NCBI GenBank assembly: GCA_020048055.1
Contig: JAIFNA010000015.1
Location: 1 to 64,000, forward strand
DNA from: Arcobacter sp.
Lineage (GTDB): Bacteria > Campylobacterota > Campylobacteria > Campylobacterales > Arcobacteraceae
Length of the DNA: 64,000 nt
Direction: 5' to 3'
In this document: one piece after another, positions 1-64,000 of the stretch
How positions within the stretch are numbered: the stretch's first letter is position 1
Layout of the letters: each line of letters begins with the position of its first letter
Notes under the pieces: generated by a model
Told to the model about the DNA's origin: nothing
Databases searched by the model: none
The model's input: the letters and a program-made list of their open reading frames with translations, nothing else
Translations under genes and position numbers: made by a program

Positions 1-487
1 AATCTACCATTGCATTTGTAGCACGACAAAGTTCCCTTATCATAAAATTAGATGATTGACTTCTAACACGACACATATAGATGCCTTGTTCCATCTTATT
101 TAATACAATAACAATCTCACCAAGAACCTTCATGTCATCTTTTCGGATCGTGTCAAATTTTATTGCGTATTGATCTAGCTCGTTTATTATCAAGCCTATT
201 TCGTCATTTCTAGAACATTCTACTGATTTTATGCGGTTTGTTTTCATAAATACAAAATTCATAATCTCATCCATATAAATTTTAAAATTCGTGATTCCCG
301 TTAAAATTCTTTTATATGCAAGCCAATTAAAAAATGCAATAGCAATAGCAAACAATACATTAAGAATTACAATAGTTAAAAATGGTGAACTTAATGTTAC
401 CGCAACGATAGACAAGGTGGCAAAACCTACTTGTGCCATAAGCATATTTATAAACATTTTCTGTTTATGTGTTAAGTTTTCAATCAT
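1..487 (-). CDS. Methyl-accepting chemotaxis-like protein, 3' part outside the window
   Basis: Reading the minus strand from ATG at 487 gives an open frame that runs off the left edge (162 codons visible). A ribosome site AAAGGAAAG lies 5 nt before the ATG. The N-terminus carries two close hydrophobic segments (about residues 15-60) with almost no periplasmic loop, followed by a HAMP/linker-like stretch with LGEIVIVLNKMEQG and NAMVD, as seen in Campylobacterota chemoreceptors that sense cytoplasmic or membrane signals. The methylation helices and signalling tip would lie outside the window. It diverges from atpE. The family assignment rests on topology and linker resemblance only. Confidence 0.6.
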   Translation of the reverse strand, partial: MIENLTHKQKMFINMLMAQVGFATLSIVAVTLSSPFLTIVILNVLFAIAIAFFNWLAYKRILTGITNFKIYMDEIMNFVFMKTNRIKSVECSRNDEIGLIINELDQYAIKFDTIRKDDMKVLGEIVIVLNKMEQGIYMCRVRSQSSNFMIRELCRATNAMVD

Positions 488-617
488 ATTCTTTCCTTTA
501 ATGTTTTATTATTCTATTCCATTAGCTATTAATACTATAAGATAATTTTAATTATTTAATAATTCCTAAAACTCACTCTTTTTTTATTTATTAATCAGAA
601 ATTAACAAAAAATTAAT

Positions 618-629
618 AATAACTATAAT
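618..629 (+). promoter_or_regulatory. Candidate -10 region for atpE in the 278-nt divergent intergenic region
   Basis: TATAAT at 624-629 lies in the AT-rich stretch 488-765 between the divergent receptor gene and atpE. The distance to the atpE start (about 130 nt) implies a long leader. No clear -35 was seen, which is common in this phylum. A second transcription start closer to the gene is possible. Nothing else was recognised in this stretch. Confidence 0.35.
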
Positions 630-765
630 ATTATTCGCGGCTTAAAAATTTGAGTAGGAACATAGGTGCATTTATGTATTTATGGCTTAAAATAAACTAA
701 TAAGTTCATTTTATGTTACGCTAGCCGAAAAAATTATTTAACAAAATATTTACAAGGAATTCACA

Positions 766-1077
766 ATGAAAAAAGTTTTATTTTTAGTACTTGCATTCGC
801 AACTGCTGCTTTCGCTTCTGAAGAAGCTGGAACATCTATGATTCAGGCATACTCTGTACTTGCTGCAGGTATTGGTCTTGGTATCGCTGCTATGGGTGGA
901 GCTATTGGTATGGGTAATACTGCTGCTGCAACTATCGCTGGAACTGCAAGAAACCCAGGTATGGGTGGAAAACTTATGACTACAATGTTTATCGCATTAG
1001 CGATGATTGAAGCTCAAGTTATCTATACACTTGTTATCGCTCTTATTGCACTTTATGCAAATCCATTTTTAGGGTAA
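766..1077 (+). CDS. atpE: ATP synthase F0 subunit c
   Basis: Proton-carrying ring subunit of the F1F0 ATP synthase in the inner membrane. The 103-residue protein has an N-terminal extension that looks like a signal peptide (MKKVLFLVLAFATAAFA), typical of Campylobacterota c-subunits. Two glycine/alanine-rich transmembrane helices follow, joined by the polar loop ARNPGMGGK. The ion-binding glutamate is in AMIEAQVIYT in the second helix. The glutamine/serine ligands of sodium-type rings are not evident, so proton coupling is inferred. Ribosome site AAGGAA precedes the ATG. It is encoded alone, away from other atp genes, as usual in this group. Confidence 0.95.
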   Translation: MKKVLFLVLAFATAAFASEEAGTSMIQAYSVLAAGIGLGIAAMGGAIGMGNTAAATIAGTARNPGMGGKLMTTMFIALAMIEAQVIYTLVIALIALYANPFLG

Positions 1078-1086
1078 TTCGCACCA

Positions 1087-1116
1087 CTAAAAAAGTAAGG
1101 AAATTTACTTTTTTAG
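1087..1116 (+). terminator. Inverted-repeat terminator after atpE
   Basis: A perfect 12-bp stem (CTAAAAAAGTAA at 1087-1098 with TTACTTTTTTAG at 1105-1116) around a 6-nt loop lies 9 nt after the atpE stop. The T-run sits inside the stem, so its strength as a terminator is uncertain. Confidence 0.55.
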
Positions 1117-1170
1117 AACATTACTAGTTTTTGGTCTCTCTTGAGCCAAAAATTATTATTCTTACTTTTT

Positions 1171-1255
1171 GCGGTCGTGGTGGAATGGTAGACACACTAC
1201 CTTGAGGTGGTAGCGCCCTACGGGTGTGCGAGTTCAACTCTCGCCGACCGCACCA
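1171..1255 (+). tRNA. tRNA-Leu (anticodon GAG)
   Basis: The acceptor stem GCGGTCG pairs with CGACCGC, and ACCA is encoded. The anticodon stem CTACC/GGTAG encloses loop TTGAGGT, giving anticodon GAG. A long variable arm and a GTTCAACTC T-arm support a class II leucine tRNA. Confidence 0.95.
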
Positions 1256-1365
1256 TCAAATTCACTTTTTAACAAATACAAATCAACACAAACTTTATCT
1301 CTTATCTTGAAGCTTAAAATGATAATATTTTGCAAATTTAAATCACAATAAGAACAAAAAAATCT

Positions 1366-3339
1366 ATGACACCGTTTAAAGTACACACCCCATACACTCC
1401 AGCAGGAGATCAACCAAAAGCGATAGAGCAACTCACAGCTTCTATCAAGCAAGGCAACAAATACAATACACTTCTTGGCGTAACAGGAAGTGGTAAGACT
1501 TATACGATGGCAAAAGTGATAGAAGCTTTACAAATGCCAACACTTATAATGACTCACAATAAAACTTTAGCGGCTCAAATTTATAGTGAGTTTCGTGGCT
1601 TTTTCCCTGATAATCATGTTGAGTATTTTATTTCGTACTATGATTATTATCAACCTGAGGCTTATATACCAAGGCAAGATTTATTTATAGAAAAAGACAG
1701 CTCAATTAACTCCGAACTTGAGAGATTGAGGCTTTCAACAACAGCATCACTTCTTTCTTTTGAGGATATTGTTTGTGTAGCATCTGTTAGTGCCAATTAT
1801 GGTTTAGGAAATCCAGATGAATATAAGCAAAATGTCCAAAGACTTGAAGTTGGGCAACAATATTCTCAAAGGACACTTCTTTTGAAACTTGTCGAGATGG
1901 GTTACAAAAGAAATGATAAATTTTTTGACAGAAGTGATTTTAGGGTAAATGGCGATGTTATTGATGTTTTTCCAGCTTACTATCAAGATGAATATATCAG
2001 GATTGAGTTTTTTGGGGATGATGTTGAATCTATTACAAAACACGAATATCTAACAAATAACAAAACAGAAACTCTGAAAGACTTTATCCTTTATAGTGTA
2101 AATCCATTTATTGTGTCCCAAAGCAGATTGGCAAATGCAATAAAAACAATTGAAGAGGAACTTGATGAGAGACTAAAATATTTTAAAGACAATGATAAAT
2201 TAGTTGAACACCAAAGATTAAAACAAAGGGTTGAGTTTGATTTGGAGATGCTTGAAGCAACAGGAATGTGCAAGGGAATTGAAAATTATGCAAGGCTTCT
2301 AACAGATAAAAAAGTGGGGGAAACTCCATATTCACTTATAGATTATTTTGAAGCGATGAACCGTCCATATCTCTTAATTGTTGATGAATCTCATGTAAGT
2401 TTGTCACAATTTCGCGGAATGTACGCTGGGGATAGAAGTAGAAAAACTGTATTAGTTGATTATGGTTTTAGACTCCCATCAGCACTTGATAATCGTCCAC
2501 TTATGTTTGATGAATTTATCAATAAAAAAGCAAATTATCTTTTTGTAAGTGCTACTCCAAATGAACTAGAAACAAATCTCAGTAGTGTCGTAGCGGAGCA
2601 AATCATCAGACCCACTGGGCTTCTTGACCCATTAATTGAGATAATAGATAGCACCTATCAAGTTGAGAGGCTACACGATGAGATAAAAAAAGTTGTGGAG
2701 CGAAATGAAAGAGTTTTAGTAACAGTTTTAACTAAAAAAATGGCGGAGGAGCTTACTACTTATTACAATGATTTAGGACTTCGAGTGAAATATATGCACT
2801 CTGAAATTGATGCTATTGAGAGAAATCAAATAATTAGACAACTTCGCCTTGGGCATTTTGATGTTCTTGTTGGGATAAACCTTTTAAGGGAAGGTCTTGA
2901 TATTCCTGAAGCTAGTTTGGTTGCTATTTTAGATGCCGATAAAGAGGGATTTTTAAGAAGCAAAACAAGTCTTATACAAACTATGGGAAGAGCTGCTAGA
3001 AATAGCAATGGGAAAGTTTTATTATTTGCAAAAAAAATAACAGAAAGTATGAAATTTGCGATTGAAACAACACAAAATAGGAGAAAAATTCAAGAAGAAT
3101 TTAATACTATCCACAATATCACACCAACAACAACAATCAGACGGCTTGATGAAGATTTAAAAATGGAAGAGTATGACACTGTTGCATTAAAACTTGATAG
3201 ACTTACAAAAATGCCAGCAGGTGAGAGACAAAAATTAGTCGCTGAACTCGGCAAACTTATGAATCAAGCTGCAAAAGATTTAAATTTTGAAGAGGCAATC
3301 AGACTTCGTGATGAGATTGAAAAAATAAAAAAATTATAG
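1366..3339 (+). CDS. uvrB: UvrABC excinuclease subunit B
   Basis: DNA-damage verification helicase of nucleotide excision repair. It receives lesions from UvrA and recruits UvrC. The 657-residue length is normal. Walker A GVTGSGKT is at 38-45, the beta-hairpin region [12 protein letters not shown] at about 92-103, the DEAD-type box DESH near 340, and helicase motifs [10 protein letters not shown] and QTMGRAARN follow. The C-terminal UVR coiled hairpin ([14 protein letters not shown]) binds UvrC. The start at 1366 matches the usual family N-terminus. moeA follows 19 nt downstream, so the two may be co-transcribed. Confidence 0.97.
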
Positions 3340-3358
3340 ATACAAAAAAGGATTAATT

Positions 3359-4579
3359 GTGAGTTGCGAGACTAAAAAAACATTTATCTCTTATAACAAA
3401 AGTTTAGAGATTTTAGAAAATATTATTATTAAAAATAAAAACACAAAAACAGTTCCACTAATGGAGAGTCTTGGAAATGTTTTAGCCATTGATATTATAG
3501 CAACCTCGCATTACCCAGAGTTTCCAACTTCTGCGATGGATGGATATGCTATAAAATTTGAAAATCAAAAAAATCGATTTTTAAAAATTGATGGGATAAA
3601 TCCAGCAGGAAGTGATGATTATTTAGAGTTAAAAGATGGGTGTTGTATCAAAACTTTTACAGGCTCACTAATTCCAAAAGGGTGCGATACACTTATTCCA
3701 ATTGAAAATGTAATTGTAAAAGACGGTGAGATTAAGATTATAAATGAAGTTCCAAAAGGATTTGCCATTAGAGAGATTGGGGAGAGCTATAAAACTGGTG
3801 ACTTACTAATTAAAAGTGGAACAAAGATTGGATTTGCACAGATTGGTGTGATGGCTGGATTAAATCAAGTAACAGTTGAGATATTTAAAACCCCAATCAT
3901 TGCAATCGCAAGTACAGGAAGTGAGATTTTAGATCTAGGTGAAATTCAAACAAATAAATCACAAATAAGAAGCACAAACCACCTAACACTTGAAGCCCTA
4001 GCAAAACAGTATGGGGCAGATGTAAAGCAAATGGGAGTTGTAAAAGATGATAAAAATTCGATTTTAGACCTCATAAAATCTTCACTGAAAAGTTGTGATA
4101 TTGTTGTTACAACTGGTGGGGTAAGTGTTGGGGATTATGATTTTGTAAAAGATATTATTAAAAATGAAATTGGGGCAGATGTTTTATTTCAAGGGGTAAA
4201 TATCAAGCCAGGACAACATATAATAGTTGCACAGAAAGATGAAAAATTTATCATTGGACTCCCTGGATTTGCATATAGTAGCACGGTTACTTTTATCCTT
4301 TATGTATTGCCGATACTTTTCAAACTTCAAAGAGTTGATAAAAAACTAACAAAAATAAAAGCAATACTAAATCAAAATCACAAAGGAAAAGGCAATAAAA
4401 CAACATTTGAGGCTTGTAATATAAAGCTTATTGATGGTAAATACTATGTTGATTTTGATGGTAAAAAAGATGGTACAAGTGCAATTTTAACAAATATGTT
4501 GGATGCTGGACTTTTAGTTCAAGGTGAAGATAAAGCTCCACTAAATGTTGGTGATTTAGTGGAAGTGATAATTTTATGA
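3359..4579 (+). CDS. moeA: Molybdopterin molybdenumtransferase MoeA
   Basis: Inserts molybdate into adenylylated molybdopterin in the last step of molybdenum cofactor synthesis. The 406-residue protein carries the MoeA signature SAMDGYA near residue 60, the MPT-binding TTGGVSVGDYD near 250, the GLPGF loop near 300 and a C-terminal MoeA domain IV. GTG is the start, preceded by AAAGGATT. Length and domain order are those of a complete enzyme. The cofactor would serve molybdoenzymes such as the NapA-like protein at 30.8-33.1 kb, and mobA is near that gene. Confidence 0.93.
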   Translation: MSCETKKTFISYNKSLEILENIIIKNKNTKTVPLMESLGNVLAIDIIATSHYPEFPTSAMDGYAIKFENQKNRFLKIDGINPAGSDDYLELKDGCCIKTFTGSLIPKGCDTLIPIENVIVKDGEIKIINEVPKGFAIREIGESYKTGDLLIKSGTKIGFAQIGVMAGLNQVTVEIFKTPIIAIASTGSEILDLGEIQTNKSQIRSTNHLTLEALAKQYGADVKQMGVVKDDKNSILDLIKSSLKSCDIVVTTGGVSVGDYDFVKDIIKNEIGADVLFQGVNIKPGQHIIVAQKDEKFIIGLPGFAYSSTVTFILYVLPILFKLQRVDKKLTKIKAILNQNHKGKGNKTTFEACNIKLIDGKYYVDFDGKKDGTSAILTNMLDAGLLVQGEDKAPLNVGDLVEVIIL

Positions 4580-4661
4580 TATGTTTTGGAAGTGCTTTAT
4601 TTATTTTAGGTAGGGAATTATAATAGCTCAGTGTTAAGTGAGTGTTAATTAGTGGTGGAAA

Positions 4662-5576
4662 ATGAAAGATTTAGAAAAAATTAAGATTGAACGAGAAAAG
4701 TGGCTAACTTGGAAAAATATAGTTCCAATGAGAGAAGCAATTAAAAATATAAGCACGATTTCACTAAGAAATTATAAATTTACGCCAATTGATTGGTTTA
4801 AGGTTGGTAATCGTGATGATTTAAATGATGATGAGTTTGATTTATTAACAAAAAATGCAAAAACTTTAATACCTTGGAGAAAAGGACCATTTGATATTTG
4901 TGGCTTGAAAATTGATAGCGAATGGCAATCAAATAAAAAATACAATCTTCTAAGACCATATTTTAACCTCAAAGATAAAATTGTTGCAGATGTTGGATGC
5001 AACAACGGATATTATATGTTTAGAATGCTTGAAGATAATCCTAAAAAACTTGTTGGTTTTGATCCATCTGCTGTTTTTAGAAGTCAATTTGATTTTGTAA
5101 ATAGTTTTGTTAAAAGTGATATAGTTTATGAGATGCTTGGTGTTGAGCATATTGAGCAATACGACCATAAATTTGATTTTATCTTTATGCTTGGTGTTTT
5201 ATACCACAGAAGTGATCCAATAGGAACTCTAAAATCTTTAGCAAAAAGTTTAAATCCAAATGGGGAAATAATAGTTGATAGTTTTATGATTGATGGTGAA
5301 GATGAAGTTTGCCTAACACCCTTTGAAAGATATGCGATGATTCCAAATATATATTTTATACCAACAGTCAAATGTTTTAAGAATTGGCTAAATCGTGCTG
5401 GATTTAAAGATATAGAAGTACTTGAAATCACAAAAACTGATAGTACAGAACAAAGAGCAACTGCTTGGAGTTTTGAGTGTAGTTTGGAAGATTTTTTAGA
5501 TAGCGATGATGATAATAAAACTATTGAGGGTTATCCTGCACCAAAAAGGGTATATCTAAAAGCTAAAAGAAAATAG
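4662..5576 (+). CDS. cmoB: tRNA U34 carboxymethyltransferase CmoB
   Basis: Transfers a carboxymethyl group from carboxy-SAM to 5-hydroxyuridine at wobble position 34 of tRNAs. The 304 residues match the family. Motifs include WRKGPFDI before the Rossmann core, the SAM site ADVGCNNGYYMFRML near 110-125, and LGVLYHRSDP typical of CmoB. The start at 4662 is the first ATG giving the family N-terminus. The nearby tRNA-Gly is coincidental as far as can be seen. CmoA, which makes the cofactor, is not in the window. Confidence 0.93.
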   Translation: MKDLEKIKIEREKWLTWKNIVPMREAIKNISTISLRNYKFTPIDWFKVGNRDDLNDDEFDLLTKNAKTLIPWRKGPFDICGLKIDSEWQSNKKYNLLRPYFNLKDKIVADVGCNNGYYMFRMLEDNPKKLVGFDPSAVFRSQFDFVNSFVKSDIVYEMLGVEHIEQYDHKFDFIFMLGVLYHRSDPIGTLKSLAKSLNPNGEIIVDSFMIDGEDEVCLTPFERYAMIPNIYFIPTVKCFKNWLNRAGFKDIEVLEITKTDSTEQRATAWSFECSLEDFLDSDDDNKTIEGYPAPKRVYLKAKRK

Positions 5577-5628
5577 ATTAGAAAATTTATTTTTTGATTG
5601 TTTGTGATTTTTAAAAGATTTACAAAAG

Positions 5629-5705
5629 TGGAGCGGGAGACGAGACTCGAACTCGCGACAACCTGCTTGGAAGGCAGGAGCTCTAGCCAACTGAGCTACT
5701 CCCGC
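5629..5705 (-). tRNA. tRNA-Gly (anticodon UCC)
   Basis: On the minus strand the acceptor stem GCGGGAG/CTCCCGC is followed by discriminator T and an encoded CCA. The anticodon stem CCTGC/GCAGG encloses CTTCCAA, giving UCC. D-arm and T-arm (GTTCGAGTC) are regular. Confidence 0.95.
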
Positions 5706-5735
5706 TTTTGTGAGTGGGATTATAACACGACAACC

Positions 5736-6056
5736 TTAAATATCTTTTAATATTCTTAAGAATTCATCCTTTACAATTGGTTTAATAAAATAGTATCCTT
5801 GATAAAAATCACAACCTTCATTTTGTAAGAATTCTAGCTGTTCATTTGTTTGAAGACCTTCGGTTAATGTTTTTAAGCCCAATGTTTTTGCCATTGATAT
5901 TATAGCTTTTGATATTTGCATATCATTTTTGTCATCAGGAAAACCATCAACAAAACTTTTATCAATTTTCAAAATATCTATTAGAGGTTATTTTAGGTAA
6001 TTTAAAGATGAGTATCCTGTTACAAAGTCATTCATGGAGATATGTTTTAATTTCAC
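5736..6056 (-). pseudogene. EAL-domain (c-di-GMP phosphodiesterase) C-terminal remnant
   Basis: Minus-strand translation gives NDFVTGYSSLNYLK, then an in-frame TAA (5988-5990), then PLIDILKIDKSFV and the end of an EAL domain (SKAIISMAKTLGLKTLTEGL, GCDFYQGYYFIKP). This matches the last third of EAL phosphodiesterases, in which DDFGTGYSSL and LPIDxLKIDxSFV are adjacent. The DDFGTGYSS motif has decayed to NDFVTGYSS. The catalytic N-terminal part, including the EAL motif, is gone; the upstream DNA is occupied by the dCMP deaminase gene on the other strand. A dead gene fragment is the simplest reading. Confidence 0.85.
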
Positions 6057-6137
6057 TTTTCTCTTTCATTATTGGGATAAACTTTATTGAAAGTAGTTAC
6101 AATACTAACATAAAACAACACAGAAGAGGAAATTAGA

Positions 6138-6578
6138 TTGTTAAATGACAAGAATTTTATAAATATCGCAACTGAGATTGCAAGTGCTTCAAAGTGTGTA
6201 TCAAAGCAAGTTGGTGCAGTTATAGTAAAAGATGGGAGAATTTTAAGCACAGGATACAATGGTACCCCTGCTGGATTTCAAAATTGTTGTGATTTCTGGG
6301 ATGGAAATTATACAAAAGATCATCATGAATGGAGTAAAACTTATGAGATCCACGCAGAAATGAACGCAATTATTTGGGCTGCTAGAAAAGGGATAAGTAT
6401 AGAAGGCGGTACAATTTATGTTACCCTCGAGCCTTGCAGTGAATGTAGTAAAAATTTAATTGCAAGTGGTATCAAAAGAATTGTATATCTAAAATCTTAC
6501 GAGCACACCAATTCAAGTATAGTTTCAAAGTTTTTAAGCGATAATGGAGTTGCAATAGAGCAACTAAAGGATAAATAA
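6138..6578 (+). CDS. Deoxycytidylate (dCMP) deaminase family protein
   Basis: Converts dCMP to dUMP, feeding thymidylate synthesis. The 146-residue protein has the zinc motifs HAEMNAI (His ligand and catalytic Glu) and PCSECSKN (two Cys ligands), plus the N-terminal SKQVGAVIVKDGRILSTGYNGTPAG typical of dCMP rather than cytidine deaminases. TTG start with AGAGGAAA upstream. The stop codon overlaps the next gene's predicted start, so translation is probably coupled. Regulatory dCTP/dTTP sites cannot be judged by eye. Confidence 0.9.
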   Translation: MLNDKNFINIATEIASASKCVSKQVGAVIVKDGRILSTGYNGTPAGFQNCCDFWDGNYTKDHHEWSKTYEIHAEMNAIIWAARKGISIEGGTIYVTLEPCSECSKNLIASGIKRIVYLKSYEHTNSSIVSKFLSDNGVAIEQLKDK

Positions 6579-7144
6579 TTAGCGAAACAAATAGACTTTT
6601 TTATAAAAAAAGTATAGAAAAATATGGAATTTCAGCACTTGGAGTTCATTGGAATAGTGAATTTACACAATATAAAAGATTTGAAATAATCACAGAATTT
6701 ATAAAACATGATATAAAAAATAGCACTATAATTGATGCTGGTTGTGGATTTGGAGAATATTTTAACTATTTAAAAAATAACAATTTGTTGCCACAAAAAT
6801 ACACTGGAATTGATTCCCTTGATGAGATGATTAATATTTCAAAAAAAAGATTCATTGGAGTCGATTTTAGTAAAATTGATGTTTTAAAAGATGAACTGAA
6901 TGCATGTGATTACTATGTTTGCAGTGGCGCTATAAATACTTTAAATAAAAAAGAATTTTATAGCTTTATAGAGAAATGTTTTAATGCTTCAAAAAAAGGG
7001 TTTGTGTTTAATTTTTTAAAAAATAAAAGTTTCAATAATATTAAATTAGAAGAAGTTATATCCTTTAGTTCATCTCTAACTAATAAAATAGCTACAAAGA
7101 ATGATTATCTAGATAATGATTTCACAATTTTTATGATAAAATAA
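6578..7144 (+). CDS. SAM-dependent methyltransferase with apparent AUU start
   Basis: A class I methyltransferase: SAM motif I IIDAGCGFGEY near residue 50, then a Rossmann fold with YTGIDSLDEM and YVCSGAINTL. The open frame begins after an in-frame TAA at 6572-6574 and has no ATG, GTG or TTG before 6782, which lies inside the SAM fold. ATT at 6578 gives the sensible N-terminus ISETNRLFYKKSIEKYG and sits 6 nt after AAAGGA, overlapping the dCMP deaminase stop. I therefore infer initiation at AUU (about 188 residues). Substrate is unknown. An alternative is a mutated start making the gene silent. Confidence 0.7.
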   Translation: MSETNRLFYKKSIEKYGISALGVHWNSEFTQYKRFEIITEFIKHDIKNSTIIDAGCGFGEYFNYLKNNNLLPQKYTGIDSLDEMINISKKRFIGVDFSKIDVLKDELNACDYYVCSGAINTLNKKEFYSFIEKCFNASKKGFVFNFLKNKSFNNIKLEEVISFSSSLTNKIATKNDYLDNDFTIFMIK

Positions 7145-7218
7145 TTTCCGCTTTAAAGAGCAAAAAATTTACAATAAAATTACAAATTTTAGCCCGCATA
7201 GATAAAGGATAAAAATAT

Positions 7219-8052
7219 ATGATAAAGAAAACACTACATATAGGGCTCTTATGCTCGATTCTAGCACTTTCACTAAATGGAGGAGTAATCAACGGTGTAG
7301 CAATTAGTGTCAACGAGTATCCTATTACTTTAGTTGATATTGACAACAAAATGGAGGAGCTACAAATTAACAAAAATGAAGCACTTGCCCTTCTAATTGA
7401 TGAAGCTTTATATCTTCAATCTATCGACAAATATAGAATCTCGGTTGACAAATTTGATGTTGATAGCTATATGGAAAAACTTGCTAAAAATAACAAAATG
7501 ACGATATTTGAATTTAAAAATGCTGTTTCGCAACAAGAAGATTTTGAAAAATTTAGTGAAAAAATAAGACTTCAACTAAGACATCAAAAATTAATAACCG
7601 CAATAGCTTCAAACAAACTGATATTAGCAAATGAAGAAGATTTAAAAATATATTATAATAATCATCAAGATGAATTTCAAATTGCCAAAAAAATAGACGC
7701 AATGCACTACATTTCAAAAGATAAAAAATTATTAGAATCACTCAAAACAAATCCGATGCTATCAGATCCGAATTTAAGTGTTGAAAATAAAACGATTTTG
7801 ATTGATAGTGTTAGTGAGCAAATGAAATACATAATTTCAAAAACAAAAGAAAAATCTTTTTCTACAATATTTACAGAAAATCAAACATACAATGTTTTGT
7901 TTGTTTCAAATAAATTAGAAAATGAAACAATACCTTTTGAAAATGTTAAAGAGGTGATTTTTAATACTATTATGACAAATCGTGAAAATGAATATCTGAA
8001 AAATTATTTTGAAAATCTAAAAATAAGTGCAAATATTAAAGTCTTAAGATAA
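7219..8052 (+). CDS. SurA-like periplasmic chaperone
   Basis: A 277-residue exported protein: signal peptide over about residues 1-20, then a helical SurA_N-like domain starting GVAISVNEYPITLVDID and continuing through repeated helices to about residue 130. The C-terminal part is parvulin-like in position, but the usual peptidyl-prolyl isomerase residues are not evident, so chaperone activity is more likely than isomerase activity. The role inferred is outer-membrane protein folding in the periplasm. ATG start with AAAGGATAA upstream. It may be co-transcribed with the FIST protein 9 nt downstream. Confidence 0.75.
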   Translation: MIKKTLHIGLLCSILALSLNGGVINGVAISVNEYPITLVDIDNKMEELQINKNEALALLIDEALYLQSIDKYRISVDKFDVDSYMEKLAKNNKMTIFEFKNAVSQQEDFEKFSEKIRLQLRHQKLITAIASNKLILANEEDLKIYYNNHQDEFQIAKKIDAMHYISKDKKLLESLKTNPMLSDPNLSVENKTILIDSVSEQMKYIISKTKEKSFSTIFTENQTYNVLFVSNKLENETIPFENVKEVIFNTIMTNRENEYLKNYFENLKISANIKVLR

Positions 8053-8061
8053 GGAAATATT

Positions 8062-9213
8062 GTGATAAAAGAAAGTTACATTTACGAGGAGAAGAACTGG
8101 GATAAACCTTTTGATTTAACTCTTGATAGTCAAAACACTTTAATAATATGTTTTGGAAGTACTGAACTTAGTGACATCCAAGATGGATTAGATTTACTTA
8201 CAAATAGCTTTTCTAATTCAAACATTATTGGTTGCTCAACTTCTGGCGAGATTAAAGATGAGATGCTTTACGAAAAATCTTTGGTTGTTATGGTTATTAA
8301 ATTTCAAAGCACAACTTTAAAACTATCCTCACAAACAATAACAAATAGTGATCAATCATTCCAAATAGGGGAAAATATATCAAAAAATCTTTTAGATGAA
8401 AACCTAAAAGCTATTTTCATTTTAGCAGATGGGCTAAACACAAATGGTTCAACACTTACAAAAGGTCTCAATAAAAATATTGCAAACAATATAGTTATAA
8501 CTGGCGGATTAGCTGGAGATGATGCAAATTTTGCTAAAACTTGGGTATTAGCTAACGGGAAACCGCTACCAAATCATATCGTTGCAGTTGGCTTTTATGG
8601 TGATAATTTTAGAATTGCTTATGGTTCACAAGGTGGTTGGAAAAAATTTGGAATAGATAGAGTTGTAACAAAATCACAAGGAAATGTTTTATATGAATTA
8701 GACAATAAACCTGCTCTTGAAATATACAAAACATATCTCGGTGAAAGTTCAAATGAACTACCTTTTTCTGGACTCCTTTATCCTTTAATGATAAAAGAAA
8801 CCGGTGATTTAGAATCAAAAGTAAGAACAATTTTGGCTGTAAACGAGGATGAGCAATCTATAACTTTTGCTGGTGATATTCCTAATAATAGCGAAGTGAT
8901 GTTTATGAGAGCAAGTTTTGCTGAACTTATAGCTGGTGCATTAGAAGCTGGGGAAAAACTTAAGTCTTTTAACTACCAAGGTGAAGTTGCTGTCAATATA
9001 GCAATAAGTTGTGTTGGGCGAAAACTTGTATTGGCACACAAAACTGAAGATGAGCTTGAAGTTGTCCATGAATTAAATGGAGAAAACATAGAACAAATTG
9101 GATACTACTCTTATGGTGAATTATCTCCACTTGCAAATGGTTTTTGCGATTTACACAACCAAACGATGACAATTACTCGTTTTTGGGAGATAGAACCAAA
9201 AAATGAAAACTAA
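8062..9213 (+). CDS. FIST-domain sensor protein
   Basis: A 383-residue cytoplasmic protein with FIST_N (about 20-220, including NIIGCSTSGEI and ITGGLAGDDANF) followed by FIST_C (about 230-375, with ALEIYKTYLG and AVNIAISCVGR). FIST domains are proposed small-ligand sensors (possibly amino acids) coupled to signalling. The gene overlaps the next histidine kinase by 11 nt, so the FIST protein is very probably its input partner. GTG start with AAGGAAATATT upstream. The ligand is not predictable here. Confidence 0.9.
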   Translation: MIKESYIYEEKNWDKPFDLTLDSQNTLIICFGSTELSDIQDGLDLLTNSFSNSNIIGCSTSGEIKDEMLYEKSLVVMVIKFQSTTLKLSSQTITNSDQSFQIGENISKNLLDENLKAIFILADGLNTNGSTLTKGLNKNIANNIVITGGLAGDDANFAKTWVLANGKPLPNHIVAVGFYGDNFRIAYGSQGGWKKFGIDRVVTKSQGNVLYELDNKPALEIYKTYLGESSNELPFSGLLYPLMIKETGDLESKVRTILAVNEDEQSITFAGDIPNNSEVMFMRASFAELIAGALEAGEKLKSFNYQGEVAVNIAISCVGRKLVLAHKTEDELEVVHELNGENIEQIGYYSYGELSPLANGFCDLHNQTMTITRFWEIEPKNEN

Positions 9214-10189
9214 AAATAAGGTCTTATCGCGGCAGTTAAAAAAATTAAAAATTGATGATTTTAGCTCTATAGATAAAGACACATTTGAAAAACTAATCAA
9301 ACTCCTAGAAGATACTTACGATAGTACCGATGCAAACATTTATAGACTTGAAAGAGCTTTGGATATTTCAACAAAAGAATTGAGAGATTTTAACGATACG
9401 CTTGAAGAGAGAATTGCCTCTGAAGTAGAAAAAAATCGTCAAAAAGATCAGAAACTTTTAATCCAATCAAGATATGCTGGAATGGGAGAGATGATGGGGA
9501 ATATTGCCCATCAATGGCGTCAACCACTTTCAGCGATAAGCTCAACAGCATCAGGAAGTAACTTGCAAATTGAATTAGGTCTCCTTAGCAAAGATGAGAT
9601 TATGGAGAGATTTTCAAAAATTATGGGTTATACAAAATTTTTAAACCAAACAATTGAAGATTTTAGAGGCTATTTGTCAAGCGATAAAGAGAAAAAAGAG
9701 TTTGATCTATTTGAAATTTTAGTTTTAACACTTGGAATTATTGGAGTTACTTACAGTGAAAACAATATTAAAATATACTTGAAAGACAAAACCTTTACAC
9801 ACAAAAGTTATGGCTATTCAAATGAGTTATCTCAAGTTTTTTTAAATATTTTCAATAATGCAAAAGATGCTTTACTTGAAAAAACGCCAAAAGATGAAAG
9901 ACGAATATATATTGATATTGATGAAAACGAAACATACAATATTATAAAAATCATAGATAATGCAGGTGGAATTCCAAGCGAGATAATAAATAAGATATTT
10001 GACCCATATTTCACAACAAAACATCAAAGTCAAGGGACTGGTATAGGGCTTTACATGAGCAAAGATATTGTTGAAAAAAGTATGAATGGTGAATTATTAG
10101 CCAACAATATATCGACAAAAATCGATGATATTAACTACAAAGGTGCTTGTTTTTGTATGCATATTCCAAAAGTGTGCTCCGTTTTATAA
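9203..10189 (+). CDS. Soluble sensor histidine kinase, partner of FIST protein
   Basis: A 328-residue kinase with no transmembrane segment. An N-terminal coiled coil (about 30-85) leads to the H-box GMGEMMGNIAHQWRQPLS, the Campylobacterota-type dimerisation motif, and a HATPase domain with N-box NIFNNAKDALL, G1 IDNAGGIP, F-box FDPYFTTK and G2 GTGIGLYMSK. All ATP-binding boxes are intact. It lacks its own input domain and overlaps the FIST gene, so the FIST protein is the likely sensor. No cognate response regulator is adjacent. Confidence 0.92.
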   Translation: MKTKNKVLSRQLKKLKIDDFSSIDKDTFEKLIKLLEDTYDSTDANIYRLERALDISTKELRDFNDTLEERIASEVEKNRQKDQKLLIQSRYAGMGEMMGNIAHQWRQPLSAISSTASGSNLQIELGLLSKDEIMERFSKIMGYTKFLNQTIEDFRGYLSSDKEKKEFDLFEILVLTLGIIGVTYSENNIKIYLKDKTFTHKSYGYSNELSQVFLNIFNNAKDALLEKTPKDERRIYIDIDENETYNIIKIIDNAGGIPSEIINKIFDPYFTTKHQSQGTGIGLYMSKDIVEKSMNGELLANNISTKIDDINYKGACFCMHIPKVCSVL

Positions 10190-10291
10190 ACCATAAACAC
10201 AGCGATGATGTTTGAAGAGTTTTGTACATTTAATGGGAATCTTAAAACATCATGACTCTATTTATTAGTGCGTAACCTCAAAATTAAACTT

Positions 10292-10510
10292 TTACGAAAC
10301 CCTTTTTGAAGTTATCTCAATCTCATTTTCAAGACTTTTTCTCTGCTCTACAAGATAAGTTAAATTTTTCTTCAATAACTCTTTATCTTTATACGACTCA
10401 ATTATGAATTCATACAATTTTGGTCTAGTTTTTTTCCAATTATGAAGTGTTGTTTTATTTATCTCTAAATCATTTTCTAATTTTCTTAAACTTGGTGCTT
10501 CTGATGACAT
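10292..10510 (-). CDS. Small helix-turn-helix protein of unknown function
   Basis: From ATG at 10510 the product is 72 residues: MSSEAPSLRKLENDLEIN, followed by a turn and KTTLHNWKKTRPKLYEFI, which looks like a helix-turn-helix, then a charged C-terminal helix (about residues 45-70). The start at 10510 is preferred over the ATG at 10567 because AAGGCAG precedes it. A GGAACA/TGTTCC inverted repeat lies upstream around 10554-10587 and might be an operator. Such small HTH proteins occur scattered in Campylobacterota; the target is unknown. Confidence 0.6.
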   Translation of the reverse strand: MSSEAPSLRKLENDLEINKTTLHNWKKTRPKLYEFIIESYKDKELLKKNLTYLVEQRKSLENEIEITSKRVS

Positions 10511-10626
10511 AAACTGCCTTATAAAATTTTTGTGTCGTATTGTACAATTAATTGGAACATAAGTCAATATTATTTTATATATTGTTCCTTATATTAGGAC
10601 AAAGGGGATAAAAAGTATACCTTTTG

Positions 10627-10632
10627 TATAAT
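10627..10632 (+). promoter_or_regulatory. -10 box placing the transcript start at the next gene's ATG
   Basis: TATAAT at 10627-10632 is 6 nt before ATG 10639. The expected transcription start, about 7 nt after the box, falls at the ATG, and no ribosome binding site exists between them. This implies a leaderless mRNA for the glycosylase-like gene, unless transcription starts further upstream. Confidence 0.5.
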
Positions 10633-10638
10633 TTTCCA

Positions 10639-11259
10639 ATGACCCTAAATACAAAAAATCTAATTTTAAAAAACCTTCTACTTCAAAAAAGTTTTGGCTA
10701 CAAATATGCCTTACCATTTAAGATAAAAAAAGATGAGAGTGATTTTGATTTTATGTCAAAAGAGACGCTCAACCTGTGTACTTTGTGTGATGCTTCAAAA
10801 CTATCAAAAGATAAAATTTATAGTTTTGGAAATCCAGATTCACAAATTATTTTTATTACTACAACTCCATCGTTTGAAAGTGCAGAGAAAGAGATGTTTA
10901 TTAAAATGGTTCAAAATGTCTTAAAAATGGACTTTGAATCTATATATCTAACAAGTATAATCAAATGTGACATAAAAGAAAACAATCAGATGGCTGAAAG
11001 TTTTGTATCATCTTGCAAGGGGTATCTATTAAATCAACTAGAAAATTATCATGGGAAAATTATCGTCACTCTTGGAGATAGCTACAAATACATAAGTGGT
11101 GATGAAAGTGAACTTAACTTAGTCAGAGGAAAAGTTTTAAAATTTCAAAACAAAATCCTAGTTCCTCTATATCATCCAAATTTGCTCCTTAGAAATCCAT
11201 CACTTAAAAAAGAGGCGATGGAAGATTTAAAAAAAATCAAATTACTTTTGGAAGAATAA
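10639..11259 (+). CDS. Uracil-DNA glycosylase superfamily protein
   Basis: About 206 residues resembling family 4-type uracil-DNA glycosylases: a CTLCDASKLSK segment (two Cys like the iron-sulfur ligands of family 4), a YSFGNPDSQIIFITTTPSFESAE core, YLTSIIKCDI, GKIIVTLGD and the late YHPNLLLRNP motif, which carries the conserved His. The usual GEAPG motif is TTTPS here, so activity on uracil is not assured. Start chosen at ATG 10639 because an upstream TTG would place the -10 box inside the gene. The next gene starts 2 nt after the stop. Confidence 0.7.
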   Translation: MTLNTKNLILKNLLLQKSFGYKYALPFKIKKDESDFDFMSKETLNLCTLCDASKLSKDKIYSFGNPDSQIIFITTTPSFESAEKEMFIKMVQNVLKMDFESIYLTSIIKCDIKENNQMAESFVSSCKGYLLNQLENYHGKIIVTLGDSYKYISGDESELNLVRGKVLKFQNKILVPLYHPNLLLRNPSLKKEAMEDLKKIKLLLEE

Positions 11260-11261
11260 AT

Positions 11262-12533
11262 ATGAAAAACAACCTTTTAAAATCACTATTTATTTTTATG
11301 AGTTTTATTTCATCAACACAAAATTTTCTCTACGGGGTGTCAATCAATCCTATAAATGAGCCAAAAATTACTTTTTATGAAAGTGAACCGATTGTCAAAA
11401 AAAAGGCAAAAACAAATATAGAGATACAAAATAAAAAAGAGCAAGAGCAAGAAATAAAAAAACAAGAGATAGTCAAAACAGAAGTTAAACAAGAAATCAA
11501 AAAAGAAACAACAAAAGAGATCAATAAGGTTGAGCTAAGAGCTGAAACAAAAGAGGAGCCAAAAGTACAACAGCAAATAGCTATAAAACAACCACAAAAA
11601 CAGCAAATACAAAATCAAAAAGATGAAACAATTGCATTTTTATACGCTTCAAATGCTGTTGCAAAGTATGGCGTTGAAGCTTCTAATGTAGCGATGGCAT
11701 ACTTACTAAATAAAAATATCAATTTTAAATTAGAATTTTTCAATATAGAGGTTGAAAACAAACAAAATATAACAAAAGCACTAGATGAGATTGAAGCTAA
11801 AGGGATTAAAAAAGTGATAGGTTTACTAACAACAAACACAATGTGGACACTTCATAGCTATCCAAACATATCAAAATTTAATTTTTATATGCCACTTGTA
11901 AACAAAATAGGAGTAAAAAATCCAAAACCAAATTTTGTGTTTGGCGGGATGGATTATAAAAAACAATTCAGTTTTTTAAGTACAAATGCTACATCAAATA
12001 TAGTAGAGATTTATGATGATAGTACAATAAGTACAACTCTACACAATGATTTATTAAGCTTAAATATTCCAAACATAGAAGGTATCAAAATAGCAGGTAA
12101 AGTTCAAAATTACAATATATTAGCAAATGAATCAAGTAAACTAGAAAACTCAACAGTTATACTAAACACTTCAATTGTAAAGAGTGCGATTATCTTATCG
12201 ACCCTAAAAGAGAAAAATATCACCCCTAAAGAGATTTTTTCAACTCAACTAAATTATGCACCCGTTATTTTTAACCTCACGGAAGAGGATGAGAGAGTCA
12301 AACTTCTTTTGACAAATTCAATTTCACCACTTCCAAAAGAGATTGAAGAGTCAATTTCACTTTTTGACCATGATGTAGTTTATAACTGGGTAAACTACTC
12401 TGTGGTTTTGGGCTTAGAGTACTTTATAACCAACCAATCAAAACTTTTTGGAAATATTCAAATAAAAGACAATCAAGTAGATTTTGGTATCAAAAAAGTT
12501 GGATTTAGTGGCACTAGGTTTATAGATTTATGA
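11262..12533 (+). CDS. Exported periplasmic-binding-like protein of unknown function
   Basis: A 423-residue protein: signal peptide (residues 1-26), a 90-residue low-complexity Lys/Glu/Gln-rich linker (about 45-120, with predicted coiled coil), then a domain from ETIAFLYASNAVAKYG that resembles type I periplasmic binding folds (two alternating alpha/beta lobes), similar in plan to LpoA-like proteins. A role at the cell wall or in ligand sensing would fit, but no specific family motif is seen. It overlaps the following flavoprotein by 4 nt (ATGA), so they form one operon. Confidence 0.55.
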   Translation: MKNNLLKSLFIFMSFISSTQNFLYGVSINPINEPKITFYESEPIVKKKAKTNIEIQNKKEQEQEIKKQEIVKTEVKQEIKKETTKEINKVELRAETKEEPKVQQQIAIKQPQKQQIQNQKDETIAFLYASNAVAKYGVEASNVAMAYLLNKNINFKLEFFNIEVENKQNITKALDEIEAKGIKKVIGLLTTNTMWTLHSYPNISKFNFYMPLVNKIGVKNPKPNFVFGGMDYKKQFSFLSTNATSNIVEIYDDSTISTTLHNDLLSLNIPNIEGIKIAGKVQNYNILANESSKLENSTVILNTSIVKSAIILSTLKEKNITPKEIFSTQLNYAPVIFNLTEEDERVKLLLTNSISPLPKEIEESISLFDHDVVYNWVNYSVVLGLEYFITNQSKLFGNIQIKDNQVDFGIKKVGFSGTRFIDL

Positions 12534-13759
12534 AGCAAAATATTGCAATCATAGGTGGTGGAGCATCATCCCTTTTGGCTTCAATCATCTTAGCAAAAAG
12601 AAATTTTACAGTTGAAGTTTTTGAGAAAAATCCAAAAGCAGGGAAAAAACTCCAAGCAACTGGAAATGGCAAATGCAACATAACAAACAAAAATCTTTCA
12701 CTTGAACATTTTTTCTCAAACAATCCATCGTTTATAAAATACCCAATTACAACTTTTGGATTTAGAGAATTTAATAAATTTTGCGATGAAATTGGGCTAA
12801 ATCTAGTAACGAACGAAAATGGAAAAACATATCCAGCTTCACTTCAAGCTTCAAGTGTTGTTGAGATTTTGTACGAAAATGCTCTATTTTATGGTGTTAA
12901 ATTTAATTTTGATAGCTTTATAACAGATCTAAAATTTGATGAAAGAATTGACAAATTTGAACTTAAAACACAAAATGGGATCAAAAAATTTAACAAAGTC
13001 ATCATAGCAACAGGAAGCAAAGCGATGGCAAAACTAGGAAGTAGTGATAGCGGATATACATTAGCAAAACAATTTTTACACACAATAATTGAGCCACTAC
13101 CTGCACTTGTACAACTTACTTCAAATAATCTTGATATTCACCAACTAAGTGGTGTTAAGACAGAAGCAACCGTAACGCTCTACATAAATAATAAAGCGAC
13201 TAAAACAGTTTTTGGGGATTTGCTTTTTACAAATTATGGGGTTTCTGGAAATACTATTTTAGACCTTAGTCGCGAGGTAAACATAGCACTTGAAAGTCGA
13301 TTTGGTGTTGATATTTTGGTTGATATTTTCCCATCACTTGATAAAAATAAACTTATTTCGCTACTAGAAAATAAGATAAAGAATCTAAAAGATAGAAAAA
13401 TTGAGTTTTTATTTCTAAGCCTAATAAACACAAAACTTATAGAGTTTATAAAGAAAAAATCAAAAATTTCCCCCCACAAACAAACGCTAGGGGAACTTGA
13501 TAAAAAAGATATTTTAAATATAGTATATGCGCTAAAATCTATCAAAATAAATATTGAAGGCTCAAAAGGTTTTGAGTTTGGGGAAGTTGTTTGTGGCGGT
13601 ATTTGTGTTGACGAAGTTGAGACAAAAACTATGGAATCAAAAAAGCAAAAAGGACTCTATTTTTGTGGCGAGGTTTTAGATGTAGATGGAGCTTGTGGTG
13701 GATACAATTTGCACTGGGCTTGGGCTAGTGCTTTTGTGTTAGCAACTAATATGAAATAA
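12530..13759 (+). CDS. HI0933/YhiN-family FAD-dependent oxidoreductase
   Basis: A 409-residue flavoprotein of the NAD(P)/FAD aminoacetone-oxidase-like family. The Rossmann dinucleotide site IIGGGASSLLASIILAKR is at the N-terminus, followed by the family motif PGKKLQATGNGKCNITN (here AGKKLQATGNGKCNITN). A second FAD segment with ATGSKAMAKLGSSDSGY and the C-terminal GVCVDEVE/GLYFCGEVLDVDGACGGYN-like block are present, so it is complete. Physiological substrate is unknown for the family. Translationally coupled to the upstream exported protein. Confidence 0.88.
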   Translation: MKQNIAIIGGGASSLLASIILAKRNFTVEVFEKNPKAGKKLQATGNGKCNITNKNLSLEHFFSNNPSFIKYPITTFGFREFNKFCDEIGLNLVTNENGKTYPASLQASSVVEILYENALFYGVKFNFDSFITDLKFDERIDKFELKTQNGIKKFNKVIIATGSKAMAKLGSSDSGYTLAKQFLHTIIEPLPALVQLTSNNLDIHQLSGVKTEATVTLYINNKATKTVFGDLLFTNYGVSGNTILDLSREVNIALESRFGVDILVDIFPSLDKNKLISLLENKIKNLKDRKIEFLFLSLINTKLIEFIKKKSKISPHKQTLGELDKKDILNIVYALKSIKINIEGSKGFEFGEVVCGGICVDEVETKTMESKKQKGLYFCGEVLDVDGACGGYNLHWAWASAFVLATNMK

Positions 13760-13810
13760 AATTATTTTAGTTAGAATGGCAATTCTAAAAGAACCAAAAG
13801 GAAATCTAAA

Positions 13811-14530
13811 ATGAATAAAATATTTTTATCTTTTTTTGCACTATTAACTATATTTTCATACGGACTTTGTGAGGAATTTTATAGTCCAATAAATCCATAT
13901 AAAACCTTTGCTGTAAAATCTTCAGTTTTAGGTGAAGTAACTTTTGTAAAAAGGGTAAGTGAAAAAAGTTTCATACAAAATGAAACTATAATTAAGTTTG
14001 ATGATAGCGTTGATTTAGTTGAGCTTAACCAAACAATAATCAAATTAAACAACCTAAAAGAGATATATCAAATCGAAAAAGAGTTGGAGGAAAATTTCAA
14101 CAAAATCTCCTCAAAAACAAAATTAGAAAGAGATGCCCAAAAGATAAAAGTACTAACTCTAAGTAGCAATATTGCAGATATTGAGATAAAAATAGCAACA
14201 CTTAAAAACAATATCTCCAAAAAAACCATCAAATTAAAAAATGTTTACCTATCATCTATTGAAGTTGAAGTTGGGGATTTTGTAAATTCTGGTAGTTTAC
14301 TTTATAAAGCATTTGATTTAAGCAAAGGGAAACTCGAAATATTTTTACCAATAAATGAGATTGAAAAATTCAAAAACAAAACAATCTACATAAATGGTGT
14401 AAAAACAAATCTCAAAATAAATAAAATCTCAAAAATTGCAGATGAAAAAAACATCTCAACATATAAATGTGAGATAATAATCAACAACCCAAAAGTATTT
14501 TCCAAATTAGTCAAAGTTGAGTTTAAATAA
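13811..14530 (+). CDS. HlyD-like periplasmic adaptor protein
   Basis: A 239-residue exported protein: signal peptide about 1-20, a first biotinyl-lipoyl half (SSVLGEVTFVKRVSEKSF), a helical hairpin with coiled coil (about 75-135), the second lipoyl half (IEVEVGDFVNSGSLLYKAFDLS) and a beta-barrel region. This is the order of membrane-fusion proteins, in a short version. It overlaps the MFS transporter gene at its 3' end, suggesting an efflux pair. A dedicated outer-membrane channel gene is not adjacent. Confidence 0.75.
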   Translation: MNKIFLSFFALLTIFSYGLCEEFYSPINPYKTFAVKSSVLGEVTFVKRVSEKSFIQNETIIKFDDSVDLVELNQTIIKLNNLKEIYQIEKELEENFNKISSKTKLERDAQKIKVLTLSSNIADIEIKIATLKNNISKKTIKLKNVYLSSIEVEVGDFVNSGSLLYKAFDLSKGKLEIFLPINEIEKFKNKTIYINGVKTNLKINKISKIADEKNISTYKCEIIINNPKVFSKLVKVEFK

Positions 14531-15716
14531 TTTGAGCTACAAAACACTTTTTAGGGAAAATCCAATTGTAAGGAAATTAGCAACTATCCAATTTTTTGCA
14601 TATTTTGGAACTTGGTTTTCAAATGTAGCGATTTATAGTATGCTAGTTAGTTTCAATGCTAGCCCCATACTGATCTCAATTGTTGTTGCTATGCATTTTA
14701 TCCCTGGGATTTTGTTAGCTCCATTTAGTGGGACAATTGTTGATAGGATTGATGCTAAAAAACTTTTAGGGATTTTATTATTAGTTGAATTTTCAATGAC
14801 AATGTGTTTTCTTATGATAGAAAGTATTGATGATGTTTGGTTATTGCTTATTTTTATTTTCATAAGGATGACTTCATCATCGATGTTTTTTACAACTGAA
14901 ATGACCCTGTTGCCAAAACTTTTGCATTTGGAAATATTAAGCAAAGCAAATGAAATCCACTCAATTATTTGGTCATTTACATTTACAGCCGGTATGGCTA
15001 TTGGTGGTTTGGTTGTAAATTTTTATGGGACAACTACTGCATTTATAATCGATGGAGTCTTTTTTTTATTCGCATTTTTAACACTCATAAATACAGGCAT
15101 AAAATATACCCACGAAACAAGTCATGAAAAAATAATCATGGCAATAAAAAGTGGAATAAAATATATTTTAGAAAACAAACATCTAATTAAACTTATCTTA
15201 TTGCACGGTACCGTTGGATTTACATCATTTGATACTATTGTTACTCTTCTGGCTGATTTTCACTACAAATATGTAATTGCTGTTCCACTTGCTATTGGAT
15301 TATCAAACGCTACAAGGTCGTTAGCTCTTATGGTGGGACCTTTTGTGCTTGGTTCTTGGGTAAACAAAGAGAGGTTGTTTTATGTTTTTTTAATTCAAGG
15401 TTTTGGGATAATGCTATGGGCAACCCTTCAATATAATTTTTACCTTGGATTATTTGGATTATTTTTAACTGGACTTGCCACCACAACACTTTGGTCTTTT
15501 ACCTACGCCATGCTTCAAGAGGAAGTTGAAAAAAGATATTTAGGTCGTGTTTTAGCATACAATGAGATGTTTTTTATGTTTACAAATGCCTCAACTACAA
15601 TCATAACTGGTATGTTGGCTATCTATTTTGAGCTATATTTTGTAACTGCTTTACTTGGTATTTCATTTATTTTGATAGCATTTTATTATAAAAATGGTAT
15701 ATTAAAAACAAAATAA
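14517..15716 (+). CDS. MFS transporter (EntS/MFS_3-like)
   Basis: About 399 residues with some 10-12 hydrophobic segments and the MFS loop 2-3 motif SGTIVDRIDAKKLLG near residue 80. Sequence character (FFAYFGTWFSNVAIYSMLV at the start, ILENKHLIKLILLHG in the middle) is that of the MFS_3 group, which includes exporters of siderophores and drugs. The ORF opens at TTG 14517, inside the adaptor gene; TTG 14532 is an equally plausible start. Pairing with the HlyD-like adaptor suggests export. Substrate unknown. Confidence 0.85.
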   Translation: MSLNNLSYKTLFRENPIVRKLATIQFFAYFGTWFSNVAIYSMLVSFNASPILISIVVAMHFIPGILLAPFSGTIVDRIDAKKLLGILLLVEFSMTMCFLMIESIDDVWLLLIFIFIRMTSSSMFFTTEMTLLPKLLHLEILSKANEIHSIIWSFTFTAGMAIGGLVVNFYGTTTAFIIDGVFFLFAFLTLINTGIKYTHETSHEKIIMAIKSGIKYILENKHLIKLILLHGTVGFTSFDTIVTLLADFHYKYVIAVPLAIGLSNATRSLALMVGPFVLGSWVNKERLFYVFLIQGFGIMLWATLQYNFYLGLFGLFLTGLATTTLWSFTYAMLQEEVEKRYLGRVLAYNEMFFMFTNASTTIITGMLAIYFELYFVTALLGISFILIAFYYKNGILKTK

Positions 15717-15729
15717 TTTAACAAAATAT

Positions 15730-15869
15730 CCTTTTAATGGGACATTTTGATTAAAGCGAATTAATTCGAACTTTAGGATTTGCTACTTTAAGATTGATGT
15801 TTCAATCCGCTAAAAGTAGAAATTAAACAAACGGTCCCTTTAAAATGGGACATTTTAAAGGGATAAAAA
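15730..15869 (+). ncRNA. Candidate structured 5' leader RNA (copy A)
   Basis: About 140 nt ending at the ATG of the gene at 15870, homologous along its length to the leader of glnK (27981-28135, minus). Structure seen: hairpin P1 CGAATTAATTCG (15757-15768); conserved single strand CTTTAGGATTTG (15771-15782); P2 with outer stem CTACTTT (15783-15789)/AAAGTAG (15813-15819) and inner stem ATTGA (15793-15797)/TCAAT (15802-15806); then GTCCC (15834-15838)/GGGAC (15847-15851). Alternatively CCCTTT (15836-15841) pairs with the ribosome site AAAGGG (15857-15862). Stems covary with copy B. A riboswitch-like translational switch is inferred. Confidence 0.6.
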
Positions 15870-16109
15870 ATGGATTTCAAAGACAATATCGAACTTAGAG
15901 TTTTACTACTAGCAATTTATAAAAAAGAACACAATGAAAATTTTAGTGATGTTTTGAAAATGATGGAAAATAGTCGTGTATTTGATATTAAAACTGGTAA
16001 AAAATATCTAACTGAACTAAAAAATATGAATTTTCTAACTGAAGATAGTTTAACTTTTATAGGGGTAGAGGAAGCAAAAAAAATTGAGTTGGAGTTTAAA
16101 ATTTCCTAA
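15870..16109 (+). CDS. Small protein of unknown function with structured leader
   Basis: A 79-residue cytoplasmic protein, not recognised. The sequence (MDFKDNIELRVLLLAIYKK, then TGKKYLTELKNMNFLTEDSL) looks like a compact, mostly helical domain ending in a beta-wing, compatible with a winged-helix fold. AAAGGG is the ribosome site, 7 nt before the ATG. Its leader is homologous to that of glnK, so the two genes may answer the same signal, possibly nitrogen status. It lies just upstream of the G9 promoter of the peptide operon and could be either its regulator or unrelated. Confidence 0.6.
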   Translation: MDFKDNIELRVLLLAIYKKEHNENFSDVLKMMENSRVFDIKTGKKYLTELKNMNFLTEDSLTFIGVEEAKKIELEFKIS

Positions 16110-16113
16110 TTGA

Positions 16114-16144
16114 TTGTTTTTTAAGCTATGGGGGGGGGTATAAT
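16114..16144 (+). promoter_or_regulatory. Promoter with G9 homopolymer in the spacer (candidate phase-variable)
   Basis: A run of nine G (16130-16138) abuts a perfect TATAAT -10 box (16139-16144). TTGTTT at 16114-16119 is a possible -35, giving a 19-nt spacer; loss of two G would give 17. Poly-G tracts are the typical slipping repeats of Campylobacterota. The start of transcription would be near 16151, 40 nt before the peptide gene's ATG. Confidence 0.65.
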
Positions 16145-16190
16145 CTCCTGCGAACTTTTTTTAAGTTTGAAATAATTTATGGAGGCTATT

Positions 16191-16487
16191 ATGCTAAAAA
16201 TTAGCAAGGTTTTATTAGGATTAGTTGTTGCTTCAGGTATTGCATTTGCAAATCCTACAAGTGAATTTGGTGAACAAAGTATCAGTAAGGCTGATAGTGA
16301 GTTTTTATTTAAAAATAGTGTTGCTTCAAATGTACTTACCTTAAGCAGTGATGAGATGAAAGCTACAGATGGAGAATTTTGGCCTATTGTGTGGGGTTTA
16401 ACTTTTACTTATGTATCATTTGCTAATGCTCCATCATATGGAGGTAAAGTTTACAAAGGTAGAGCCACTAGATATAGAAATTGGTAA
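16191..16487 (+). CDS. Secreted peptide precursor with bacteriocin-like processing motif
   Basis: A 98-residue protein with a perfect ribosome site GGAGG 5 nt before ATG 16191 (an earlier in-frame ATG at 16179 overlaps that site). Residues 1-20 (MLKISKVLLGLVVASGIAFA) form a Sec signal peptide. Residues 51-61 (LSSDEMKATDG) resemble the LSxxEMxxxxGG leaders cut by C39 peptidases, with DG in place of GG. The predicted core, EFWPIVWG onward to residue 98, is aromatic and ends with basic residues. A C39 peptidase and a beta-barrel are encoded 0.5-1.7 kb downstream. It could be a bacteriocin, signal peptide or surface-fibre subunit. Family not recognised. Confidence 0.7.
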   Translation: MLKISKVLLGLVVASGIAFANPTSEFGEQSISKADSEFLFKNSVASNVLTLSSDEMKATDGEFWPIVWGLTFTYVSFANAPSYGGKVYKGRATRYRNW

Positions 16488-16496
16488 CAAACAAAA

Positions 16497-16760
16497 ATGA
16501 GTGTTGATTTATATGAAATTATATCTTCAATTTTATTTCTCATATCTTGTCTTGGATTAATAAATATTAAACAATATGGGAACAGACTAGGTTTTTTTTA
16601 TATTCTGTTGTTTATGTTAGTATTTCCTCTTTCATGGCTTTTTGACGAATATATAGATTATCTGTTGTCTGATATAGTTTCAATAATTTGTTATTCCGTA
16701 TTGTCATTTATTGCTTTAAAATTTAAATTTAATCAAGTAAAAAATCATCAAAATGGGTAA
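16497..16760 (+). CDS. Small membrane protein of the peptide operon
   Basis: An 87-residue protein with three predicted membrane helices (about residues 7-25, 31-48 and 54-73) and a short basic tail. No family recognised. It begins 9 nt after the peptide gene and overlaps the next small membrane gene by 8 nt, so the three are co-transcribed. Two tiny membrane proteins right after a peptide gene is the usual place for immunity proteins, but this is only positional inference. Confidence 0.65.
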   Translation: MSVDLYEIISSILFLISCLGLINIKQYGNRLGFFYILLFMLVFPLSWLFDEYIDYLLSDIVSIICYSVLSFIALKFKFNQVKNHQNG

Positions 16761-16935
16761 CTTTTTTAAGTTTATATTGAATGTATTAACTATGCCAGTA
16801 TTTACATTTTTTGTAGGCTATGGAATATTTCAAGAATCATCTAAAATAGGTGGAATTATAGTATGTATAATTGCACTTATTTTCTTTGTTTTTGAGATGA
16901 TTAGTTTTTTATCAAAAGATGATAAATACCAATAA
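16753..16935 (+). CDS. Second small membrane protein of the peptide operon
   Basis: A 60-residue protein with two predicted membrane helices (about 5-25 and 31-52) and a charged C-terminus (SKDDKYQ). Starts inside the 3' end of the preceding gene (ATGGG at 16753), so it is translationally coupled. No family recognised. Candidate immunity or accessory protein by position alone. Confidence 0.6.
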   Translation: MGNFFKFILNVLTMPVFTFFVGYGIFQESSKIGGIIVCIIALIFFVFEMISFLSKDDKYQ

Positions 16936-16979
16936 TTTTTATCCATTTTTTACTTCAAATACCACATTAAAGGAAACAT

Positions 16980-17849
16980 ATAAAAAATCTTCTATTATTA
17001 CTAACACCATTTTTGCTTATGGCAAAACCTGTCAAAGTTGATGAGATTTTGACTGATAAAAATGAATTTAAAAGTGATTTTTCGATTGCTTACTCAAATA
17101 TCACACGAAAAACAGGTAGTTTTTCTCCGATTACATATCAAACAAATGGCGGAGATTTTGTAACGATACCCACTTATTTAGGGATTGATAGTTCAAACCA
17201 AGATTATATTAATTATGGTACGGCTTTAAAATACGGTATCTCAAAAGATTTGGAAGTTTTTTCAAACTTAAACTTCTACACAAGCGATACTCATACTTCT
17301 GGAAATAGTTTTGAAACACAGAGCGATAAAGGGTTTAATAATCTAAATTTAGGACTTACTTATCAAATCAAAAAAGAAGATGATAAGCCATCTTTTTTAG
17401 TAGGTGGAAGTGTAGATTTGTTAGAAAATGCTCAATTTAGTGACAACCATAAACAAACTCAAAAGTTTAAAAGTTATTCATTTTTCGCTACAAGTTATTA
17501 TACTGTTGACCCTTTAGTCTTTTTGATAAAAGCTGACTATAGACTCAATCTTAAAAAAGAAGATGCGAACAAATCTCTTGATAATGGAGAAATTATAGTA
17601 CTTACCCCTCAAATATATTTTGCCGTAAATCCATTTGCCAACCTAAATTGGGGTATTAAATATCAGTTTACAGGTAAAAATAAAGTAGATGAAAAAATCG
17701 TCTCAAACAGTGGCTCATCTGTAAGTATGTTATTTGGTGTGAGTTATGAGTTTAACTCAAAAACAATTTTTGCACTAGATTATGAAAAAAATGATAACAA
17801 TGAATACTCTATGAACAATATTAATATGAGTTTGTCGTATAAATTTTAA
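16980..17849 (+). CDS. Outer-membrane beta-barrel protein, possible peptide export pore (AUA start?)
   Basis: A beta-barrel protein of about 289 residues: repeated alternating strands (FSIAYSNITRK, YGTALKYGISK, NLGLTYQIKK, MLFGVSYEF) and a C-terminal LSYKF ending in Phe, the outer-membrane insertion signal. No ATG/GTG lies upstream of TTG 17013, which would truncate the signal peptide. In the same frame, ATA 16980, 5 nt after AGGA, begins IKNLLLLLTPFLLMA, a good signal peptide, so AUA initiation is inferred. The stop overlaps the C39 gene's ATG. In Fap amyloid systems a barrel (FapF) works with a C39 peptidase (FapD); that analogy is inference. Confidence 0.7.
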   Translation: MKNLLLLLTPFLLMAKPVKVDEILTDKNEFKSDFSIAYSNITRKTGSFSPITYQTNGGDFVTIPTYLGIDSSNQDYINYGTALKYGISKDLEVFSNLNFYTSDTHTSGNSFETQSDKGFNNLNLGLTYQIKKEDDKPSFLVGGSVDLLENAQFSDNHKQTQKFKSYSFFATSYYTVDPLVFLIKADYRLNLKKEDANKSLDNGEIIVLTPQIYFAVNPFANLNWGIKYQFTGKNKVDEKIVSNSGSSVSMLFGVSYEFNSKTIFALDYEKNDNNEYSMNNINMSLSYKF

Positions 17850-18520
17850 TGAAAAGCATACTATCTATTTTAGTTCTACCGACCATTTTCTTTGGTGCGG
17901 TTAATATTTATCAAAAAGATTTTAGCATTCAAAAGCCTATTAGGTCTTGGATAGAATTCAAAAATGAAAATCTTGTAAGACAAGAATATGATTATAGTTG
18001 TGGTAGTGCAACACTTGCTACTATACTTAAATACTATTATGGGTTTCAGGTTGAGGAGAAAGATGTTTTGGATGATATATTAAAATCCAAAGGTTTTGAT
18101 GTGTCAAAAAAAATATTGCTTGAAAGTGGCGAGACGAATTTATCTTTTTTTGACTTATCCGAATTTTCACAACGAAAAGGATTTAAAGCTATAGGTTTAG
18201 CAATCGATATGGATTCTCTAAAGAATCTTAAAGTGCCAGTGATTTTATTTGTAAAAGTGCGAAAAGATGAACATTTCACGGTCTATAAAAGTATGGACGA
18301 AAATTATGTTTATTTGGCTGACCCATCTTTTGGAAATATCAAAGTATCAATATCAAAATTTAAAGAGATGTTTTTTCAAAGAGAAGATTTAAAACATCCT
18401 GGAAAAATATTGGCAATAGTACCTTTGCAAAATGGATACAATATAAACAAGAACTTTCTAAATGTTAATCAAAATTCAGATTTTATTTATGAGGTAATTA
18501 AAGATAACAATACAAAATAA
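17849..18520 (+). CDS. Exported C39-family (bacteriocin-processing type) peptidase
   Basis: A 223-residue stand-alone C39 cysteine peptidase. A signal peptide (residues 1-16) exports it to the periplasm, unlike the usual C39 domain fused to an ABC exporter. The catalytic set is visible: Gln45 and Cys51 in RQEYDYSCGSATLATIL, His142 in DEHFTVYK and Asp158 in ADPSFGN. Its start overlaps the stop of the beta-barrel gene. It probably cleaves the secreted peptide at 16191 after LSSDEMKATDG; FapD-type peptidases are the closest functional model I know. Substrate assignment is inference from the operon. Confidence 0.85.
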   Translation: MKSILSILVLPTIFFGAVNIYQKDFSIQKPIRSWIEFKNENLVRQEYDYSCGSATLATILKYYYGFQVEEKDVLDDILKSKGFDVSKKILLESGETNLSFFDLSEFSQRKGFKAIGLAIDMDSLKNLKVPVILFVKVRKDEHFTVYKSMDENYVYLADPSFGNIKVSISKFKEMFFQREDLKHPGKILAIVPLQNGYNINKNFLNVNQNSDFIYEVIKDNNTK

Positions 18521-18556
18521 TATGAAGTTTAAAATCCAATAAATCTTTTGGCTCTA

Positions 18557-19177
18557 TTAGATATGATTTAAAATCTCCCGCAAATCTTTTTTATCAATAA
18601 TGATATTTGCCTCTTTTTTGAGTATCTCTTTTGCACAAAATGCTATTTTTTTAGAAGCATAAGGGAACATACTTCTATCATTTGCTCCATCCCCACACAC
18701 CAAAGTATCTTCAATAGTTGCCCCAAGAAGTGCTTGAATTCTTTGAATCATATCACCTTTACTGCTATCAAACATCATATCTCCACCAACAAGTCCACTT
18801 AAAACCCCATCTTTTTGGTGCAAAATATTTGCAAAATCAGCGTCAAGCCCAAGTTTAGTTTTTGCTGGAGTTGTACCTGTTCTAAATCCTCCACTAAAAC
18901 ATACAACTTTGTAACCTTTAGCTTTAAGTCCAGCTACAACTTCAACTGCACCATTCATAAGTGGAAGATTTTCACAAATATCTAAAACTTTTTGATATGG
19001 CAAACCTTTTAAAAGTGCAACTCTTGTAGTTAAACTCTCAAAAAAATCAAGCCTCCCACTCATCGCTTCCTCTGTTATCTTTGCAACTTTTTCACCAAGA
19101 CCTAGTTCATTTGCTAAAAAATCTATCGTTTCACCATCCATCAGTGTGCTATCAAAATCAAATACTGCTAGTTTCAT
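18557..19177 (-). CDS. serB: Phosphoserine phosphatase
   Basis: Last enzyme of serine synthesis, dephosphorylating phosphoserine. The 206-residue HAD-family protein shows motif I FDFDSTLMDGE (nucleophile DxDxT variant DFDST), motif II CFSGGFRTGT, and motif III/IV LVCGDGANDRSMF with the catalytic Lys upstream (SSKGDMI). No regulatory ACT domain, so it is the short SerB type. ATG start with AGGGAATG upstream on the minus strand. The substrate is assigned by family similarity. Confidence 0.9.
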   Translation of the reverse strand: MKLAVFDFDSTLMDGETIDFLANELGLGEKVAKITEEAMSGRLDFFESLTTRVALLKGLPYQKVLDICENLPLMNGAVEVVAGLKAKGYKVVCFSGGFRTGTTPAKTKLGLDADFANILHQKDGVLSGLVGGDMMFDSSKGDMIQRIQALLGATIEDTLVCGDGANDRSMFPYASKKIAFCAKEILKKEANIIIDKKDLREILNHI

Positions 19178-19256
19178 ACATTCCCTTTATTAAGTATTTT
19201 TGCCCATTATTTCCTAAAATTTTTGGATTATAACGAATTTAACCAAAATAGAAATA

Positions 19257-20402
19257 TTACTCCATAGAGTTTGTAGGAAAAAAAGATATCGACATTTTAG
19301 CTCCGTAAAGATTTTTGTCGTCAACCTGAAAAAATTCATTTTTAGATGAAAGCTGCGTATTGAATTGGTTTTTTAAAATTTTATTTGTTATAAAAAGCCC
19401 CATTCCAGTTCCACTATGAACTTTCTTTCTACTAAAATAAGGCTCAAAAATACTATCTTTTATTTGCTCATCAATTCCATTTCCACTATCTGTAACTGAA
19501 AGTATAAAATCGGTTTCGCTTTTTTTTTCAGATTCGATCACAATGTATCTTTTCTCATAATCCATCTGATTTTCTATAATTGCCTCAATACTATTTGTTA
19601 ATAAATTAAGGATAATTTGTTCAAAAAGGAGCAAATTCTGTTCAAGATAAATGTCTTCGGCAATATCGCTTATCATTGTTATATTGTTAGCAATAATCTC
19701 TTTGTTTAATATAAAGATGCAACTTTTAATCGTTAACAATAAAGAAAATCTTTCTTTTCGTGGTGAGACCGTACTACTGAACATTGTTATAAAATCATCA
19801 ATCATATGAGATAGTGACTGAGTTGTATTGACAATATTTGTAAGTTCCTCGGTAAGTTTTTCTTTTGATACATTTTCCATTTGTAAATGAAAAAGCATTG
19901 CGCTTGATTCAATTGATAAAAGGTTTAAAGGTTGCCGCCAATGGTGAGAGATAGTTTGCAATATTGTCTCCATAGCCTCAATTCTTTCCTCCATCTTTGT
20001 CTCATTGTCATAACTTAAGACTTTACATATATTGTCAATCGGGTTAAGTAAACTTTCTAACGTTAATATAGGCTTTATGATATATTTATCGACCCCAAGA
20101 TTTATCGCCTCGAGCAAAAGATGATTTTCATTAAAGGCGGTAATAAAAATAATATTTTGTTTTGGGTTAAGTTTTTTTATCTCATGCGCCATCTCAATAC
20201 CATTCATATTTGGCATCTGAATATCGCTAATAACAATATCTGGGAGATGCTTTTTATAAAGTTCAAGCCCTTCAACTCCATCATTTGCAACAAAAATAGT
20301 TTTTATTTTATTTTCAAGAAGAGTTCTAATTATCTCTATACTCTCTTTTTCATCCTCAACATACAAAATTGTATAATTTTTCAAATTTTCAAAGCTATTC
20401 AT
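19257..20402 (-). CDS. Hybrid receiver-histidine kinase
   Basis: A receiver domain (phospho-acceptor in DIVISDIQMPNMNG, C-terminal Lys in KYIIKP) is followed by an H-box ISHHWRQPLN and a HATPase domain with NLLTNSIEA, VTDSGNGI, FEPYFSRK and GTGMGLFI. Start chosen at ATG 20402 (MNSFENLKNYTILYVEDE), which overlaps the upstream sensory gene's stop by 8 nt; the longer frame from 20438 adds an unlikely extension. Receiver-first kinases relay a signal from another kinase, and the overlapping CheB/CheR/PAS kinase is the obvious donor. A run of nine A near 19520-19528 lies in the coding sequence. Confidence 0.9.
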   Translation of the reverse strand: MNSFENLKNYTILYVEDEKESIEIIRTLLENKIKTIFVANDGVEGLELYKKHLPDIVISDIQMPNMNGIEMAHEIKKLNPKQNIIFITAFNENHLLLEAINLGVDKYIIKPILTLESLLNPIDNICKVLSYDNETKMEERIEAMETILQTISHHWRQPLNLLSIESSAMLFHLQMENVSKEKLTEELTNIVNTTQSLSHMIDDFITMFSSTVSPRKERFSLLLTIKSCIFILNKEIIANNITMISDIAEDIYLEQNLLLFEQIILNLLTNSIEAIIENQMDYEKRYIVIESEKKSETDFILSVTDSGNGIDEQIKDSIFEPYFSRKKVHSGTGMGLFITNKILKNQFNTQLSSKNEFFQVDDKNLYGAKMSISFFPTNSME

Positions 20403-23400
20403 TATTGGTACCAAAAATAATTTTAAAAGTAGTTCCACTTTTATTATTTACAGCAACAATTTGTCCACCCATGTTTCTTTCAATTATCATTTTAGACATA
20501 TAAAGCCCGAGACCTGTACCTTGTGACTCAAATTTTGTTGTAAAATAAGGTTCAAAAATTTTATCAATTATACTCGTATCAATTCCGCCACCATTATCTA
20601 AAATCTCCAAAACTATTTTTCCATCATCTATGTGAGAATTAAATTCAATCATACCTTTTGACTTATTGACAGATGCCTTTAAAATAGCATCTTTTGAATT
20701 ATTAATTAAGTTTATAAGTACTTGCTCAAATTCCGATTTAAAATTAAATAGATCCAACTCGTGATCTACATTATTTTTTATTATTATATTTTTTTCTTTT
20801 AGTTGCGCATATAGTATCCCTAAAACTTTTTCGATACTTTCAAAAATGAAAAACTTCTCTTTATTTTTATTTGGTTTAAAAAAATCTCTAAAATCATTTA
20901 TTGTTTGGCTCATTTGTCTAATAACATTGTTACTTTTTTCCCTAAATTCCTTTATGTCATCTTTTAATAATAACTCTTTCGATTCTAAAGCAATATTGTA
21001 AAGCGAAAGTGTATTGAGTGGTTGACGCCACTGATGAGCTATTGCACTAATCATTTCACCCATAGCAGCTGATTTTGATTGACTTAAAAGGAGTTCATCT
21101 TGTTTTCGTATCTGCTCAATTCTCTTTTCCACCTCTTGCTTCAAATTTTCTTCATAAGTTACTTGAGTAGTAATATCATTTAAAGAGATCAAATATCCAA
21201 TTATATTAGCATCAAGGTTGATTTGTTTAAGTGTTATTTTAAAATGATAAATCACACCATTAATGTTAATTTTGACTTTTCTTTCATTGCTGGAAACAAG
21301 AAGTTGTTTAACCCAATTTCTTGGATTTTCTATGTCATAACCAATGTAATCTTTACTATCTTCATCATTTTGAAATAATTCACAAATGCACTTATAGTGT
21401 TTTTTAAATTGTTGCAAAGTAAGATGAAAGTATCTTGTAAATGCACCATTAACTTCAAGTAATTCCTCCCCGTCACTTATCAAAATCATATTATCTACTG
21501 CATCAAAAATAGTATCTAGTTTTTGTTTTTGCAAATTTAAAACTACTGTATCTTTGTATTTTTGATCCACATCTATAATCAAACCAACGACTTTATTAGA
21601 TCCTTCCATTGGAATAATCTTGATATAAATATGGACAAATTTCAAAATATTATCTTTTGTGATAATCTTTAGTGCCATATCATATTTTTTTTGCTCTTTT
21701 AGAAATACAGAGTAGCCTTTCATAAAAATTTCCAACTGATTTGGGACGATAATAGTTTGTAAAAATCCAAAAATATCTTTTTCATATTTTGCAATTTCAT
21801 TCTTTTGATAACCTAAAATATTGGCAAATTTTGTACTAAAAAATCCTTTTTTTGACCCATCAAGAAAATACTCAAAAATACCGCCATCAGTCGATTCTAG
21901 TGCTGTTTCAAATCTTTTTGTAGTAACTAAAAGTTTGTCTTTTTTTGTGTTAAGAAGGTTATTTGTTTTTTCAATCTCGATTGATTTATTTTCTAATTCT
22001 TTATTTATATGATTTAATTCAGAATAAGCAGTTTGAAGCTCTTCGTTACTACTTTGCAACTCTTCATTTGATGTTTCAAGTTCCTCATTACTACTTTGAA
22101 GTTCTTCATTGCTACTTTGGAGTTCCTCATTTAGACTCTGCATCTCCTCATTTGAAGTTTCAAGCTCCTCAATCACTGTTTGTAGATGCTCTTTAGTACT
22201 TTTTAATTCAAATTCAAGCTCTTTGGTTCTAATGTTTTCACTATCTTCATCAATAATTGCCCCCATGCTTCGCACTTCATATTCTTTTTCCTCAAGAAAA
22301 CTAACAAGATAAAGTTCTTTATCGATAATATTTAAAAGAGGCGTAACAATAATTTGTACAAAAAGGAGTTCCTCTTTTGTTTCAAATCTTATAAAACGAC
22401 TTTTTTTACTTGCTCGTTCTTTAAGTGCAATATGTAAAATAGAGCGGAGTTCAAGATTTAACCTATCATCTATCATTTTAAAAATATTAAAAGTAGCATT
22501 TCCTGGACTTACTTTAAGGTATGAAAAAAGTTCCTCTTGAAAATAAATAATGTCGTGATTAGTATTTATTACTACACTATTTGGCAAAAATATATTTGTT
22601 ATAGTATCTTTTGTTGCCTCTTGAATTGAATACTCTGTAATGTGGTTTGTATGGTTTGGTATCTCGTATGGCTTTGTTTTGTTTTGCAATTGATACACCA
22701 AAAGTGGCGAACTTTTTGTTATTTGTGATTTGTAAATTTTCTCTTTTTTATTTACAACTTCAAAAAGAGTTGAAAACTTTCCAACCGATTCTGATTTACC
22801 AAGAAAAAGTATCCCATTTGGATGCAATGAATAATGAAAAACTGGAAAAATTTTCTCTTGAAGTTTTTGATTAAAATAGATAAGTAGATTTCTACAACTT
22901 ATAAGATTAACCCTTAAAAAAGGTGGGTCAATATTAATATTATGATGGGAAAAAATCACCATATCTCGTATTGGTTTGATAACATTATAATGTTGACCTT
23001 GCCTTACAAAATATTTTTTTAAAATTGCACTATCAACATCTTGGAACGATGCTTCAGGGTATTTACTTTTTCGTGCAATTTCAAGTGATTCATCATCTAT
23101 ATCGGTAGCAAAGATTTGAACTTTATAGTTCAAGAGTTCTATTCCCAATATTTGATGCAAAATAATAGCTATCGTATAAGCTTCTTCACCAGTTGAGCAA
23201 CCTGGAATCCAAACTCTAATATTTTCTTTATCTTTATTATGTTTTATCATTATTTCAAGATTTTGTTTTAACTCATTAAAGGCATCTTTATCTCTAAAAA
23301 AGTAAGTTACCCCTATCAAAATATCTTGATAAAGTGCATCTACCTCTTTAGCGTTTGTTTTGAGATAACTAACATAATCTGAAATTGCAATAATTTTAAG

Positions 23401-24144
23401 TGCAGCCATTCGTCTTGCTAATCTTCTTCTGATAGTTGAAATTTTATAATCTTTAAAATCAACACTTTTTTTCTCTTGTACTATTTGAAATATCTCACTA
23501 AATGGATCAAATCTGTTTTCATTTGAATACTCAATAGTTTTATTTTCATATGAATATCTACTTATATTGTCTATCTCCTCAACAATTTTAGAAACTGGGA
23601 GAACGAAGTCGATATTGCCAGTATTTATAGCAGAAATAACCATACCATCATACTTTGTACTTTCTGGCTCTTGAGCTATTGTAATGCCCCCTTCTGCTTT
23701 TATAGCACGGACACCATGACTTCCGTCACTTCCTGTTCCACTTAGTATAATTCCAATAGCATTTTCTTTTTGGTCCCTTGCTAAAGATTCAAAAAATATA
23801 TCAATTGAAGGTTTTGGACCAATTTGAGAAAGTGGCGGCTTAAGATACATCTTTCCATTTTGAACAATCACATCATTATTTGGTGGGGTAATATATAGGA
23901 TTTCTGGCTCAATTAGTGAACCGTGTTTTATTTCAACTATTTTTTTATTTGTTTGTCTACTTAATAAATCAACCATCATAGATTTATAAGTAGGAGAAAG
24001 ATGTTGAGCTAAAATAAAAGCGCAATTTGTTTGCTTTGGAAGTATTTTTACAAATTCTTGCAATGCTTCCAAACCGCCAGCACTCGCACCAATTCCGACT
24101 ACCAAAAATGATTTGGGCAATATTTTTTGACTCATATTTATCAA
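20395..24144 (-). CDS. CheB-CheR-PAS-histidine kinase fusion
   Basis: A 1249-residue multi-domain sensor: CheB methylesterase (about 10-195; GIGASAGGLEALQ with the nucleophile Ser, LSGTGSDGSHG with the active-site Asp), CheR methyltransferase (about 210-480; WIPGCSTGEEAYTIAI, VNLISCRNLLIYF), a PAS-like region, a heptad coiled coil of repeated SSNEELQ/TSNEEL units (about 650-760), two PAS domains, then H-box SAIAHQWRQPLNTLS and HATPase (NLINNSKDAIL, LDNGGGID, GTGLGLYMSK). No receiver precedes CheB. Such fusions act outside classical chemotaxis. It overlaps the hybrid receiver kinase, its likely target. Confidence 0.92.
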   Translation of the reverse strand: MINMSQKILPKSFLVVGIGASAGGLEALQEFVKILPKQTNCAFILAQHLSPTYKSMMVDLLSRQTNKKIVEIKHGSLIEPEILYITPPNNDVIVQNGKMYLKPPLSQIGPKPSIDIFFESLARDQKENAIGIILSGTGSDGSHGVRAIKAEGGITIAQEPESTKYDGMVISAINTGNIDFVLPVSKIVEEIDNISRYSYENKTIEYSNENRFDPFSEIFQIVQEKKSVDFKDYKISTIRRRLARRMAALKIIAISDYVSYLKTNAKEVDALYQDILIGVTYFFRDKDAFNELKQNLEIMIKHNKDKENIRVWIPGCSTGEEAYTIAIILHQILGIELLNYKVQIFATDIDDESLEIARKSKYPEASFQDVDSAILKKYFVRQGQHYNVIKPIRDMVIFSHHNINIDPPFLRVNLISCRNLLIYFNQKLQEKIFPVFHYSLHPNGILFLGKSESVGKFSTLFEVVNKKEKIYKSQITKSSPLLVYQLQNKTKPYEIPNHTNHITEYSIQEATKDTITNIFLPNSVVINTNHDIIYFQEELFSYLKVSPGNATFNIFKMIDDRLNLELRSILHIALKERASKKSRFIRFETKEELLFVQIIVTPLLNIIDKELYLVSFLEEKEYEVRSMGAIIDEDSENIRTKELEFELKSTKEHLQTVIEELETSNEEMQSLNEELQSSNEELQSSNEELETSNEELQSSNEELQTAYSELNHINKELENKSIEIEKTNNLLNTKKDKLLVTTKRFETALESTDGGIFEYFLDGSKKGFFSTKFANILGYQKNEIAKYEKDIFGFLQTIIVPNQLEIFMKGYSVFLKEQKKYDMALKIITKDNILKFVHIYIKIIPMEGSNKVVGLIIDVDQKYKDTVVLNLQKQKLDTIFDAVDNMILISDGEELLEVNGAFTRYFHLTLQQFKKHYKCICELFQNDEDSKDYIGYDIENPRNWVKQLLVSSNERKVKININGVIYHFKITLKQINLDANIIGYLISLNDITTQVTYEENLKQEVEKRIEQIRKQDELLLSQSKSAAMGEMISAIAHQWRQPLNTLSLYNIALESKELLLKDDIKEFREKSNNVIRQMSQTINDFRDFFKPNKNKEKFFIFESIEKVLGILYAQLKEKNIIIKNNVDHELDLFNFKSEFEQVLINLINNSKDAILKASVNKSKGMIEFNSHIDDGKIVLEILDNGGGIDTSIIDKIFEPYFTTKFESQGTGLGLYMSKMIIERNMGGQIVAVNNKSGTTFKIIFGTNNE

Positions 24145-24316
24145 TACCTTTTATAATTACTTACCAATATAACGAATCAGTAAAATTTTTAAACTAAAAG
24201 CTTCACTTAATTGCAATATCTTTTGATGAATAGTAACAAAAAAGAAGCCCCAATATCATTAAAATTAATGTGACTGTATGTAAAAATACGACATCTATAT
24301 TTCTAAAACCTAAAAA

Positions 24317-25036
24317 CTAAAGATTGAATATTGATTTCAAGTGTCTTTCTTTCGTATTTATAAAGTCTTTTGGAGTTATTCTTAAGTATTTCTTGAATGA
24401 TTTTGAATGATGAGAATAATCGTAATAGGGGTCTGTTTTAATTATTTTTGACTTATTAACGGAACAATAAAATGTACTTATGGCATTTTGAAATTTAATA
24501 ATATTAATAAACTCTTTAGGGGTAAGTCCGGAAACGATTTTAAAATCTCTCTGTAATTTCTTTGGATGTATATTTTCTTGAAGAAGTATTTGTGAAACCA
24601 TAATATTGCCTTTGGATTCAATTATTAGATTAAAAATATTAATGATTTGATTTTCCAAAGATGTTGCATCAAGTAACTCCATTATAAATAGGGCAATTGA
24701 ATTCTTTTTTACAATTACACTATTTGAAGTTGTTATGTTTTTGGAGATAACTTTTAATAAATTTTCATATTTTAAATACTCTTTTTGGAGATAATAAAGA
24801 GCATATGGCTTAAATCTTACAATAAAGTACTCTTGATTCTTTTCAAGATTAAGTTGATATTTAGTTTGTAAATTTATTTTGTCTATTCTTTGGACTCCAT
24901 TTTTTGAAAACACCAAATAATCAGCTCCATCAGGATATAAAAATAGATGCTGACTCTCATTTCCTACCCTAATCAAGACAAAAGAAAATATTAAAAATTT
25001 GAGAAAATCATTAGCATTAAATTCATGCAATATCAA
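24317..25036 (-). CDS. AraC-family transcriptional regulator
   Basis: A 239-residue protein with a beta-rich N-terminal sensing half (FLYPDGADYLVFSKNG, YFIVRFKPYALYYL, typical of DUF6597-like AraC N-domains) and two C-terminal helix-turn-helix units (VSQILLQENIHPKKLQRDFKIVSG; YYDYSHHSKSFKKYLRITPKDF). Transcribed divergently from the carbonic anhydrase gene 126 nt away, which is a plausible target. The region 24145-24316 downstream of the preceding gene holds nothing I could recognise. Confidence 0.85.
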   Translation of the reverse strand: MILHEFNANDFLKFLIFSFVLIRVGNESQHLFLYPDGADYLVFSKNGVQRIDKINLQTKYQLNLEKNQEYFIVRFKPYALYYLQKEYLKYENLLKVISKNITTSNSVIVKKNSIALFIMELLDATSLENQIINIFNLIIESKGNIMVSQILLQENIHPKKLQRDFKIVSGLTPKEFINIIKFQNAISTFYCSVNKSKIIKTDPYYDYSHHSKSFKKYLRITPKDFINTKERHLKSIFNL

Positions 25037-25162
25037 AAAAATCCTTTAAAAAAATTTCACAATTATAACAAATGTAATTAATTATTGAGTTTTATCACTT
25101 AATCACTTTTACTTCACTCAAATATGATAAACTTTTTAAAATATAAACTTAGGAGCAACAAG

Positions 25163-25900
25163 ATGAAAAGAAGAGATTTTATTAAGTTTTCAGCAATAGG
25201 ACTAGGAGCAACTACAATTCCTGTATTTGCTTCAGGTGGACATGGTGAAGTAGTAGCCTCAAGTGGTGAACTTCAAGCAGTTGCAAAAAAAATGTACACA
25301 GAGATCATAAATAACAACGATTTTTATGCAAAACAAAAAGGTGATGGTTTTTTCAAAAATTTTACAATTTCACAAAGTCCAAGAGCTACAATTGTTGGCT
25401 GTTCTGATTCAAGATTTCAAGAGTCTGTACTTGATTCTACTCCAGAAAATGACCTGTTTGTAATAAGAAATATAGGAAATCAATACACTTCAAATGAAGG
25501 TTCAGTTGGTTACGGTGTAATGCATCTACACACACCACTTTTAATAATAGTTGGTCATACAAGATGTGGAGCCATAAAAGCCGCACTTAGCGACTACACA
25601 AGTGAAGATAGCCCTATTAGAAAAGAAGTTGATACGCTTAGCTTATCAATTAGAAAAGCTCATTTAGTTGGAGATAATATTGAGCAATGGGCAGCAGCTG
25701 TTGAAGCAAATGTAAACCAACAAGTTGAGTATTGTTTGAGCAAATTTAGTGAGCAAGTAAAATCTGGACAACTTACAATAGTTGGAGTGATATATGACTT
25801 AGCAAATGACCTATCCAAAGGTGCAGGAAAAATCCACACAGTAAATATTAATGGTGAAACAAATAAAAAAACTTTAGAGAATCATCCACTAATAAAATAG
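25163..25900 (+). CDS. Exported beta-carbonic anhydrase
   Basis: Interconverts CO2 and bicarbonate. The 245-residue protein from ATG 25163 (AGGAG 8 nt upstream) begins MKRRDFIKFSAIGLGATT, a twin-arginine signal, so it should be folded in the cytoplasm and exported to the periplasm. Zinc ligands are visible: the CSDSRF motif (Cys and the Asp-Arg dyad) and HTRCGA (His and Cys). Beta-class enzymes with Tat signals are known in Campylobacterota. Divergent AraC regulator adjacent. A role in inorganic-carbon supply or pH control is inferred. Confidence 0.9.
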   Translation: MKRRDFIKFSAIGLGATTIPVFASGGHGEVVASSGELQAVAKKMYTEIINNNDFYAKQKGDGFFKNFTISQSPRATIVGCSDSRFQESVLDSTPENDLFVIRNIGNQYTSNEGSVGYGVMHLHTPLLIIVGHTRCGAIKAALSDYTSEDSPIRKEVDTLSLSIRKAHLVGDNIEQWAAAVEANVNQQVEYCLSKFSEQVKSGQLTIVGVIYDLANDLSKGAGKIHTVNINGETNKKTLENHPLIK

Positions 25901-25912
25901 TGGCGATTTCCC

Positions 25913-26293
25913 TTATTGGTTTGTAACTAAAGCTAAATTATTTAAATCATTTAATTGCAATATATCAATTAATTCAACAACTTTTTGATACGGTACACTC
26001 TTATCAATCTTTACAATTATAGGCTTTTGTTTATCACTAATACTTTCAAGATTTCTTGTTAATTCTAAAAAATCTACTTTTTCTCCATTGTAAGCTAGAG
26101 TATTTTGATCCAATTCAATTGTGATATTTTTAAATTCCATTTGCTTTGATGCACCCGTAGAGCTAGGTAGAGTAAGATTTAAAGCGTGTTCCTCTTTTTT
26201 AAAAGATGAACTTACAATAAAAAATATAATTAAAATAAAAACAACATCAATAAGTGGAGTTAAATCAAGGGTTAGTGGTTCTCGTCTTTTCAT
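25913..26293 (-). CDS. exbD: Biopolymer transport protein ExbD
   Basis: A 126-residue inner-membrane protein with one N-terminal helix containing the essential aspartate (LTPLIDVVFILIIFFIV) and a periplasmic domain (IVKIDKSVPYQKVVELIDIL). With ExbB it forms the proton-driven motor energising TonB. It is the last gene of exbB-exbD on the minus strand, 6 nt after exbB. The N-terminal KRREPLTLDLTPLIDV is standard. Confidence 0.92.
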   Translation of the reverse strand: MKRREPLTLDLTPLIDVVFILIIFFIVSSSFKKEEHALNLTLPSSTGASKQMEFKNITIELDQNTLAYNGEKVDFLELTRNLESISDKQKPIIVKIDKSVPYQKVVELIDILQLNDLNNLALVTNQ

Positions 26294-26299
26294 AAATTT

Positions 26300-26791
26300 T
26301 TATAAACTCTCTAAAACTTCACTTTTGAGTTTTATCTCACTATTATCAAGGACGCCAATAAAATAGTTATAAAAAATATAGTGTGGAATAGAAACAACAA
26401 GTCCAACAACTGTTGTAATTAAAGCCAAAGATATTCCACTTGAAAATGCCATTGGGTTATCAAGTCCAACTTTACTTATCTCATCAAACGATAAAAATAT
26501 CCCAATAACAGTCCCTAAAAGCCCTAAAAGTGGAGAAACAGTAGCTATTATTTTGATTGTATTTAAACCGGTTTCAAGTTTTTTTATCTCTGTTTGAACC
26601 ATCATCTCAATTAAATCCTCATGGTTATTTTGTGTTTTTGAAAGTATTGAAAATACAATATTTGGCATATTTTCCTTAAAATTGTATAGATTGTACATTG
26701 CCATCAAGATTAATCCGAATCCTACAATATTTAACAATATCAAAATATAAACTATAATTCCACCTTTGTTTAAAAAATCTACTATATCCAT
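26300..26791 (-). CDS. exbB: Biopolymer transport protein ExbB (MotA/TolQ/ExbB proton channel)
   Basis: A 163-residue protein with three membrane segments: an N-terminal helix (GGIIVYILILLNIVGFGLIL), and the conserved pair around SPLLGLLGTVIGIFLSF and ALITTVVGLVVSIPHYIFYNY. The SPLLGLLGTV motif is diagnostic. It is a short form, as is usual in Campylobacterota. Operon with tonB (upstream) and exbD (downstream); no TonB-dependent receptor is in the window. Confidence 0.92.
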   Translation of the reverse strand: MDIVDFLNKGGIIVYILILLNIVGFGLILMAMYNLYNFKENMPNIVFSILSKTQNNHEDLIEMMVQTEIKKLETGLNTIKIIATVSPLLGLLGTVIGIFLSFDEISKVGLDNPMAFSSGISLALITTVVGLVVSIPHYIFYNYFIGVLDNSEIKLKSEVLESL

Positions 26792-26827
26792 CTTGTTAAC
26801 CTTTTATTTTTATTGTTTGCTATTTGT

Positions 26828-27604
26828 TTAAATGAATTTATATTTTACATAAATTCTTATAACTGTTGGCTTCTGTGGTCTTGGATAATCCCTATAAGCT
26901 TTCATAATTGTCTCTTCACTATTATCATCTAAAAGAAAATAACTAGAGCTTTTAATTGTTTTTGGTTTACTGATTTTTCCATCAGGATAAAGCCAAAATT
27001 CAATTACATTTAATCCTTGCTGTTTTGCATCGATACTTAGATGAGGATAAATCAGATACCTTTCAGTTATAAATCCAATATCTTTTAAATTTTTCAAAAG
27101 ATAAACTTTTGTCTCTTCACTAAATGTGTCAAAATCATCTTTATATAACTCAAGATAGCTTTTTGTGATATTGTCTATTTTTGTATCTTTTGTTACCACT
27201 TGCTTATTGTCGATTTTTATATCTTTTGCAACATCTTTTGGTTTTTCTACATTTAAAACTTTTGGCTCAGGCTGAATTTGTTTTATTGGTTCTTCTGCTT
27301 GAACTTTTTTTGGTATATCAACAAGTGGATTTAACTCTTTTATTATCTCTTTTTGTGTTTGTGTTACTTGCTTTTTTGGTTGATTATCATTTTGCGATTG
27401 TGCGGGTTGTTGTTTTGGGAGTTTTTGTGTTTGTTCTTTATTTAGTTCTTGTTTTTCATTTTGGAGAAGCTTTACAAGCCTTACAACCGAGTTATTAGTG
27501 GTTTTATCTTGGTTGGTTGTTTCTACTTTTTCAAAAACAAAAAAACAAAAAAACAAACCAATATGAATCAGAAGGGAAATAAAAAATGGTACAAAAAATT
27601 TCAC
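26828..27604 (-). CDS. tonB: TonB-like energy transducer
   Basis: A 258-residue protein with an N-terminal membrane anchor (about 7-25), a Pro/Lys/Gln-rich periplasm-spanning linker (about 60-150) and a C-terminal TonB domain (IYPHLSIDAKQQGLNVIEFWLYP, ending IYVKYKFI). Couples the ExbB/ExbD motor to outer-membrane receptors. Placed 36 nt upstream of exbB. The linker is compositionally biased but intact. Confidence 0.85.
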   Translation of the reverse strand: MKFFVPFFISLLIHIGLFFCFFVFEKVETTNQDKTTNNSVVRLVKLLQNEKQELNKEQTQKLPKQQPAQSQNDNQPKKQVTQTQKEIIKELNPLVDIPKKVQAEEPIKQIQPEPKVLNVEKPKDVAKDIKIDNKQVVTKDTKIDNITKSYLELYKDDFDTFSEETKVYLLKNLKDIGFITERYLIYPHLSIDAKQQGLNVIEFWLYPDGKISKPKTIKSSSYFLLDDNSEETIMKAYRDYPRPQKPTVIRIYVKYKFI

Positions 27605-27636
27605 TATTTTATTTCACCTTGATGTTAAAAGAGCGA

Positions 27637-28135
<499 letters not shown>

Positions 28136-28142
28136 AATTATT

Positions 28143-29315
28143 TTAAAATGCTCGCTTGAATTCAGGATAAGCTTCAACTCCGCATTCATTAACATCAAGC
28201 CCTTCCATCTCTTCATCATTTTTAGATCTAAGTGGCAATATTTTATTGATGATAAATAGTATCGCATAACTACTTACAAATGCAAAAACTCCAATCATTA
28301 CTACACCTTTTAATTGATCTAAAAAAAGCTTTTCAGTAAAAATCCCAACTGCCAAAGTTCCCCAAATACCGTTTACTAGGTGAACTGACAATGCACCAAC
28401 AGGATCATCGAGCCTAAATTTATCAAATACAGGGACAGCAAAAACAACTAAAGCTCCACCAATTGTACCAACTAAAAGTGGTTGGTAGATATTGTACAAA
28501 TCAGGTGCAGCTGTGATTGCCACCAGCCCACCAAGGGCTCCATTTAGAATCATAGTAATATCAAGTTTTTTGTATTTTAAAAGCATAAGCCCACCAGCAA
28601 CAATAGCACCAGCTAAACCTGAAGTATTTGTATTTAAAATAGTTAAAGCTACCGCATCTGCACCCTCTTTCGAAGCAATATTGCCTACACTTCCACCATT
28701 AAATCCAAACCAACCAATCCAAAGTAAAAATGCACCTAGCGTTACCAATGGTATATTTGAAGCGGGAATAACTCTCACTCCACCATCTTTTGTGTATCTA
28801 CCTTTTCTAGCACCCATAATTAAAATAGCAGCCAATAAAGCCCAACCACCAACAGAGTGGATAACAGTACTGCCAGCTAAATCGTACATATTCAAATCAA
28901 ATGCTGTATCTTTTAACATATCAGCGCCCCAAGTCCAGTTTACAACCAAAGGATACAAAATACTTGACATAATCAAAGTAAAAAATGTAAGAGGAACAAT
29001 CTTAGCTCTCTCACTAACTCCACCACTCATAATATTTACAACTTTCCCAACAAATGCCATTTGGAAAAGTAACGCTGCCCATTTGCTCATATTGTCATTT
29101 GCTAATTCCCCAAAAGCGATGTTGTAGCCCAAAAGCAAAAATCCCATAGATGCAAAAGCGTAAATCATTGTGTTCATAGTTAAAACTGCTGTTACATTTT
29201 TTGTTCTTACAATCCCAGCCTCAAGCATCGCAAAACCTGGAACCATAAATATAATCAAAACAAATGAAAAAAGCACATAAAGTGTATTTATTACATAAGC
29301 TGTATTGATATCCAT
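28143..29315 (-). CDS. amtB: Ammonium transporter
   Basis: About 390 residues, 11 membrane helices. The twin pore histidines are in STVIHSVGGWALL and ALSVHLVNGIWG; the Phe/Trp gate region with VNWTWGADML is present. ATG 29315 is chosen because AAGGAGA lies 4 nt upstream; the frame can be read back to TTG 29318. No signal peptide beyond the first helix. Genetically linked to glnK, whose product normally blocks the pore when nitrogen is sufficient. The two are separated by the structured leader. Confidence 0.95.
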   Translation of the reverse strand: MDINTAYVINTLYVLFSFVLIIFMVPGFAMLEAGIVRTKNVTAVLTMNTMIYAFASMGFLLLGYNIAFGELANDNMSKWAALLFQMAFVGKVVNIMSGGVSERAKIVPLTFFTLIMSSILYPLVVNWTWGADMLKDTAFDLNMYDLAGSTVIHSVGGWALLAAILIMGARKGRYTKDGGVRVIPASNIPLVTLGAFLLWIGWFGFNGGSVGNIASKEGADAVALTILNTNTSGLAGAIVAGGLMLLKYKKLDITMILNGALGGLVAITAAPDLYNIYQPLLVGTIGGALVVFAVPVFDKFRLDDPVGALSVHLVNGIWGTLAVGIFTEKLFLDQLKGVVMIGVFAFVSSYAILFIINKILPLRSKNDEEMEGLDVNECGVEAYPEFKRAF

Positions 29316-29357
29316 CAAATCTCCTTCTTTTTGTTAGTTTAAATTTTATTGATGGTG

Positions 29358-29363
29358 ATTATA
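29358..29363 (-). promoter_or_regulatory. Candidate -10 box for amtB
   Basis: Minus-strand TATAAT 43 nt upstream of the amtB ATG, in a 90-nt intergenic region. No sigma-54 (TGGCAC-N5-TTGCA) element was seen, so sigma-70 control of amtB is likelier. Confidence 0.4.
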
Positions 29364-29405
29364 GTGTTTTTTAAAGTCCAAAGAGGGTCAATCTTTGACT
29401 ATATT

Positions 29406-30092
29406 TTATACAATAAGTGGCAGTTCTAGCTTGATTGTGTTTTTTAAAATTGAAATATTGAAGATGTTGTGTTTTCCAGATTGAACCTTAAGCGGGTAAA
29501 ATTCAATCTCATCTTTTGATGTAAAATCTATAGAAATAATCTTGTATTTTATTTTATTTATCACTTCATATTCACCAGTTTTAATAGAAACTTTGAGAAT
29601 TAAATTTTTTGTTTGTACACTTAGTTGCTCAAAAATATTATTAATGCATAGCAAAAACTCATTTACATTTAATTTAGCCAACGGAATAGAAACATCATAA
29701 ATCTCTTCAATTTGCATGTTTGAGCCCAAAAGTGTTGTACTTTTTGATAATTCAATAAGTGTAAAAATATTTGATTCTTGCAAATTTGTGTCAATTTTGA
29801 TTGCTTTTGCTCCACTTACCTCCTTGTAGAGTCTAAGTGCAATCTCATCATCACTAACATACCCGACTAAAATAGCATAAAATGATTGTTTGTCATAACT
29901 AAGAGTTATAAACTCCCTTCTAAAACCAAAAGTTTGACTTGCATAAGAAACAGCTAGATTAAAAATCTCTTTTGGTTGCACGAAATTTAGTAAAAATTCC
30001 GCCTCTTTATTGAAGTTTTTTATTTTACCATCACCATCAAAAAGTATAAATGGATTTAAATCATTTTCTAAAAGTTCTTCATAAATTGTCAT
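29406..30092 (-). CDS. PAS-like protein of the nitrogen cluster, no kinase domain
   Basis: A 228-residue cytoplasmic protein. The N-terminus (NPFILFDGDGKIKNFNKEAEFLLNF) resembles a PAS domain, as in NtrB. The rest (GSNMQIEEIYDVSIPLAKLNVNEFL and beyond) sits where NtrB-type kinases have dimerisation and ATP-binding domains but lacks an H-box and the N/G boxes. It is followed on the same strand by amtB and preceded 3 nt away by the degenerate NtrC/Fis gene. I infer a signalling pair derived from NtrB/NtrC; function unknown. Confidence 0.55.
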   Translation of the reverse strand: MTIYEELLENDLNPFILFDGDGKIKNFNKEAEFLLNFVQPKEIFNLAVSYASQTFGFRREFITLSYDKQSFYAILVGYVSDDEIALRLYKEVSGAKAIKIDTNLQESNIFTLIELSKSTTLLGSNMQIEEIYDVSIPLAKLNVNEFLLCINNIFEQLSVQTKNLILKVSIKTGEYEVINKIKYKIISIDFTSKDEIEFYPLKVQSGKHNIFNISILKNTIKLELPLIV

Positions 30093-30095
30093 ATT

Positions 30096-30836
30096 TTACA
30101 ATTCCCCAAAATATTGATGTATTTTTTTTCTCAAAGTTATTCTGTTTATCTCCAACTTATCTGCCATTTGAAGCTGTGATTTATAAATTTTTTTTGCGGC
30201 TTTCAACAAAGGAACTTCAAATATCTCAAGTAAATCACGATAATTTTTACCATCATTTAGTTTTTTTGTCAAATAAAGTTCCATAACTTGAAGCATATCG
30301 TTTGTGCTAACCGATTGTAGAAGAATTGATTTATAAATTGATTGTTTCAAAGTTATCCCATTTCCACTCAAATCAAGATTAATATTTTTTAAAGGGATTG
30401 TTGTACTATAAATCCCCATCGCCTCTTTTTTGTAAACTTCTATAAGTTCTTCAAGGTCTTCAAGTCTATCCTCGAGTGGTGGGATTTCTATTTTTATAGC
30501 AAAATATTGGTTAAATTTATCATTTTTATCAAGATTTATACCAACGATTTTAATGTTTTTTAGATTTGAAAAAAACTCTTCAATATTTACTATTGAATTT
30601 AAATTTAAAACGATTATTGATGAATAATTTTCTAAATCTATCTTTTTATTTATGATTGATTTTTCTAAATCTTTCCCGCTAATCATAAGTGAATTTGGCA
30701 AAATCTCTTTAGAAAGTAATTTTTTTCCAACTCCACTTTGCCCATAAATAAGTGTGTTAATAGGTAAATCAGCAGATAATTTTGCAGATTTTAAAATCTG
30801 CTGAGATATTGGTGATGATGCTATAAATTTAGTCAT
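30096..30836 (-). CDS. Degenerate NtrC/Fis-family regulator
   Basis: A 246-residue protein resembling a sigma-54 activator without a receiver domain. Walker A GQSGVGKK is present near residue 33 and the PPLEDRLEDLEEL segment matches the PPLRxRxEDI motif, but the GAFTGA loop that contacts sigma-54 is absent and the AAA domain is shortened by about half. The C-terminal Fis-type helix-turn-helix (LLKAAKKIYKSQLQMADKL, then NRITLRKKIHQYF) is intact. It overlaps the NapA-like gene by 8 nt. DNA binding without sigma-54 activation is the likely mode. Confidence 0.75.
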   Translation of the reverse strand: MTKFIASSPISQQILKSAKLSADLPINTLIYGQSGVGKKLLSKEILPNSLMISGKDLEKSIINKKIDLENYSSIIVLNLNSIVNIEEFFSNLKNIKIVGINLDKNDKFNQYFAIKIEIPPLEDRLEDLEELIEVYKKEAMGIYSTTIPLKNINLDLSGNGITLKQSIYKSILLQSVSTNDMLQVMELYLTKKLNDGKNYRDLLEIFEVPLLKAAKKIYKSQLQMADKLEINRITLRKKIHQYFGEL

Positions 30837-33099
30837 TTAAATCCTTTGCCATAAAAATCTTTGCACGAAATTTTAGTTCAGTTTGAACACTATCTGTTAT
30901 TTTTTTATCATCACCAAATGGTAATTGCTTACCACCCATTTTTCCATAAAATAAGTACTCTAGACCTTTTTGAGTTGCTTTTAGGGCGTAGTAATCATCT
31001 TTTGGATTAAATCTATAAGTTGTCCCTTTATTTAATAAAATTGGCCATTGTTTTATTTTAGAGTGATTATTTTGGTAATATTCAAACGATTCCAAATCAT
31101 ACCCTTGCGATATTCCAAACGTACGAAGCTCATTAAAAAGATACTTTTGAATATAAAAATTGCACCCATAAAATGGTAAATTATTTCCACTTTTTGTTTT
31201 TCTAGCATCACCAAAAACTTCAGTGTTAAAAAAATTAATATTTTGTAAATTTCTATCATCAAGTATATTATTTTGGGAAAATTTTGTCTCAAATAATACA
31301 TTATAAAGTGATGTCCCTCCATCAATCATAAGTTTCTTTAACCCATCCAAAACACTTGGTAGTTTATTTGTTTGAGAAGTTTTAATTTCACCCCAAACAT
31401 CTTCTAATAAAACTCTTTTCGAAAACTCTAAAATTTGCCAAAGCTCACTCATTGATTCTCCAAATGGCATAATTTGTTGTTTCAAAGCAACAAGTTCCCT
31501 TTGACCATTTTCAAATAATGCCTCTTTTTCAAAAATAGTAGCGGTTGGTAAAACCAAATCAACATAATCTTCAATTTCACACAAATATGATAAAGAAGAT
31601 ACCACAAAAGGATTATCTCTTTCATCTTTAGTTATAAAATCACCATTTTGTAGCTCATGTTTGTTAATGCCAATACACCATATAAATTTCGTAGTTCCAT
31701 TTTTAATATTTTCAAATAGAGCTTTTTCATCTTGTGCAAATATACCATTTAAAGTATTCTCTGGAATATTCCAAATTGATTCAGTTTTTAGTCTATGTTG
31801 TTTGTACTCAATAAAATGTCCCATCGGAAGTCTTGAACTAGAAGTACCTGTATTTATTGAAGCTACACTTGAAAGTGTGCTACTATTAAAGCCAATCACT
31901 CCGCACCCTATTTTTGAGTATTTATTTATTAAAATATGAAGCGAATTTAAAAGTATTAAATTGGACAATAACTTATCATTTTTGAAAGATTCAATCAACG
32001 ATAATGTTTTTTTTGATTTATTTGTATAGCTTGATGTTAGTGTGTTTATTTTTTCTTTAAAAATATTTTCATCTTCATCATTATGTTTGATATTTTTTAT
32101 CAAATAGTTGATATCAAACATAGCATAATGGTTGATAAAAGTTTCATAAGAAACTTCCCATTGCTCTAATTTGTCACTTGTTTGCTGAATTTTTGGATTT
32201 ATATGTGCAAAGATTGTTTCACTTCTTACCTTATCGAGCTCCTCTTTTGTTAAAGATAAAAGTGACTTATTTATCAAATAGTTCATTAAAATATTTTCAC
32301 ATTTTGGCTTTATTAGAAGGTTTATATCAGCATCACTTATCTGATGATTTTTATCTGCACAAATATTTATAAATAAAAAATTATCGTTTTGAAGTTCTTT
32401 TTGTTTTTTAATTTTATTATGAATTATTTTCAAATCCACATTAAAATCGATCCCAAAAGATACCAAAACATCACTATTAAAAATATCTTCAACAGAGCCA
32501 TTAGAACCCTCTATACCGAAGTTTTGAATATTTGCCAAAGATGCAGTTTGTGTTTCAAAATTGATATTTGAGATGTTATTTGTCCTGAAACCACCTTTAT
32601 AAAGCTTCATCATTGCATAACTTTCATACAAAGATAATCTATCACTTAAAATAAGTCCAACACCATTAACACCATTATCATTAAATGCTTTTCGTGACCT
32701 TAACTCCATAATATCAAATGCATTTTTCCAAGAAATAGGAGTTAAAATCCCATTCTTATCATATTTGTTATTTTTAAGTTTTAAAAGTGGAGTTTTAATT
32801 CTTGCTGTTTTTGTTGATTCATTTTTAAAAGGAAGGTTTGAAATTTTTTGACACAACTCACCATTATTTATTTGTGAAGTATTATCACCTTTTAGACCCA
32901 AAACTGTCATTTCATCCTGAATTAAAGCTTTATTTAATTCAATTTTACAGCCAATGCTACACAGTGGACAAATCGAACTGCTTGTAAAAAATTCAATTTT
33001 AGGTGGCAAAACTGCCGATGCAAATGAATTTATAGTTGGCAATGTTGCAATAAATGCTGTTTGTTGTAAAAAGTTTCTTCTAGTTATCATGGTTTTCAT
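30829..33099 (-). CDS. NapA-like molybdopterin oxidoreductase lacking the Mo-ligand cysteine
   Basis: A 756-residue exported protein of the NapA/DMSO-reductase family, shorter than NapA (about 830-930). A Tat signal (TRRNF) is followed by the [4Fe-4S] ligands Cys44, Cys47, Cys51 and Cys83, with Lys85 matching the NapA electron-transfer lysine. TPLLKLKNNKYDKNG and TPISWKNAFDIM align with NapA. Where NapA has RHCMAS, this protein reads NFETQTAS, so the Mo-coordinating Cys falls on Glu182/Thr183. Clustered with mobA and nitrogen regulators. Either an oxidoreductase with altered metal ligation or a non-catalytic paralog; substrate unknown. Confidence 0.75.
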   Translation of the reverse strand: MKTMITRRNFLQQTAFIATLPTINSFASAVLPPKIEFFTSSSICPLCSIGCKIELNKALIQDEMTVLGLKGDNTSQINNGELCQKISNLPFKNESTKTARIKTPLLKLKNNKYDKNGILTPISWKNAFDIMELRSRKAFNDNGVNGVGLILSDRLSLYESYAMMKLYKGGFRTNNISNINFETQTASLANIQNFGIEGSNGSVEDIFNSDVLVSFGIDFNVDLKIIHNKIKKQKELQNDNFLFINICADKNHQISDADINLLIKPKCENILMNYLINKSLLSLTKEELDKVRSETIFAHINPKIQQTSDKLEQWEVSYETFINHYAMFDINYLIKNIKHNDEDENIFKEKINTLTSSYTNKSKKTLSLIESFKNDKLLSNLILLNSLHILINKYSKIGCGVIGFNSSTLSSVASINTGTSSSRLPMGHFIEYKQHRLKTESIWNIPENTLNGIFAQDEKALFENIKNGTTKFIWCIGINKHELQNGDFITKDERDNPFVVSSLSYLCEIEDYVDLVLPTATIFEKEALFENGQRELVALKQQIMPFGESMSELWQILEFSKRVLLEDVWGEIKTSQTNKLPSVLDGLKKLMIDGGTSLYNVLFETKFSQNNILDDRNLQNINFFNTEVFGDARKTKSGNNLPFYGCNFYIQKYLFNELRTFGISQGYDLESFEYYQNNHSKIKQWPILLNKGTTYRFNPKDDYYALKATQKGLEYLFYGKMGGKQLPFGDDKKITDSVQTELKFRAKIFMAKDLND

Positions 33100-33125
33100 T
33101 ATAACAATAAAGTGCTTTAGAGAAG

Positions 33126-33713
33126 TTAGTTAAGTCCTGTAGTAATGATTTTTAAGCTATTTATATAATCATTTTTTGTATTTATATTTATAAATTGGGA
33201 AGTATTGCTAAACTTTAAAACTTTTGTTTTTGAAAGTTTATTTAACAAATAACTGACTTTATGGTTGTCATTCTCTAACATTTTATCAATTTCAGAAACA
33301 ACATTAACATCAAACAAACCACAAAGATAGTGTGTTTTTTCATTATCCTGGGCTACAATAATGTCGTAATTTTCAGCACTTTTGATTAAATCATAGATTG
33401 TTTGTTCTAAAATAAATGGTGTATCAACTGCTATTATAAAAACTTTTTGTGTTTTTATCTCTTTAAAAATTGATTGAAGCGCTACCATTGGAGAAAATAT
33501 TTCACTTTTATCAAAAATAATTTTACATGGAAAATTAAATTTATCACTTTTACTTGAAATAAAAACTTCTTTAAAAATTTGTGAAAACTTTTTGTATTGA
33601 TTAAAAACAAGTGAATCTTCACCAATAAATGGGATTAAAGACTTATCCTCACCCATACGACTACTAAGTCCACCAGCTAAAATAACACATGATATATCTT
33701 GAATTTTTTCCAC
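33126..33713 (-). CDS. mobA: Molybdenum cofactor guanylyltransferase MobA
   Basis: Attaches GMP to Mo-molybdopterin to make the MGD cofactor used by the NapA/DMSO-reductase family. The 195-residue protein begins with the nucleotide-binding loop VILAGGLSSRMGEDKSLI and has the metal site AVDTPF. It lies 26 nt upstream of the NapA-like gene on the same strand, suggesting that protein still binds MGD. Start at ATG 33713. Confidence 0.9.
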   Translation of the reverse strand: MEKIQDISCVILAGGLSSRMGEDKSLIPFIGEDSLVFNQYKKFSQIFKEVFISSKSDKFNFPCKIIFDKSEIFSPMVALQSIFKEIKTQKVFIIAVDTPFILEQTIYDLIKSAENYDIIVAQDNEKTHYLCGLFDVNVVSEIDKMLENDNHKVSYLLNKLSKTKVLKFSNTSQFININTKNDYINSLKIITTGLN

Positions 33714-33791
33714 AAAAACCCTTATGAAATTGAAATAAGTAAAACTATATTTTGATTTTAGTTAATTTTTGTAAAAAAAATACCTATTATT

Positions 33792-34379
33792 TTATAACAA
33801 AACTTCAATCCAGTTTTTAATCCCATTTAGACTCTCAATACTGTTTCTTGACACAAACAAAAACGGCTTATTTTTTCTATTAGCCATTACATCTTTTTTC
33901 ATATCTTCCAAATCCACGCCAACATATGGTGCCAAATCTGTTTTATTCACAACTAACAGATCGCAAAACAATAAACCTGCACCTTTTTTTCTTGGTATAT
34001 CAGCCCCTTGGGCTACATCTATAATATACATATAAAAGTCTACAAGCTCATAAGAAAAAGTAGCAGATAGATTATCTCCCCCGCTTTCAACAAAAATAAT
34101 ATCAGGATTAAAGTTCTCTTCAAGTTCAACAACAGCTCTTTGATTCATAGAGATATCATCTCGAATTGCTGTATGTGGACAACCACCTGTTTCGACACCA
34201 ATAATCATCTCACTCTTAATATCCAAATGGGATTTTAGATAATTTGCATCCTCAGTTGTATATATGTCATTAGTAACAATTCCTATACTGTAGTCCATTT
34301 TTAGCATATTTGTTAATGATTCAATAAGTGATGTTTTACCGCTTCCTACTGGCCCTGCTATTCCTATTTTTAAGCTCAT
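33792..34379 (-). CDS. ureG: Urease accessory GTPase UreG
   Basis: A 195-residue SIMIBI GTPase that powers nickel delivery to apo-urease. P-loop GIAGPVGSGKTSL at the N-terminus, the UreG metal motif GGCPHTAIRDD (CPH), the Walker B-like IIFVESGGDNLSATFS and the guanine-specificity VNKTDLAPYVG are all present. It follows ureF on the same strand. No urease structural gene lies in the window, which makes its present role unclear. Confidence 0.95.
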   Translation of the reverse strand: MSLKIGIAGPVGSGKTSLIESLTNMLKMDYSIGIVTNDIYTTEDANYLKSHLDIKSEMIIGVETGGCPHTAIRDDISMNQRAVVELEENFNPDIIFVESGGDNLSATFSYELVDFYMYIIDVAQGADIPRKKGAGLLFCDLLVVNKTDLAPYVGVDLEDMKKDVMANRKNKPFLFVSRNSIESLNGIKNWIEVLL

Positions 34380-34452
34380 TTTTTTTCCTTTAATTTAAAA
34401 TTTTATAACTACCTATTACTTTTGATTAAAATTTTATTCAAAAAGAATCGAA

Positions 34453-35145
34453 CTATGTTGTAAACATTTTTGGCTCTAAATATTTGTGCTTATAGATAAT
34501 CTCTTCAAAGTGTGGATTAAAATTTGAAACTTTTACCCTTTTATTTATAACAAAATATTCTAAAATATCGTCAAATTCAAAAAGCATTTGTTGTATTTGT
34601 GAGGGTTTAATTTTTGATATTTTTAAAGATGTCATTGCGATTGAAATAATATTTTTTTTACTCCATAATGTTATAAAATCATCTAAAGTAAGTTCAAGTT
34701 CATAAGCATACACACTTAAAAGCAAAAGATCGCTAAATCTTATTTTTTCTGTTTTTAGATAAGAAAAACAGTCATTACAAATCTTTTTTTTCATAATTAA
34801 TCTGTTTAGATGCAAAAAATAATTTTCCCCCAATGTTACATAAGCCTTAGAAAATTCAAATGATGACATCGCTAAAAATTCTCTATCTAATTTAAAAATC
34901 AATTCTAATTTATTGGAATCTAGATACTCAAAATATTTTCTCACAACAACAAACTCATTTTTTGAATATTGGTCTAAAACAATATTTTTTAAAAATCTCT
35001 TTAGTGAATCTATATCATAAACAATTTTACAAACAATATGTGGTTCAAGACCAAAAGAATGAACAAACATACCAGATGGAAAATTACCATCTAAGAGTTG
35101 CACAAATCTACTAAGTGATTTAGTGGGTGTGGTGTGCTTTTGCAT
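34453..35145 (-). CDS. ureF: Urease accessory protein UreF
   Basis: About 230 residues matching UreF: LLDGNFPSGMFVHSFGLEPHI is the family's QLxDxxFPxGxxxHSxGLE block, the protein is all-helical, and KIKPSQIQQMLFEF lies toward the C-terminus. UreF bridges UreG and the UreH/D-urease complex as a GTPase-activating factor. Start set at ATG 35145; a TTG at 35163 is also in frame. Neither has a clear ribosome site: the insertion sequence begins 11 nt before the TTG and probably replaced the native translation signals. Confidence 0.88.
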   Translation of the reverse strand: MQKHTTPTKSLSRFVQLLDGNFPSGMFVHSFGLEPHIVCKIVYDIDSLKRFLKNIVLDQYSKNEFVVVRKYFEYLDSNKLELIFKLDREFLAMSSFEFSKAYVTLGENYFLHLNRLIMKKKICNDCFSYLKTEKIRFSDLLLLSVYAYELELTLDDFITLWSKKNIISIAMTSLKISKIKPSQIQQMLFEFDDILEYFVINKRVKVSNFNPHFEEIIYKHKYLEPKMFTT

Positions 35146-35173
35146 TTGATCTAAAATAACCAATTGTTTTTTC

Positions 35174-35202
35174 AGGCTTAATGAAAAAAATGGGTTGCTA
35201 AA
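35174..35202 (+). repeat. Left terminal inverted repeat of the insertion sequence
   Basis: Starts AGGCTTAATGAAAAAAATGG; identical over 29 nt to the reverse complement of 36210-36238. Confidence 0.9.
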
Positions 35203-35251
35203 AACTTAAGTAAAGCTCGATATTATCGTTGTTTAAAAAGGATTATTTACG

Positions 35252-36206
35252 ATGAGTTGTAAAAAAGCACTAGAATTTGTCCAAATTGCAAAAGTTTTTG
35301 TGTAAAAAAGAATGGCAAAAGGAGAGAAATTCAAAGATATTTATGCCTAGATTGCAACCATAGTTTTTCATCATCAAAACGACCAAATAAACTTATCAAA
35401 AAACTTTTTTTAGAATATTTCCAAGGCAAACAAACACTCAAACAACTCTCAATAAAATATCACAAAAGTATTCCTTGGATTAAAAAATATCTTGATGAGT
35501 ATGAACCTGATGAGATAAAAACTACACCTGCAAAAGTAATCATTGTTGCTGATGCAACTTTCTTTGGTAAGAGAAAAGATAAAATGGGAACTTTAGTCTT
35601 CAAAGATGTTATTGCAAATAAAATAATTGCTAGCAAACATATTCAGAGTGAAACGGTTGAGGATTATAAACAACTCTTTGAAACAATCAAAGAACAAGGA
35701 TATGAAGTTCTTGGTGTTGTATTAGATGTAAAGAGAGGCTTAAATAAGGCTTTTAAAGATGTTCCTATTCAATTATGTCACTTCCACCAAGTAGCAATTG
35801 TCAAAAGATATTTGACAAATAATCCAAGACTGGAAGCTTCAATTGATTTGCTTCAGATAACTAAAAAACTTCCAAATATTAAAAAAGAGCGCTTTGAAGA
35901 AGTACTAAATGTTTGGTATATAAAATATAAATCTTTCCTTGAAGAGCAATCTTTGAATCTAATACACTCAAATATTCACCAACACATCCAAGACTACTAT
36001 CTGCATATAAAAGTTTAAAAACTAATCTCCCATATCTTTTTACTTACAAAAAATTTAAAAAACTAAACTTTCCCAATACTACAAATTCTTTAGACGGAGG
36101 AGTGTTTGCTCATATGAAAAAACTGATGAAATTGCACCAAGGATTGGCTAAAAAAAGGAAAGTAAAACTTATAGATGAATACTTGAGTAACTATAATAAA
36201 AAATGA
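35252..36206 (+). pseudogene. Transposase, interrupted by two frameshifts
   Basis: From ATG 35252 the frame reads MSCKK and then fails; one extra A in the A6 run at 35261-35266 would restore CKKSTRICPNCKSF, a zinc-ribbon start. The main frame continues through LCLDCNHSFSS, the catalytic-core VIIVADATFFGKRKDK, VVLDVKRGLNKAF and QLCHFHQ to about 35985, where a second one-base loss occurs; the third frame gives LLSAYKSLKTNLPYLFTY and DGGVFAHMKKLMKLHQGL to TGA 36204-36206. Domain order is complete (zinc ribbon, DDE/MULE core, C-terminal Glu region), so the decay is recent. Confidence 0.85.
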
Positions 36207-36209
36207 TAA

Positions 36210-36238
36210 TTTAGCAACCCATTTTTTTCATTAAGCCT
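36210..36238 (-). repeat. Right terminal inverted repeat of the insertion sequence
   Basis: Exact 29-nt inverted partner of 35174-35202. Confidence 0.9.
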
Positions 36239-36327
36239 AAAAATAAGATTAAAAAATATTTTTATATATTTTAAAAAGTGTTTGGAAGTTCGTGTTTGTA
36301 GTAGTTTTTATGGATTTTAATTATTAG

Positions 36328-36415
36328 TGGCAGAGAGTGTGGGAGTCGAACCCACGGACCCGTTAAGGTCGCCGGTTTTCAAAACCGGTGCTTTCGACCA
36401 CTCAGCCAACTCTCT
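36328..36415 (-). tRNA. tRNA-Ser (anticodon UGA)
   Basis: Acceptor AGAGAGT/ACTCTCT, discriminator G and encoded CCA. Anticodon stem CCGGT/ACCGG with loop TTTGAAA gives UGA. A long variable arm (class II) is present. Confidence 0.95.
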
Positions 36416-36422
36416 ATACCAA

Positions 36423-36509
36423 TGGTGCGAATGGTCGGAATCGAACCGACACTCCGAAACCGGAATGGGATTTTAAGTCCCACGCGTCTACCTATTCCGC
36501 CACACTCGC
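36423..36509 (-). tRNA. tRNA-Leu (anticodon UAA)
   Basis: Acceptor GCGAGTG/CATTCGC with encoded ACCA. Anticodon stem TGGGA/TCCCA and loop CTTAAAA give UAA; long variable arm. It is 7 nt from the tRNA-Ser gene on the same strand, so they form a pair. Confidence 0.95.
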
Positions 36510-36621
36510 ATGTTTTATGATGTTTCCATCAGAAGGTAAATGATAATTCAAAGTTCACTTGAATTAAGTGGCGGAATTATAGCAACCTTTATTTTTTTTG
36601 TCAAGTGTTTTAGAAATTATT

Positions 36622-36630
36622 TGATATAAT
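36622..36630 (+). promoter_or_regulatory. Extended -10 promoter of ilvD
   Basis: TGATATAAT is a perfect extended -10 (TGnTATAAT) 33 nt before the ilvD ATG (36664), with ribosome site AGAGGA between them. The pattern matches Campylobacterota sigma-70 promoters. Confidence 0.7.
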
Positions 36631-36663
36631 TTTTTAAATTTACAAGACTTAGAGGATATTTAT

Positions 36664-38352
36664 ATGAGAAGTGATGAAGTTAAAAAAGGGCACCAAAGAG
36701 CTCCACACAGAAGTTTGTTAAGAGCTACTGGGTTAAAAGATGAGGATTTTAATAAGCCATTTATTGGGGTTGCAAATTCATTTATTGAGATTATTCCAGG
36801 GCATTTCTTTTTGGACAAAGTAAGCACTATCATAAAAGATGAAATCAGAAAAGCTGGTTGTGTGCCGTTTGAATTTAATACTATTGGGGTTGATGATGGA
36901 ATTGCTATGGGACACGACGGGATGCTTTTTAGCTTACCATCAAGAGAAATTATTGCAAATAGTATAGAAACAGTAATGAATGCACACAAACTTGATGCGA
37001 TGATTGCTATTCCAAATTGTGACAAAATTGTACCAGGTATGATTATGGGGGCTTTAAGAGTTAATGTTCCCACTGTATTTGTAAGCGGTGGACCAATGGC
37101 AAAAGGCTATACAAAAGATGGCACACCAATCGATTTGGCGACTGCATTTGAAGCTGTTGGAAAGTTTGAAGCTGGACAAATAACTGCTGATGAACTTAAA
37201 GATATTGAATGTAATGCTTGTCCAAGTGGTGGAAGTTGTAGTGGAATGTTTACTGCAAACTCTATGAATACACTAATGGAAGCGATGGGCATTGCACTAG
37301 AAGGAAATGGAACAATTTTGGCACTTACACCACAAAGAGAAGAGCTTTACAGAAAAGCAGCAAGAAGAGTTTGTGAAATCGCTTTGATGGATGAAAATGA
37401 AAAAGCAAAATACAATATGAGAAATATTTTGAATGAAAATGCAGTTAGAAATGCGTTTGCCGTTGATATGGCAATGGGTGGAAGCTCAAATACTGTTTTA
37501 CATATGTTGGCGATTGCGAAAGAAGCTGAGGCTAATTTTGAACTTAAAGACATAAACAAAATAAGTAAAAATGTAAGCCATATAGCAAAAATTTCACCGT
37601 CACTCTCAACAGTTCATATGCAAGATATTGATAAGGCTGGTGGAGTAAATGCAGTTATGCATGAAATGGATAGAAGAGGAGATGTCTTGATTGATAACCT
37701 TACAATCACTGGCGAAACTATTAAAGAGAGAATTAAAAATGCAAAAATAGTTGATACAAATATTATTCACACTTTAGAAAATCCATATAGTGCAGTTGGT
37801 GGGTTGGCTATACTCTATGGAAATCTAGCGATGCAAGGTGCAGTTATAAAAACAGCAGGTATCACAGGAAGTCGTGTATTTACAGGAACTGCTGTTTGTT
37901 TTAACTCTCAAGATGAAGCGATAGCTGGGATTTTAAATCACAAAGTAAAAGCTGGTGATGTTGTAGTTATAAGATACGAAGGACCAAAAGGTGGTCCAGG
38001 TATGCAAGAGATGTTGGCACCAACTAGCCTTATTATGGGTATGGGTCTCGGGAGTCAAGTTGCACTCATAACAGATGGAAGATTTAGTGGAGCAACTAGA
38101 GGCGCTAGTATCGGGCATGTTAGTCCTGAGGCTGCTGAGGGTGGTATGATTGGACTTTTAGAAGATGGTGATGAGATTCATATTGATGTTGACCAGTATA
38201 TTTTATCAGTTAATCTAAGTGATGATGAGATAGCAAAAAGAAGAGCGGAGTTTACACCAATCAAAAAAGAGTTAAAATCTAGCTGGCTGAAACAATATAG
38301 AGCACTTGTTACAAATGCAAGTAGTGGAGCAGTTTTAAGAACTGATATGTAA
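36664..38352 (+). CDS. ilvD: Dihydroxy-acid dehydratase
   Basis: Dehydrates 2,3-dihydroxy-acids to 2-keto acids in isoleucine/valine synthesis; an iron-sulfur enzyme. The 562 residues match the family. Cluster and active-site motifs include [45 protein letters not shown] and the late [16 protein letters not shown] with the catalytic Ser. Monocistronic by appearance, with its own extended -10 promoter; a hairpin shared with the converging gene follows. Confidence 0.97.
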
Positions 38353-38382
38353 AAAAATACCTGCCAAATATTTGGCAGGTAT
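38350..38382 (-). terminator. Rho-independent terminator for the carboxynorspermidine synthase gene
   Basis: A 26-bp perfect palindrome ATACCTGCCAAAT/ATTTGGCAGGTAT (38357-38382) followed on the minus strand by seven T. It ends the minus-strand gene and, lacking a T-run on the plus strand, may also stop ilvD transcripts weakly. Confidence 0.9.
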
Positions 38383-38413
38383 CACTATACAGTACTGATA
38401 AAAAAGGAGCTTT

Positions 38414-39616
38414 TTACAGCCCCATCTCGATAACTTTCCAAGGTAAACCTTGAGTCATAAGCTCATCCATATAAGCTTGCGAAGCAAACTCTTCAACATT
38501 TCTAGCACCTTTTAAATCCCAAGTTCCATTATAAACAAGTTTTGTCCCAATCATAGCTGGAACACCTGTTGTATAGCTAACCGCTTGAGATGCAGTTTCC
38601 CTGTAACACTCCTGATGGTCACAAACATTGTAGATATAATATTTTTTTCTAACACCATCTTTTAAACCTTCACAAACACAACCAATATTTGTAAGACCTT
38701 TTGTTCTACTTCCAAGACTAGCTGGGTCTGGTAAAAGAGTTTTTAAAAACTCGATTGGTGTTATCATCATCCCTTTGTGTTCCACTGGCTCAATCCCAAG
38801 CATTCCAACATTTTGTAAACAATTCATGTGTGAAATATAGCTATCACCAAAAGTCATAAAAAATCTTATTCTTTTTACCCCTTTGATATTTTTAGCCAAA
38901 CTTTCCAATTCTTCATGATAAAGCAAATAAGATGGTTTTACGCCAACCTCAGGATAATCCCAATCAACTCTTATTTGAAGTGGAGTAGTTTCTATCCATT
39001 GTCCATTTTCAAAGTATCTTCCGTTTGCACTTACTTCTCTAAGGTTGATTTCTGGATTGAAGTTTGTAGCAAATTTATATCCGTGATCCCCTGCATTACA
39101 ATCCATAATATCGATATATTCAATAGTATCTAGATAATTTTCTTCGATATATTTTACAAATACACCTGTAACTCCTGGGTCAAATCCGCTTCCAAGAAGT
39201 GCAGTTAATCCTTTGTTTTCAAAATTATCATTTCTTTCCCATTGAAGGCGGTACTCAAATTTTGCCTCATCTGGATGTTCATAATTTGCTGTATCCACAT
39301 AGTGAGTTCCAGTAGAACTACAAGCATCCATTATTGTTAAATCTTGATAAGGAAGAGCAACATTTAATACAACTTTTGGATTTAATTTGTTGATAAGTTC
39401 AATAACAGCATTTGTATCATCAGCATCGATTTGTGCAATTTCTATATCAACACCAGTTTTTTCTTTAACTATATTTTTAATTTGTTCACATTTGCTTAGT
39501 GTTCTACTTGCTAGTGTGATTTTTTTAAATGTTTCTATATTCATAGCAGATTTTACAGTAGCAACTGTACTAACTCCGCCAGCACCAATTATCAAAATAC
39601 CATCTTTGTTTTCCAT
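38414..39616 (-). CDS. Carboxynorspermidine synthase (saccharopine dehydrogenase family)
   Basis: A 400-residue NADPH enzyme condensing aspartate semialdehyde with a diamine to carboxy(nor)spermidine, the polyamine route of Campylobacterota. N-terminal Rossmann site ILIIGAGGVSTVATVKSA, then LNVALPYQDLTIMDACSSTG and GSGFDPGVTGVF, which separate it from lysine-pathway saccharopine dehydrogenases. Its partner decarboxylase NspC is not in the window. A strong terminator follows. Start at ATG 39616. Confidence 0.88.
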   Translation of the reverse strand: MENKDGILIIGAGGVSTVATVKSAMNIETFKKITLASRTLSKCEQIKNIVKEKTGVDIEIAQIDADDTNAVIELINKLNPKVVLNVALPYQDLTIMDACSSTGTHYVDTANYEHPDEAKFEYRLQWERNDNFENKGLTALLGSGFDPGVTGVFVKYIEENYLDTIEYIDIMDCNAGDHGYKFATNFNPEINLREVSANGRYFENGQWIETTPLQIRVDWDYPEVGVKPSYLLYHEELESLAKNIKGVKRIRFFMTFGDSYISHMNCLQNVGMLGIEPVEHKGMMITPIEFLKTLLPDPASLGSRTKGLTNIGCVCEGLKDGVRKKYYIYNVCDHQECYRETASQAVSYTTGVPAMIGTKLVYNGTWDLKGARNVEEFASQAYMDELMTQGLPWKVIEMGL

Positions 39617-39699
39617 TTATAACCCTTTTTTTTAAATAAGTGGTATTGTACAAAAAATTAGATACAATTTCTCACCTTTTTGGTAACCAATAATCTTGT

Positions 39700-40074
39700 G
39701 GGGTTGACTTGGTATCGATTAGAGCAGTGAGTATTAGTTGCATGTCGATTTGGATATATCGTAAATCTATCCATCGCTTTTAAACGCAAACAATACAAAT
39801 TACGCTCCTGCTTACGCTCACGCTGCGTAAGTTTAACAAACTTTAGGAGGCTTTCCGCTACTGATGCTATATAAGTAGATCATTGGAAGGCTCATCATAT
39901 ATAGCTTACTTTTAGTGAAGTGATTATTTACTAGAAGGACATTTTAAATCTTAGCCTTGCAGTTGCTTTTGCGGGTTGAGAAGCTGTAAGGTGAATTTAT
40001 TCAATCCTTCTAAACATGTAGACGCTAATATTAGCTGTTTTAAGACTCGGGTTCGATCCCCGACAACTCCACCA
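39700..40074 (+). ncRNA. ssrA: Transfer-messenger RNA (tmRNA)
   Basis: A one-piece tmRNA of 375 nt. The tRNA-like ends pair (GGGGTTG at 39700-39706 with CAACTCC before ACCA) and the T-arm GGTTCGATCCC is regular. The reading frame at 39786-39830 encodes the degradation tag ANNTNYAPAYAHAA followed by TAA. Rescues stalled ribosomes with SmpB. Confidence 0.97.
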
Positions 40075-40212
40075 ATCAACTAATCAAACTCACATATATA
40101 AATTATAAATAAAAAATCATACAGTCATAAAGATAACAAAAAGAGATAAGTTTTTAAGATTTTATAGAGCTAGACTTTGCTCTAATGTTCGTTTAGCACT
40201 ATTAGTAGAGTA

Positions 40213-40299
40213 TTATTTTACTCTTACTAAAGATTTTGCAGTATATAAGCTTGCAGTTGCGATTAAGATAACGCTTGCAATCATCATTATTGTCATCAT
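40213..40299 (-). CDS. Very small membrane-protein ORF (28 residues)
   Basis: Minus-strand ATG 40299, preceded by ACGGGAGAAAATCG (ribosome site GGGAGA), encodes MMTIMMIASVILIATASLYT and ends AKSLVRVK before TAA. A single hydrophobic helix with a basic tail is typical of bacterial small membrane proteins. An inverted repeat around the stop (TAGTAGAGTA...TACTCTTACTA, 40204-40230) could terminate it. It lies downstream of galE, in an otherwise empty 323-nt gap after ssrA. No homolog is known to me; expression is unproven. Confidence 0.45.
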   Translation of the reverse strand: MMTIMMIASVILIATASLYTAKSLVRVK

Positions 40300-40398
40300 C
40301 GATTTTCTCCCGTATTTAAGATGTTTTACTTTTTCTATTCTCTAAAAAAGCGGGATTATACTAAATTTTTGTTTGTTTTTTTATTAGTTATTAAAAAA

Positions 40399-41424
40399 TT
40401 AATAACCATTTGGATTTTTATTTTGCCATCTCCAACTGTCCTTACACATTTGTTCTATTGTGTATTTTGCTTCCCAACCAAGTATCTGTTTTGAATAGCT
40501 AGGATCAGCAAAGCACTTCGCAATATCACCTGCTCTTTTTTCCACAATCTTATGTGGTATTTTTTGTCCGCTCGCTTTTTCAAAAGCATTAACTACATCA
40601 AGCACAGAGTAGCCAATCCCAGTCCCAATATTTACCTTTAAAAACTTTAAATCATCACCATGATTTAGATATTCAATAGCCTTTACATGAGCGTTTGCTA
40701 AATCAACAACATGGATATAATCACGCACACCAGTGCCATCATGTGTATCATAATCATCTCCAAATACACTCAAAAATTCTCGTTTTCCAACTGCTGTTTG
40801 AGTAATAAATGGCATAAGATTATTTGGTATTCCACTTGGGTCTTCACCTATTTCTCCACTTTCATGTGCACCAACTGGATTAAAATATCTCAAAATAGCC
40901 ACTTTAAAAGAGTTATCACTAATATGCACATCTTCTAAAATTCGCTCTATCATATATTTTGATGTCCCATAAGGATTTGTTGTAGCACCAACTGGAAAAT
41001 CTTCCTTTATGGGAGTTGTATGTGGATTACCATAAACAGTAGCTGAACTTGAAAAAACAATCTTTTTACATTCAAATTCACTCATAATTTCAAGAAGTCT
41101 AAGTGTACCGATGACATTATTGTCATAATATTTAATAGGAAACGCAACGGATTCACCAACTGCTTTCAATCCAGCAAAATGGATAACAGAGTCAAAATCA
41201 TACTTCCAAAACACCTCTCTTAATCTACTAATATCTCGAATATCACCCTCTTCAAAATCTATACTTTTACCTATAAGCTGCTCCACTTTTTTGATACTTT
41301 TTTGTGATGAATTTGATAGATTATCATAGACTACAAATTGATATCCAGCACTACTAAGCTCAATAAGTGTATGCGAGCCTATATAGCCTGCTCCACCTGT
41401 TATTAATATCTTTTTTTCTAACAT
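40399..41424 (-). CDS. galE: UDP-glucose/UDP-GlcNAc 4-epimerase
   Basis: A 341-residue short-chain dehydrogenase family epimerase: NAD site ITGGAGYIGSHTLIEL at the N-terminus, SSSATVYG with the catalytic Ser, and YGTSKYMIE with the YxxxK dyad. Supplies UDP-galactose or UDP-GalNAc for the surface-polysaccharide genes that follow. A paralog fragment at 63859-64000 has a very similar C-terminus. An inverted repeat (TTGTAAAATTCATTTTACAA) lies upstream near 41450; nothing else was seen in 41425-41610. Confidence 0.93.
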   Translation of the reverse strand: MLEKKILITGGAGYIGSHTLIELSSAGYQFVVYDNLSNSSQKSIKKVEQLIGKSIDFEEGDIRDISRLREVFWKYDFDSVIHFAGLKAVGESVAFPIKYYDNNVIGTLRLLEIMSEFECKKIVFSSSATVYGNPHTTPIKEDFPVGATTNPYGTSKYMIERILEDVHISDNSFKVAILRYFNPVGAHESGEIGEDPSGIPNNLMPFITQTAVGKREFLSVFGDDYDTHDGTGVRDYIHVVDLANAHVKAIEYLNHGDDLKFLKVNIGTGIGYSVLDVVNAFEKASGQKIPHKIVEKRAGDIAKCFADPSYSKQILGWEAKYTIEQMCKDSWRWQNKNPNGY

Positions 41425-41610
41425 CTTTACTCCGCTTTATTTTATGATTTGTAAAATTCATTTTACAAATAAATTAATACTACAATGGAAAATATTGTAG
41501 CAAACTATTTATTAATCGATTAAAACTGCTTCAGATGTCGATATTGTAGAGAAACATTATCTTAAAAGTGATATATCAACGCCTTAAATAAATATGGACT
41601 TTTTTAAAAT

Positions 41611-42537
41611 ATGCTTATCTTAGGAAGAAAGTACAAATTTACAGATCTTGAGCTAAAGAGACTGAAAAAAAGTTTAAATCTATAAAAATAGTCAAATACA
41701 CAAACAGAGAACAAAATGATGTTCTTACAGAATTAAAAGCAACGATAGAAACCTATGGCTCAACGCTTCTTGTGCTAAATACAAAAAAAATTGTTGGTGG
41801 TGATATCATCAGATACCTCACAAATATTCAGTTCAAACATACCAACACAAAGTTTAGAATTGTTACGATTGAGCATTTTTTTGGAAGATTATCTCCAAAA
41901 GTGCTATATCCCAGAAAACCATACAGATTTACACTTTTTAGAGGAGATAAAACCATACAATTGGCTTGAATATGGACTTAAGAGGGTTATAGATTTTGGT
42001 GTTTTAGTTCTTTTTTTGGTACATACATTTGCAAAACCAATCATTGCAAAAAAACAAAAAGAACAATCAAAAGGAGCACTTTATTTTTTACAAGATAGAG
42101 TTGGTAAAGATGCCAAAAACTTCAAATGCTACAAATTTAGAACTATGAATGAGGACTCACATCACAATCCATACACACAGGAAGGCGACACTAGAATCTA
42201 TCCTTATGGAGATTTTATGCGAAAAGTCCGACTCTATGAAGTTCCACAATACAAAAATATTTTTAAAGGGGAGATGCACCTAATAGGTCCAAGAGCTGAA
42301 TGGGATATATTGGTTGAAAACTACGAAAAAGCTATCCCCTACTACCACGAAAGACATCTTGTGGCTCCAGGTATCACTGGCTGGGCGCAAGTTAATTATC
42401 CATATGGCGCAAATCTTGAAGACACAAAACAAAAACTTATGTACGACCTTTACTATATCAAACACTGGAACTTATGGATTGAAGTAAAAGTGATATGGAA
42501 AACAATTTTGGTGGTTGTCGGGAAAAAAGGGCTTTAG
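41611..42537 (+). pseudogene. Initiating sugar-phosphate transferase with two compensating homopolymer frameshifts
   Basis: Begins MLILGRKYKF at ATG 41611. The frame slips in A7 (41665-41671; 8 A expected), continues as VKYTNREQNDVLTELKATIE through TLLVLNTKKIVGGDIIRYL and slips back in T7 (41876-41882; 6 T expected) to EDYLQKCYIPENHTD and an intact C-terminal bacterial sugar-transferase domain (membrane segment, then DRVGKDAKNFKCYKFRTMN, IGPRAEWDILVENY, PGITGWAQVNYPYG). Family members load the first sugar phosphate onto undecaprenyl phosphate. The catalytic domain alone (from about 41950) could still be translated. Paralogous to the gene at 43384. Confidence 0.8.
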
Positions 42538-42846
42538 CCCGTAAAAAATTGACCATTCTTTTTTCTAGCAAGCTCATACTCTAAGCCTACTGTTTCAATC
42601 ATTGCAAAAACATTGGGTCAAAAAATTGTTTATTTTCATAGATGATACAATCATCTTTGAGCTCTTTTACCATTTGACTTTTATAAGATAAACTCACTTT
42701 GTCACCACCTGTAAATACCTCAAATGCAAATTCTCGTTAAAAATTGACCTATGGAATTCTCATCAATTGTTTCGTCGAACAAGTTTCACAAACACACAGA
42801 ACAAACAGCCGACCGAAGTTGGCTTTATTGTGTTTTGTCACTCATC
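42538..42846. other. Gene-poor stretch with unrecognised coding remnant
   Basis: No intact gene. The minus strand contains a degenerate segment (SLSYKSQMVKELKDDCIIYE, then ETVGLEYELARKKNG) broken by stops, probably a dead gene I cannot name. TAAAAATTGACC occurs twice (about 42543 and 42738), a short direct repeat of uncertain meaning. Confidence 0.4.
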
Positions 42847-43204
42847 TTAGTATCCATAACATACCAAAAAGCTTTTGCCACAACAAGTCCAAAAACTATT
42901 CCAACTCCATCAGCTACTACATCTAAAAGTGAAAATTCACGATTTGGCAAAAAGTATTGTACTATCTCTATTTGCAATCCAAAAGCTAAAAGCAAAACAA
43001 CCTTTTTAAGAACTTCAAGTTTTGTGTATCATAGTGTTAGATAGAGAGTAAAAAATGCTACAAAATGATTTGCTTTATCCCAAGAATTTTCGATGGGTTC
43101 AATTTCAAGTGTAGTTGTGGCTAGATACTCTATAGATATAAGGCATATATAAAAGATAAATGTAAAAATAGTATTTATATTAACGCTCTTTTATTGATTT
43201 TCAT
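42847..43204 (-). pseudogene. VanZ-like membrane protein remnant
   Basis: Minus strand: MKINKRALI, a frameshift, then FTFIFYICLISIEYLA, SWDKANHFVAFFTLYLTL, an in-frame TGA (43029-43031), and EIVQYFLPNREFSLLDVVAD followed by a last membrane helix. DKxxHFxAF and ExxQxFLPxRxxSxxDVxAD are the VanZ-family signatures. Both a frameshift and a stop disrupt it. Confidence 0.75.
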
Positions 43205-43383
43205 AGTTTTACAACCCTTTGATTTTATAAATTGTTTGTTACTTGACACTAAAATTTAATGATATTAGCTTATTTTTGTTTAAGTTTTGCCAATATTTCA
43301 ATAAAACATAATTATGTATTAGGTACAATCATTGCTATTTTACTCTCATAATAATAAACTAACATCAAGGAGTTTCCTCACAT

Positions 43384-44312
43384 ATGCTTATCTTAGGAAA
43401 AAAATACAAAATCTCACCAGAAGATGAAAAAATAATAACCAAACAATTTGAGCAAGTTCACAAAATTTGTACACTAAAATAGAAGCACACATCAAAAATG
43501 ACAAAGTATCATACATAGTACTCAATCTTGATGTAAATATTAGTCTTGATTTGGAAAGTTACCTAGAAGACCTTGACTACAATGGAGTGAAATTTATAAC
43601 TTTTTCTGAGTTTTCAGCAAAATTTTTAAACAAATGCCACATACAGTTTAATGAAAAAAACTTCAAAGTACTTCAAGATATCAAGCACGACAGTGGCAAA
43701 CAATTTGGCAAAAGAATTTTTGATATTGGGTTTTCATTATTTGCCATTACACTTCTCACACCTATATATATCATAGTGGCACTTCTTATCAAGATAAAGT
43801 CTCCAGGTGCTCCTGTGATTTTTGCTCACAGACGAATAGGAAAAGATGGCAAGTTTTTTAGAGTATATAAGTTTAGAACTATGGTAGCAAATGCAGAAAA
43901 AATCTTAGAAGATTGGTTTGAAAATCATCCAGAAATAAAAGCAGAATATGAAATAGACTTTAAACTCAAAGATGACCCAAGAATCATATCAGGTATCGGT
44001 GAAAGAATGAGAAAGTACAGCATAGATGAACTTCCACAATTTTTTAATGTGCTTTTTGGAAATATGTCCGTAGTAGGACCAAGACCAATAGTAGAAAAAG
44101 AAGTTGGCAAATACGGTAAATATGCTATCAAACTATACAGTGTAAAGCCTGGAGTTACAGGACTTTGGCAAGTAAGTGGAAGAAATGATATAAACTACGA
44201 TGAGAGAGTAGCATTAGATATGGAGTATATCGATAACAAAACACTTTGGGGTGATATTAAAATTATTATTCAAACTATTTTGGTTATGGTGTTTAAAAAG
44301 GGGGCTTATTAA
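43384..44312 (+). pseudogene. Second initiating sugar-phosphate transferase, single frameshift
   Basis: Starts MLILGKKYKISPEDEKIITK with a strong AAGGAG ribosome site. One base is missing in the AAAA run near 43459-43463; restoring it joins QFEQVHKNLYTKIEAHIKND to the long frame. The rest is complete: a membrane segment (IFDIGFSLFAITLLTPIYII), RRIGKDGKFFRVYKFRTM, DELPQFFNVLFGNMSVVGPR and PGVTGLWQVSGRNDINY, typical of WbaP/undecaprenyl-phosphate galactose phosphotransferase enzymes. An internal TTG at 43467 could still yield an active C-terminal enzyme. Shares its unusual N-terminal start with the gene at 41611. Confidence 0.8.
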
Positions 44313-44602
44313 AAAATCTTTTGCCCTGTTGTCATTATTTGGTTTTTTAGTAATTCATCTTTCGTATTGTAGTTTACTACATCAATAGGAAAGTCAAAAC
44401 CATCACTTAGTAAATATCTCAAAAACTTAACCTTGTTTTTACGAAATTCTTCCCGTGAGATGTCACTTTGTATAGCAATATCTATATCACCACCTTTTTT
44501 AGTATTATCTACACGACTTCCAAAAAGATAGACATTCACATCTCCGAAGCTATGATGTAGAGCAGTTTCGAGTTTATCCAAGATTCTTTTTTGTAGTCTC
44601 AT
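44309..44602 (-). CDS. MNT-type nucleotidyltransferase (antitoxin-like)
   Basis: A 97-residue minimal nucleotidyltransferase: FGSRVDNTKKGGDIDIAI carries the GSx and DxD catalytic motif. MntA-type proteins neutralise HEPN ribonuclease toxins by adding AMP to them. Its ATG overlaps the stop of the upstream HEPN-like gene (ATGA), the classical HEPN-MNT arrangement. It overlaps the 3' end of the sugar transferase gene on the opposite strand by 4 nt. Confidence 0.85.
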   Translation of the reverse strand: MRLQKRILDKLETALHHSFGDVNVYLFGSRVDNTKKGGDIDIAIQSDISREEFRKNKVKFLRYLLSDGFDFPIDVVNYNTKDELLKNQIMTTGQKIF

Positions 44603-45083
44603 GTGATATACTTTTTAGCAAACTTGAGTGAATTAAAATAATAATTTTCCATCTTTTCAAAACTATCTATACAAAACTTCAAATCATCCAGAGCCTCTTG
44701 AAGTTCTTCTGGATAGTCATGTCAAGCTCATTTATGACCTCTCTTAGCTCTATCCAATCATCTATATTATCAATAATCTCCTCTTTTTCTATATAGCTTA
44801 AAACCTCACTCATTTTACCACTATAAATACCAGCTACTTCCAAAAGCAACACAAATATTTTTGCACCCAAAAAATCCTGAACAGCACTAAATCTTTTGAG
44901 ATAAGCATCAAGAATTGCTTTTTCTTGAGGTATCAAAGTGTTAAAAATAAACTGATTATAAATATCTTTTTCACTCAATAACTGCTCAATAAGAATCTTA
45001 TAGTCTTTTAGTGCTTCATATTGTTTTGCAAGCTTGTTAAGTCTTTTTTGGAGAATCTTTTTTGTATCAGCTAGTTTATTCAT
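44599..45083 (-). pseudogene. HEPN-like toxin gene with frameshift
   Basis: A helical protein (MNKLADTKKILQKRLNKLAK start) whose main frame ends prematurely at 44679. In the next frame, from about 44717, the sequence reads HDYPEELQEALDDLKFCIDS and on to TGA at 44599-44601, overlapping the MNT start. Inserting one base near 44717 joins REVINEL to HDYPEELQEAL, restoring a HEPN/HI0074-like protein with its conserved late helix. As it stands the toxin would be truncated by about 35 residues. Confidence 0.7.
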
Positions 45084-45184
45084 TTGTTTTTCTCTTTTTT
45101 AAATTTTAGTCATTATATCAAATATTAACTTCTACTGAAATCATCACTTCTATGAGCCCAATATCACTTAATCTTGGACAATAC

Positions 45185-45262
45185 TTACTTTACAAGTAAA
45201 TCTGCATATTGCTGATTATCTACTTCTACATAACATCTTAATTCTGGTGCATTACCTGAAAG
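45185..45262 (-). pseudogene. Phosphomannomutase/phosphoglucomutase C-terminal fragment
   Basis: Minus strand reads LSGNAPELRCYVEVDNQQYA, then DLLVK and TAA. SGxAPELRxYVE is the phosphate-binding loop near the end of alpha-phosphohexomutases. Only about 26 codons remain; nothing upstream continues it. A relic of an earlier gene order in the sugar locus. Confidence 0.65.
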
Positions 45263-45267
45263 CGTAC

Positions 45268-46182
45268 TCACTTATCCCACCATCTATAATGCATACTAAA
45301 CTTTTTTATCATCCACATAGGTAATTTTTCATATTTTTGTCCAAGTTTATATCCCATATATTTCATCCCATTTCGCATAAACCATTCAAGTAGTAAATAC
45401 CAAGCTCCATGTTTTATTAAATATCTTACTTCTGACTTAATATATTTCATGCCCTCACCTTCAGCTTTTCCAAAACTCTCAAGTATCCAGCTTTCACACT
45501 TATGAAATACTCCTATATCAAAATACCTTTTAAACTCTTCCCATACTGTGTAGCTATGAGAGTGATAGACTTTTGCATTCGCAGTATAGACCAAACAGTA
45601 TCCAGCTAATATCATCTTAGCTCCCGTATATACGTCCTCACCAAGTATCAATCCATCTTTGAAGTTTCCAGTTTCCATTAAAACACTTTTTCTATAAGCT
45701 GCAAAAGAGTTTGAAAGTTGAGCTGTTTTGATGCCGTACTTCTTTATATCATCTTTTGTTCTTACTATAGTATTATCTGGATAATTAAACTCTCTTAAAT
45801 GTTTCCCAAACAAATTTGTATCTTCATAGCTTAGTTGTCTTCCATAAGATGCACCAACTTTTTCATCTTTGAAAACATTTATGATATTTTCTATAGTATT
45901 TTCATCATAAGGTAAGGCATCTTGAGTAAGGAATACAAGTATCTCCCCTTTTGCTATCTGTGCAGCTTTTGCTCTAGTGCCACCATGATCAAATTCACTT
46001 TGAGCTATCACTATCACATTATCAGTATATTGTTTTGCTATATCAACTGTTTTATCTTTTGAAGATGAATCTATGATGATAAGCTCAAATTCTTGTACAG
46101 ATTGATTTTTGTTACTATCTAATAACTTTACTAAATAATTCTCTGCATTATATGTTGGGATTATCATTGATATTTTATTCAT
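45268..46182 (-). CDS. GT2 glycosyltransferase (rhamnosyltransferase-like)
   Basis: A 304-residue GT-A enzyme: SMIIPTYNAENYLVKLLDS start, IIDSSSKDKT, VFLTQDALP (DxD-equivalent region) and LILGEDVYTGAKMILAGY, which is the ED motif region. The FDHGGTRAKAA segment is characteristic of RfbF/WbbL-type rhamnosyltransferases. Overlaps the preceding glycosyltransferase by 8 nt. Acts on the lipid-linked repeat unit at the cytoplasmic membrane face. The donor sugar is not certain. Confidence 0.85.
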   Translation of the reverse strand: MNKISMIIPTYNAENYLVKLLDSNKNQSVQEFELIIIDSSSKDKTVDIAKQYTDNVIVIAQSEFDHGGTRAKAAQIAKGEILVFLTQDALPYDENTIENIINVFKDEKVGASYGRQLSYEDTNLFGKHLREFNYPDNTIVRTKDDIKKYGIKTAQLSNSFAAYRKSVLMETGNFKDGLILGEDVYTGAKMILAGYCLVYTANAKVYHSHSYTVWEEFKRYFDIGVFHKCESWILESFGKAEGEGMKYIKSEVRYLIKHGAWYLLLEWFMRNGMKYMGYKLGQKYEKLPMWMIKKFSMHYRWWDK

Positions 46183-47065
46183 CTAATTTTCCGAATTTCT
46201 TTTTATAAAAATCTTTAATACCTAAACATATATACTTTAACTTAGTGATACTATTATGTTCTGCAAATACTATTCTAATTAAATCTAAACTTATTGCAGC
46301 AATTTCAAAAAATAGAAATGATGGCATTTTAATTCCATATTCACGTATTACCTGCAACCTATTTCTTGTTATGTAATATTTTCTTATTTTATTGTGATTA
46401 GTAGGGTGAAAATGAATACCAAGTTTTTTAACTTGCTCCCTTTCACCAAGTTTATGTTCTAGTACAATATCACAAAAAACAAATAATTTATACCCGTTAG
46501 ATATTGCACGTAAATTAAATTCTGTATCAACATAATCTATAAAAAATTCTTCTCTAAAAAATCCAATTTTTTCAAATATAGAAATATTATATAAGCTACC
46601 AGATGTTATTGGAATAGAAGCATTTAGAATTGAATTTTTACAACACAATTGTCTCTTAAAGCTAAATTTATTTAAAAAAACATGTTTAGTACCCATTTTA
46701 GAATCTTTATCTATGTAATGTGGTGAAAGTATTCCTATCTTATAATACTTCTCAAGCTCTTTATACTTACTAATCATGTTCAAAATATAATAATCTGGTA
46801 ATATAGAATCTTGGTCGAGAGTTATAACATAATCTATATTTAATATTTTTGCATATTTGATTCCAATATTTAAAGCTTCAGCAATTCCTAAATTTATTCC
46901 ATTTCCTAATATAATTACATTATCAATTTTAGACAGTATATTATTGATATCGCCATTATTAAAAATAACGATTTTATCTAGCTGTTTATGTATTTTTTGT
47001 ATATTACTTACTAATTCTAATGTTGGATTATATGCAATAATTATTGTAGCAATATTTTCATTCAT
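46175..47065 (-). CDS. GT2 glycosyltransferase (rhamnosyltransferase-like)
   Basis: A 296-residue GT-A family protein: ATIIIAYNPTLELVSNIQ, ITLDQDSILP (DxD-like DQDS), FFIDYVDTEFNLRAISNGYK and a C-terminal amphipathic helix. The DQDS motif and layout are those of WbbL-like rhamnosyltransferases. Overlaps both neighbours by 8 nt, so it is part of one polysaccharide operon. Acceptor and linkage unknown. Confidence 0.85.
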   Translation of the reverse strand: MNENIATIIIAYNPTLELVSNIQKIHKQLDKIVIFNNGDINNILSKIDNVIILGNGINLGIAEALNIGIKYAKILNIDYVITLDQDSILPDYYILNMISKYKELEKYYKIGILSPHYIDKDSKMGTKHVFLNKFSFKRQLCCKNSILNASIPITSGSLYNISIFEKIGFFREEFFIDYVDTEFNLRAISNGYKLFVFCDIVLEHKLGEREQVKKLGIHFHPTNHNKIRKYYITRNRLQVIREYGIKMPSFLFFEIAAISLDLIRIVFAEHNSITKLKYICLGIKDFYKKKFGKLDE

Positions 47066-48431
47066 GTTTTTGATACCTTTGTAGTGAAATTACAAGGAAA
47101 AAAAATAATAAAAACCATACATAAATGAAATAATTACTCATAGAGTTAAATCCTTGTAGAAATGTACCTATAAAATATAAGGTATGTGCAATAAAAAAAT
47201 ATTTAGCTATTTCACTATATTTACTTTTTATATAAAGTTTATAGTTTATTATAAATTGAAGTAAAAAATATAAGATTAAATAGAATATACCATATGATGA
47301 AAAGACATCTGTCCAATAGTTAAGTGCTGGTAAATCATATTCAGATATTGAATTTAAAATTTCTGCATTAGAATATGCACTTGATGGCAAATTGTCTTTC
47401 ATTAGAACAAATTTATCGCCATATCCTGTTCCCAACAAGAAATACTGAAACCCAACTAATAAAGATGTTAATGTTAGTGTAAATCTGGAATTAGTAGAAC
47501 CATTAGACATGTCTAAGAATTTAAGTAAAAAAAACAATGGGTCATTTACTAAATCGTTCATATACACCAGATAAAAGTATACGCATATAATCAAAAAAAG
47601 TAGCAATAATGATAGTTTCAATAAATTTACACTATGGCTTAAATAAAATTTATATAAAAGAAATGCAGCAATTATTTGAATAATGATTACAAAGTATCCT
47701 GAAGTCGAAAAAATCATTAATAATATAGGTAATGTTAAATAAAATAAGATCTTTTCAACCATAAAACTTTTAAATATTAACGATTTCTTTAATATTAGAC
47801 TTGCTAATAAAAAAGGTATTATTAAAACAGTTAAAACATGAGAAGCTTCAGAAGCTTCAGGAGTTGTTAAATTTATCCTAAAATACCACTCTAAATAATT
47901 AAATTCTCTAAATTCTCCAGCCCATCCTGAATCAATAATAGGATGAATGTAAGTATACAAATCAAAAAATATAGGAATCCTAAACATAACTAACATTTGA
48001 AGATAACCATATATAATTAAAAATATAGAACTATATAAAATATATTTAAGTGTTATTAGTGCTTTTGAAATAGAGTTATTATATAAAAATGTGATAATAA
48101 ATATACCAATCATGATACCAACATTGAAAAAAATTTTCATAATATTTAAAATTCTAATATCAATTTCATTATCTATGAAAATAAAAAAAATATTCATAAT
48201 TACAGTAGAAAATATCATTAAAAAGAAAATTAAAAATACAATGAAGTAAATTTTAGAATCTTTTTTTCTTAATATAAAGCTAAATTTTTTATTAAAAAGT
48301 TTCAATAAAACTAAAGGAAGTAAAAACAATAAAAAATATAAAGATAGGTTTACAGACCATCCTCTTAAAAAATTATAGAAAAATCCAATAGATATAAATG
48401 GTAAGAAAAATATAAATAGTTTATAAATCAT
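47058..48431 (-). CDS. O-antigen polymerase-like membrane protein
   Basis: A 457-residue protein with about 11 predicted membrane helices and a large periplasmic loop in the C-terminal half (around GTGYGDKFVLMKDNLPSSAY), the architecture of Wzy polymerases. Sequence is not conserved enough to name the family more precisely. With Wzx at 52750 it completes a Wzx/Wzy pathway. Sits between glycosyltransferase genes with 4-8 nt spacing or overlap. Confidence 0.75.
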   Translation of the reverse strand: MIYKLFIFFLPFISIGFFYNFLRGWSVNLSLYFLLFLLPLVLLKLFNKKFSFILRKKDSKIYFIVFLIFFLMIFSTVIMNIFFIFIDNEIDIRILNIMKIFFNVGIMIGIFIITFLYNNSISKALITLKYILYSSIFLIIYGYLQMLVMFRIPIFFDLYTYIHPIIDSGWAGEFREFNYLEWYFRINLTTPEASEASHVLTVLIIPFLLASLILKKSLIFKSFMVEKILFYLTLPILLMIFSTSGYFVIIIQIIAAFLLYKFYLSHSVNLLKLSLLLLFLIICVYFYLVYMNDLVNDPLFFLLKFLDMSNGSTNSRFTLTLTSLLVGFQYFLLGTGYGDKFVLMKDNLPSSAYSNAEILNSISEYDLPALNYWTDVFSSYGIFYLILYFLLQFIINYKLYIKSKYSEIAKYFFIAHTLYFIGTFLQGFNSMSNYFIYVWFLLFFFLVISLQRYQKHE

Positions 48432-48436
48432 ACGAA

Positions 48437-49486
48437 TTATTTTAAAATAGATATTAGACTAAAACTATAGTTTTGACTAATTGACTTTACAATATCAATA
48501 TTACGATAGGATTTTGATTTATTCATATCACATTCTAAATTTTCATAGTGAATATAATCATATTTATAAGTTAACATATCGCCAATATCATAATAATCGA
48601 CAATTGGAATAATCCCATAAGACATGTATTCCATAAGTTTAGTAGGGTTTGCAACTTTGTTCAATACGTGTTCATCTCTAATCAAAAATCCATAACTAGC
48701 ATTAATATAATATGTTTTTAATTCGTGTGGTTGAACTGATTTTATCAATATTTTATTCATATTGATATTATATTGTTGAATCATTTTTTCAAATTTAACT
48801 TTATCTCCAGTTAATATGGTAAAAGTATAATTTTTACAAGAGCTTATTCGTTGTATTATCTGAAGAATTTTATCAATATTTTGCCATTTTTGTGTATTAC
48901 CTGAATATATGAAATTGATTTCATTAGCATTTTCAGAAGATAACTCAAAATTATAATTAATACTTTGTGGTAAAATTGGTTGAACTATGTATTGTACTTT
49001 TGCTTTATATTTATTTTGATAATAGTTTTTCATACTTTCATTAACGCATATTGCATAATTCAGTTTTTTAAATAAAATAGATTCGGTTAATTCGAAATAC
49101 TTTGATTTAAAATTTTTCCCCATAAATTCTAACTCTTCAGGAACTGCACCATGTATATCTAAAATCATATTTTTAGTATTTTTATCAATAAACAAAAATA
49201 TTGGTGCCAAGAGAAAGAAATTATGTAATGAATGAAAATATATATTCTTGTGTTTGAAAATTATATATAAAATAATTGGTAAATGTATAAATAAATTCAA
49301 TTCATAATATACTAAATTATTGTATATACTTTTTTTCAATTTAAAATTTGATTTCAATGATACCTGCATATATGTTCTTAAAGATTTTTCTATCTGTTTG
49401 TCAATACTAAAAATTCTCTGTATCATACCATCTTTAATATTGTCCTTATTAGGATATGGGGCAAAAAATAGTACTTTCTTATTCAT
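48437..49486 (-). CDS. GT-B family glycosyltransferase
   Basis: A 349-residue protein with two Rossmann-like halves: VLFFAPYPNKDNIKDGMIQR start, ILDIHGAVPEE, NFIYSGNTQKWQNIDKILQI (domain 2 start) and LLIRDE-like GFLIRDEHVLNKVANPTKLM, where GT4 enzymes have the donor-binding E-x7-E region. Overlaps wecB by 8 nt. Donor unknown. The low-GC, AT-rich codon use of this and the next genes suggests horizontal origin. Confidence 0.75.
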   Translation of the reverse strand: MNKKVLFFAPYPNKDNIKDGMIQRIFSIDKQIEKSLRTYMQVSLKSNFKLKKSIYNNLVYYELNLFIHLPIILYIIFKHKNIYFHSLHNFFLLAPIFLFIDKNTKNMILDIHGAVPEELEFMGKNFKSKYFELTESILFKKLNYAICVNESMKNYYQNKYKAKVQYIVQPILPQSINYNFELSSENANEINFIYSGNTQKWQNIDKILQIIQRISSCKNYTFTILTGDKVKFEKMIQQYNINMNKILIKSVQPHELKTYYINASYGFLIRDEHVLNKVANPTKLMEYMSYGIIPIVDYYDIGDMLTYKYDYIHYENLECDMNKSKSYRNIDIVKSISQNYSFSLISILK

Positions 49487-50594
49487 TTAAAAATTCCTTA
49501 ATTTTGTTAATAATTATTTCACAAGCTTTTCCATCTCCGTATGGATTATGTGCCTTACTCATCTTTTCATATTCATTTTTATCGTCCAATAATCTTTGAG
49601 CTTCTTTTATGATAGTCCATTTGCTTGTCCCTACAAGTTTTACCGTACCAGCTTCCACAGCTTCAGGACGTTCTGTTGTATCTCTCATCACTAGCACTGG
49701 TTTACCTAAAGATGGAGCTTCTTCTTGTACTCCTCCACTATCAGTCACAATAAAAAATGATTTTGACATTAGATAGACAAAAGGTTCATAGTCAAGTGGT
49801 TTGATGAGATAAATATTTTGCACACTATCCAAAATATGATATACTGGCTTTTGTACATTTGGATTAAGATGTACAGGATAGACTATATCAATATCTGGAT
49901 TTGCTAAAGCAACATCTTTGAGTGCTTCGCAAATATTTAAAAATCCATCTCCAAAGTTTTCTCTTCGATGTCCTGTAACTAAAATAAATTTCCTGTTTAC
50001 TACTTCATATCCATCTATATCTATCTTTTTATTTTCAAGTTTTTTGACAACTTCAAGCAAAGCATCTATTACAGTATTTCCTGTAACTATTATTTTACTT
50101 TCATCAATTCCTTCTTTTAGCAAGTTATTTTTTGCTACCTTTGTTGGTGCAAAATGATAAGTGGCTATTTTTGATGTGAGTTGTCTGTTTATCTCTTCTG
50201 GAAAAGGAGAATAGATATCATTTGTTCTGAGACCTGCTTCTATATGAGCTACTGGAATTTTTTGATAAAAACTAGCCAAACTTGCCCCAAAAGTAGTAGT
50301 TGTATCCCCATGAACAAACACCAAATCAGGCAAATATGATTTATAAATATCTCTAAGCCCCAGTAAAACATTACTTGTAATATCATATAAATCTTGATTT
50401 GGTTTCATAAGATTCAAATCAAAATCAGGCTTAATATCAAAAAGCTCCAAAACTTGATCAAGCATTTGTCTATGCTGAGCGGTTACACATACCTTGACAT
50501 CAAATGTATCATACTTTTGAAACTCTTTTATAAGCGGAGCCATTTTTATAGCCTCTGGACGAGTTCCGAAGATAAATAATATAGACTTCATCAT
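49479..50594 (-). CDS. wecB: UDP-GlcNAc 2-epimerase (non-hydrolysing)
   Basis: Interconverts UDP-GlcNAc and UDP-ManNAc. The 371-residue protein has FGTRPEAIKMAPLI at the start, VHGDTTTTFGASLASFY, HIEAGLRT, TGHRRENFG, and the C-terminal TDSGGVQEEAPSLGKPVLV / TERPEAVEAG block. All family motifs are intact. WecC-type dehydrogenase is not in the window, so ManNAc itself or a later derivative may be used. Confidence 0.95.
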   Translation of the reverse strand: MMKSILFIFGTRPEAIKMAPLIKEFQKYDTFDVKVCVTAQHRQMLDQVLELFDIKPDFDLNLMKPNQDLYDITSNVLLGLRDIYKSYLPDLVFVHGDTTTTFGASLASFYQKIPVAHIEAGLRTNDIYSPFPEEINRQLTSKIATYHFAPTKVAKNNLLKEGIDESKIIVTGNTVIDALLEVVKKLENKKIDIDGYEVVNRKFILVTGHRRENFGDGFLNICEALKDVALANPDIDIVYPVHLNPNVQKPVYHILDSVQNIYLIKPLDYEPFVYLMSKSFFIVTDSGGVQEEAPSLGKPVLVMRDTTERPEAVEAGTVKLVGTSKWTIIKEAQRLLDDKNEYEKMSKAHNPYGDGKACEIIINKIKEFLNE

Positions 50595-51541
50595 TACATT
50601 AACCTTTCTTTTAATCTTTTGTTTAATCTAATAATTCTATTAATAATCCTTATACTTTTAATGCCAAAAAAATTATTAATATAACTCAGTATATAATTTG
50701 CAGTTTTCTTATATCCATATTCTTTCATTGTGTGAATTTCCAATTTAGTAATTTTATGATTTGATAACACAAATAACATTATTTCAGATCTTAGTCTAGA
50801 TATACTATTATTTTCATCGTTATGAAAATAAAGCTTGATTAAATTTCCGAGTCCATGGATAAAAACTTCATAATGATTGTAAGTTGGGGGATTTGCATCA
50901 TTCGCTGTTACAATAGGATTTGCGAAATAATATATTTTATTACTTTTTTTAAGTGCATCAAACATTATTGCTAAATGCATAAAATACATTCCTTTAGCCA
51001 TATTCAAATTATCACTATTATAATTTATCAAATCAGTTTTAATAACTAAAGATGACATAAATGTAATTTTTTCACCGAGTAAATCGAAAATATTATAAAT
51101 ACTCAAGTTCATTCTACTCCTACTTAGAGAATATGCATTATATTGACGATTTGCTTTTAATAGCTCTACTTTATAGTTACAAAAAATTCCATCAGGTAGA
51201 TTCTTATTAATATCTTCCAACAATAAAAACAAATTTTTTTCAATTACAATGTCATCATCGCCTAAAAACAATATATATTCTGTATTAGCTTGCTTAGAAA
51301 CTTGTAATATATTTCCATCAAATCCTATATTTGTTTCATTTCTACTATAATGCAAAAATTCATATTTAGCCATCCATTTTTGCATAACCTCTGATGTATT
51401 GTCTGTTGAGGCATTATCCGATACAAATATTTGAATGTTGTATTTTTCTACCATTGGGATATGCATTTCTAGGCTATAGTCTAAAAAGTCAGCTCTATTG
51501 TATGTTGGGATACATATCGATAGTTGTTTATTTGCTTCCAT
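50594..51541 (-). CDS. GT2 glycosyltransferase
   Basis: A 315-residue GT-A enzyme: LSICIPTYNRADFLDYSL start, IFVSDNASTDNTSEVM, YILFLGDDDIV (the DxD metal motif DDD). The remainder shows no diagnostic subfamily motif. Starts at ATG 51541 and abuts wecB (stop and start adjacent). Donor and acceptor unknown. Confidence 0.85.
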   Translation of the reverse strand: MEANKQLSICIPTYNRADFLDYSLEMHIPMVEKYNIQIFVSDNASTDNTSEVMQKWMAKYEFLHYSRNETNIGFDGNILQVSKQANTEYILFLGDDDIVIEKNLFLLLEDINKNLPDGIFCNYKVELLKANRQYNAYSLSRSRMNLSIYNIFDLLGEKITFMSSLVIKTDLINYNSDNLNMAKGMYFMHLAIMFDALKKSNKIYYFANPIVTANDANPPTYNHYEVFIHGLGNLIKLYFHNDENNSISRLRSEIMLFVLSNHKITKLEIHTMKEYGYKKTANYILSYINNFFGIKSIRIINRIIRLNKRLKERLM

Positions 51542-51578
51542 TAATTATTAATTCCTTTTATATTTTTGGTTTTCTTTA

Positions 51579-52189
51579 TCAACTTATCACTTCCCAGTAT
51601 CCTGATTTTGTACTTCCTACTCTTTTGAGCTTATCCTCTTTTTTTAGATTTGCTATATGCTCTTTGACAGTATCAACATTTTTATTCAATATAGCAGCAA
51701 TCTCTTTCAAGGAGTAATTTTTATTTTCACTTAACAATGCCAATATCCTTTCTTTTGTATTTTCTTGGGGGTTTCTTGGGCTTTATAAAAAGTTGTTCTT
51801 ACAGCCGTCCATTCGTACTCAAAAGTAGGTTTTGGGAGTCCATATTCTACACATTCATTTATGATATTTAAAGTACCTTTCCCCCAATTTTCAATGAAAC
51901 CAGCTTTGTAAAACACAGAAGCAATAGTTGAATTGAAAGGTTTTGATTGATGTGGCTTATCAAATCTTTCTATAGGTACTTCTTGACTTAAAGTAGCTCC
52001 GTTGTACATCACAAGTTTGTCATCATAAACTTTTATTTGTAAATTACTAATAACATTTATTTTACTTTTTATATTATTTTCATTAATTGGAAGGTTATTC
52101 AGGAGCTGTTTATGTGGCTGCATTAATTCATAATTCCTTTTTATATCTTTACTAATATTTTTTTCATTTAAGTGTTGCTTTTGTTTCAT
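51579..52189 (-). pseudogene. AlbA_2/HATPase_c_4 regulator C-terminal remnant
   Basis: Minus strand contains NGATLSQEVPIERFDKPHQS and SVFYKAGFIENWGKGTLNII, the C-terminal ATPase-like part of AlbA_2-domain regulators (RecG-related helix-turn-helix proteins). A frameshift in a C5 run (plus-strand G5 at 51767-51771; 6 expected) separates it from the winged-helix tail ERILALLSENKNYSLKEIAA ... GSTKSGYWEVIS ending at 51579. The N-terminal AlbA domain is missing and a short unrelated head takes its place. Confidence 0.75.
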
Positions 52190-52442
52190 TTATAAAGTTA
52201 CTGTGATTATGTGGAATTCCTTCTTGATACAGTGTATCTGGGCAAAAATCTTGACCATTTTGCCATTGCACACTCCCCATAAAAGGTTTAACTGTTTGAA
52301 AATAACTTTTGTCTTTGAGTTGTTTAAAAAATCCTTTATCGAGATAAGGTTTGACATCAAAAAGTTTTACTTCATCATTATCAAAAGTAACGATAATATT
52401 ATAATTATCTGTTGGTTTTACATTTTTCACTCTTGCATACAT
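52164..52442 (-). CDS. DUF2442 protein
   Basis: A 92-residue protein matching DUF2442: FDNDEVKLFDVKPYL, GFFKQLKD, FQTVKPFMGSVQWQNGQDFC, PDTLY. Start set at ATG 52442 after AGGAG rather than the GTG at 52445. It is 9 nt downstream of DUF4160, a pairing common in bacterial genomes and often listed with toxin-antitoxin-like modules; function unproven. Its 3' end overlaps the AlbA remnant. Confidence 0.85.
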   Translation of the reverse strand: MYARVKNVKPTDNYNIIVTFDNDEVKLFDVKPYLDKGFFKQLKDKSYFQTVKPFMGSVQWQNGQDFCPDTLYQEGIPHNHSNFINETKATLK

Positions 52443-52451
52443 CACAAACTC

Positions 52452-52721
52452 CTACTTCAAAGGGTCGATTTTAAACACTTCTTCACCATTTATAGCCAAT
52501 TCCCAATCAGCCATAAGTTCATCTTGATGAATCTCAATCCAAGCCTCAATAAGTTTTCGCTTGCTTGTTTTTATTTCACCTTCAATAATTTTACCATCTG
52601 GTATAGAAAATATAGCTTCATCACCTTGATATTTTATATGCACATGAGGTAAATTGTGTTTTTTATTATCAAAATAATACATCGATACGATAATCCCATA
52701 AAACATCGCTATAACTGCCAT
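52452..52721 (-). CDS. DUF4160 protein
   Basis: An 89-residue protein: IIVSMYYFDNKKHNLPHVHI is the DUF4160 hallmark (H-x-PHxH), then DGEI-like region DGKIIEGEIKTSKRKLIEAW and WIEIHQDELMADWELA. Strong ribosome site AAAGGAG. Forms a two-gene module with DUF2442. Inserted between Wzx and the AlbA remnant. Confidence 0.85.
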   Translation of the reverse strand: MAVIAMFYGIIVSMYYFDNKKHNLPHVHIKYQGDEAIFSIPDGKIIEGEIKTSKRKLIEAWIEIHQDELMADWELAINGEEVFKIDPLK

Positions 52722-52749
52722 CTGAAACTCCTTTTAAATCTTATTTTCA

Positions 52750-54084
52750 TTATATTTTAATGATAATCTCATCTTTATCATCCTTGTGATTTTTATATCT
52801 TCTAAAAATCACCAAAACCCACGGCATTCCCCAAATAAAGCTACTTAAGAAACCTAAGAAAAAATACTCAAAAGGTAAATAAATAGCGATAAGCAAAGTA
52901 ACTAAACTAATATATATTCCACTCAAAAATGAGGGAATCACAAGCGGTTCTTCCTTGTGGGCTCTCATATAAATAGCTAAACTATTTATGATAATTTGCA
53001 ACAACCATGCAGAAGAGATTATCATCAGTGAAAATGGGCTCACAAGTCTTTCATCAAATGGCACATATTCTTTGAAAAGTGTGATTATCATAAAAAGTGT
53101 GATTATTCCAAAAATGTACGTAACAACCGATAAAATCAAGTGTTTTTTAAAAATAGGGTCAAGTGTTGCATAATCTTTTTGACTCACTAACATATTTATT
53201 TTTGGGATGATGATAGTCATCCAAATATTTGATATACCAAAAATAGCTGTACAAACTGCGATACTTAGCCCAACTTGCCCAGCTTCTATAGTCCCATAAT
53301 AATGAAATGCAATAGGGGTAAAAATAGAAAATATAAAATAACCACTTGCCCAACTAATAGCGTATTTTCCAACCAGAGGCAATATCTCAGTTTTCCAATC
53401 ATGCAATGCTTCTATGCCGATAACATAGAGCTGTTTTAGCATATCTGTATATCTGTACAAAATAAGCATCGTACCAATTAATGCTCCAACAAAAAGGGAA
53501 ACTGCCAAAGCATAAAGTTCTGTTCCTAGAAGTAGTAAACAAACTGTTGATACCACAGTAGTTAGTGAGATGAGAAATCGTATTTTCTGAACTTCTCCAA
53601 CACTATTACATCCTTCTATAAAAGAAAGCAACATACTATTTACAAAAACAAATACAGAAGCTAAACCATATATCACCCATGGTTTTACCCAATCTATATC
53701 TGTTTGTTTTTGATCAAGTATAAAAAATCCAACTACCAGAATAATAGGAAATGCTACAAGTCCCATACCTGCAGACCATTTTATAGCAAATCTTAGCAAT
53801 GTAGCCAATCTATCCAAATGTTTTTGACTACCTGACAATGTTTTGTCTGATTCAAATTTCAAATATGCAAATTCATGAGCTGAAAACTGAAGTAAAATAG
53901 TTGAAAATCCCATATCGGCAAACACAGCCAAAGCTGCCAGACTCACAAATGTATACCAATACCCTTGTGCTTCTGCACTAAGATATAAGGGTATAAGTAT
54001 CAGCATCAAAGGACCTGAAAAAAGTCTCCAAATCTGATTTATAGCAGTATGTCGGAAATCGTGACTTAGGATAGTTTTTAGCAT
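52750..54084 (-). CDS. Wzx-like polysaccharide flippase
   Basis: A 444-residue protein with about 12 predicted membrane helices in two bundles, of the MATE/MVF polysaccharide-export type (LIPLYLSAEAQGYWYTFVSL near the start, IIIPKINMLVSQKDYATL between bundles). Flips the lipid-linked repeat unit across the inner membrane. Its start overlaps the gene upstream (54078) by 7 nt. Specificity unknown. Confidence 0.85.
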   Translation of the reverse strand: MLKTILSHDFRHTAINQIWRLFSGPLMLILIPLYLSAEAQGYWYTFVSLAALAVFADMGFSTILLQFSAHEFAYLKFESDKTLSGSQKHLDRLATLLRFAIKWSAGMGLVAFPIILVVGFFILDQKQTDIDWVKPWVIYGLASVFVFVNSMLLSFIEGCNSVGEVQKIRFLISLTTVVSTVCLLLLGTELYALAVSLFVGALIGTMLILYRYTDMLKQLYVIGIEALHDWKTEILPLVGKYAISWASGYFIFSIFTPIAFHYYGTIEAGQVGLSIAVCTAIFGISNIWMTIIIPKINMLVSQKDYATLDPIFKKHLILSVVTYIFGIITLFMIITLFKEYVPFDERLVSPFSLMIISSAWLLQIIINSLAIYMRAHKEEPLVIPSFLSGIYISLVTLLIAIYLPFEYFFLGFLSSFIWGMPWVLVIFRRYKNHKDDKDEIIIKI

Positions 54085-54599
54085 ACTTGTCCTATTAGTT
54101 TGTATTTTTTTGCTCTGCTTTCATTGAGTACTAAGATATGAGAATAATCTATATCCCATATCTTTCTTTCTACTTCTAAAGACTTTCGAAATTTTTGATT
54201 AATTTGTTCAAGTACTTGGTCTGGAATAGTTGGTATCACTAATATTAATTTGATTGGAAGCTTTAAATTACTTAAGCTTTTTAGATTTTTTACCAAAGAA
54301 CTTTGAAGCAAAGAATGTCTTCCAGAAACTAAACTAAACCATAAACTCAAAGAGTGAACCATCTTAAGTTTAATCTCTTCAAAAAAAATATCAGATTCTC
54401 TTGGTATCGAACTTTTGGCTTCTACAAATAAAATGGCAGGTTTTATACTCTCTTGTTTCAATACAAACTCCACTTTATTGATACCATCACCGTAATTTAA
54501 ATCTGTCAAAAGTTTCTCTATTTGAAAAATATTTTCTAAGGCAAATTCCCCAAATAACACTCCAGATTCACTTATGGAAATTTTATTCATCCATGCCAA
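54078..54599 (-). CDS. Possible PD-(D/E)xK nuclease-like partner of the AAA ATPase
   Basis: A 173-residue cytoplasmic protein, family not recognised. INKVEFVLKQ followed by AILFVEAKSSIP has the spacing of a PD-(D/E)xK nuclease core (beta-strand, then ExK), and a following helix fits. A second alpha/beta segment (PIKLILVIPTIPD) ends the fold. Its 5' end overlaps the AAA ATPase stop by 17 nt, so they are co-translated. A two-gene anti-phage or nuclease system is inferred. Not proven: no catalytic test is possible by eye. Confidence 0.5.
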   Translation of the reverse strand: MAWMNKISISESGVLFGEFALENIFQIEKLLTDLNYGDGINKVEFVLKQESIKPAILFVEAKSSIPRESDIFFEEIKLKMVHSLSLWFSLVSGRHSLLQSSLVKNLKSLSNLKLPIKLILVIPTIPDQVLEQINQKFRKSLEVERKIWDIDYSHILVLNESRAKKYKLIGQVC

Positions 54600-55605
54600 C
54601 TTCTAATTCCTCATCAAAAAGTCTTATAGATTCATTTATTATTTCATTATTTGGTATGCCATCTTTAAGATTTTCTTGTCTCCAACTATCATCTCCACTC
54701 GGCAAAAATATTGGTAAATCAATGTTTTTTTTCTTTGCGATAAGATACAACTTTTTGACTACAAAAAATGAATGTGTCGCTATAAAAAATTGTATCCCTT
54801 TTTCTGCCAAAATAGAGATAATTTCAAGCAATTGGCTAATCGCTACAGGATGCAGTGCTGATTCTGGCTCATCTATAAATATTACCGATTCGGGGGAGAG
54901 ATATCTATTGCCAAGTAAAGTATCAAGAATAGCTATTTTCTTGATTCCTTCTGCTGTAGCATTTATAGAAAATTTGCTATTTCCTTTTTTGTATATCCAC
55001 TTGTCGCTATTCGTATCAAATTCTATTTTCCCTTGAAACATCTTTTCAAGACTATTTCTTGAAGCTCGAAATGCTTCAAAATTTCTTCCCATTTGAGTAG
55101 GAGTTTGCAAAGCCAAAACCAAATCAACATAAGTAGCATCAAAGCCAAAAGATTTATCTTGAAGTCCTGATTTTAAAATCACTTTTGAAAGTGTCAGAAC
55201 CTCTTTTGGAGGTAAAAATATAGAGTTAGCCTCTCTCTTTGAAAGATTGTTATGAAGCGATGATATTTTTTTGTTTGTATCTTGTCCGATTTCAAATGCC
55301 AAACTTGTATTATCACTCATAGTTACAGATGCTTTAAGCCTGTTTCCACTCCCTTTTTGAACCAAATCACTCAATTTTTCAATTTGAAAAGTCCAATAAA
55401 GCTTATCACTCAATACTTCATCAAATTCTCTTCTATCGTCACCCTTATCGTACTCCTCTTGTGAGCGAATAAGAGAATAAAGCGATTTTAATAAAAATGT
55501 TTTTCCAACACTATTAGAACCGATGATTAAATTGATATTTGACAACGAATTACTTTTGATTTCAGTAAGCGGTCCAAACTTTTCAAATGAAAATTGTTTT
55601 ATCAT
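54583..55605 (-). CDS. AAA ATPase (OLD/ATP-cassette-like)
   Basis: A 340-residue ABC-type ATPase: FEKFGPLTEIKSNSL start, Walker A IGSNSVGKTFLLKS, a long insert, signature-like region NATAEGIKKIAIL, Walker B VIFIDEPESALHP with H-loop FFIATHSFFV. This is the AAA_15/21 layout used by OLD, PARIS-type and retron ATPases. Pairs with the following small nuclease-like gene. It lies between Wzx and rfbH, where polysaccharide genes would be expected. Confidence 0.85.
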   Translation of the reverse strand: MIKQFSFEKFGPLTEIKSNSLSNINLIIGSNSVGKTFLLKSLYSLIRSQEEYDKGDDRREFDEVLSDKLYWTFQIEKLSDLVQKGSGNRLKASVTMSDNTSLAFEIGQDTNKKISSLHNNLSKREANSIFLPPKEVLTLSKVILKSGLQDKSFGFDATYVDLVLALQTPTQMGRNFEAFRASRNSLEKMFQGKIEFDTNSDKWIYKKGNSKFSINATAEGIKKIAILDTLLGNRYLSPESVIFIDEPESALHPVAISQLLEIISILAEKGIQFFIATHSFFVVKKLYLIAKKKNIDLPIFLPSGDDSWRQENLKDGIPNNEIINESIRLFDEELEVGMDE

Positions 55606-55614
55606 TTTTTACCT

Positions 55615-56943
55615 TTATTGACTCGCAAACTCTCTAATCTTCTCAATCATATACCCAATAGCCTCATCACCCATTCCAGGATACAATCCTATCCAAAAAC
55701 TATCAGTCATAATCTTATCTGTAACTGTAAGTTCACCAACTATTCTATAGTCAGTATCTAGTGCCATACTATCAAACATTGGGTGTCTTGTCATATTTCC
55801 AGCAAATAAATTTCTTGTTTGGATATTGTTGCTTTCCAAGAATTCTACTATCTCATTTCTAGTGAATTTTGCACTTTCAGTTAGTGTCATCATAAATCCA
55901 AACCAGCTTGGATCTGAGTTTGGTTGAGTTTCTACAAGTTGAAGTTCTTTTAAGTCTTTAAGTCCATCGTATAGTTTCTTTTGATTTTGTTTTCTTTTTT
56001 CTACAAAACTTGGAAATTTTTCAAGTTGAGCTACACCAACTGCTGCTTGCATATCAGAAACTTTTAGATTAAATCCAAAGTGTGAGTAAACATATTTATG
56101 GTCATACCCTTTTGGTAAGCTTCCAAAACTTTGTGAAAATCTACATCCACAAGTATTATCTATCCCACTTTCACACCAGCAGTCTCTTCCCCAGTCTCTC
56201 ATAGAAAGCATTATCTTTTTAAGAAGTGGATTATCTGTATATGTTGCTCCACCCTCTCCCATTGTCATATGATGTGGTGGATAAAAACTACTTGTCCCTA
56301 TATCTCCCCAAGTTCCAGTTGGTCTCCCCTCATAAGTTGAACCAAGAGCATCACAGTTATCTTCTATCAGCCAAAGGTTGTGTTTTGTACAAAACTCTTT
56401 AACAGCTCTTAGATTAAATGGATTTCCTAAAGTATGAGCTATCATAATAGCTTTTGTTTTAGGGCTAAGGGCTAGTTCAAGTTTAGACACATCGATATTT
56501 GCACAAGTGAGTTCCATATCAACAAATACAGGTACTGCACCATATTGTACTATTGGAGCTACAGTAGTAGGAAACCCAGCAGCTACTGTGATAACTTCAT
56601 CACCACGTTTAACTTGTCGCTCTTTTAGAAGTGGTGAAGTTAAAGTATAGAATGCAAGAAGATTTGCAGAACTTCCAGAGTTTACTAAAAATGCCCATCG
56701 TACATTTAAAAACTTAGCTAGTTCCTTTTCAAACTTTTTAGAGTAATCTCCGTAAGTAAGCCAAAAATCTAAGCTACTATCTACAAGATATTGCATCTCT
56801 TTTTCATCAAATACTCGTCCTGCATAATTTACTCTTGATTTTCCAGCCACAAATTCTTTTTCTTGAACTGGTTTATGTACTAATTCATAGTATTCTTTTG
56901 TTTTTTGAAGTATCTCTTGTTTTAATTGTTCTTGTTTTGTCAT
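55615..56943 (-). CDS. rfbH: CDP-4-keto-6-deoxyglucose 3-dehydrase (RfbH type)
   Basis: Removes the 3-OH in CDP-3,6-dideoxyhexose synthesis with PLP/PMP and a [2Fe-2S] cluster. The 442 residues match the family: NSGSSANLLAFYTL, ITVAAGFPTTVAPI, IEDNCDALGSTYEG, SFYPPHHMTMGEGG (His replacing the usual PLP lysine) and the Cys-rich CWCESGIDNTCGCRF. An electron-transfer reductase partner is not in the window. Between the defence-like ATPase and the Uma2 gene. Confidence 0.95.
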   Translation of the reverse strand: MTKQEQLKQEILQKTKEYYELVHKPVQEKEFVAGKSRVNYAGRVFDEKEMQYLVDSSLDFWLTYGDYSKKFEKELAKFLNVRWAFLVNSGSSANLLAFYTLTSPLLKERQVKRGDEVITVAAGFPTTVAPIVQYGAVPVFVDMELTCANIDVSKLELALSPKTKAIMIAHTLGNPFNLRAVKEFCTKHNLWLIEDNCDALGSTYEGRPTGTWGDIGTSSFYPPHHMTMGEGGATYTDNPLLKKIMLSMRDWGRDCWCESGIDNTCGCRFSQSFGSLPKGYDHKYVYSHFGFNLKVSDMQAAVGVAQLEKFPSFVEKRKQNQKKLYDGLKDLKELQLVETQPNSDPSWFGFMMTLTESAKFTRNEIVEFLESNNIQTRNLFAGNMTRHPMFDSMALDTDYRIVGELTVTDKIMTDSFWIGLYPGMGDEAIGYMIEKIREFASQ

Positions 56944-56955
56944 ATTAATTTTCTC

Positions 56956-57513
56956 CTATTGTTTTTTAAATTTTTTAAATAATTGTTCAAAGTCTAACTT
57001 TGGCTTACATGTAGTATTTTCAAAAAGAAAAGCTTGGTTATAAAAATCACCTTGCTTTTCAAATTTTCCATTCTCAAGTTTATAAATTTTTGCTATTAGC
57101 TCATCAGGATAAACAATAACATAATAATTTACTTTCTCTTTTTCATAAATCTCAAATTTATATTTTTCATCTTTTTTTGCAGTTGATTTGCTTATCACTT
57201 CAACTATAATCTCTGGTGTTTTTGTAAGATATGAGTCATTTTGCTCATCACAAACAAGCACTACATCAGGTCTTAGGACAGTATCAAAACCAATTTTCCA
57301 ATCTTCCTCCATCAGTGCTTCACATCGTTCACATTCTTCAATTTGATTGTTCAATTGTGTGAGTATTCGCCCAGCAATATTTTGGTGTTTTCTCATTGGA
57401 GCTGGTGCCATAGCTACAGAGCCATGCCTTGCAATAGCTATACCATTGATCAATTCCCAGTCTCCTTCCCAAGAAACATAGTCATCGTAAGTATAATATT
57501 CTATTGCGCACAC
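56956..57513 (-). CDS. Uma2-family (DUF820) putative endonuclease
   Basis: About 185 residues: YYTYDDYVSWEGDWELINGI, APMRKHQNIAGRILTQL, VLRPDVVLVCDE and PEIIVEVISKSTAKKDEKYK form the Uma2 PD-(D/E)xK-like core (D, ExV-K). Start at GTG 57513, 7 nt after AGGAG; a longer frame would overlap the upstream epimerase. Uma2 genes are often cargo in mobile or accessory regions; their biological role is unknown. Inserted between rfbH and the epimerase. Confidence 0.88.
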   Translation of the reverse strand: MCAIEYYTYDDYVSWEGDWELINGIAIARHGSVAMAPAPMRKHQNIAGRILTQLNNQIEECERCEALMEEDWKIGFDTVLRPDVVLVCDEQNDSYLTKTPEIIVEVISKSTAKKDEKYKFEIYEKEKVNYYVIVYPDELIAKIYKLENGKFEKQGDFYNQAFLFENTTCKPKLDFEQLFKKFKKQ

Positions 57514-57517
57514 ATTC

Positions 57518-58441
57518 CTACTCCTTCTTCCAAATTGCATCTATCACTTGAAGATATGGGTCACTTTTCACACTTTCTATATCTAAATTATCAAGATTGT
57601 AACTAAAATATTCTCTCATTTTTATTATGGCATCTTTATGTGAAGTAAATATGAAAGTACTCAATTCTCTCATAACTCTTTCATTACTTGAGGTGTATTC
57701 GTTGTTTAATCCATCCTTTAAAACTCTTATTTCAGATTTAAAATCACTCACTTCATTGACTAAATTTGCCAAAGTTAATAAGTCTATTTTTTGTCCCGTT
57801 GTCACATTGTAAATCTTTTCTTTTGGCTCATTATGGATAAACCAATCTATCATTTTTATTAAATCATCGATATAAATATAGTCAAAATAGACATTTTTAT
57901 TTATCACTATTGGCAACTTCAAAAGGTTTTTCACTATCGCATTGGTTATAAATTTAAATCTATAATTTTCATATTCGCCATAAGCTCCAAAAATACGAAG
58001 CTGTGTGATATTGTCTGATTTTTCTATATATCTTGAAGTGATAGATTTATAAAATCCATACTCATCAAATGGAAGTTCATTCAAATAATCTTCCTCAATT
58101 GCATCAACAATAGGCTTATGTTTACCATACTCCGCACCACTTCCAAAAGAGATGATTTTTTGTACATTTTTTTCATGTTTTGCAATATTGAAAAATATCC
58201 GTAAATTGTACTCTGTGACATTTTTCATATCAGCAGTATCTCTTCCACCACCACGATTGGCAAGATGGATAATGATATCTATCTTATTTGACAATATATA
58301 ATCATCAACAGCTTTTTCATTTGCCAAATCAAGCTCTTTGCTCGATGGTGCAAAAAGGGTGTAATTCGCATAGTTTTTTTGGAGATACTCTTTAAGATGA
58401 CTTCCAACAAAACCGCTTGAACCTGTGATGAAGATGTTCAT
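57518..58441 (-). CDS. NAD-dependent epimerase/reductase of the CDP-sugar cluster
   Basis: An extended short-chain dehydrogenase of about 307 residues: IFITGSSGFVGSHLKEYL (NAD site), HLANRGGGRDT, ISFGSGAEYGKH and the YGFYKS (YxxxK) dyad. By position in an rfbFGH cluster it may reduce or epimerise C4 or C5 of the CDP-deoxyhexose, like CDP-abequose/paratose synthases. Start at ATG 58441. Its first 120 bp are duplicated at 59489-59608 beyond the DUF1016 gene. Confidence 0.8.
   Translation of the reverse strand: MNIFITGSSGFVGSHLKEYLQKNYANYTLFAPSSKELDLANEKAVDDYILSNKIDIIIHLANRGGGRDTADMKNVTEYNLRIFFNIAKHEKNVQKIISFGSGAEYGKHKPIVDAIEEDYLNELPFDEYGFYKSITSRYIEKSDNITQLRIFGAYGEYENYRFKFITNAIVKNLLKLPIVINKNVYFDYIYIDDLIKMIDWFIHNEPKEKIYNVTTGQKIDLLTLANLVNEVSDFKSEIRVLKDGLNNEYTSSNERVMRELSTFIFTSHKDAIIKMREYFSYNLDNLDIESVKSDPYLQVIDAIWKKE
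58322..58441 (-). repeat. 120-bp duplicated 5' end of the epimerase gene (intact copy)
   Basis: Aligns without gaps to 59489-59608, with about 12 mismatches by eye. The two copies are direct repeats flanking the DUF1016 gene. Confidence 0.9.
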
Positions 58442-58446
58442 TTTTC

Positions 58447-59472
58447 TCATGATTCTAGCAACCTATTCAAAGCTTTTTCTAACAACTCTTTTTCTGGAAG
58501 ATAGAGCTGATATTTTGCGAGAAGTATTTTATTTTTGATACTATCAGTCGCATATTCTACCAAAATATGATTTTTGTATGCACCTAAAATTATACCAACT
58601 GGTTCATTGTCTCCCTCAGTTGCTTCCTCTTTTTTAAAATAGTTTAGATAGAGATTCATTTGCCCAATATCTTGATGGTCTATTTCCCCTCGTTTTAGGT
58701 CAATCAACACAAAACATTTAAGTATCCGATGATAAAAAAGTAAATCAACCCTAAAATGTTTTCCACCAATACTCATACGATATTGTCGCCCTATACATGC
58801 AAAACCTTTTCCAAGTTCAAGTAAAAATCGTTGTAAATTTGTGATAAGTCGCTCTTCCAAATCAGTTTCAAGGTATTGATATTGTTCTGGTATATTTAAA
58901 AATTCTAACACGAATGGGTCTTTGAGTAAATCTTCTGCCTTCTCTACTTCATGACCATCAGTAGCTAGTTTCAAAACACCTTCCTTGTCCGTACTGAGTG
59001 CCAAACGATGAAACAACATACTTTTCATTTGTCTCTTTAGTTCTCTTACGCTCCACTTTTCTTTTTGGGTTTGATTGATATAAAAACCTATTTCAAGCTC
59101 ATTTTCTGCTTTGAGTATCTCATAATAATGGCTCCAAGTCAATTGGTGGGACAGTGTCCCACTTTTTGGAAATGTCAAATAAAGCTTTCTCATATAGAGT
59201 AAATTTGATCTGCCAAAACCTTTGCCATAAGCAAAAGTCAAATCTTTTGAAAGTCTCTCAAAAAGTGCAGTACCATACTCAGCTTTTTCATTTCCATTTT
59301 GTTCAAACTCTACTATATATCTCCCTATCTCCCAGTAAGTTTGCACCAAAATAGTATTGATACTGCTTGCAACTTTATCTCTCCCAAGTGATAGCAAATT
59401 ACCTATTTGTTTAATAAGTATCTTATAGTCAGTTGGTTCTAAATCATTAAGAATTTTAATCTCTTTATTCAT
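58447..59472 (-). CDS. DUF1016/YhcG PD-(D/E)xK nuclease-domain protein
   Basis: A 341-residue protein with an N-terminal DUF1016_N region (SINTILVQTYWEIGRYIVEFE, YGTALFERLSKDLTFAYGKG) and a C-terminal nuclease domain (GKHFRVDLLFYHRILKCFVL, IDLKRGEIDHQDIGQMN with D...DLK). YhcG proteins are linked to restriction-like and mobile loci; function unresolved. Starts within the remnant of the duplicated epimerase gene and ends 5 nt before the intact copy, so it looks like an inserted cargo gene. Confidence 0.9.
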   Translation of the reverse strand: MNKEIKILNDLEPTDYKILIKQIGNLLSLGRDKVASSINTILVQTYWEIGRYIVEFEQNGNEKAEYGTALFERLSKDLTFAYGKGFGRSNLLYMRKLYLTFPKSGTLSHQLTWSHYYEILKAENELEIGFYINQTQKEKWSVRELKRQMKSMLFHRLALSTDKEGVLKLATDGHEVEKAEDLLKDPFVLEFLNIPEQYQYLETDLEERLITNLQRFLLELGKGFACIGRQYRMSIGGKHFRVDLLFYHRILKCFVLIDLKRGEIDHQDIGQMNLYLNYFKKEEATEGDNEPVGIILGAYKNHILVEYATDSIKNKILLAKYQLYLPEKELLEKALNRLLES

Positions 59473-59608
59473 TTGTATTTACCTTACATGCCAAATCAAG
59501 CTCAACACTTGATGGTGCAAAAAGAGTGTAATTTGCATAGTTTTTTTGGAGATACTCTTTAAGATGACTTCCCACAAAACCATTTGAACCTGTTATAAAG
59601 ATGTTCAT
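59465..59608 (-). pseudogene. 5' fragment of a second epimerase gene
   Basis: ATG 59608 encodes MNIFITGSNGFVGSHLKEYL and runs to LDLACKVNTNE before TAA (47 residues). Homologous to the epimerase at 57518 over 120 bp (59489-59608), then sequence switches abruptly to the DUF1016 gene. Its ATG region follows the transketolase genes, where the epimerase presumably once began. Confidence 0.88.
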
Positions 59609-59609
59609 A

Positions 59610-60539
59610 TTATTTTTTCCCTAAAATTTTAAAAATATTATTCGATATTGAATTTGCACTAAATCCAAACTTTTCTCTAATATAAAATTGACTTCCTACA
59701 TAGTGAGAATATTCATCTGGAAGAGCAAATCTTTTAAAAGTGGGATTAAAATTTGATTCTGCGATGTATTCAGAAACAACACTTCCTAATCCGCCAATAA
59801 TACTATGCTCTTCTATTGTAAATATATATTTTTTTGAAGATACTATTTTTTCTAATATCTCATAGTCAAAAGGCTTTATAGTATGAAAACTAACTACATC
59901 AGATATAAATCCTTTTTTTATGAGTTCGTTTGAAACCTCTAAAGCTATATCAGATGCATTTCCAGTAAATAAAATAGCTATATTACTATTTTCATTTTTT
60001 TCTATAACATTTGCTTTGCCTAATTTTATTTTTGATGTTTGATTGCTGATTATGGGTTCACCTTTTTTAGCTAGTCTAAAATATATTGGACCTTGATGGC
60101 TTACAGATTCTTCTGTAATCTTTTCTACTTCATAAGGATCACATGGAGAAAATACAGTCATATTTGGTAATGCCCTCATAATAGCAATATCCTCAATTGA
60201 ATGATGAGTAGCTCCTGCTGGACCATAAGTAACTCCAGCACCAACACCTACAAGTCTTACATTTGTATTCATATAAGCAACATCCACACGAATTTGCTCA
60301 AATGGTCTCATAGTTACAAAAGGCATAATACTATAGACATAAACTATTTTACCACTTAATGCTAGACCTGATGCTATGCTTACAGCATTAGCTTCGGCAA
60401 TACCAACATTTAAAAATCTATTTGGAAATTTTTCTTCAAACTCTTCCAAAACTGAAAAACCTAAATCAGGAGTAATTACAAATATTCTTTCATCTTGTTC
60501 GGCTAGTTTGACTAGTGTTTTAATAAATATATTTCTCAT
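59610..60539 (-). CDS. Transketolase-like C-terminal subunit
   Basis: A 309-residue protein holding the pyrimidine-binding and C-terminal domains: FVITPDLGFSVLEEF, RFLNVGIAEANAVSIASGLA (with the catalytic Glu), YGPAGATHHSIEDIAIMRA and FTIEEHSIIGGLGS. With the upstream 263-residue subunit it forms a split transketolase. The genes overlap by 4 nt. Placed among rfb genes, which suggests a two-carbon transfer to a nucleotide sugar rather than the pentose-phosphate pathway. Confidence 0.88.
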   Translation of the reverse strand: MRNIFIKTLVKLAEQDERIFVITPDLGFSVLEEFEEKFPNRFLNVGIAEANAVSIASGLALSGKIVYVYSIMPFVTMRPFEQIRVDVAYMNTNVRLVGVGAGVTYGPAGATHHSIEDIAIMRALPNMTVFSPCDPYEVEKITEESVSHQGPIYFRLAKKGEPIISNQTSKIKLGKANVIEKNENSNIAILFTGNASDIALEVSNELIKKGFISDVVSFHTIKPFDYEILEKIVSSKKYIFTIEEHSIIGGLGSVVSEYIAESNFNPTFKRFALPDEYSHYVGSQFYIREKFGFSANSISNNIFKILGKK

Positions 60540-61327
60540 GACAACTCCCTTATTGCTTGTTCCAATTGTTCTTTACTCGGAGACTTGTAATGCCAGATAA
60601 ACTCATTTTCCATATAACTAACCCCTTTCCCTTTTATCGTGTGAGCTATAATAGCCTTTGGCTTATTGGTTTTTTTAATTAATGCTTCTTCTATTTCTTG
60701 AAAATTATGTCCATTGATTTCAATAACTTCCCAGTTAAACGATTTGAGTTTTTCATGAAGTGGTTCAAGATTTATAACCTCATTTGTTTTTCCGTAACCT
60801 TGCAGTTTATTATAATCTACAATCATTGTTAAATTATCAAGATTTTTATGTGGTGCAAACATGATTGCTTCCCAAACAGAACCTTCATTTAGTTCACCAT
60901 CTCCGCACATTACATAAACCTGACTATTAAGATTATCAATTTTATTCGCTAAAGCCATTCCGACACCTATTGATAGTCCGTGTCCTAAAGAACCAGAAGA
61001 TACTTCAACTCCAGGAACAGCATCTTTATCTAAATGTCCGGGTAACTTTCCACCATCTACATAAAATCCATCTAGTAATTCTTTGGCAAAATATCCTCTT
61101 TCAGCTAAAGTTGCATAAAGGGCAGAACTTCCGTGACCTTTACTGAGAATAAATTTATCTCTACTTTTTAGAGTTGGATTATTAAGGTCAATATTCATGA
61201 CTTTAAAATATAGCATTGTCAGTATATCAACCGTTGATAATGCTGTTCCTGAATGTGAAGCGGATGATTTTGCATTCATCTTAACAATTGATTTTCTGAT
61301 ATTTTTTGAAATTTGTTTTAAATCCAT
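60536..61327 (-). CDS. Transketolase-like N-terminal subunit (TPP-binding)
   Basis: A 263-residue protein with DKFILSKGHGSSALYATLAE, SSGSLGHGLSIGVGMALA, and the TPP/metal motif GDGELNEGSVWEAIMFAPHK ... DYN. Only the PP domain is present; the Pyr and C-terminal domains are on the next gene. Its start abuts rfbG. Split transketolases of this kind accompany special-sugar pathways. Confidence 0.88.
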   Translation of the reverse strand: MDLKQISKNIRKSIVKMNAKSSASHSGTALSTVDILTMLYFKVMNIDLNNPTLKSRDKFILSKGHGSSALYATLAERGYFAKELLDGFYVDGGKLPGHLDKDAVPGVEVSSGSLGHGLSIGVGMALANKIDNLNSQVYVMCGDGELNEGSVWEAIMFAPHKNLDNLTMIVDYNKLQGYGKTNEVINLEPLHEKLKSFNWEVIEINGHNFQEIEEALIKKTNKPKAIIAHTIKGKGVSYMENEFIWHYKSPSKEQLEQAIRELS

Positions 61328-62439
61328 TATTTACTCCATTCAATATTTTTCTTTCTCGCATCAGCCACATAACTTTCCAAATCACTAAAAGTTAAAATAT
61401 TTTTATCCTCTTCATAATAAGCTTTATACCATTTCACAGTTTTAAGAAAAGTTGTCTCACTATCCCAAACATCTTTCCATTTCAGTAAGATATGAGCTTT
61501 TGAACAATCAAGTTTGAGCAAATTTGCTTCGTGAAGCTGGTGTGGGTCGGAGTTGATTTCATAGTCTATTTTAGCCCAATGTTTTTTTACATGGTTTACA
61601 ACTTCTTCAACGGTTATACTTCCCTCATCACTTGGTCCAAAGTTCCATGCTTCACCAAACTCCACTTTTTCTTCAAGAAGTTTTTGTCCGATATGCAAAT
61701 ATCCACTAAGAGGTTCAAGTACATGTTGCCAAGGTCTTGTTGCGTATGGATTTCTGATACTTACTTTTTTACCCTGGGAGACCGAAACCATAATATCAGT
61801 GATAAGTCTGTCTTGTGCCCAATCACCACCACCTATCACATTTCCAGCTCTACAAGATGCAAGTAAAGTATTGTGAGTTTTCTTATACTCTTTTGGATTA
61901 AAGTATGAGTTTCGATAAGAATTTGCCAACAAATCAGCACAACCTTTTGATGAACTATACGGATCATAACCGCCCATTGGGTCATTTTCTCTATATCCCC
62001 ATATCCACTCTTTATTTTCATAAGCTTTATCGCTTGTGATATTTACTATTGCTTTGATATTGTTTTTTCGACAAGCTTCAAATACTTTTAGAGTTCCTAT
62101 CACATTTGTTTCATAGGTTTCTATTGGATTTTCATACGATAATCTTACGAGTGGTTGAGCTGCAAGATGAAATACAATATCTGGTTTGTACTTTTCAAAA
62201 GTTTGATTTAATTTCCCTAAATCCCTTATATCTCCAATAACTGAAATAATATCAACATTTAAAATTCCTATATGATTTGGAGTAGTTGGAGCTTCTAAAG
62301 AATATCCTACAACTTTTGCCCCCATTTGTGTTAGCCAATAAACTAACCATGAACCTTTAAAACCTGTATGACCAGTGACTAATACCGTCTTATTTTTATA
62401 GATTCCTGAAAATAAATTTTCCATTACCAAGTTTTCCAA
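61327..62439 (-). CDS. rfbG: CDP-glucose 4,6-dehydratase
   Basis: Converts CDP-glucose to CDP-4-keto-6-deoxyglucose. The 370-residue SDR enzyme shows VLVTGHTGFKGSWLVYWL, FHLAAQPLVRLSYENP, TSDKAYENKEW (with catalytic Thr/Asp-Lys region) and DPYSSSKGCADL (YxxxK). Length and motifs are those of RfbG. Overlaps rfbF by 16 nt; the next gene is the transketolase N-subunit. Confidence 0.95.
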   Translation of the reverse strand: MENLVMENLFSGIYKNKTVLVTGHTGFKGSWLVYWLTQMGAKVVGYSLEAPTTPNHIGILNVDIISVIGDIRDLGKLNQTFEKYKPDIVFHLAAQPLVRLSYENPIETYETNVIGTLKVFEACRKNNIKAIVNITSDKAYENKEWIWGYRENDPMGGYDPYSSSKGCADLLANSYRNSYFNPKEYKKTHNTLLASCRAGNVIGGGDWAQDRLITDIMVSVSQGKKVSIRNPYATRPWQHVLEPLSGYLHIGQKLLEEKVEFGEAWNFGPSDEGSITVEEVVNHVKKHWAKIDYEINSDPHQLHEANLLKLDCSKAHILLKWKDVWDSETTFLKTVKWYKAYYEEDKNILTFSDLESYVADARKKNIEWSK

Positions 62440-63197
62440 GGAGCTTTATTTGTGTCCCAAAGTTTATTGAGATCATTTTTATCTTTTAAACTATCCATTG
62501 GTGACCAAAATCCCTCATGTTTGTAGGTAAAAAGTTCCCCATCTAGTGCAAGATTTTTAAGTGGTGCTTGCTCGAAGACTGTTTCATCCCCTTCTGTGAT
62601 ATAATCAAATACTTTAGGTTCACACACAAAATATCCAGCATTTATCCAGTGCCCATCACCTTTTGGTTTCTCTTTAAATTCATTCACTTGATTGTTTTCA
62701 TTGATATTTAATGCACCGAACCTTCCATCAGGTAAATGTGCAGTCAAAGTCATAGCTTTACCATGAGATTTATGAAATGCTACAAGCTCATCAATATTGA
62801 TATCACTCACACCATCACCATAAGTAAGCATAAATGGCTCATCTCCAACTATTTGTTGTGCTCGCTTAATTCTCCCACCTGTCATACTATTAAGTCCTGT
62901 GTCCAAAAGAGTTATTTTCCAAGGCTCACTTGAATTATTTAATACTTCCATTTTCCCAGTTTGCATATCTATTGTCACATCACTTTGATGGAGGAAATAA
63001 TTAGCAAAATACTCTTTTATATAATACCCTTTATAGCCAAGAAGAACTACAAACTCATTAAATCCATACTGACTATAAATTTTCATAATATGCCAAAGAA
63101 TTGGTTTCCCACCTATTTCTACCATTGGTTTTGGGCGAATATCTGTTTCTTCTGATAGACGAGTTCCAAAGCCCCCAGCTAATAATAATACTTTCAT
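62424..63197 (-). CDS. rfbF: Glucose-1-phosphate cytidylyltransferase
   Basis: Makes CDP-glucose from CTP and glucose-1-phosphate, the first step of the CDP-deoxyhexose branch. The 257 residues include LLAGGFGTRLSEETDIRPKP, YGDGVSDINIDELVAFH and GYFVCEPKVFDYI, all RfbF/DdhA-type. Operon with rfbG. The 109 nt upstream show no promoter I could support. Confidence 0.95.
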   Translation of the reverse strand: MKVLLLAGGFGTRLSEETDIRPKPMVEIGGKPILWHIMKIYSQYGFNEFVVLLGYKGYYIKEYFANYFLHQSDVTIDMQTGKMEVLNNSSEPWKITLLDTGLNSMTGGRIKRAQQIVGDEPFMLTYGDGVSDINIDELVAFHKSHGKAMTLTAHLPDGRFGALNINENNQVNEFKEKPKGDGHWINAGYFVCEPKVFDYITEGDETVFEQAPLKNLALDGELFTYKHEGFWSPMDSLKDKNDLNKLWDTNKAPWKTW

Positions 63198-63306
63198 TTA
63201 ATTTTCTCCTTGTTTATCTTTTATCAAATCTAGTAAATTTAATCCATATATTTAATTTTTATTTTATCAAACCCTTACTAAAACTCTTTTTAGTCGATAC
63301 CTTAAA

Positions 63307-63819
63307 CTACATTTTCCCTTTACAGCCATCACAAATCAAAGTTCTATCACTTTTTTGTCCACATTTGCAAACATACCCTTTGTGTTTTGCAGGATTTCCA
63401 TACCAAAGTTCTTGGTTTCCAATAGTTTTGGTAACAACACTTCCAGCGCCAACCATAGCATACTCCCCAATCTCAACCCCACCAACAATAGTACAATTGG
63501 CACCGATTGAAGCCCCTTTTTTTATTGTTGTTTGCGAAAATTCTTTTTGAATCTGTTTGCTTCTTGGTAAAAAATCATTTGTAAAAGTTACATTTGGTCC
63601 AACAAATACATCATCTTCCAAAATTATCCCATCCCAAATTTGTACACCGCTTTTAATTGTAACGCTATCACCAATAATCACATCGTTTTCTACTAAAACT
63701 CCAGCATTTATAATGCAGTTACTTCCTATTTTTGCATCTTTTAAAACTACGCAAAACTGCCCGATTTGTGTATTTTCACCTACAAAAGGTGATTGCACAT
63801 CTGCTAAACTATGAATCAT
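63307..63819 (-). CDS. Hexapeptide-repeat sugar N-acetyltransferase
   Basis: A 170-residue left-handed beta-helix enzyme: repeated units [18 protein letters not shown] and [20 protein letters not shown]-like stretches. NDFLPRSK is the motif of WlbB/FdtC/PglD-type acetyltransferases acting on 3-amino or 4-amino sugars. A C-terminal Cys-rich tail (CKCGQK, CDGCKGK) looks like a small zinc ribbon. The cognate aminotransferase would lie outside the window. Confidence 0.88.
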
Positions 63820-63858
63820 CTCATCTCCCTTAATCTTTATTGGAATTTTTAAAAAAAA

Positions 63859-64000
63859 CTAACAATCAGTTTGCTTATAGCCAAAAGGATTTTCCTTTTG
63901 CCATCTCCAACTATCAACACACATATCTTCTAAAGTTTTTTTGGCTTCCCAACCTAAAATCTCTTTTGCAAAAGATGGTTTAGCATAACATTTTGCTATA
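63859..64000 (-). CDS. UDP-glucose 4-epimerase paralog, C-terminal part only
   Basis: Minus strand, ending at 63859: [20 protein letters not shown] ... [20 protein letters not shown]. It parallels the C-terminus of the galE at 40399 (ILGWEAKYTIEQMCKDSWRW, NPNGY). The rest lies beyond the right edge. Confidence 0.85.

Follow-up and report, generated by a model that had tools for sequence, protein, structure and literature searches.

A structured RNA element docked at start codons in Arcobacteraceae, a candidate bistable device for translation control

Here, we describe a structured RNA element lying directly upstream of start codons, which represents a previously undescribed RNA family that is present in most sequenced Arcobacteraceae and reaches as many as 29 copies in a genome. 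Its hairpins P1, P2, P3 and P4 are all shown, by the compensatory changes that their sequences carry, to be selected as base-paired structures. Reading these sequences, we consider the element to be, with a probability of about 0.6, a portable, start-docked and bistable translation-control device that acts in cis and sets the translation of the gene downstream. Serving dozens of unrelated genes, it is a device of general use and not a sensor of one pathway, and its gain and loss are modular. It is rare for the two states of a ribosome-site switch to leave covariation in the same sequences, and the use at unrelated genes, together with gain and loss among close relatives, makes a portable re-tuning of operon-internal translation testable.

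Structure of the element

Two copies were found in the window, by which we mean the whole analyzed stretch of 64,000 nucleotides from an Arcobacter sp. genome (contig JAIFNA010000015.1). A preliminary description of this DNA, made from the sequence alone, regarded both copies as homologous and each as ending at the start codon of an unrelated gene, and a re-check of the sequence agrees. Copy A, on the plus strand, precedes the gene of a 79-aa protein without Pfam match (15870..16109, start codon at 15870). Copy B, on the minus strand, precedes glnK, encoding a P-II protein (27637..27975, start codon at 27975), and amtB is located upstream of this gene (28143-29318).

With a length of about 110-140 bases, the element displays from 5' to 3' the hairpin P1 with a variable stem and a loop that is mostly ACTCGT, the linker CTTTAGGRTTTG, the hairpin P2 with the outer stem CTWCTTT/AAAGWAG, a bulge of two bases and a variable inner stem, a short spacer, and finally a ribosome-site module which folds as either P3 or P4. 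P4 is formed by the last C bases of the P3 5' arm and the P3 loop, pairing with a stretch that has the ribosome site at its end. In copy A, P1 (AAAGCGAATTAATTCGAACTTT) covers about 15753..15774, the conserved linker CTTTAGGATTTG 15771..15782 and P2 (CTACTTT...AAAGTAG with its variable inner stem) 15783..15819, followed by the P3 hairpin GTCCC/GGGAC at 15834..15851, which leaves the ribosome site free, and by the alternative hairpin P4 at 15836..15862 (CCCTTTAAAATG / CATTTTAAAGGG, at least 12 bp closed by a loop of 3 nt), in which the ribosome site is paired. On the minus strand, copy B reveals P1 (GAGAAACTCGTTTCTC) at 28078..28093, the linker CTTTAGGATTTG at 28065..28076, P2 (TTACTTT...AAAGTAA with a variable inner stem) at 28028..28064 and the 3' P3/P4 module with the ribosome site at 27984..28020, P4 being located at 28010-27984.

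Direct comparison of both copies bore out what had been noticed before: the linker is the same, P1 and the P2 inner stem differ in sequence and stay paired in each copy, and the outer end of P2 changes from C-G to T-A on both sides. Likewise, the GTCCC/GGGAC hairpin and the pairing of the ribosome site are mutually exclusive in both copies. The alternative hairpin thus exists as proposed, but the 6 bp assigned to it were too few, as it has at least 12 bp in copy A and 11/12 bp in copy B. In addition, a P3-type hairpin, which is not part of the preliminary description, also occurs 5' of P1 in both copies. It is degenerate in copy A (ATATCCTTTTAATGGGACATTTT, 15726..15748, plus strand), and in copy B (28105..28135, minus strand) the 5' and 3' P3-type hairpins are identical over about 31 nt (28135-28105 versus 28020-27990).

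Covariation and the two-state ribosome-site module

Significant covariation among homologs had been set beforehand as a test, and strong covariation was found in P1, P2 and P3, with P4 covarying as well. In a MAFFT alignment of 11 copies from the window's own genome, produced without a structure model, 87% of the paired cells were able to pair, compared to 41-53% in slid controls, and 15 pairs displayed double changes; the pyrophosphatase copy of this alignment consists of two contig ends that we joined on the presumption that they adjoin. For 88 distinct sequences from many genomes, the paired cells reached 96.9%, with a covariation score of 0.610 versus 0.085-0.143 for slid partners and double changes at 21 of 25 pairs, though this alignment was fitted to the structure of the model and the 11-copy alignment is the cleaner control. 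Linker and bulge nucleotides are conserved while the paired stems vary, so that the element combines a covarying structure with conserved unpaired nucleotides, as is expected of a riboswitch.

The arms of P4 were compared separately. Counted over 48 distinct pairs of arms with 9 bases each, pairing is possible in 395 of 432 cells, a value reached by none of 20,000 permutations, the best of which gave 333; this covariation was first noticed in 26 arm pairs and then redone with 48. Exactly one mismatch is present in 33 of the 48 arm pairs and two in another 2. When the 3' tails were swapped among 136 elements, the best P4 had 8.6 instead of 11.8 pairs. Computed on isolated segments, the median stabilities were -8.3 kcal/mol for P3 and -7.8 kcal/mol for P4, with P4 being the stronger one in 62 of 136 elements, and at computed equilibrium the ribosome site was mostly paired, showing wide variation from copy to copy. 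The exact pattern GTCCC-GGGAC-AGG yielded 26 matches in four genomes versus none for a reversed-pattern control. Both alternatives, P3 and P4, are hence kept by compensatory change, as is expected of a translational switch, and by this measure the P3/P4 module qualifies as a genuine two-state switch. Folding of the whole element gave no sign of the P1-linker-P2 core opening the ribosome site.

Since P4 is rich in A/U, it could also act as an RNA thermometer that opens on warming and thereby exposes the ribosome site, an explanation which we regard as extremely unlikely. For the 3' module, the computed median open fraction does rise from 0.05 at 20 °C to 0.33 at 45 °C, and dnaK, hslU and a DnaJ-type gene are among the targets. 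However, the computed opening is gradual and depends on the copy, with some copies, such as copy A of the window, closed at all temperatures; heat-shock genes are a minority of the targets, and a thermometer could do without a conserved competing hairpin such as P3.

Proposed mode of action

According to our preferred reading, translation control by a bistable device, the element would be situated in the mRNA after the stop codon of one gene and before the start codon of the next, the translation level of which it would set. P3 (GUCCC/GGGAC) could fold once transcribed and leave the ribosome site open; because of the order of the sequence, its folding can precede transcription of the ribosome-site arm, and we infer that this order is relevant in the cell. 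As soon as the later A/U-rich stretch is made, P4 with its 11-13 bp could replace P3 and pair the ribosome site. The order of transcription would grant fresh transcripts a time window with an open ribosome site, translation would be the step controlled, and a factor acting via or beside the P1-linker-P2 core, namely a protein, the elongating polymerase or the translating ribosome, may tip the balance. A more far-reaching version of this idea is that of a general, horizontally spreading translation regulator, a cassette gained before ribosome sites whose switch is open on fresh and closed on old transcripts and which couples inner-operon translation to ongoing transcription, whatever the function of the gene. 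We consider this version conceivable and, on the whole, rather doubtful.

Placement at start codons and within operons

All GTDB genomes were scanned with a pattern consisting of linker and P2 only, without ribosome site or start codon; the covariance models include both of these, and their matches are therefore biased toward docking. A ribosome site and a start codon follow 59-125 nt downstream in 47 of the 52 Campylobacterota matches that could be evaluated, the distance being 75-87 nt in 42 of those 47, and a control with random positions gave 36 of 4000 (about 1%). Of the remaining five, three have a visible ATG that the automatic test overlooked, and two are first units of tandem pairs. 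Outside the Campylobacterota, the 30 exact-pattern matches of the all-GTDB scan that were examined proved to be chance matches, mostly located in coding sequence and, in all but one case, missing the partner strand of P2.

The elements mostly occupy gaps between genes of the same operon. Among 87 model matches from seven genomes, 77 are preceded by a gene on the same strand, the stop codon of which is mostly at most 15 nt away from the start of the element. Since upstream neighbors on the same strand are common anyway, being present for 45 of 61 window genes according to crude gene calls, placement inside operons, taken by itself, shows only a mild enrichment. Coupling of translation to the preceding gene was set aside as the sole mechanism, as about 10 of the 87 elements have no same-strand upstream gene in reach.

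Distribution and target genes

The genome of the window carries about 20 copies at E <0.01, found with the linker pattern, BLAST and the covariance model, the E-values of the latter being rough. Matches were detected in 82 of 104 Arcobacteraceae genomes and 16 of 20 genera, with 1 to 29 copies per genome where the element is present and a range of 0 to 29 over the family; named records with the element include Arcobacter, Halarcobacter, Poseidonibacter and related MAGs. Nearly all strong matches in the window's own genome lie directly before genes, which, with names read from their translations, include glnK (two genes), nifB, nifT, nifX, a nifU-like gene, ferredoxins, gpsA, prs, a manganese pyrophosphatase gene, hslU and lepA. 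In total, 82 elements stand before 58 gene families, and 87 further matches, again named from translations, add hom, thrB, cysK, metE, ilvD, hisA, adk, gatC, hypA, rpsB, dnaK, bcp, thiD and kdsA.

Nitrogen status had been suggested as the signal, and a metabolite riboswitch, in which P1-linker-P2 would be the aptamer and P3/P4 the expression platform, would combine well with the conserved linker and bulge nucleotides between variable stems and with a true switch geometry. Genes of the glnK, nif, ure and urt type are indeed prominent among the targets in nitrogen-fixing genomes; they nevertheless do not define the target set, which spans housekeeping genes as unrelated as adk, hisA, thrB, gatC, rpsB, dnaK and hypA. 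Instead of sharing the pathway of one ligand, the targets belong to dozens of unrelated families. Moreover, the element is present in the amtB-glnK gap only in the window genome among those compared, whereas four congeners have gaps of 17-56 nt without it. Aptamer and platform do not stay together either, as seen in the gaps before hypA and in cores without the switch elsewhere, beside rRNA genes and in proviruses. Because the targets are broad, the modules separable and cores present in rRNA operons, both a ligand-specific riboswitch and nitrogen sensing are disfavored, and we judge the former to be very unlikely. Of the broader suggestion of a riboswitch or protein-bound leader, the structured, start-docked and covarying nature has held up, including covariation of the ribosome-site switch; the notion of aptamer and platform in one piece has been weakened by the separability of the modules. 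Like translational riboswitches and protein-bound leaders, the element has two exclusive hairpins, one of them masking the ribosome site, but its targets lack a common pathway, its sensor-like and switch-like modules occur apart, and it has no match in Rfam.

Core-only relatives, gain and loss

In more distant relatives, a core without P3/P4 is found upstream of 16S rRNA, near 23S rRNA and before infA. Such copies adjoin 16S rRNA and lie in or near 23S rRNA and in the 16S-23S region, with antisense copies after 23S as well; identical scores in some of these matches reflect duplication of rRNA operons and not independent gains. In Campylobacter-type genomes, core copies of either orientation are also found on the flanks of flagellin genes (loci L233, L234 and L235). 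A prophage-like region of genome G430 carries at least seven cores without P3, all on one strand and just before phage-type start codons, and the core was found in proviral contigs, too, often but not always 5' of start codons.

This neighborhood raises the question of a nut-like antitermination signal through operons, consisting of a boxB-like hairpin and a boxA-like sequence, to which the ribosome-site module would be an add-on. Both systems share a hairpin followed by a UUCUUUA-like stretch, occurrence near rRNA and phage operons, and, for boxA, sites near start codons; the sequence GTTCTTTAAGA of some rRNA-linked copies fits the boxA consensus GYTCTTTAANA, and Nus factors also repress the translation of suhB via boxA (PMC5725501). 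Nonetheless, we think of this reading as quite improbable. An unpaired GYTCTTTAANA was not found, the fit being restricted to some rRNA-linked copies. The boxA-like stretch is instead paired within P2, and its third base switches with its partner, U-A being present in 47 and A-U in 39 sequences, so that the pairing is kept and not the letters of boxA; this weakens the nut-like reading. Furthermore, the Arcobacteraceae rRNA leaders that were examined lack the core and carry another boxA-like sequence, GATCTTTAA, and the antisense copies next to 23S do not fit either.

Gain and loss are visible at single gaps. Before hypA, relatives display the full element, the core only, the ribosome-site hairpin only, or neither (a gap of 0-28 nt), and the state with the core only seems to have arisen by deletion between the two AAAAAGG repeats on either side of P3. 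The glnK copy of the window is, judged by the gaps of the congeners, a recent gain. The identical flanking hairpins of copy B, taken together with tandem units about 112 nt apart in other loci, suggest spread or duplication by recombination at the hairpin. The similarity of ortholog copies (0.747) exceeds that of non-orthologs (0.66) and of copies within a genome (0.676); therefore, many copies were inherited and kept.

A dispersing repeat of the MITE, BOX or REPIN type, whose hairpins serve its own spread and which is tolerated in gaps at gene starts with an incidental effect on translation, would account for the variable copy number (0 to 29 per genome), the tandem units, the repeated hairpins of copy B and the core-only copies beside flagellin genes and in proviruses. 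Recent gain with an empty orthologous site, typical of a MITE or REP, was observed at both glnK and hypA, and the element is modular, multi-copy and intergenic like BOX and REP/REPIN sequences. In contrast to these, its orientation and start-codon spacing are near-fixed in Arcobacteraceae, which refutes for this family the random placement in both orientations that had been named as the mark of a MITE or REP; position and orientation independent of starts are, in turn, displayed by the core-only copies of Campylobacter-type genomes. Besides, covariation is seen in P3 as well as in P4, orthologous genes of different genera have retained their copies, and in the loci read we noticed no full-length version linked to a transposase. 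We hence consider a mere dispersing repeat unlikely. For translation control as our preferred reading, the separability of core and switch at hypA speaks against it, and core-only relatives away from starts need another account.

Relation to known elements

No Rfam 15 family matched at or above its curated cut-off, and a permissive search gave matches at chance level only, which is in line with the earlier impression of a class that was not recognized. BLAST of the core against plasmid and phage collections and of copy A against the plasmid collection revealed no match. A likeness to Campylobacter tracrRNA/CRISPR repeats (GTCCC..., AGAGTTTGC) is presumably superficial. Two further candidates were dropped: a leader mini-ORF (TTG-CTN-CTT-TAR) in linker and P2, prompted by a purine after CTTTA in 86 of 91 sequences, loses its stop frame in many copies with an extra T, and CsrA binding at the GGA of the linker is at odds with the AGTG or AGTA of core relatives at this site.

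The start-associated sequences (SAS/ESAS) of cluster K mycobacteriophages are repeats at the starts of some unrelated genes, nearly always in one orientation; SAS comprises 13 bp, about half of the sites have an upstream 17-bp inverted repeat, and a function in translation is suspected and unproven (PMC3203893). Both systems thus have a repeated sequence at translation starts of unrelated genes, nearly always in one orientation, but SAS/ESAS is short and from phages, and neither a bistable ribosome-site hairpin nor covariation is described in the accessible part of the report (PMC3203893). The Arcobacter element differs from it in being 110-140 nt long, structured and located on bacterial chromosomes, and the 13-bp SAS GGGATAGGAGCCC is absent from the aligned element copies. 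TAACTGA direct repeats of Beggiatoaceae, for which post-transcriptional control was proposed, are also dispersed and located few nucleotides from the starts of functionally unrelated genes, but they form heptamer arrays and have no sequence or structure in common with the element (PMC4679880). The element bears on whether such start-docked repeats are regulators or passengers. Intergenic RNA candidates of Arcobacter sp. L were listed earlier and, in the accessible part of the report, mostly left unnamed (PMC6429828); the element may overlap with one of them.

Additional observations

Some variants and records deserve mention. Loci L054 and L148:2806-2982, from two genomes and before unrelated genes, have a common extra sequence (about AGCGTAGTCTTGTG..AACG.AGTGAAG) between the arms of P2, and three loci (L049, L052 and L169) before ferredoxin and nifX-like genes carry a linker insert of 20-odd nt (TCAAAGAGAGTACAAGCACAAGG). 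Contigs C14 and C3 of the window assembly end within one element before the manganese pyrophosphatase gene and probably adjoin there. Records titled Helicobacter pylori PMSS1 (CAMCYD MAG) hold Arcobacter-type loci matching genome G049, and their title looks wrong. Within the window, a nine-G run abuts TATAAT at 16129-16150, upstream of a small ORF at 16179, and is possibly a phase-variable promoter spacer. Finally, a single 1249-aa protein encoded at 20395-24144 on the minus strand unites CheB, CheR, PAS and histidine-kinase domains.

What the first reader, a model, noticed from the sequence alone, without database searches (positions are those of the whole stretch)
16130..16144. Nine-G tract immediately upstream of a perfect -10 box: phase-variable promoter
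Seen directly: G9 (16130-16138) followed without gap by TATAAT. Poly-G tracts in Campylobacterota slip at high frequency. Changing the -35/-10 spacing by single bases is an established mechanism of graded phase variation in other bacteria. A switchable promoter fits a peptide system aimed at competitors or the cell surface.
Basis: partly seen in the sequence, partly recalled or inferred. Interest (0 to 1): 0.75.

Follow-up and report, generated by a model that had tools for sequence, protein, structure and literature searches.

The report
Poly-G switch promoter for peptide secretion
A run of nine Gs sits against the start signal of a gene cluster that seems to export a small protein, and similar G-runs at the start signals of related clusters in two other bacteria suggest it is a slippery DNA switch that randomly turns secretion up and down.

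Summary
Only two tracts of eight or more G exist in this 2.0 Mb genome.

The tract lies 46 nt upstream of the first ATG of an operon: small secreted precursor, two small ORFs, outer-membrane barrel, C39 peptidase. The barrel's best solved-structure match is FapF and the peptidase's best family match is FapD. The operon works like a Fap-type secretion system, but it is not a Fap member.

The phase-variable-promoter reading is well supported by comparison. Two other genomes with few G tracts carry G10-ATGA-TATAAT and G7-TAAAAT upstream of the precursor genes of the same operon type. Across 398 order genomes, a G tract within 6 nt of TATAAT occurs in 59, against 19 for a permuted hexamer. 53 of 85 listed tracts abut TATAAT with no spacer, most of them upstream of genes. 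Sister species have an empty site, so promoter and operon form one inserted cassette. No MutL C-terminal domain was found in the genome.

Tract-length variation, the transcription start and any effect on expression remain unshown. Promoter poly-G switches are already known (porA, capC). What is new is the regulated system and the recurrent abutting architecture.

The parts
16130..16138 (+). G9 tract, proposed slippage element
   Evidence: Read directly; one of two tracts of 8 or more G in the genome
16139..16144 (+). TATAAT, proposed -10 box, no spacer after the tract
   Evidence: same zero-spacer arrangement in 53 of 85 listed tracts, this one included
16110..16129 (+). A/T-rich upstream promoter part (TTGATTGTTTTTTAAGCTAT) containing TTTAAG
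   Evidence: TTTAA[AG] lies within 30 nt upstream of 16 of 28 comparable tract clusters, shuffle mean 4.5
16181..16185 (+). GGAGG ribosome-binding site
   Evidence: by eye
16191..16487 (+). 98-aa secreted precursor: Sec-type signal, leader LSSDEMKATDG, mature part EFWPIVWG...RYRNW
   Evidence: no Pfam, NCBIfam or PHROGs match
16497..16760 (+). 87-aa hydrophobic ORF, function unknown
   Evidence: no family match
16753..16935 (+). 60-aa hydrophobic ORF, function unknown
   Evidence: only sub-threshold Pfam matches
16983..17849 (+). 12-stranded outer-membrane barrel, FapF-like fold; codon before 16983 is ATA, start unsure
   Evidence: Model pLDDT 85.6; FapF 5o65 Z 25.4, rmsd 2.2, 242 aligned
17849..18520 (+). 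C39 peptidase, FapD-like; C51, H142 and D158 invariant in the 14-sequence alignment
   Evidence: Peptidase_C39 1.3e-21; C39_FapD 3.6e-27
16110..18556 (+). Segment absent from sister species: promoter plus whole operon
   Evidence: L190 and L189 join the 15870-16109 gene to serB with 15 and 41 nt between the matches
15870..16109 (+). 79-aa conserved upstream gene, marks the left edge of the insertion
   Evidence: Conserved in L188, L189, L190, L195

Best explanation
The G9 tract is the variable part of the promoter of a horizontally inserted, Fap-like secretion operon. Shown: sequence, position, operon content, empty site in sister species, and recurrence of poly-G at a -10-like box upstream of related precursor genes. 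Inferred: RNA polymerase starts just downstream of TATAAT, and strand slippage without MutL-dependent repair changes the G number. Each G then shifts the A/T-rich upstream signal by one base (about 34 degrees) against the -10 box, giving graded or high/low transcription of the whole operon. The 98-aa product is exported by Sec, cut by the periplasmic C39 peptidase after ...KATDG, and leaves through the FapF-like barrel. A clone would thus contain secreting and non-secreting cells.
For: Tract and box read directly; chance low. L026 has G10-ATGA-TATAAT 49 nt before a precursor gene and L028 has G7-TAAAAT about 190 nt before one. All tracts of 7 or more G are few in those genomes: 10 and 12 start positions, so a chance joint placement is about 5e-5 after choosing 2 of 15. 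Order-wide: 59 of 398 genomes with TATAAT, 19 of 398 with permuted TTAATA; 53 of 85 listed tracts have zero spacer; 41 of 49 distinct zero-spacer tracts examined look intergenic. One promoter cluster of 12 loci has G8, G9 and G10 forms. Some relatives have TTGACA, a G10 in the spacer and TATAAT at 17 nt (L061, L186). No MutL_C in the genome, while the control rings in 11 of 14. Published: tracts of eight or more switch expression in C. jejuni (PMC6321876, passage); promoter poly-G in capC varies G4 to G>=10 (PMC7168839, passages). Empty site.
Against: No tract-length variant of this locus could be examined: one genome per species is held. No transcription start is mapped. 13 of 16 operons with a recognisable precursor have no poly-G of 7 or more beside a -10-like box upstream of it. 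Of 47 genomes of the own family searched, only this one has the arrangement. L028 has only G7 and TAAAAT, with a long gap to the gene. With G9 no good -35 sits at 17 nt (closest TTGTTT at 19), so it is not known whether G9 is a high or low state. Eight of 49 zero-spacer tracts in relatives look intragenic, so part of the excess may come from coding Gly-Tyr-Asn.
Confidence: 0.74

Rival explanations
1. The promoter is real but the tract is stable or neutral: G9 is a chance or decaying run beside an ordinary -10 box and does not switch expression in practice.
For: Only one genome of the species can be seen; most related operons lack a tract; two G9 tracts in a 2 Mb genome is not itself extreme.
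Against: Poly-G at a -10-like box upstream of precursor genes in two other operons of the type in tract-poor genomes; order-wide excess of the abutting arrangement.
Confidence: 0.15
2. The tract is transcribed from a promoter further upstream and works in the 5' leader, for instance as target of a small RNA, as the RepG/tlpB G-repeat of H. pylori.
For: [quoted passage not shown] A/T-rich -10-like words lie upstream.
Against: A perfect TATAAT follows the tract at 46 nt from the ATG, close to the 49 nt of L026; abutting TATAAT is the recurrent feature in relatives.
Confidence: 0.07
3. The G-run belongs to a terminator of the upstream 79-aa gene.
For: A consensus scan flags a stem at 16129-16150 followed by T-rich sequence.
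Against: The fold is not better than shuffles (z -0.87, 33 of 200 fold as well); L026 and the Campylobacter examples have no such stem by eye; the tract is absent with the operon in sister species although the upstream gene stays.
Confidence: 0.04

Closest known systems
Neisseria meningitidis porA promoter
   Same: Poly-G between -35 and -10 elements; length changes alter expression level (PMC3639595, passages seen)
   Different: Not homologous; classical -35 present there; different organism and a porin cargo; variation is proven there and not here
Campylobacter capC autotransporter promoter
   Same: [quoted passage not shown] loci like L046, which start MKLSYHTSKVLMGVSISALL and may be of this type (recalled, untested), show G8-10 abutting TATAAT
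   Different: Drives an autotransporter; upstream motif TTTAAACTTAAATTTAT differs in spacing from the window
Helicobacter canadensis promoter tracts
   Same: Five promoter tracts with read heterogeneity (PMC2823697, passages seen)
   Different: Longer tracts (G13-G16, one A12); other cargo
Pseudomonas Fap secretion (FapD/FapF)
   Same: Periplasmic C39 peptidase plus 12-stranded barrel plus Sec-exported substrate (PMC5557850, passages seen)
   Different: Substrate is a 98-aa leader peptide without amyloid repeats; no N-terminal coiled coil in the barrel model; C39 far below the FapD cut-off; poly-G promoter; PMC3792158 (passages seen) limits Fap to Beta-, Gamma- and Deltaproteobacteria
Double-glycine leader peptides / class II microcins
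   Same: Leader of the form LSxxEMxxTxG and a C39 peptidase (consensus of the double-glycine leader recalled)
   Different: Sec-type signal before the leader; T-D-G not G-G at the proposed cut; the C39 is free-standing, no ABC part in the ORF

Membership tests
Promoter-embedded poly-G phase-variable locus (porA/capC type) | Tract of at least 8 G | tested here: met
   G9
Promoter-embedded poly-G phase-variable locus (porA/capC type) | Tract lies in a promoter, next to the -10 box | tested here: met
   By sequence only: TATAAT abuts, ATG 46 nt on; recurrent in relatives; start site not mapped
Promoter-embedded poly-G phase-variable locus (porA/capC type) | Tract length varies within a population | not testable with these tools
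   No reads; one genome per species
Promoter-embedded poly-G phase-variable locus (porA/capC type) | Expression depends on tract length | not testable with these tools
   Needs reporter fusions
Fap secretion system | FapF-type outer-membrane barrel | tested here: met
   Best PDB match FapF, Z 25.4, rmsd 2.2, 242 aligned; next non-FapF Z 23.7
Fap secretion system | FapF N-terminal coiled coil | tested here: not met
   Model has only helix 3-13, in the signal-peptide region, and a three-residue turn before the first strand at 29
Fap secretion system | FapD-level C39 peptidase | tested here: not met
   Best family is C39_FapD (3.6e-27) but 95 bits against a cut-off of 330
Fap secretion system | FapB/FapC amyloid-repeat substrate | tested here: not met
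   98-aa precursor, no Pfam or NCBIfam match; no repeats by eye
Double-glycine leader peptide exported by a peptidase-containing ABC transporter | C39 domain fused to an ABC transporter | tested here: not met
   223-aa ORF with the C39 domain at 40-175 only
Double-glycine leader peptide exported by a peptidase-containing ABC transporter | LSxxELxxIxGG-like leader | tested here: inconclusive
   LSSDEMKATDG; the 16 precursors aligned share E/Q/D-[ML]..[TI].G, but were found by a motif search of that form

The most novel reading that the evidence does not exclude
G8-10 abutting TATAAT is a distinct, portable promoter class of Campylobacterota in which the variable tract replaces the usual bases just upstream of the -10 box. 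It travels with surface and secretion cassettes. Here it makes an acquired Fap-like exporter of leader peptides, so far undescribed in this phylum in the papers searched, a bet-hedging trait of a lineage otherwise nearly free of long G tracts.
Probability: 0.4. Interest if true: 0.7.

Novelty: new variant of a known kind. Interest (0 to 1): 0.58.

Why it matters
It extends promoter poly-G switching from known surface proteins to a complete small-protein secretion operon, acquired as a unit with its promoter by a lineage with almost no other long G tracts. It also gives a searchable signature (G8-10 abutting TATAAT) for finding transcriptionally phase-variable genes across the order, where most attention has gone to tracts inside reading frames. 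The precursor family and its free-standing C39 peptidase offer a simple system for asking what a periplasmic FapD-like protease cuts, a question left open for Fap itself (PMC5557850, passage).

Tried and rejected
Terminator reading: the flagged stem folds no better than shuffles. Finding strain variants: not possible, one genome per species, and the window's own records may be left out of genome contigs. Precursor homology by plain protein search: 1 of 60 relatives, itself only, so the C39 peptidase was used instead. Pfam, NCBIfam and PHROGs gave nothing for the precursor. The weak C39 hit in G004 (3.1e-4) lies in a 722-aa frame and was not counted. A classical -35 at 17 nt was looked for by eye and not found in the window. 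In one search, loci L101, L102, L103, L110 and L114 have little or no DNA upstream of the C39 gene, and several others (L025, L027, L029-L034, L112, L113, L115, L116 among them) gave no precursor by the motif; they are outside the count of 16. L095 and L097 repeat L026 and L037. In one search, 69 loci were given: 4 were duplicates and 65 were classified by a crude 60-codon rule that calls some split genes intergenic (L049, L064 and L065 look coding by eye). One search's list was cut: 34 of 59 genomes with matches were listed, and rests on those. The sampled order genomes are related, so the counts are not independent.

Full report
1. Observation. The window reads TTTTTTAAGCTAT-GGGGGGGGG-TATAAT-CTCCTG at the stated place, with G9 at 16130-16138 and TATAAT at 16139-16144. 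Dinucleotide shuffles of the window give 0.02 G9 on average and no G9TATAAT in 100. TATAAT itself is common (106 copies, 131 expected). In the whole genome (2.0 Mb, 18 contigs) only two tracts reach 8 G, both G9, six reach 7, and the 15-mer occurs once. The other G9 (contig C3) lies just upstream of the TTG start of an outer-membrane-like ORF.

2. What it drives. TATAAT is followed after 46 nt by ATG 16191 with GGAGG in front. The operon encodes a 98-aa precursor with a Sec-type signal (by eye), two small hydrophobic ORFs, an outer-membrane protein and a C39 peptidase. The peptidase matches Peptidase_C39 (1.3e-21), and its best NCBIfam model is C39_FapD, well below cut-off. C51, H142 and D158 are invariant in the 14-sequence alignment. 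The outer-membrane protein models as a 12-stranded barrel (pLDDT 85.6). Its best solved match is FapF (Foldseek 3.6e-12; Z 25.4, rmsd 2.2 over 242 residues). By sequence profile neither FapF nor any other barrel is matched clearly.

3. The precursor family. A search of 398 order genomes with the C39 profile gives 27 with E <= 1e-25, and genome contigs gives 15 loci. Sixteen operons, the window included, have a recognisable precursor upstream: a signal sequence, a D.xF(L/M)FG-like block, and L...EM..T.G before the variable mature part. Because these were picked by a motif of that form, its presence is by construction; the conserved FLF block and the signal sequences are not. Four of the sixteen (L104-L107) come from one genus, and L039 holds only a fragment of the C39 gene. 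Mature parts are diverse and often end in aromatic and basic residues, and some are glycine-rich and hydrophobic (L104).

4. Poly-G recurs in this operon type. Three of the 16 have a coding-strand tract of 7 or more G upstream of the precursor genes beside a -10-like box: the window; L026 (a Campylobacterales MAG), G10-ATGA-TATAAT, 49 nt before a precursor ATG; and L028 (a Sulfurovum MAG), G7-TAAAAT, about 190 nt before. The other 13 do not. Those two genomes are poor in tracts: 10 and 12 start positions of G7 in all. A rough estimate for such placement in two of fifteen others by chance is 5e-5. TTTAAG precedes the tract in all three. A Helicobacter-like relative with very many tracts (G392) has G10 inside a decayed extra precursor reading frame.

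5. The architecture recurs in the order. G8+ followed within 6 nt by TATAAT occurs in 59 of 398 genomes. The same with permuted TTAATA occurs in 19 of 398, and reversed TATAAT in 24 by my count of the table. Of 85 distinct tracts listed, which covers 34 of the 59 genomes, 53 have no spacer; of 21 in the permuted control, 4. I examined 65 distinct loci: 41 intergenic and 8 intragenic with zero spacer, 15 and 1 with a spacer. Forty of the 41 were grouped into 28 clusters by upstream sequence; TTTAA[AG] lies within 30 nt upstream in 16 of 28, shuffle mean 4.5, maximum 11. The largest cluster (12 loci) drives mostly autotransporter-like proteins and contains G8, G9 and G10 forms, which shows length change at one promoter type between genomes. 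Some loci show TTGACA, a G10 in the spacer and TATAAT at 17 nt (L061, L186). Relatedness and the crude gene rule weaken the exact numbers, not the direction.

6. Insertion. In sister species, genomes G001 (L190) and G006 (L189), the 79-aa gene ending at 16109 is followed almost directly by serB (15 and 41 nt between the matches), so 16110-18556 is missing there. Two others (L188, L195) have a metallophosphoesterase-like gene in that place (named by eye). The C39 gene is in 1 of 8 genomes of the genus. Promoter and operon therefore arrived, or were lost, together; acquisition is the simpler reading as only this genome of the own family has it.

7. Mechanism. Campylobacter sigma-70 promoters show a periodic A/T-rich signal and an extended -10 box rather than a -35 box (PMC3656092, PMC3847290; passages). 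The tract occupies the bases just upstream of the -10 box, so each G gained or lost rotates the upstream A/T-rich part by one base against the box. Graded output is expected, as for porA (PMC3639595; passages). Slippage of tracts of 8 or more is published for C. jejuni (PMC6321876; passage). MutL_C is not found in this genome, with the control found in 11 of 14. Not shown: slippage here, the start site, and which lengths are high or low.

8. Known and new. Promoter poly-G loci are known: porA, capC (PMC7168839; passages), and five promoter tracts in H. canadensis (PMC2823697; passages). Searches listed no paper whose title or abstract start describes the abutting class or a Fap-like operon of this phylum; full texts were read only in passages. 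PMC3792158 restricts Fap to three other classes and notes that FapD and FapF belong to larger families, which fits this system being a relative in workings but not a member. Overall: a new variant of a known kind of switch, on an operon type I did not find described.

Noticed in passing
L003 around 1500-1525 (G000 contig C3:72733-72741, minus strand): The genome's only other G9 tract sits directly upstream of the TTG start of a 286-aa outer-membrane-like ORF beside a ZnuA-like gene; it may be a second, translational, switch.
   Followed up: partly
window 15715-15870: Dispersed repeat with 13 matches (itself and its own inverted part included) in the own genome, absent from the same place in sister locus L190.
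   Followed up: partly
window 16980-16982: The codon where homologous barrel genes start (ATG or TTG) reads ATA here; the next possible starts lie inside the signal sequence.
   Followed up: no
L099 reverse complement 4065-4218: A decayed extra precursor reading frame with G10 inside its signal region in a tract-rich Helicobacter-like genome.
   Followed up: partly
L061 and the other G117 places: Four places in one genome with G8+ AGTGA TATAAT; the one read (L061) has TTGACA at 17 nt before a gene that looks like a chemoreceptor: a clear poly-G spacer promoter.
   Followed up: no
L104-L107: Tandem precursors with glycine-rich hydrophobic mature parts in one genus, bacteriocin-like in look.
   Followed up: no

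Follow-up and report, generated by a model that had tools for sequence, protein, structure and literature searches.

The window analysed here, a 64,000-nucleotide stretch of an Arcobacter sp. genome, carries a 2.4-kb insertion with five ORFs, all on the + strand and all open over their full length, that encode a peptide precursor, two small membrane proteins, a FapF-type outer-membrane barrel, and a Sec-exported C39 peptidase (Table 1). A preliminary description of this DNA had placed the five ORFs correctly, and its interpretation is partly supported by our results, but it missed the boundaries of the insertion and the poly-G promoter.

Table 1. Features of the inserted cassette (positions are those of the window).
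Feature	Position	Strand	Basis
Entire insertion, flanked by a small winged-helix-like gene and serB	16112..18554	.	blastn vs. sister genome G005
G9 run (poly-G) in the promoter spacer, candidate site for phase variation	16130..16138	+	sequence
TATAAT -10 box abutting G tract	16139..16144	+	sequence; similar arrangement in L076, L078, L188
Peptide precursor, 98 aa	16191..16487	+	ORF, alignment, profile search
Sec signal peptide, residues 1-20	16191..16250	+	by eye, hydropathy, alignment
C39 recognition motif LSSDEMKATDGE, positions -12 to -1, residues 51-62	16341..16376	+	register from the available text of PMC6959990
Predicted mature peptide, residues 63-98, 36 aa, pI about 10	16377..16484	+	register; core family
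87-aa membrane protein, candidate immunity protein	16497..16760	+	similarity to same-place protein in L084
60-aa membrane protein	16753..16935	+	ORF
FapF-type outer-membrane beta-barrel, probable ATA start	16980..17849	+	model, fold match, profile, alignment with relatives
Sec-exported stand-alone C39 peptidase (Gln45, Cys51, His142, Asp158)	17849..18520	+	Pfam, NCBIfam, alignment

The gene upstream of the insertion (15870-16109; labelled winged-helix-like by eye) is present in all eight genomes of the genus, and serB, downstream, in seven of the eight. By blastn, homology to sister genome G005 stops near 16111 and restarts near 18555, with 41 bp between. The slot is empty in G005 and in a second sister genome, G007, where the two flanking genes are adjacent; it is occupied by a 373-aa gene in G003 and G006 and by a 447-aa gene in G002, and in G001 and G004 the flanking genes lie on different contigs. 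The interval (window 16110-18557; sister loci L174-L178) is a variable slot with different cargo per species. Among the eight genomes, the cassette-type C39 is confined to that of the window, and the precursor profile gave one other, marginal match in the genus (E 0.07, G006). The G+C content of the insert is 28.3% vs. 30.2% for the window, and that of the two small membrane genes is 23%. While the insertion itself is computed, its horizontal and recent acquisition is what these data appear to reflect. The MFS and membrane-fusion-like genes upstream (13811-15716) were weighed as possible parts of the exporter, but sister genomes retain this stretch without the cassette, which led us to reject them.

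The window precursor has a hydrophobic, Sec-like N-terminal signal and LSSDEMKATDG at residues 51-61, as the preliminary description had noted. In 21 aligned precursors, the Sec-like signal is followed by conserved residues around ADSEFLF and then by LSxxEMxxTxGE. When 257 window ORFs and 4240 shuffled ORFs were searched with a leader profile that included neither the window nor its closest relative, the window peptide was recovered at E 1.1e-14, compared to E 1.1 for the best shuffle. With the leader defined as the 36 residues running up to the invariant Gly, mean pairwise identity among the 21 precursors was 0.37 for leaders vs. 0.24 for cores (shuffled, 0.19 for both), and in 183 of 210 pairs the leaders were more alike than the cores. 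Conserved leaders joined to variable cores suggest a pattern like that of bacteriocins. In the available text of PMC6959990, characterised C39 substrates have the register L(-12)xxxE(-8)L(-7)xxxxG(-2)G(-1). Residues 51-61 match the corresponding double-glycine pattern, L(-12)xxxE(-8)[LM](-7)xxxxG(-2), but the window has Glu62 at -1 in place of Gly, Ala, or Ser. This position is Glu in 27 of 39 distinct peptides of the window's clade; in 20 peptides of other lineages, one of which (from L139) looks like a chance match, it is Gly (6), Ala (3), Ser (1), Glu (4), Gln (4), Leu (1), or Arg (1). Since the register puts Gly61 at -2 and Glu62 at -1, the predicted cut falls after Glu62, which is more likely than the cut one residue earlier, at residue 61, that had been proposed.

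Of 5708 distinct ORFs no longer than 200 aa, five contained the core motif NAPx(4-8)YxG (in shuffles, 0.16 on average and 2 at most). All five (window, L076, L082, L084, and L086) are precursors with C39-type leaders; the L084 ORF, truncated by the end of its contig, begins within the leader. A hydrophobic protein of 78-122 aa is encoded no more than 60 bp downstream of each. The 87-aa protein of the window resembles its L084 counterpart (z 5.7; 0 of 500 shuffles reach the score), its pairwise similarity to the counterparts in L076, L082, and L086 is at shuffle level, and a leave-one-out profile of the five proteins failed (window 18th, E 0.95; L084 6th; L082 320th). Neither the 87- nor the 60-aa protein matched a family above cut-off in Pfam/NCBIfam or found a relative in an iterative search over the collected loci. 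Considering that the position and pace of change of the 87-aa protein are those usual for immunity genes, we infer an immunity role. The preliminary description had put both mini proteins in the usual place for immunity genes; position, shared with the other core-family neighbours, and the L084 match favour such a role for the larger one, and the 60-aa protein is without a relative among the loci. Many Helicobacter precursors are followed instead by a signal-bearing outer-membrane barrel of ~245 aa that replaces the small membrane protein (L086 879-1640, L082 587-1318, and L087 638-1399; also L096, L100, L102, L103, and L108). Its model (pLDDT 85.9) has OmpT and OpcA as best PDB matches, and it is perhaps an outer-membrane immunity or anchoring partner. 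In H. japonicus (L108), a G10 tract (1744-1753) lies between the precursor stop and the start of this partner; since it precedes that start, translation of the barrel may be switched.

The outer-membrane barrel recognised earlier in front of the C39 gene was modelled with AlphaFold from 32 sequences (window plus named loci), giving a structure of about 12 long strands at pLDDT 91.7. In a fold comparison with the PDB, the top 16 matches were all chains of FapF (E 4e-12 to 2e-9; TM 0.66-0.75 by query length). A sequence comparison of the barrel profile with the PDB likewise ranked FapF first (E 9e-4), and the barrel is thus of the FapF type found in the Fap system. About 15 residues precede the first strand, so the coiled coil of FapF is absent. 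The start first listed, TTG 17013, is misplaced. It would remove the signal peptide, and the frame aligns with relatives, which begin MKK...L.AK.VKVDEIL, only from ATA 16980; ATA is therefore preferred and is probably the start codon. This ATA lies five bases after an AAGGA motif, with an in-frame TAA upstream at 16968, and no ATG, GTG, or TTG start retains the signal peptide. ATA is a permitted start in translation table 11. At their junction, the barrel and C39 frames overlap by one base.

The peptidase belongs to PF03412 (E 1.3e-21; 77.2 bits, gathering score 22 bits) and matches solved C39 domains of ABC exporters. The four catalytic residues reported in the preliminary description are invariant in 24 aligned C39 sequences, and the enzyme is stand-alone and exported, as had been claimed. 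Its best NCBIfam models are FapD (NF058616, 95.1 bits) and FilB (NF050078, 83.9 bits); membership of either family was rejected because these scores are far below the curated cut-offs of 330 and 475 bits, respectively. No ABC exporter with a C39 domain plus adaptor was found inside 16112-18554. Elsewhere in the genome, three ABC proteins, all long exporters, match PF03412, and by eye their N-termini show no C39-type Gln-Cys motif.

Conserved synteny in relatives, on which the preliminary description had staked its reading, was observed in a sample of 41 distinct close C39 proteins, window included. The barrel abuts C39 in 39 of 40 distinct relatives having at least 900 bp upstream, and precursors lie within 6.5 kb in 24 of the 31 having at least 2.5 kb. 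Across the order (398 genomes), C39 was matched in 50 genomes and the precursor in 23, and 19 of those 23 had both. A C39 scoring E 2.7e-29 or better was present in 21 genomes, 18 of which also had precursors, compared to 5 of the remaining 377. The first of these figures leans towards agreement because some of the loci behind the precursor profile come from the same genomes. A precursor with a Sec signal and C39-type leader near the barrel-C39 pair is thus conserved in Campylobacterales. A scan of named genomes gave 490 C39 relatives, and the best 80 of these, which were kept, include Helicobacter species, Sulfurovum, Hydrogenothermaceae, Cupriavidus, Herbaspirillum, Rubrivivax, and Alcanivorax. 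Some loci carry precursor arrays, with five profile matches in H. saguini L086, and two genomes (G382 and G340) have six or seven precursors at several places. Our literature search, which covered open PMC papers, turned up none recognisable as an account of this Campylobacterales family.

Runs of eight or more G occur just twice in the genome, and one of them is the G9 tract of the cassette. This tract abuts TATAAT before the peptide gene, and similar tracts occur in three relatives, suggesting phase-variable expression; the promoter-spacer G tracts of Neisseria porA and opc offer a comparison. A promoter scan did not flag the G9/TATAAT site, and its regional promoter count equalled that of shuffles. 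G7-G10 runs before a -10-like box also occur 58-197 bp upstream of the precursor start in L035/L076 (same contig), L078, and L188. Such a run is found within 300 bp of four of the 63 precursors in the pool, so the arrangement is a feature of some loci only. The L188 precursor lies in a genome (G056) with no C39 match and is either an orphan or accompanied by a C39 that was missed. The other long G tract (L155 2734-2742; contig C3 near 72733) lies right where a gene for a predicted outer-membrane protein begins; this gene adjoins a zinc-type ABC transporter and is another candidate for phase variation.

Barrel, C39, and a Sec-signal double-glycine peptide occur together on three small plasmids, pTR11_4 of Acinetobacter sp. 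TR11, pSCU-387-3 of E. coli, and p250 of Avibacterium paragallinarum. Membership was judged with profiles that excluded the plasmids, and for the barrel it rests on profile A2 because the iterated barrel profile may drift; the precursor match on pSCU-387-3 is weak (E 0.06). The latter plasmid (L034) is small and mobilizable, with a related barrel, C39, a 54-aa membrane protein, and a peptide with Sec signal and C39-type leader. The p250 record annotates a 'hemocin structural protein' and a 'hemocin immunity protein', the haemocin precursor has the sequence LSQKEMSEVKGG following its Sec-like signal, and the barrel is homologous to ours (A2 profile, E 1.1e-24). The haemocin locus (HmcD, C39, ATPase, haemocin peptide, and immunity) therefore resembles the cassette in having a Sec-like signal and double-glycine leader, C39, and barrel, but differs in its extra AAA-type ATPase, its core, and its gene order; no HmcB-like ATPase was found in the cassette. 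Killing by haemocin was reportedly the subject of work by Terry in 2003.

The cassette had been put forward as a candidate undescribed operon, but its parts are shared by the haemocin plasmid and by the gonococcal nap island (NapA-C, NapP, NapF, and NapI). As far as the available text of PMC11798529 goes, the latter has double-glycine peptides, a stand-alone C39 (NapP), a FapF-like channel (NapF), an immunity-like gene, and phase-variable homopolymer tracts, and its authors propose periplasmic cleavage and export by the C39 and FapF-like channel. The comparison was made with the published description of the island. The nap tracts lie inside genes, whereas that of the cassette is in the promoter, and the nap authors leave the route across the inner membrane open, suggesting a holin-like NapH (PMC11798529, in part). 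The Fap system of Pseudomonas likewise has a periplasmic, Sec-exported C39 (FapD, which needs its cysteine) and a 12-strand FapF barrel, but it secretes amyloid repeat proteins (PMC5557850, in part), and the coiled-coil region of FapF is missing from our barrel. No repeat subunit like FapB or FapC was found among the five ORFs, in agreement with the preliminary description, and the C39 scores led us to reject Fap/Fil membership. Class II microcins and other double-glycine bacteriocins of ABC-type C39 exporters share the LxxxE[LM]xxxxG leader, a small cationic core, and a small membrane neighbour; the cassette differs from them by the Sec signal in front, the lack of an ABC exporter or adaptor, and Glu at -1. 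It thus departs from Fap and from the haemocin locus in at least one of the features compared for each, and nap was compared by description. Its mechanism resembles that of Fap but is not Fap, and the nap island and haemocin are precedents. Since parts are common to the plasmids, nap, and Fap, the cassette would be expected to work like these systems.

We consider the cassette to be, with fair probability, a horizontally acquired and probably phase-variable system of the bacteriocin type, whose product is most likely a weapon against related bacteria. Sec would export the precursor and signal peptidase would remove residues 1-20, after which the periplasmic C39 would recognise L51/E55/M56/T59/G61 and, judging from the register, cut after Glu62. 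The 36-aa cationic, Trp/Tyr-rich peptide would exit via the FapF-type pore, the 87-aa inner-membrane protein would shield the producer, and slippage of G9 beside the -10 box would alter promoter spacing and so switch the operon. The two-step processing logic of the preliminary description is retained in this scheme, with a periplasmic C39, a FapF-like barrel, and a presumed cleavage. Several observations count against this reading: Glu at -1 is unlike the residues of characterised substrates, homology of the putative immunity protein is significant for the window-L084 pair only, many Helicobacter precursors precede an outer-membrane barrel and no small membrane protein, and the ATPase of the haemocin locus is lacking. 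Moreover, seven of the 31 relatives with at least 2.5 kb upstream yielded no peptide by the precursor profile, four of the 23 precursor-bearing genomes had no C39 match, and the rarely used ATA start could mean weak or lost expression of the barrel.

The near analogue also bears on the target of the peptide. In the available text of PMC11798529, synthetic Naps killed no other bacteria and promoted autolysis, and, considering that nap combines the same kinds of parts with homopolymer phase variation, the exported peptide could act on the producer population (programmed lysis or signal), as proposed for gonococcus, and not on competitors. We regard this as rather unlikely, since competition better accounts for the hypervariable cores, the arrays of peptides next to protein partners, and the relatives on mobile plasmids, haemocin among them. 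It is less likely still that the cassette has decayed, with the ATA codon leaving the barrel poorly made or not made and the system no longer working; the lack of a conventional start that keeps the signal peptide, and the in-frame stop just upstream, would agree with decay, but the five full-length open frames, the intact catalytic residues, and an AAGGA well placed before a permitted start would not. A surface fibre or adhesin subunit of the Fap/Fil kind is suggested by the barrel fold and by FapD and FilB being the best-scoring NCBIfam models of the C39 (95 and 84 bits), but those scores fall far under the cut-offs, the mature peptide, of about 36 aa, has no repeats, and the cassette holds no FapA/B/C/E-like gene, making such a product improbable. 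Finally, one of the three ABC proteins with C39-like domains might export the precursor, the local barrel and C39 serving something else; given their N-termini, the Sec signal of the precursor, and synteny with a stand-alone C39, we consider this very unlikely.

Beyond this locus, a route free of an ATP-driven exporter (Sec, then periplasmic C39, then FapF-like pore) may be a widespread Gram-negative secretion system for double-glycine peptides. Its marks would be Sec and C39 leaders in tandem, relaxed demands on the -1 residue, switching by poly-G in the promoter spacer of some Campylobacterales, and carriage of the cassettes in a variable slot and on small plasmids. As natural substrates, its peptides would account for the orphan class of periplasmic C39 enzymes, FapD included; the case for and against this wider proposal seems to us evenly balanced. 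In the precursor family, a well-defined candidate substrate whose recognition motif can be read lies next to its enzyme and pore, so that the recognition rule and order of export are directly testable in a small operon. The E. coli plasmid pSCU-387-3 is a convenient laboratory model. This matters since, in the available text of PMC5557850, the target of FapD is stated to be unclear and the Fap proteins are without canonical C39 sites. The results also point to a large number of bacteriocin candidates, as yet uncatalogued, in Helicobacter, Sulfurovum, and relatives that would escape searches based on ABC exporters, and to control of one such candidate by a promoter that may be phase-variable.
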